Made by a program: the position numbers and the translations under genes
Notes under the pieces: generated by a model
Database searches by the model: none
Seen by the model: only the letters and a program-made list of their open reading frames with translations
Told to the model about the DNA's origin: nothing
NCBI GenBank assembly: GCA_029777145.1
Contig: JAKOSS010000924.1
Span: 1-8,783, forward strand
DNA length: 8,783 nt
Direction: 5' to 3'
Source of the DNA: Acidobacteriota bacterium
Lineage (GTDB): Bacteria; Acidobacteriota; Blastocatellia; Pyrinomonadales; Pyrinomonadaceae
Part shown: positions 1-8,783 of the stretch, piece by piece
How positions within the stretch are numbered: the stretch's first letter is position 1
How the letters are laid out: each line of letters begins with the position of its first letter

Positions 1-1
1 G

Positions 2-39
2 AACTCCAAACTTGCCGCCTGAAGGCGGAACTCGAAACT
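2..39. repeat. Hairpin flanked by direct repeats, downstream of clpS
   Basis: A 5-bp perfect stem (CCGCC at 15-19 with GGCGG at 24-28) closes a TGAA loop. On either side is nearly the same 11-mer, AACTCCAAACT at 2-12 and AACTCGAAACT at 29-39 (10 of 11 identical), so the unit could repeat with a 27-base period. It begins five bases beyond the clpS stop. It could be a weak terminator for clpS, although no T-run follows on that strand, or the edge of a REP-like dispersed palindrome. The window edge cuts off any further copies. Confidence 0.45.
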
Positions 40-43
40 AATA

Positions 44-361
44 TTACTCTTCTTCGACCGTGCACAAAAGCGGGTATTGCCGCGCCCGCGCCAGGTTCAT
101 CGCCTTGTCGGATTTCATCGTCGCGACCTCATACGGATAAATTCCGGCTATCCCGTATCCCTCATTGTGGACCTTCATCATGATCGCGAACGCCTCGGAT
201 TCCGGCCTGAGAAAGACGTGCATCAGGACGAAGACGACGAATTCCATCGTCGTGAAATCGTCGTTGTGCAGGATCACCTTGAACAACTTCGGTTTGTCGA
301 CGCGCGTTTTCTTCTTGGTCAGGACTTCGCCTTCAAGATCGCTGTCCGGAATCTCCGCCAT
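44..361 (-). CDS. clpS: ClpS, N-end-rule adaptor of the Clp protease
   Basis: This 105-residue protein is the cytoplasmic adaptor that binds N-degron substrates (bulky N-terminal residues) and delivers them to the ClpA- or ClpC-type unfoldase working with ClpP. A short charged tail (about 1-24) precedes the ClpS fold. The signature N33-D34-D35 with F36, T37 and M39-E40-F41 matches the substrate pocket, including the gatekeeper methionine. M61 and H65 (in KVHNEG) fill the other pocket positions, and the C-terminus has the usual PLLCT-E ending. Length is normal for the family. The ATG at 361 is the only sensible start; no Shine-Dalgarno site precedes it, and a TAAATT box lies six bases upstream. 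The gene stands alone, divergent from the lipoprotein operon; no clpA or clpP is visible. The motif match makes the identification firm. Confidence 0.96.
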   Translation of the reverse strand: MAEIPDSDLEGEVLTKKKTRVDKPKLFKVILHNDDFTTMEFVVFVLMHVFLRPESEAFAIMMKVHNEGYGIAGIYPYEVATMKSDKAMNLARARQYPLLCTVEEE

Positions 362-367
362 ACAGAA

Positions 368-373
368 AATTTA
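368..373 (-). promoter_or_regulatory. Possible -10 box of clpS
   Basis: TAAATT on the minus strand lies six bases before the clpS ATG. If it is used, transcription would begin at or next to the start codon, giving a leaderless mRNA, which fits the lack of a ribosome-binding site. No convincing -35 box is seen at 16-18 bases, so this is a weak call. Confidence 0.3.
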
Positions 374-443
374 GCACACCGTCCGTTGAATCAGCTATGA
401 CTTTTGCGCCCCTTCCCGCTTCGGGTTTTCGACGCGGATTGTG

Positions 444-449
444 TAGAAT
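444..449 (+). promoter_or_regulatory. Possible -10 box of the lipoprotein operon
   Basis: TAGAAT ends six bases before the ATG at 456. A start site about seven bases downstream would coincide with that ATG, again suggesting a leaderless message. The sequence at -35 distance (about 420-426) is a poor match. Support comes from the position, the absence of a Shine-Dalgarno site and the similar arrangement at clpS and pyk. Confidence 0.3.
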
Positions 450-455
450 TTTTCC

Positions 456-1043
456 ATGAGAATTTGGGCGAGCATTTTTGTTTTTGCCGCGGTCGCAATC
501 GGCATATCGTGCCGTCCGGCAGCGAAACCGGTCACGATCGGCAATAAACCGGTCTCGATCAACGAGCGGCCGACCGCGGACGCGCCGGTGCTGCCGCCGT
601 CAAAACCGCTTGAGGACATGACGTGGACGCTGTTTGACGGTAAAACCGGGCAAATGGGCGCGGAGCAGAAACTCAAGAGCCTTCACGGGAAGGTCGTGGT
701 CCTTGATTTCTGGGCGACATACTGCGGTCCGTGCCTGCAGCTGATCCCGCATTTGAAAAAGATCGAGGAGAAATATCCGGATTCGGTCCAGGTCGTCGGA
801 CTTCATGTCGGCGGCGCGGACGACTTTCCGGCGATCCCGGCGTTCGTCGACAAACTGAAGATCGACTACCCGCTCGGAACGCCCGAAAGCGAGTTGTCGC
901 GCTTCGTTTTCGCCGACCGCGACGACATTCCGCAAACGGCCATCTTCGGCAAGGACGGAAAGTTCGTGCGGAAGATAATCGGTTTCGATCCCGAGATCGA
1001 GAAGGAACTCGACAAGGTGATCGAGCGGGCAGTCAATCAATAG
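456..1043 (+). CDS. TlpA-like thioredoxin-fold lipoprotein
   Basis: This 195-residue protein is predicted to be an extracytoplasmic, membrane-anchored thiol-disulfide oxidoreductase. Residues 1-18 form a short lipoprotein signal peptide (R2, then a hydrophobic run) ending in G-I-S before C19, which passes the loose lipobox pattern but is not an ideal one. A Pro-rich linker (about 20-50) leads to a thioredoxin fold. It has the active site W86-A-T-Y-C90-G-P-C93 and the cis-proline loop I158-P159-Q-T. The TlpA/ResA/AhpC-TSA type is indicated by the KVVVLDFWA strand before the motif and the GKDGKFV hairpin near the end. The likely role is reduction of disulfides, for example in cytochrome maturation or envelope redox balance, but no partner gene points to a substrate. 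It heads a tight run with the next two genes (gaps of 6 and 12 bases). No Shine-Dalgarno site is present. Confidence 0.88.
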   Translation: MRIWASIFVFAAVAIGISCRPAAKPVTIGNKPVSINERPTADAPVLPPSKPLEDMTWTLFDGKTGQMGAEQKLKSLHGKVVVLDFWATYCGPCLQLIPHLKKIEEKYPDSVQVVGLHVGGADDFPAIPAFVDKLKIDYPLGTPESELSRFVFADRDDIPQTAIFGKDGKFVRKIIGFDPEIEKELDKVIERAVNQ

Positions 1044-1049
1044 TCGATT

Positions 1050-1613
1050 ATGAAGAAATATTTACCGCTGATCCTTTTGATCGTCGCCATGGCGGCGGCC
1101 TGCGGTCAGAAGAGCACGAGCAACGCAAACACCGCAAACTCCGACGCGCCGTTCACGCAGAAGACGCCGACGACCGAAAAAATGGCCGCCGACCAAGCTG
1201 CCGAGAACGCCCGCAATTACGCGAAGCTTTGGGAAGACATCATCAATAAGGGGCAAACGCAGCTGCTTGATACAAAGTTTGCCGAGAACGTCGTTCTGAA
1301 AACGCCTTCGGCCGAGATCAAGGGCCGCGAAGAGGTCAAGAAATACTGGCTGACGATTCTGAAAGCGTTTTCGAAGCCGGAATTCCGCGTCGACGAGGTC
1401 TTCGGAAAGGACGACCGCGTCGTGAAACGTTGGACGTTCACCGGCGAGAACACCGGCGACTTCGGAGCGATCAAGGCGACGAACCGCAAGATCACGTTCA
1501 CCGGCATCACGATCGCGAAGATCGCTGACGGAACGGTCGTTGAAGAGATCGACTATGCGGACGATCTCGGCTTGATGCAGCAACTCGGAGCGATCCCCGG
1601 CGAAGAAAAATAA
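1050..1613 (+). CDS. SnoaL/NTF2-like fold lipoprotein
   Basis: This 187-residue protein has a clear lipoprotein signal: K2-K3, a Leu/Ile-rich core, then A-A-A before C18. A low-complexity Ser/Thr/Asn/Ala linker runs to about residue 45. The remainder resembles a single SnoaL-like (ester cyclase type) domain of the NTF2 superfamily: helical opening with NYAKLWEDIIN, the segment IKGREEVKKYW, a central beta region around VVKRWTFTGENTGDF, and the typical ending EEIDYADDLGLMQQLG. In soluble members the cone-shaped fold holds a small-molecule pocket; secreted lipoprotein versions usually have unknown roles, so no reaction is assigned. It starts six bases after the preceding gene and is probably co-transcribed with it. 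The start lies directly before the signal peptide; no Shine-Dalgarno site is seen. Confidence 0.82.
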   Translation: MKKYLPLILLIVAMAAACGQKSTSNANTANSDAPFTQKTPTTEKMAADQAAENARNYAKLWEDIINKGQTQLLDTKFAENVVLKTPSAEIKGREEVKKYWLTILKAFSKPEFRVDEVFGKDDRVVKRWTFTGENTGDFGAIKATNRKITFTGITIAKIADGTVVEEIDYADDLGLMQQLGAIPGEEK

Positions 1614-1625
1614 CGGCGCCCAAAC

Positions 1626-3581
1626 ATGCGAGATACCCCGGTCGGAAACGGCTCGTTGCTCGTCACCTTTGACGACAAGTACCAGATCCGCGACATCTAT
1701 TTTCCGCACGTCGGACAGGAAAACCACACCGAAGGCTACCCGTTCCGGTTCGGCGTGTGGGTCGACGGCAAGTTTTCGTGGATCCACGACGACGGCTGGA
1801 AACGCAAACTCAAATATCTCAAGGAAACGCTGGTCACCGACGTCCGGCTGATAAATGAAGAACTCGGCGTCGAGCTCGTTTGCAACGACACCGTCGCGAG
1901 CCACGAGAACATTTTCCTGCGGCGTGTCCGGGTCAGCAACCTGCTCGACAAACGCCGCGAGGTCCGCATCTTCCTTCACCACGATTTCCGCATTTCGGAG
2001 AACAAGATCGGCGACACGGCGTTCTACGATCCCGAAAGCCACGCGCTGATCCATTACAAAAAGAATCGCTATTTTCTGATCAATTCAAGCCCGCAGTTCG
2101 ATCGTTTCACGACCGGACGCAAGGCGTTCCGCGAGCATGAGGGAACATGGCGCGACGCCGAGGACGGCGAGTTGAGCGGCGGCGCGATCACCGAAGGTTC
2201 GGTCGATTCGACGGTCCAGTTCAATTTCGATCTTCAGGCGCAGGCGTCGGCGGAATTCTACTACTGGATCGCCGCCGGCGAATCGCACGACGAGGTCTGG
2301 CGAATGAACGAGTATGTTCACGCCCAAACCCCGCGCGGACTTTTGAACTACACCGAAAACTTCTGGCGCGCCTGGGTCAACAAGAACGACATCGAATTCG
2401 ACGACCTCAGTCCTGAAATTGTCGAGCTTTACAAACGCTCGCTGCTGATCGTCAAAACCCAGATCGACAATTGCGGATCGATCCTCGCCGCCAACGATTC
2501 CGACGTCGCCGAACGCGCGACCGATCATTACAGCTATCTCTGGACGCGCGACGGAGCATTCGTCGCGAACGCTCTCGACACCGCGGGCTACCCGGCGCTG
2601 ACCCGCAACTTCCTCAAATTCTGCGCGCACATCGTCCACGAAGACGGATATTTTCTCCAGAAGTACAATGCGGACGGCACCGTCGCGTCGGGCTGGCACG
2701 CGAGTTGGGACGCGTGGGCGCGGCGCCGGCTGATCCCGATCCAGGAAGACGAGACGGCGCTCGTGCTTTGGGAAATGTGGCAGCATTACGATCAATTCCG
2801 CGAGATCGAATTCGCGCACCAGCTCTATCACAAGCTGATCGTCCGCTGCGCCGATTTTCTGTACCAATTCCGGAATCCGGAAACCGGATTGCCGCTGCCG
2901 AGCTGGAATCTTTGGGAAGACCGGCGCGGGATCCACACCTTCACCTGCTCGACGGTCGTCGGCGGGCTCAGGGCGGCGGCGAATTTTGCGGAACTGTTCG
3001 GCGAAAACGATCGCGCGAACATTTATGACCGGGCTGCCGACGAGGTCGTCGCGGGCATGAAAGAACACCTGTGGAGCAACGAACTCGGTCGGTTCCTGAG
3101 ATCGCTCGAGACGAACGACGACGTCAACTTCAAGGCCGACACGATCGTCGGCGCCGAATTGTTCGCCGTCTTCTATTTCGGCGCGTTCGATGTCGATGAC
3201 CCGATGGTCACCGCGACGATGCGCGCGATCGAAGACCGTCTCTGGGTCCCGACCGACATCGGCGGCGTCGCCCGATTCGAATACGACGGCTACATGCGCG
3301 TCACGAACGACACGACCGGAAATCCGTGGTTCATCTGCACGCTTTGGCTCGCCGCCTACCGCGTCGCCGTCGCGAAGAAAGCTGAAGATCTGAAAGGCGC
3401 GCTCGAGCTTCTCGAATGGACCGCCAAGCGCGCGCTTCCCTCCGGCGTCCTCGCGGAACAACTCAATCCGCTCAACGGCGAACCCGCTTCCGTGTCACCG
3501 CTCACCTGGTCGCACTCGACCTTCGTCGAGACCGTCGCGAGCTACCTCAAAAAACGTCGCGAACTGTTAGTTGCTAATTGA
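1626..3581 (+). CDS. Glycoside hydrolase family 15 (glucoamylase-type)
   Basis: This 651-residue enzyme has the two-domain layout of prokaryotic GH15 proteins. An N-terminal beta-sandwich (about 1-255, opening TPVGNGSLLVTFDDKYQIRD) is followed by an (alpha/alpha)6 catalytic barrel (about 265-645). Substrate-site motifs are Y-L-W306-T-R-D309-G and the segment IQEDETALVLWEMW. The presumed general acid is E431 in WNLWEDRRG, and the presumed base is E611 in LAEQLNPLNGEP, followed by the usual WSHSTF. The family inverts and removes glucose from chain ends of alpha-glucans; related members act on dextran or trehalose, so the exact substrate is open. There is no signal peptide, so it should work in the cytoplasm on glycogen or imported maltodextrins. 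Its last six codons (ELLVAN) and the stop lie inside the inverted repeat of the downstream cassette, so the C-terminus has probably been altered by that insertion. Confidence 0.93.
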   Translation: MRDTPVGNGSLLVTFDDKYQIRDIYFPHVGQENHTEGYPFRFGVWVDGKFSWIHDDGWKRKLKYLKETLVTDVRLINEELGVELVCNDTVASHENIFLRRVRVSNLLDKRREVRIFLHHDFRISENKIGDTAFYDPESHALIHYKKNRYFLINSSPQFDRFTTGRKAFREHEGTWRDAEDGELSGGAITEGSVDSTVQFNFDLQAQASAEFYYWIAAGESHDEVWRMNEYVHAQTPRGLLNYTENFWRAWVNKNDIEFDDLSPEIVELYKRSLLIVKTQIDNCGSILAANDSDVAERATDHYSYLWTRDGAFVANALDTAGYPALTRNFLKFCAHIVHEDGYFLQKYNADGTVASGWHASWDAWARRRLIPIQEDETALVLWEMWQHYDQFREIEFAHQLYHKLIVRCADFLYQFRNPETGLPLPSWNLWEDRRGIHTFTCSTVVGGLRAAANFAELFGENDRANIYDRAADEVVAGMKEHLWSNELGRFLRSLETNDDVNFKADTIVGAELFAVFYFGAFDVDDPMVTATMRAIEDRLWVPTDIGGVARFEYDGYMRVTNDTTGNPWFICTLWLAAYRVAVAKKAEDLKGALELLEWTAKRALPSGVLAEQLNPLNGEPASVSPLTWSHSTFVETVASYLKKRRELLVAN

Positions 3582-3595
3582 GAGTTGAAAGTTGA
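3561..3595 (+). repeat. Left inverted repeat, built of 7-base units
   Basis: Paired with 3971-4005, this arm gives 32 Watson-Crick pairs, two G-U pairs (3568 with 3998, 3591 with 3975) and one mismatch (3574 with 3992) over 35 positions. It divides into heptads: AACTGTT (3562), AGTTGCT (3569), AATTGAG (3576), AGTTGAA (3583) and AGTTGAA (3590). Its outer part encodes the end of the GH15 protein, and the GH15 stop is at 3579-3581. Confidence 0.85.
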
Positions 3596-3597
3596 AA

Positions 3598-3603
3598 AAG
3601 GAG
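3598..3603 (+). promoter_or_regulatory. Strong Shine-Dalgarno site deciding the start at 3610
   Basis: AAGGAG lies six bases before the ATG at 3610 and just inside the left inverted repeat. It settles the start in favour of ATG 3610 over the in-frame TTG at 3592, which lies within the repeat. It is the only near-perfect site of this kind before any gene in the window. Confidence 0.8.
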
Positions 3604-3609
3604 AACCTC

Positions 3610-3966
3610 ATGAAGAAAAACATCACACTCGAAAAGTCCTACAACTTTGCCATACGAATAATCCGCCTCTGCAAATACCTGAATGAAAGGAAGAACGAAT
3701 ACATTATCTCGAAACAGGTGCTTTACACCGGAACGAACATCGCCGCTTTTGTTGAGGAAGCGCAGCAGGCGGACGATCGTGACGACTTCGCGAAATCGCT
3801 TTCGTCGGCAAACAAGAACGCGTTCAAGACGAACTTCTGGCTGCGTTTGCTAAAAGACGGCGAATATCTCGGTGACGAAATGTTCGAATCGATCATGGCA
3901 GATTGCGAAGAACTGCAGAAGATCCTCGTAAGCTCACTGAAAACGACTAGGTCAACAGTCAACTAA
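3610..3966 (+). CDS. Four-helix-bundle protein, 23S rRNA IVS family
   Basis: This 118-residue, mostly helical, charged protein has the family hallmarks: a first helix (about 8-27), the stretch S34-K-Q to N43-I-A-A-F-V-E-E50 corresponding to the usual Arg/Ser-rich 'anieEa' segment, a helix around 56-72, and F76-W-L-R-L-L near the last turn. Related proteins are encoded by intervening sequences within 23S rRNA of Leptospira and Coxiella and as free genes elsewhere; the same fold occurs in Avd of diversity-generating retroelements. Biochemical function is unknown for the free-standing kind; RNA binding is an inference. The gene fills a cassette with inverted ends and has its own strong Shine-Dalgarno site. 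Its last codons (about 3949-3966) also show repeat-like sequence on the opposite strand. Base composition is A+T-rich, most strongly at the 5' end (about 40% G+C over 3601-3720). Confidence 0.85.
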   Translation: MKKNITLEKSYNFAIRIIRLCKYLNERKNEYIISKQVLYTGTNIAAFVEEAQQADDRDDFAKSLSSANKNAFKTNFWLRLLKDGEYLGDEMFESIMADCEELQKILVSSLKTTRSTVN

Positions 3967-3970
3967 GATC

Positions 3971-4005
3971 TCAATTTTCAACTCTCAATTATCAACTGAC
4001 AGTTC
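3971..4005 (-). repeat. Right inverted repeat, built of 7-base units
   Basis: This is the complement of the left arm. Read on the minus strand from 4004 its heptads are AACTGTC, AGTTGAT, AATTGAG, AGTTGAA and AATTGAG, in the same phase as the left arm. It begins five bases after the stop of the four-helix-bundle gene and ends seven bases before the predicted pyk -35 box. Degenerate heptads may continue inward to about 3949 (TTGACTG, TTGACCT on the minus strand). Confidence 0.85.
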
Positions 4006-4007
4006 TC

Positions 4008-4021
4008 GATTTTGGAAAATC
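4008..4021. promoter_or_regulatory. Palindrome overlapping the pyk -35 box
   Basis: GATTTT (4008-4013) and AAAATC (4016-4021) form a perfect 6-base inverted repeat around GG. It covers the predicted -35 box of pyk, a position suited to an operator, but it is short and A/T-rich enough to arise by chance. Confidence 0.25.
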
Positions 4022-4040
4022 TGCCGCGAAGGCTTAACAT
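4012..4040 (+). promoter_or_regulatory. Predicted pyk promoter with very short leader
   Basis: TTGGAA (4012-4017) and TAACAT (4035-4040) are separated by exactly 17 bases; each matches the sigma-70 consensus at four of six positions. The expected start point, near 4047, leaves only about six bases before the ATG at 4053 and no Shine-Dalgarno site. This is the best promoter candidate in the window, and it would uncouple pyk from the upstream operon and cassette. Confidence 0.5.
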
Positions 4041-4052
4041 CTCTTTTTGATT

Positions 4053-5501
4053 ATGGGCAGAGCAAAAACACTGGCGACGCTCGGACCCGCGTCGAGTTCG
4101 CCCGAGATCATCGAGAAAATGATCGAAGCCGGGCTCAATGCGGTCCGGATCAATATGTCGCACGGCAAGACCGACGAACATGCGGAACGCATACGGATCG
4201 CGCGCGAAGTTGCGCGCAAACTCGATCGGCCGTTATCGATCCTCGTTGATCTTTCAGGGCCGAAGATCCGGACGGGAGTACTTCATGAGGCGCGGCCCGT
4301 CGTTCTTGAACGCGGCGCGCAATTCGTTTTGACGTCGCGCGAGATCGAAGGCTCGGCGAAAGAAGTTTCGACGAATTATAAGGAGATCCCGAAACTCGTC
4401 CGGCCAGGCGACAAGATCCTGCTCGATGACGGCGCGATCGAACTCAAGGTTAACGCCGTTACCGAAACCGACGTCGTGACGGAGGTCGTGGACGGCGGAG
4501 TGCTTTCCGAACGCAAGGGCATAAATCTTCCAAACACGAAACTTCCGATCCCGAGCCTGACTGAAAAAGATCGCCGCGATCTCGAATGGGCGATGACGCA
4601 GGACGTCGATTACATCGCGCTGTCGTTCGTCCGCGAGGGCAAGGACTGCCGCGAGGTCCGCGAGATGATCAAGCAGATGAACATGCGGAAGTGGGGCCGC
4701 CCGATGCTCGTCGCGAAGATCGAAAAGGCCGAGGCGATCGAGAATCTCGACGATATCATTGAGGAGACCGACGGGCTGATGGTTGCGCGCGGCGATCTCG
4801 GCGTCGAAACGAGCGCCGAACTCGTTCCCGTTTATCAGAAGCGGATCATCGAAAAGGCGGTCAAGGCCGACAAGTTTGTCATCACCGCGACGCAGATGCT
4901 GCAGTCGATGGTCGACAACCCGCGTCCGACGCGCGCCGAGGCGTCTGACGTCGCCAACGCCGTTTGGGACGGAACCGACGCCGTGATGCTTTCGGCCGAA
5001 ACCGCTTCGGGCAAGTATCCGGTCGAATCGGTCGAGACGATGGAACGCATCATTTCGACTTCCGAATCGGTGAAAAACACGCGTCTCATCCGGCCGATCA
5101 GGTTCTCGGACAAGCCGACCGGACGAACGTCGCAGGCGATCTGCAAAGCCGCCGCGATCTGCGCGCAGGAGATCGGGACCGAAAAAGTGGCGGTCTTCAC
5201 CGAATCCGGGTTGATGGCGCGTCGGTTGTCGTCCGTCCGCTCGAGCCTTTCAACATTCGCTCTCACGAACACGCGCGAGGTTTACAATCAGCTCGCGTTG
5301 ATCTGGGGTGTCGAACCGCTGCTCCACGATATGGCGTCGACGACCGAGGAAATGCTCTCGGACGGCGAAGCGACGCTGCTCAAGGCAAAGGTCGTCGAAC
5401 CCGGCGAAACGATCGTCATGATGGCCGGCCGGCTTTCAGGCCTCGGACTTTCGAGCTCGGTCGTCGTCTGGACCATCGGCGAGAACGTCCCGAAGCGTTA
5501 G
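4053..5501 (+). CDS. pyk: Pyruvate kinase
   Basis: This 482-residue cytoplasmic enzyme transfers phosphate from phosphoenolpyruvate to ADP in the last step of glycolysis. All domains are present: the A-domain barrel (about 1-70 and 158-335), the B-domain lid (about 71-157) and the C-domain (about 350-482). Key residues are intact: R32-I-N34-M-S36-H-G, D66-L-S-G-P-K-I-R, the catalytic K222 in AKIEKAEAIEN with E224, D248 in ARGDLGVE, T280 in TATQML, and the SAETASGKYP loop. Length is normal for bacterial type I/II enzymes. The ATG at 4053 is preferred to an in-frame TTG at 4047 because the protein then opens GRAKTLATLGPASS as in relatives. It follows a plausible promoter and is trailed after three bases by a nine-cysteine gene. 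A second PK-family gene lies about 1.7 kb away on the other strand. Confidence 0.97.
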   Translation: MGRAKTLATLGPASSSPEIIEKMIEAGLNAVRINMSHGKTDEHAERIRIAREVARKLDRPLSILVDLSGPKIRTGVLHEARPVVLERGAQFVLTSREIEGSAKEVSTNYKEIPKLVRPGDKILLDDGAIELKVNAVTETDVVTEVVDGGVLSERKGINLPNTKLPIPSLTEKDRRDLEWAMTQDVDYIALSFVREGKDCREVREMIKQMNMRKWGRPMLVAKIEKAEAIENLDDIIEETDGLMVARGDLGVETSAELVPVYQKRIIEKAVKADKFVITATQMLQSMVDNPRPTRAEASDVANAVWDGTDAVMLSAETASGKYPVESVETMERIISTSESVKNTRLIRPIRFSDKPTGRTSQAICKAAAICAQEIGTEKVAVFTESGLMARRLSSVRSSLSTFALTNTREVYNQLALIWGVEPLLHDMASTTEEMLSDGEATLLKAKVVEPGETIVMMAGRLSGLGLSSSVVVWTIGENVPKR

Positions 5502-5504
5502 AAA

Positions 5505-5825
5505 ATGTACGAGGCGATCATTCCGATCCTCTTCAAGAAGACGCAGGATACGGACGAACTGCTCAAGAAACACCGCGAAACCGACTCCGGAGCGGACGAT
5601 CCGTTCAGACGAATCCGCTGCCCGCTCTGCGCGTGGTGTCCTGAAAGATCCAGCCGCTGGTATTGCTCGTCGAACCTGCAACCCGAGAATTTCATGAACG
5701 GCTGCGGAACGTCGTGGAATACGTTCGAATCCCGCGGCCGCTGTCCCGGCTGCGGCCATCAGTGGAAATGGACGACGTGTCACCGTTGCCACCGGTGGTC
5801 GCTTCACGAAGATTGGTACGAGTAA
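5505..5825 (+). CDS. Small cysteine-rich, probable zinc-ribbon protein
   Basis: I do not recognise a named family for this 106-residue protein. It has nine cysteines: C39-P-L-C42-A-W-C45, C54, C67, C80-P-G-C83 and C92-H-R-C95. H85, H93 and H96 lie nearby. Paired CxxC knuckles of this kind usually bind structural zinc, and two ribbons could be built from them. The region around the knuckles is rich in Trp and Arg, and the first 30 residues look helical and cysteine-free. There is no signal peptide or membrane segment, so it is probably cytoplasmic. The ATG follows the pyk stop by three bases, so translation is likely coupled. It converges with the next gene, with three bases between the stops. 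Intact frame, conserved-looking motifs and tight spacing argue that it is real; function is unknown. Confidence 0.72.
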   Translation: MYEAIIPILFKKTQDTDELLKKHRETDSGADDPFRRIRCPLCAWCPERSSRWYCSSNLQPENFMNGCGTSWNTFESRGRCPGCGHQWKWTTCHRCHRWSLHEDWYE

Positions 5826-5828
5826 GGT

Positions 5829-7145
5829 TCAGACGAAAAGGAATCCGAGAAAACTGGCGCCGATGATGATCAGCATCGAGACCCCGAATTTGATCGCGAA
5901 CGGCTTGCTTCCCTGCAGATAGCAATAGAAGGTCTTCGCCAGAAGGTTCGTCGCGTTAACCAGGATGAAGGTCAGCATGGCGAATCCGAACGTCACTTTT
6001 TCACCCGCCATCACCGCCAGGTTGATGAGTATCGCGTCGACTCCGGCGAACGAGGCGATGACCGCCCCGGCAACGAATCCCGCCTTGCCGAAAAGTATCA
6101 GACTGAGGTTCGTGAGAAGCTTGACGATCAGGATCAGCGCGGCGAATTTGAGCGCAGGTATGATCGAAAAGATCGGTTTTTCGACGATGCCGCCCTCGTC
6201 GGAATTCTGGCCTTCGTCATCCTTTCGAAATCGGAAGAAATAGAAACTCAACGCCGTCCCGCTCGCGATCATGATCAGGAGAGTTGGCAGGATCGCGATC
6301 AGCCAATGCCGGTTCAGCGGCCCGATCAAGAGGAACATCTGGAAAAAGCTCGCGAGGTTCGCGAGGACCGCCGCGCCGACGAGCGCGTTGCCGTTCGTGT
6401 CGTTTGCACTCTTCTGCGCCAAAGACTGAGTGGTCACCGTCGACGAGACGAATCCGCCGATGAAGCTCGAAACCGCAAACCCGCGCTTCTTTCCGAAAAC
6501 GCGTCCGAGGATGTATCCGAGGAGATCGATGCCGGTGATCAGCACGACGATGAACCAGAGTCGCTGCGGATTGATCAATTCGAGCGAATCGAACGTCGCA
6601 ACGTCGATCTTCATTTCCGCGAGTGCGTTCCGAACGGCCGGAAAATCGGCCAAAGTGTACGTCGTGTTCGAGAGGAACGGCAGGATCACGAGACCGAGGA
6701 TCGCGAAGCTTATGAACGATTCGATCTCACCGCGGCTCACGGCGGCGATGAGTTTTTCGGACCGGCCTTTTTGCGAAAGGATGACGATGATCACGACCGC
6801 GACCGCGACGATCACGTTCAACGGCAGAATTCCGGTTCCGAGACACGCACCGATGAGGTACGTCAGAATGATCGCGATCTCGGTCGTGAACCCGAAGTCG
6901 TCGGTCTTTCGCGAAACAAAGACGTAGTGGATCGAGAGAAGAATCACGAACGCGCCGGTGGCGAACGCAAAGACCAACGGAAATCCGGCGACGTAGAAGA
7001 TCGACCCGATGCAACCGAGCAGCCCGATCAGCGAGAACGTCCGGATGCCGGAATCGGAAAGATGGCCGGAACTTTGACGTTCCAGTCCGATCGCCGCGCC
7101 GAGCAGCAAAGCAAGGACCAGGTTTGGAACATAGGATTCGAACAT
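5829..7145 (-). CDS. MgtC/SapB family membrane protein with DUF4010
   Basis: This 438-residue integral membrane protein has many hydrophobic segments. The N-terminal MgtC/SapB domain (about 8-135) carries the signature G16-A-A-I-G-L-E22-R and G33-I-R-T-F-S-L-I-G. The C-terminal half (about 190-435) matches the DUF4010 module, with the motif G230-G-F-V-S-S-T-V-T-T. A charged loop (about 305-325, rich in Asp, Glu and Lys) separates membrane segments of the second half. MgtC proteins are tied to magnesium limitation and membrane-energy control in some pathogens; the fused DUF4010 form is common in environmental bacteria and its role is not established, so transport is only an inference. It is downstream of the second PK-family gene on the same strand with a 69-base gap, and may share its transcript or use the TACAAT box at 7164-7169. 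Confidence 0.88.
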   Translation of the reverse strand: MFESYVPNLVLALLLGAAIGLERQSSGHLSDSGIRTFSLIGLLGCIGSIFYVAGFPLVFAFATGAFVILLSIHYVFVSRKTDDFGFTTEIAIILTYLIGACLGTGILPLNVIVAVAVVIIVILSQKGRSEKLIAAVSRGEIESFISFAILGLVILPFLSNTTYTLADFPAVRNALAEMKIDVATFDSLELINPQRLWFIVVLITGIDLLGYILGRVFGKKRGFAVSSFIGGFVSSTVTTQSLAQKSANDTNGNALVGAAVLANLASFFQMFLLIGPLNRHWLIAILPTLLIMIASGTALSFYFFRFRKDDEGQNSDEGGIVEKPIFSIIPALKFAALILIVKLLTNLSLILFGKAGFVAGAVIASFAGVDAILINLAVMAGEKVTFGFAMLTFILVNATNLLAKTFYCYLQGSKPFAIKFGVSMLIIIGASFLGFLFV

Positions 7146-7163
7146 TTCGATTTCCGGGCTTCT

Positions 7164-7169
7164 ATTGTA
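7164..7169 (-). promoter_or_regulatory. Possible -10 box of the MgtC-family gene
   Basis: TACAAT on the minus strand matches the -10 consensus at five of six positions and lies 18 bases before the ATG at 7145. The -35 region (about 7187-7193) is poor. A start near 7157 would give a leader of about a dozen bases containing only a weak GGA. Confidence 0.3.
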
Positions 7170-7214
7170 ACCCGAACGACGGGCCTCTGGTCCCGGATAC
7201 GCGATCTGTCACGC

Positions 7215-8783
7215 TCACGGAGTCCCTTGTCGCGCCGCACGCGCCGTCGGTTTCTCGCTCACGCTAAAGACGTGCGCGAGCCTTAGTTCGCGGAGCATCG
7301 CCCGCTTCTTTGTCTGATGCGCCTGCATCCGGCGAAGAATCTGATCGAGTACGCGGACCGCGCTGACGACGTGCGGGCCTTTGTTGAGCATCACGCATTC
7401 GGCACGATCGCCCATCGCCGCGTCGGTGATCTCCGCCCGTGACGGCATGCCGTCCTTAGCGAGGCTTTCAAGAACCTGCGTCGCCCAAATGACCGGAACG
7501 TGCGCCGCCTCGCAGATCCAGAGGATCTCTTCCTGAACTTCCGCAAGCCGCTCGAATCCGCATTCGACGGCGAGATCGCCGCGCGCGATCATCACTCCGC
7601 AGCAAGGCAAACGCATCGCTGTCAGCAGCATTTCCGGCAGATTTTCAAATCCGCGCCGCGTTTCGATCTTGAGCACGATCTTCGGAGCAGACTCGCCGAG
7701 CCGGCTCAGGTGCTTCTGCAGCAGCGCCACATCGCGCGCCGAATTCGCGAACGACAGTTCGACAACGTCGGCGTTCTTCGCGACGAATTCGAGATCGCGG
7801 ACGTCCTGCGGGGTCATCGCCGACAATTTCAAACGGCTTTCCGGCAGATTGATCCCCTTGTCGCCGCGCAGCTTTTCGCCGTTCACGCGGGCACGGGTGA
7901 TCCGCACCATGACCCGTTCGTCGTCGATGCGTTCGACGATCCCTCCGATCTTGCCGTCGTCGAACCAGATCGGCTCGCCCGAACGGACGTCGTCGAAAAC
8001 TTCGGGGATCGTGCATCCGATCGTCGCCGGAGTGAGCACGCGGCCGGCGCTGTCGAATGTCGCCGCGCGGCCCGGAACGAGGTCCCGGGTGACCACAAGT
8101 TCGTCGCCGGCATGAAGCGTCAGCACGCCTTCCGCCGGCGGAAATTCGCCGACCTCGGCCGAGACTCCGATCTCGGACTCCTTCTTGAGCCGGCGACATT
8201 TCAGGATCGTGCCAGGCGCGATGTAGGTCGTCCGTGTCGCCTCGGCCCAACAGCCGTCGGCGCAAGAATCGGCGACCGTCAAAGTCCGCTTCGATCCGCG
8301 GACGTCGGTCAGTGTTATCCGATCGCCGTTCCGCAGTTCGGCGAACCAATCGGCCGGCACCGGGATCGTGGCGTCCGCGAACGACGGAGCGGCTTCCGGC
8401 CGCGCGTCGCTCGTCAGCCAAACGCGCGCCGGCGCGACGACGCGTCCGAATGCGTCACGGGCGGGCCTGATTTTGATGACCGCGGCTCCCGGTTCGACCG
8501 GGCCGGTTCGTAGTTTGGGTCCCGCGAGGTCCATCACGACGGTGCATTTGCGCCCGATCGCCTCTTCGGCGCGGCGCAAATGCGTGATCATGCGCGACCA
8601 GGTTTCGGGATCGTCATGGGCGCAGTTTACGCGCATGCAGTCCATGCCGTTTTCAAGCAGTCGGTGGACGAGAAGATAGTCGCTCGCGGCCTCGCTGGGC
8701 ACGGTCACCATGATCCGCACCGAGCGCCCGGGTGCGACGTCGCCGAGCAGCGCCTTCGTGTTCTCGTCGAGAAGTTTGCGGCC
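7215..8783 (-). CDS. Divergent pyruvate-kinase-family protein (5' end outside window)
   Basis: The frame is open to the window edge: a GTG at 8720 is possible, but 21 further codons upstream (including KLLDENTKALLGDVAPGR) read as protein. The true start is therefore probably beyond 8783, and 522 residues are visible. Counting from the GTG, it keeps R30 and N32, D64-L-A-G-P-K, K351-I-E353, D382 in ARGDLAVE and T414 in ATQVLE. The usual N-F-S-H becomes N-C-A-H, so the Ser is Ala34. The stretch after the lysine reads TRRGFEN, and the SAETA-GKYP loop is replaced by LNKGPH. The B-domain insert (about 75-287) is roughly twice normal size and seems to hold two related copies. The C-terminal domain is missing: the protein ends soon after the barrel with a short basic tail. 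It belongs to the long PK-like class; phosphotransfer on pyruvate or another acid is unproven. Confidence 0.85.
   Translation of the reverse strand, partial: GRKLLDENTKALLGDVAPGRSVRIMVTVPSEAASDYLLVHRLLENGMDCMRVNCAHDDPETWSRMITHLRRAEEAIGRKCTVVMDLAGPKLRTGPVEPGAAVIKIRPARDAFGRVVAPARVWLTSDARPEAAPSFADATIPVPADWFAELRNGDRITLTDVRGSKRTLTVADSCADGCWAEATRTTYIAPGTILKCRRLKKESEIGVSAEVGEFPPAEGVLTLHAGDELVVTRDLVPGRAATFDSAGRVLTPATIGCTIPEVFDDVRSGEPIWFDDGKIGGIVERIDDERVMVRITRARVNGEKLRGDKGINLPESRLKLSAMTPQDVRDLEFVAKNADVVELSFANSARDVALLQKHLSRLGESAPKIVLKIETRRGFENLPEMLLTAMRLPCCGVMIARGDLAVECGFERLAEVQEEILWICEAAHVPVIWATQVLESLAKDGMPSRAEITDAAMGDRAECVMLNKGPHVVSAVRVLDQILRRMQAHQTKKRAMLRELRLAHVFSVSEKPTARAARQGTP

What the first reader, a model, noticed from the sequence alone, without database searches (positions are those of the whole stretch)
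3561..4005. rRNA-intervening-sequence-like cassette sitting between two protein genes
A single four-helix-bundle gene is enclosed by 35-base inverted ends (32 Watson-Crick pairs, 2 G-U, 1 mismatch), and the unit is A+T-richer than its neighbours. The protein family and the complementary ends are the two hallmarks of 23S rRNA intervening sequences, yet this copy is between a GH15 gene and pyk. It may be a non-autonomous mobile element whose mobilising enzyme lies elsewhere, or the protein itself may take part.
Basis: partly seen in the sequence, partly recalled or inferred. Interest (0 to 1): 0.75.

Follow-up and report, generated by a model that had tools for sequence, protein, structure and literature searches.

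The report
Hairpin-enclosed gene cassette in operons
A small gene related to those hidden inside some bacterial ribosomal RNA genes sits here between two ordinary genes, wrapped in a long hairpin made of repeated seven-base words; its relatives are found the same way at gene junctions of very different bacteria, present in one species and missing from its sister, which points to an overlooked kind of mobile element.

Summary
In detail: 35 positions with 32 Watson-Crick pairs, 2 G-U and 1 mismatch enclose one PF05635 gene between GH15 and pyk; no rRNA in the window. The arms are not ordinary terminal repeats: each is a degenerate tandem array of 7-base units, mirrored by the other. This is general: of 132 measurable PF05635 genes from several phyla, 87 have paired arms (6 of 261 control genes); the dominant period is 7 in 96 and 8 in 27. 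The unit sequence differs between copies; the period follows the protein tree. Armed cassettes (median 477 nt) start at the upstream stop codon and end about 9 nt before the next start, mostly in sense among co-directional genes (44 sense, 4 antisense). One paa gene cluster holds four different ones. In one Bacteroidota genus, sister genomes have the same junctions without the cassette. Best reading: a mobile element built like the 23S intervening sequence, tolerated because its RNA stem is cut. RNA processing, the protein's role and the way it moves are inferred; the window's own genome is not held.

The parts
1626..3581 (+). Upstream gene, GH15 family (oligosaccharide amylase-like, below that model's cut-off); its last residues and stop codon are made by the left arm
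3561..3595 (+). Left arm (pairing extends to 3557)
3564..3598 (+). Five degenerate heptads CTGTTAG TTGCTAA TTGAGAG TTGAAAG TTGAAAA
   Evidence: lag-7 match 0.62
3600..3603 (+). GGAG, likely ribosome-binding site of the enclosed gene, just after the array
   Evidence: sequence
3610..3966 (+). PF05635 / TIGR02436 four-helix-bundle protein, 118 aa
3971..4005 (+). Right arm, inverted copy of the left array (pairing extends to 4009)
   Evidence: mirrored unit order
4053..5501 (+). Downstream gene pyk, pyruvate kinase

Best explanation
It is one copy of a widespread family of small (about 0.45-0.5 kb) mobile cassettes built like the 23S rRNA intervening sequence but living at junctions between protein genes. 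SHOWN, mostly on Bacteroidota and plasmid relatives: a PF05635 gene in the loop of a hairpin whose arms are tandem 7- or 8-base units; sense orientation among co-directional genes; left arm at the upstream stop codon, right arm just before the next start; absence of the whole cassette at the same junction in sister genomes. INFERRED: the arms pair in the mRNA, an RNase III-type enzyme cuts the stem, the gene's RNA is released and the neighbouring messages are separated, so that an insertion at the stop codon does little harm. INFERRED: the protein, structurally a relative of the DGR protein Avd, binds the repeated stem. INFERRED and least certain: it helps the cassette to move, perhaps through RNA.
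For: Arm score 14 or more in 87 of 132 PF05635 genes against 6 of 261 control genes; best lag 7 in 96 and 8 in 27 of 132, against 56 and 29 of 261 control genes; an earlier control gave 37 of 61 against 3 of 1382 random placements at score 15. Orientation: 44 of 50 with both neighbours on the same strand (206 of 310 other genes); 44 sense and 4 antisense between co-directional neighbours. Upstream stop to left arm start: median -1 nt, 66 of 76 within -30 to +40; right arm end to next start: median 9 nt, 77 loci. Cassette absent at the thiolase-paaY junction in 2 of 8 genomes, at paaZ-hydratase in 5 of 8 (one with flanks 98 and 91% identical to the filled site), at paaI-thiolase in 1 of 8. Window stem -147.9 kcal/mol; the Coxiella IVS is reported as 444 nt (428 by end mapping) with a 28-bp stem, -143.26 kcal/mol, ORF in the loop, cut by RNase III in mid-stem (passages of PMC4990558). 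Fold: 2rld, 2gsc, then, more weakly, Avd 4dwl and the DGR RNP 8ube. In the window the unit order itself is mirrored: score 29 against a mean of 17.1, 0 of 200 unit shuffles reached it.
Against: 45 of 132 genes have no arms above the threshold, so the hairpin is not universal. Lag 7 is also the largest single class among control genes, 56 of 261. In one orthologous set (A) the left arm changed between species while the right arm did not. Unit order is mirrored beyond 95% of shuffles in only 23 of 72 tested loci. No fixed ends and no clear target duplication were seen; in a Nostoc plasmid the cassette stands where related plasmids have 188 other bases. No mobilising enzyme belongs to the cassette. 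None of the 14 well-known control genomes has the family. No expression or cleavage data. Results from Bacteroidota are carried over to the probably acidobacterial window.
Confidence: 0.6

Rival explanations
1. A resident regulatory element, not a mobile one: the protein binds its own stem and tunes the stability or spacing of neighbouring messages; the repeat arrays drift by slippage.
For: Sense orientation and placement at gene junctions; the cassette stays at one junction in several species (five genomes in set C); in three relatives the gene lies on the GH15 contig.
Against: Sister species with the junction empty and, at the same junction, a different PF05635 gene: G039 in set C (same larger clade, but farther from G055's gene than one from another genome, L055, is) and G102 and G101 in set B (by eye); four different cassettes in one gene cluster.
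Confidence: 0.2
2. A DNA transposable element of the MITE type, moved in trans by a transposase that reads the inverted arms as DNA.
For: Inverted ends, absence of the whole unit in sister species, hairpins with period-7 or -8 arms but no gene (9 of 20 short-loop hairpins in 41 regions, 0 at other lags from 4 to 12; orthologous copies counted apart).
Against: The arm sequence differs between nearly all fetched copies of one genome, which a sequence-reading transposase would hardly allow; strong sense bias; no constant target duplication seen (read by eye).
Confidence: 0.12
3. The arms are merely heptanucleotide arrays of the general sort that bacterial genomes collect in spacers, and the gene is an ordinary passenger.
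For: Heptamer arrays are widespread (MacGregor 2015), lag 7 is the largest class among control genes too, and on a cyanobacterial plasmid pieces of one cassette match at 38 places.
Against: Paired arms are rare around control genes of the same Bacteroidota regions (6 of 261); both arms share one unit and face each other; the period follows the protein tree.
Confidence: 0.08

Closest known systems
23S rRNA intervening sequence (IVS) with S23/IVP ORF, e.g. Coxiella, Leptospira
   Same: PF05635-type ORF in the loop of a long terminal stem, total length about 0.43-0.45 kb, similar stem length and fold energy (abstract and passages of PMC4990558)
   Different: Lies between protein genes, not in a 23S helix (no rRNA match in the window or in 60 other loci scanned); arms are 7- or 8-base arrays; whether true 23S IVS arms are periodic was not tested
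Avd of diversity-generating retroelements
   Same: Fold (4dwl, 8ube; weak, below-cut-off bAvd profile hits on two homologues); the resemblance of PF05635 to Avd is already in print (PMC10053308, passages)
   Different: No reverse transcriptase among the window's scanned ORFs; template and variable repeats not searched for as such
TAACTGA heptamer direct repeats of Beggiatoaceae, Cyanobacteria and Bacteroidetes (MacGregor 2015, PMC4679880)
   Same: Period 7, intergenic, often close to start codons (abstract, two passages and section 10 seen)
   Different: One unit, almost always direct repeats; the terms intervening, S23, four helix, helix bundle and 23S do not occur in the main text
Heptanucleotide repeats in the P6b stem of the cyanobacterial tRNA-Leu intron; cyanobacterial STRRs; REP/RAYT and MITE hairpins (all recalled, not read)
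   Same: Complementary heptad arrays or dispersed hairpins
   Different: As recalled, no PF05635 gene inside; different hosts or movers

Membership tests
PF05635 / TIGR02436 four-helix-bundle (IVP) protein | Profile score over the curated cut-off | tested here: met
   63.5 over 33.8 and 71.1 over 24 bits
PF05635 / TIGR02436 four-helix-bundle (IVP) protein | Four-helix bundle fold of 2rld/2gsc | tested here: met
   model pLDDT 94.9, TM (query) 0.88-0.91 to the five 2rld chains
23S rRNA intervening sequence | Inserted in a helix of 23S rRNA | tested here: not met
   no Rfam match in the window; flanks are GH15 and pyk
23S rRNA intervening sequence | Complementary ends forming a long stem | tested here: met
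   32 WC + 2 G-U of 35; fold z -5.36
23S rRNA intervening sequence | Excision from RNA by RNase III | not testable with these tools
   needs RNA data
Diversity-generating retroelement | Reverse transcriptase beside the Avd-like gene | tested here: not met
   nine main ORFs of the window scanned against Pfam, none a reverse transcriptase
Transposable element with fixed terminal inverted repeats | Same ends in different copies | tested here: not met
   arms differ between nearly all fetched copies of seven genomes; exception L004/L006 in G001; not testable in the window's own genome
Mobile element in general | Empty and filled versions of one site in relatives | tested here: met
   for Bacteroidota relatives of the cassette; not for the window's own locus
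Transposable element | Target-site duplication | tested here: inconclusive
   junctions read by eye, no constant duplication; 188 bp replaced in Nostoc

The most novel reading that the evidence does not exclude
A class of mobile element recognised by the period of its stem and not by its sequence: a ring of IVP subunits (the solved relatives 2rld and 2gsc have five chains) would grip a hairpin of about five repeated units, one per subunit, so that any 7- (or, in other lineages, 8-) base word will do. The element would spread through an RNA hairpin into stop-codon junctions of operons. 23S intervening sequences, gene-less heptad hairpins and perhaps the scattered heptamer arrays of cyanobacteria would be its offshoots.
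Probability: 0.2. Interest if true: 0.95.

Novelty: new variant of a known kind. Interest (0 to 1): 0.8.

Why it matters
The function and origin of 23S intervening sequences, and whether their ORF served mobility, are described as unclear more than 25 years after their discovery (PMC4990558, discussion passage). Here are plentiful relatives outside rRNA (74 of 99 sampled Bacteroidota genomes over the cut-off; at least 40 sampled Bacteroidota loci without any rRNA match), with filled and empty sites in sister species, so that movement, RNA processing and protein-stem binding can be tested on ordinary genes. A conserved period with free sequence would be an unusual recognition code, and cutting messages at such stems would change how operons carrying them are expressed.

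Tried and rejected
Own genome: not held. Genome-collection scan with the IVP protein: one relative only. Viral contigs: 2 loci. Phages: 1 record. A second look for the IVP gene on GH15 contigs (best 120 of 7984 shown) gave no further contig-length match; with a capped list this does not show absence. Fixed terminal repeats of a transposon were rejected because arm sequences differ between copies. 'Two independent arrays that merely share a unit' was rejected for the window by unit shuffling, but not for 49 of 72 loci. The in-register comparison is biased, because the alignment picks the best register, and is not used. In the first comparison arms of other loci were the null; that null is inflated by shared units (0 to 9% of cross pairs scored as high), so the claims rest. 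Whether any PF05635 gene of the Bacteroidota genomes lies in a 23S gene, by whole-genome search: not answered (below). A control of spacers alone, matched for length, was not run. Papers listed but not opened include PMC2672173; of PMC11270868 only a term search was seen (none of six terms present).

Rows dropped before counts: loci L018-L047 that lie inside larger fetched regions, loci L001, L008 and L009, near-identical duplicates, matches under about 80 residues, and 3 of 135 genes with too little flank; the loci of the genus comparison (L088-L174) were kept out for independence. Of the 132, 106 had a clear 7 or 8 label, and the tree test used 89 of these (under 75% identical to each other). 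The survey list shows only the best matches ('more matches are not listed'), and the fetched loci were taken from that list, so weaker family members are under-represented.
Full report
THE FEATURE. It holds one gene, 3610-3966, over the cut-offs of PF05635 (23S_rRNA_IVP) and TIGR02436. The unit has 44% G+C, the neighbours 59-60%. As RNA the arms close a stem; the fold energy is 5.4 standard deviations below shuffled sequence. The window has no match to any Rfam family at gathering thresholds. Some GH15 relatives carry the names Pyrinomonadaceae or Acidobacteriota, so the host is probably an acidobacterium; its genome is not held.

WHAT THE ARMS ARE. The left arm reads CTGTTAG TTGCTAA TTGAGAG TTGAAAG TTGAAAA: five degenerate heptads. 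The match at lag 7 is 0.62 against 0.13-0.29 at the other lags from 3 to 11. The right arm is the inverted copy, and the order of the variants is mirrored too: cutting the right arm into units and shuffling them lowers the score from 29 to a mean of 17.1, and none of 200 shuffles reached 29.

THE SAME IN OTHER PHYLA. In the first 14 PF05635 genes measured (six of Leyella, three on cyanobacterial plasmids, one each on a Bernardetia and a Treponema plasmid, two viral contigs, the window), 13 had best-paired arms with a lag-7 match of 0.57 or more; L002 did not. A survey found the family in 75 of 99 Bacteroidota genomes, 74 over the cut-off, and in 0 of 14 well-known control genomes. From 124 regions 135 distinct genes were taken and 132 measured. 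Arm score 14 or more: 87 of 132, against 6 of 261 other genes of the large regions. The dominant lag was 7 in 96 and 8 in 27 of 132; in the control genes 7 led too, but with 56 of 261, and 8 had 29, the other lags from 5 to 12 having 18 to 45 each. The unit varies freely: TTGAAAG in the window and units such as GATTAGT, ATTCGTA, ATTCGCA, GAGGTCG, TTCAAAA, CCAGTGA and TTTTGAA in its kin; of the 19 genes in the smallest well-supported set holding the window, 18 are labelled period 7 and one (L240) is unlabelled. On the protein tree the 7/8 label changes 9 times, against a mean of 18.1 and a minimum of 14 in 300 shuffles, 89 genes. So the period goes with the protein lineage while the letters do not. 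The tree rests on 105 columns and 54 of 128 inner branches are open.

WHERE THEY SIT. Of 50 genes with callable neighbours in the large Bacteroidota regions, 44 have both neighbours on their own strand (206 of 310 for other genes), 4 are antisense between co-directional genes, 2 are mixed. For the 87 armed genes, the longest sense frame ending within 260 nt upstream was taken: 76 have one, and its stop lies at the left arm start (median -1 nt; 66 of 76 within -30 to +40; inside the arm in 32); 11 have none. The right arm ends a median of 9 nt before the next sense start (77 loci), and the cassette is 477 nt long at the median (87 loci). In the window too the arm supplies the stop codon of GH15; pyk starts 47 nt after the right arm. 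One cluster makes the point: in L079, all on one strand, paaC, paaD, a paaG-like gene, a PaaH-like gene, paaI, thiolase, a paaY-like gene, an unnamed gene, paaZ and a hydratase-like gene run in this order, and four different PF05635 genes stand in four of the junctions. Annotated plasmid copies sit between drmD and an MmeI-type enzyme, between csx2 and cas1 and after a helicase gene. In the Monoglobus plasmid the match lies unannotated between hsdS and hsdR and was not among the open frames found.

EMPTY SITES. Eight genomes of one genus were compared. Thiolase-paaY junction: the cassette is in five, a different PF05635 gene in a sixth (G039), and G066 and G101 have only 10 nt between the flanks, the whole cassette with both arms being absent. 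paaZ-hydratase junction: filled in G055, G039 and G066; absent in G100 (flanks 98% and 91% identical to the filled one), G102, G027, G101 and G070. Three of these (G100, G102, G101) bear a bare heptad array there, and G027's is 21 nt, three units, shorter. paaI-thiolase junction: by eye one lineage in five genomes, another in two, none in G070. A fourth site: filled in four; G101 carries there a hairpin with heptad arms and no gene; G066 is empty, G100 is a partial variant, and G070 had no match. Across 41 regions 20 short-loop hairpins were found; 7 have lag-7 arms and 2 lag-8 arms, none another lag from 4 to 12; some are the same site in related species. These resemble gene-less versions. 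In Nostoc sp. C052 the cassette of pC052_A is missing from pC052_D (right flank 100% identical over 435 nt, left 93% over 344 nt), but 188 other bases stand in its place, so not every event is a clean insertion. Direction (gain or loss) was not tested on a tree.

PAIRING OVER TIME. In the thiolase-paaY set the two arms changed together at three or four columns between species, in one pair of species after a slip of exactly one 8-base unit; in the fourth set the left arm changed and the right did not (read by eye, no formal covariation test). Pairing is therefore kept partly by whole-unit slippage or copying and not only base by base. Only 23 of 72 testable loci have mirrored unit order beyond 95% of shuffles; uniform arrays give the test little power.

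THE WINDOW'S LOCUS IN RELATIVES. This is indirect; adjacency was not seen. The GH15 tails of the window, P0048 and P0050 (LLVAN, LLVDN, LIIDN) look written by a heptad arm (inference). A wider protein search, of which 120 of 7984 matches are shown, added no contig match.

MECHANISM. Architecture and size match the Coxiella 23S IVS as published: 28-bp stem, ORF in the loop, RNase III cuts in mid-stem (abstract and passages). I infer the same at the mRNA level: the stem is cut, the gene's message is released and the neighbouring messages are separated. Sense orientation and the place at the stop codon fit an element selected, or moving, as RNA. The protein's fold is that of 2rld and 2gsc and, more weakly, of Avd, which stands with a reverse transcriptase in a DGR ribonucleoprotein (8ube); the solved relatives 2rld and 2gsc appear with chains A to E. 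Five units of seven bases against a five-membered ring is a suggestive but untested match. Against the RNA picture: no RNA data, 45 of 132 genes without arms over the threshold, and a mover that is unknown.

LITERATURE. Searches listed no paper that, by title, abstract start or the passages I opened, describes PF05635 genes enclosed by heptad arms or inserted in operons. They cover open-licence PubMed Central text only, and most listed papers were not opened. The nearest are MacGregor 2015 on TAACTGA heptamers (abstract, passages and one section), the Coxiella IVS paper (abstract and passages), and PMC10053308, which notes the Avd resemblance (passages).

Noticed in passing
window 7215-8783 (-): A second, divergent pyruvate-kinase-like ORF (PF00224, 177.5 bits), running off the window, 1.7 kb from pyk.
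   Followed up: no
L075 about 5880-5960; L079 about 11700: A hairpin-like stretch of about 40 nt (TTGTAAGGAATT...GTCTTAC) before some of these genes has at least ten other matches in the genus (77-92%).
   Followed up: no
L079 8635-8720, L065 8637-8721, L063 8680-8768: A gene-less hairpin with period-7 arms kept at the same junction after the paaY-like gene in three species.
   Followed up: partly
L238, L239, L017, L012: Plasmid copies lie inside or beside defence genes: DISARM drmD, CRISPR csx2-cas1, a helicase/methyltransferase set, type I restriction.
   Followed up: no
L240 1675-1856: In a gut phage contig the homologue stands next to a tRNA and a Gut-1 RNA; its best arm score is 8, no better than controls.
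   Followed up: no
L153 (G066), right end of the cassette: The right arm is expanded to a run of eight-base CTGAACTC units, while the left arm pairs with it over only a few bases.
   Followed up: no
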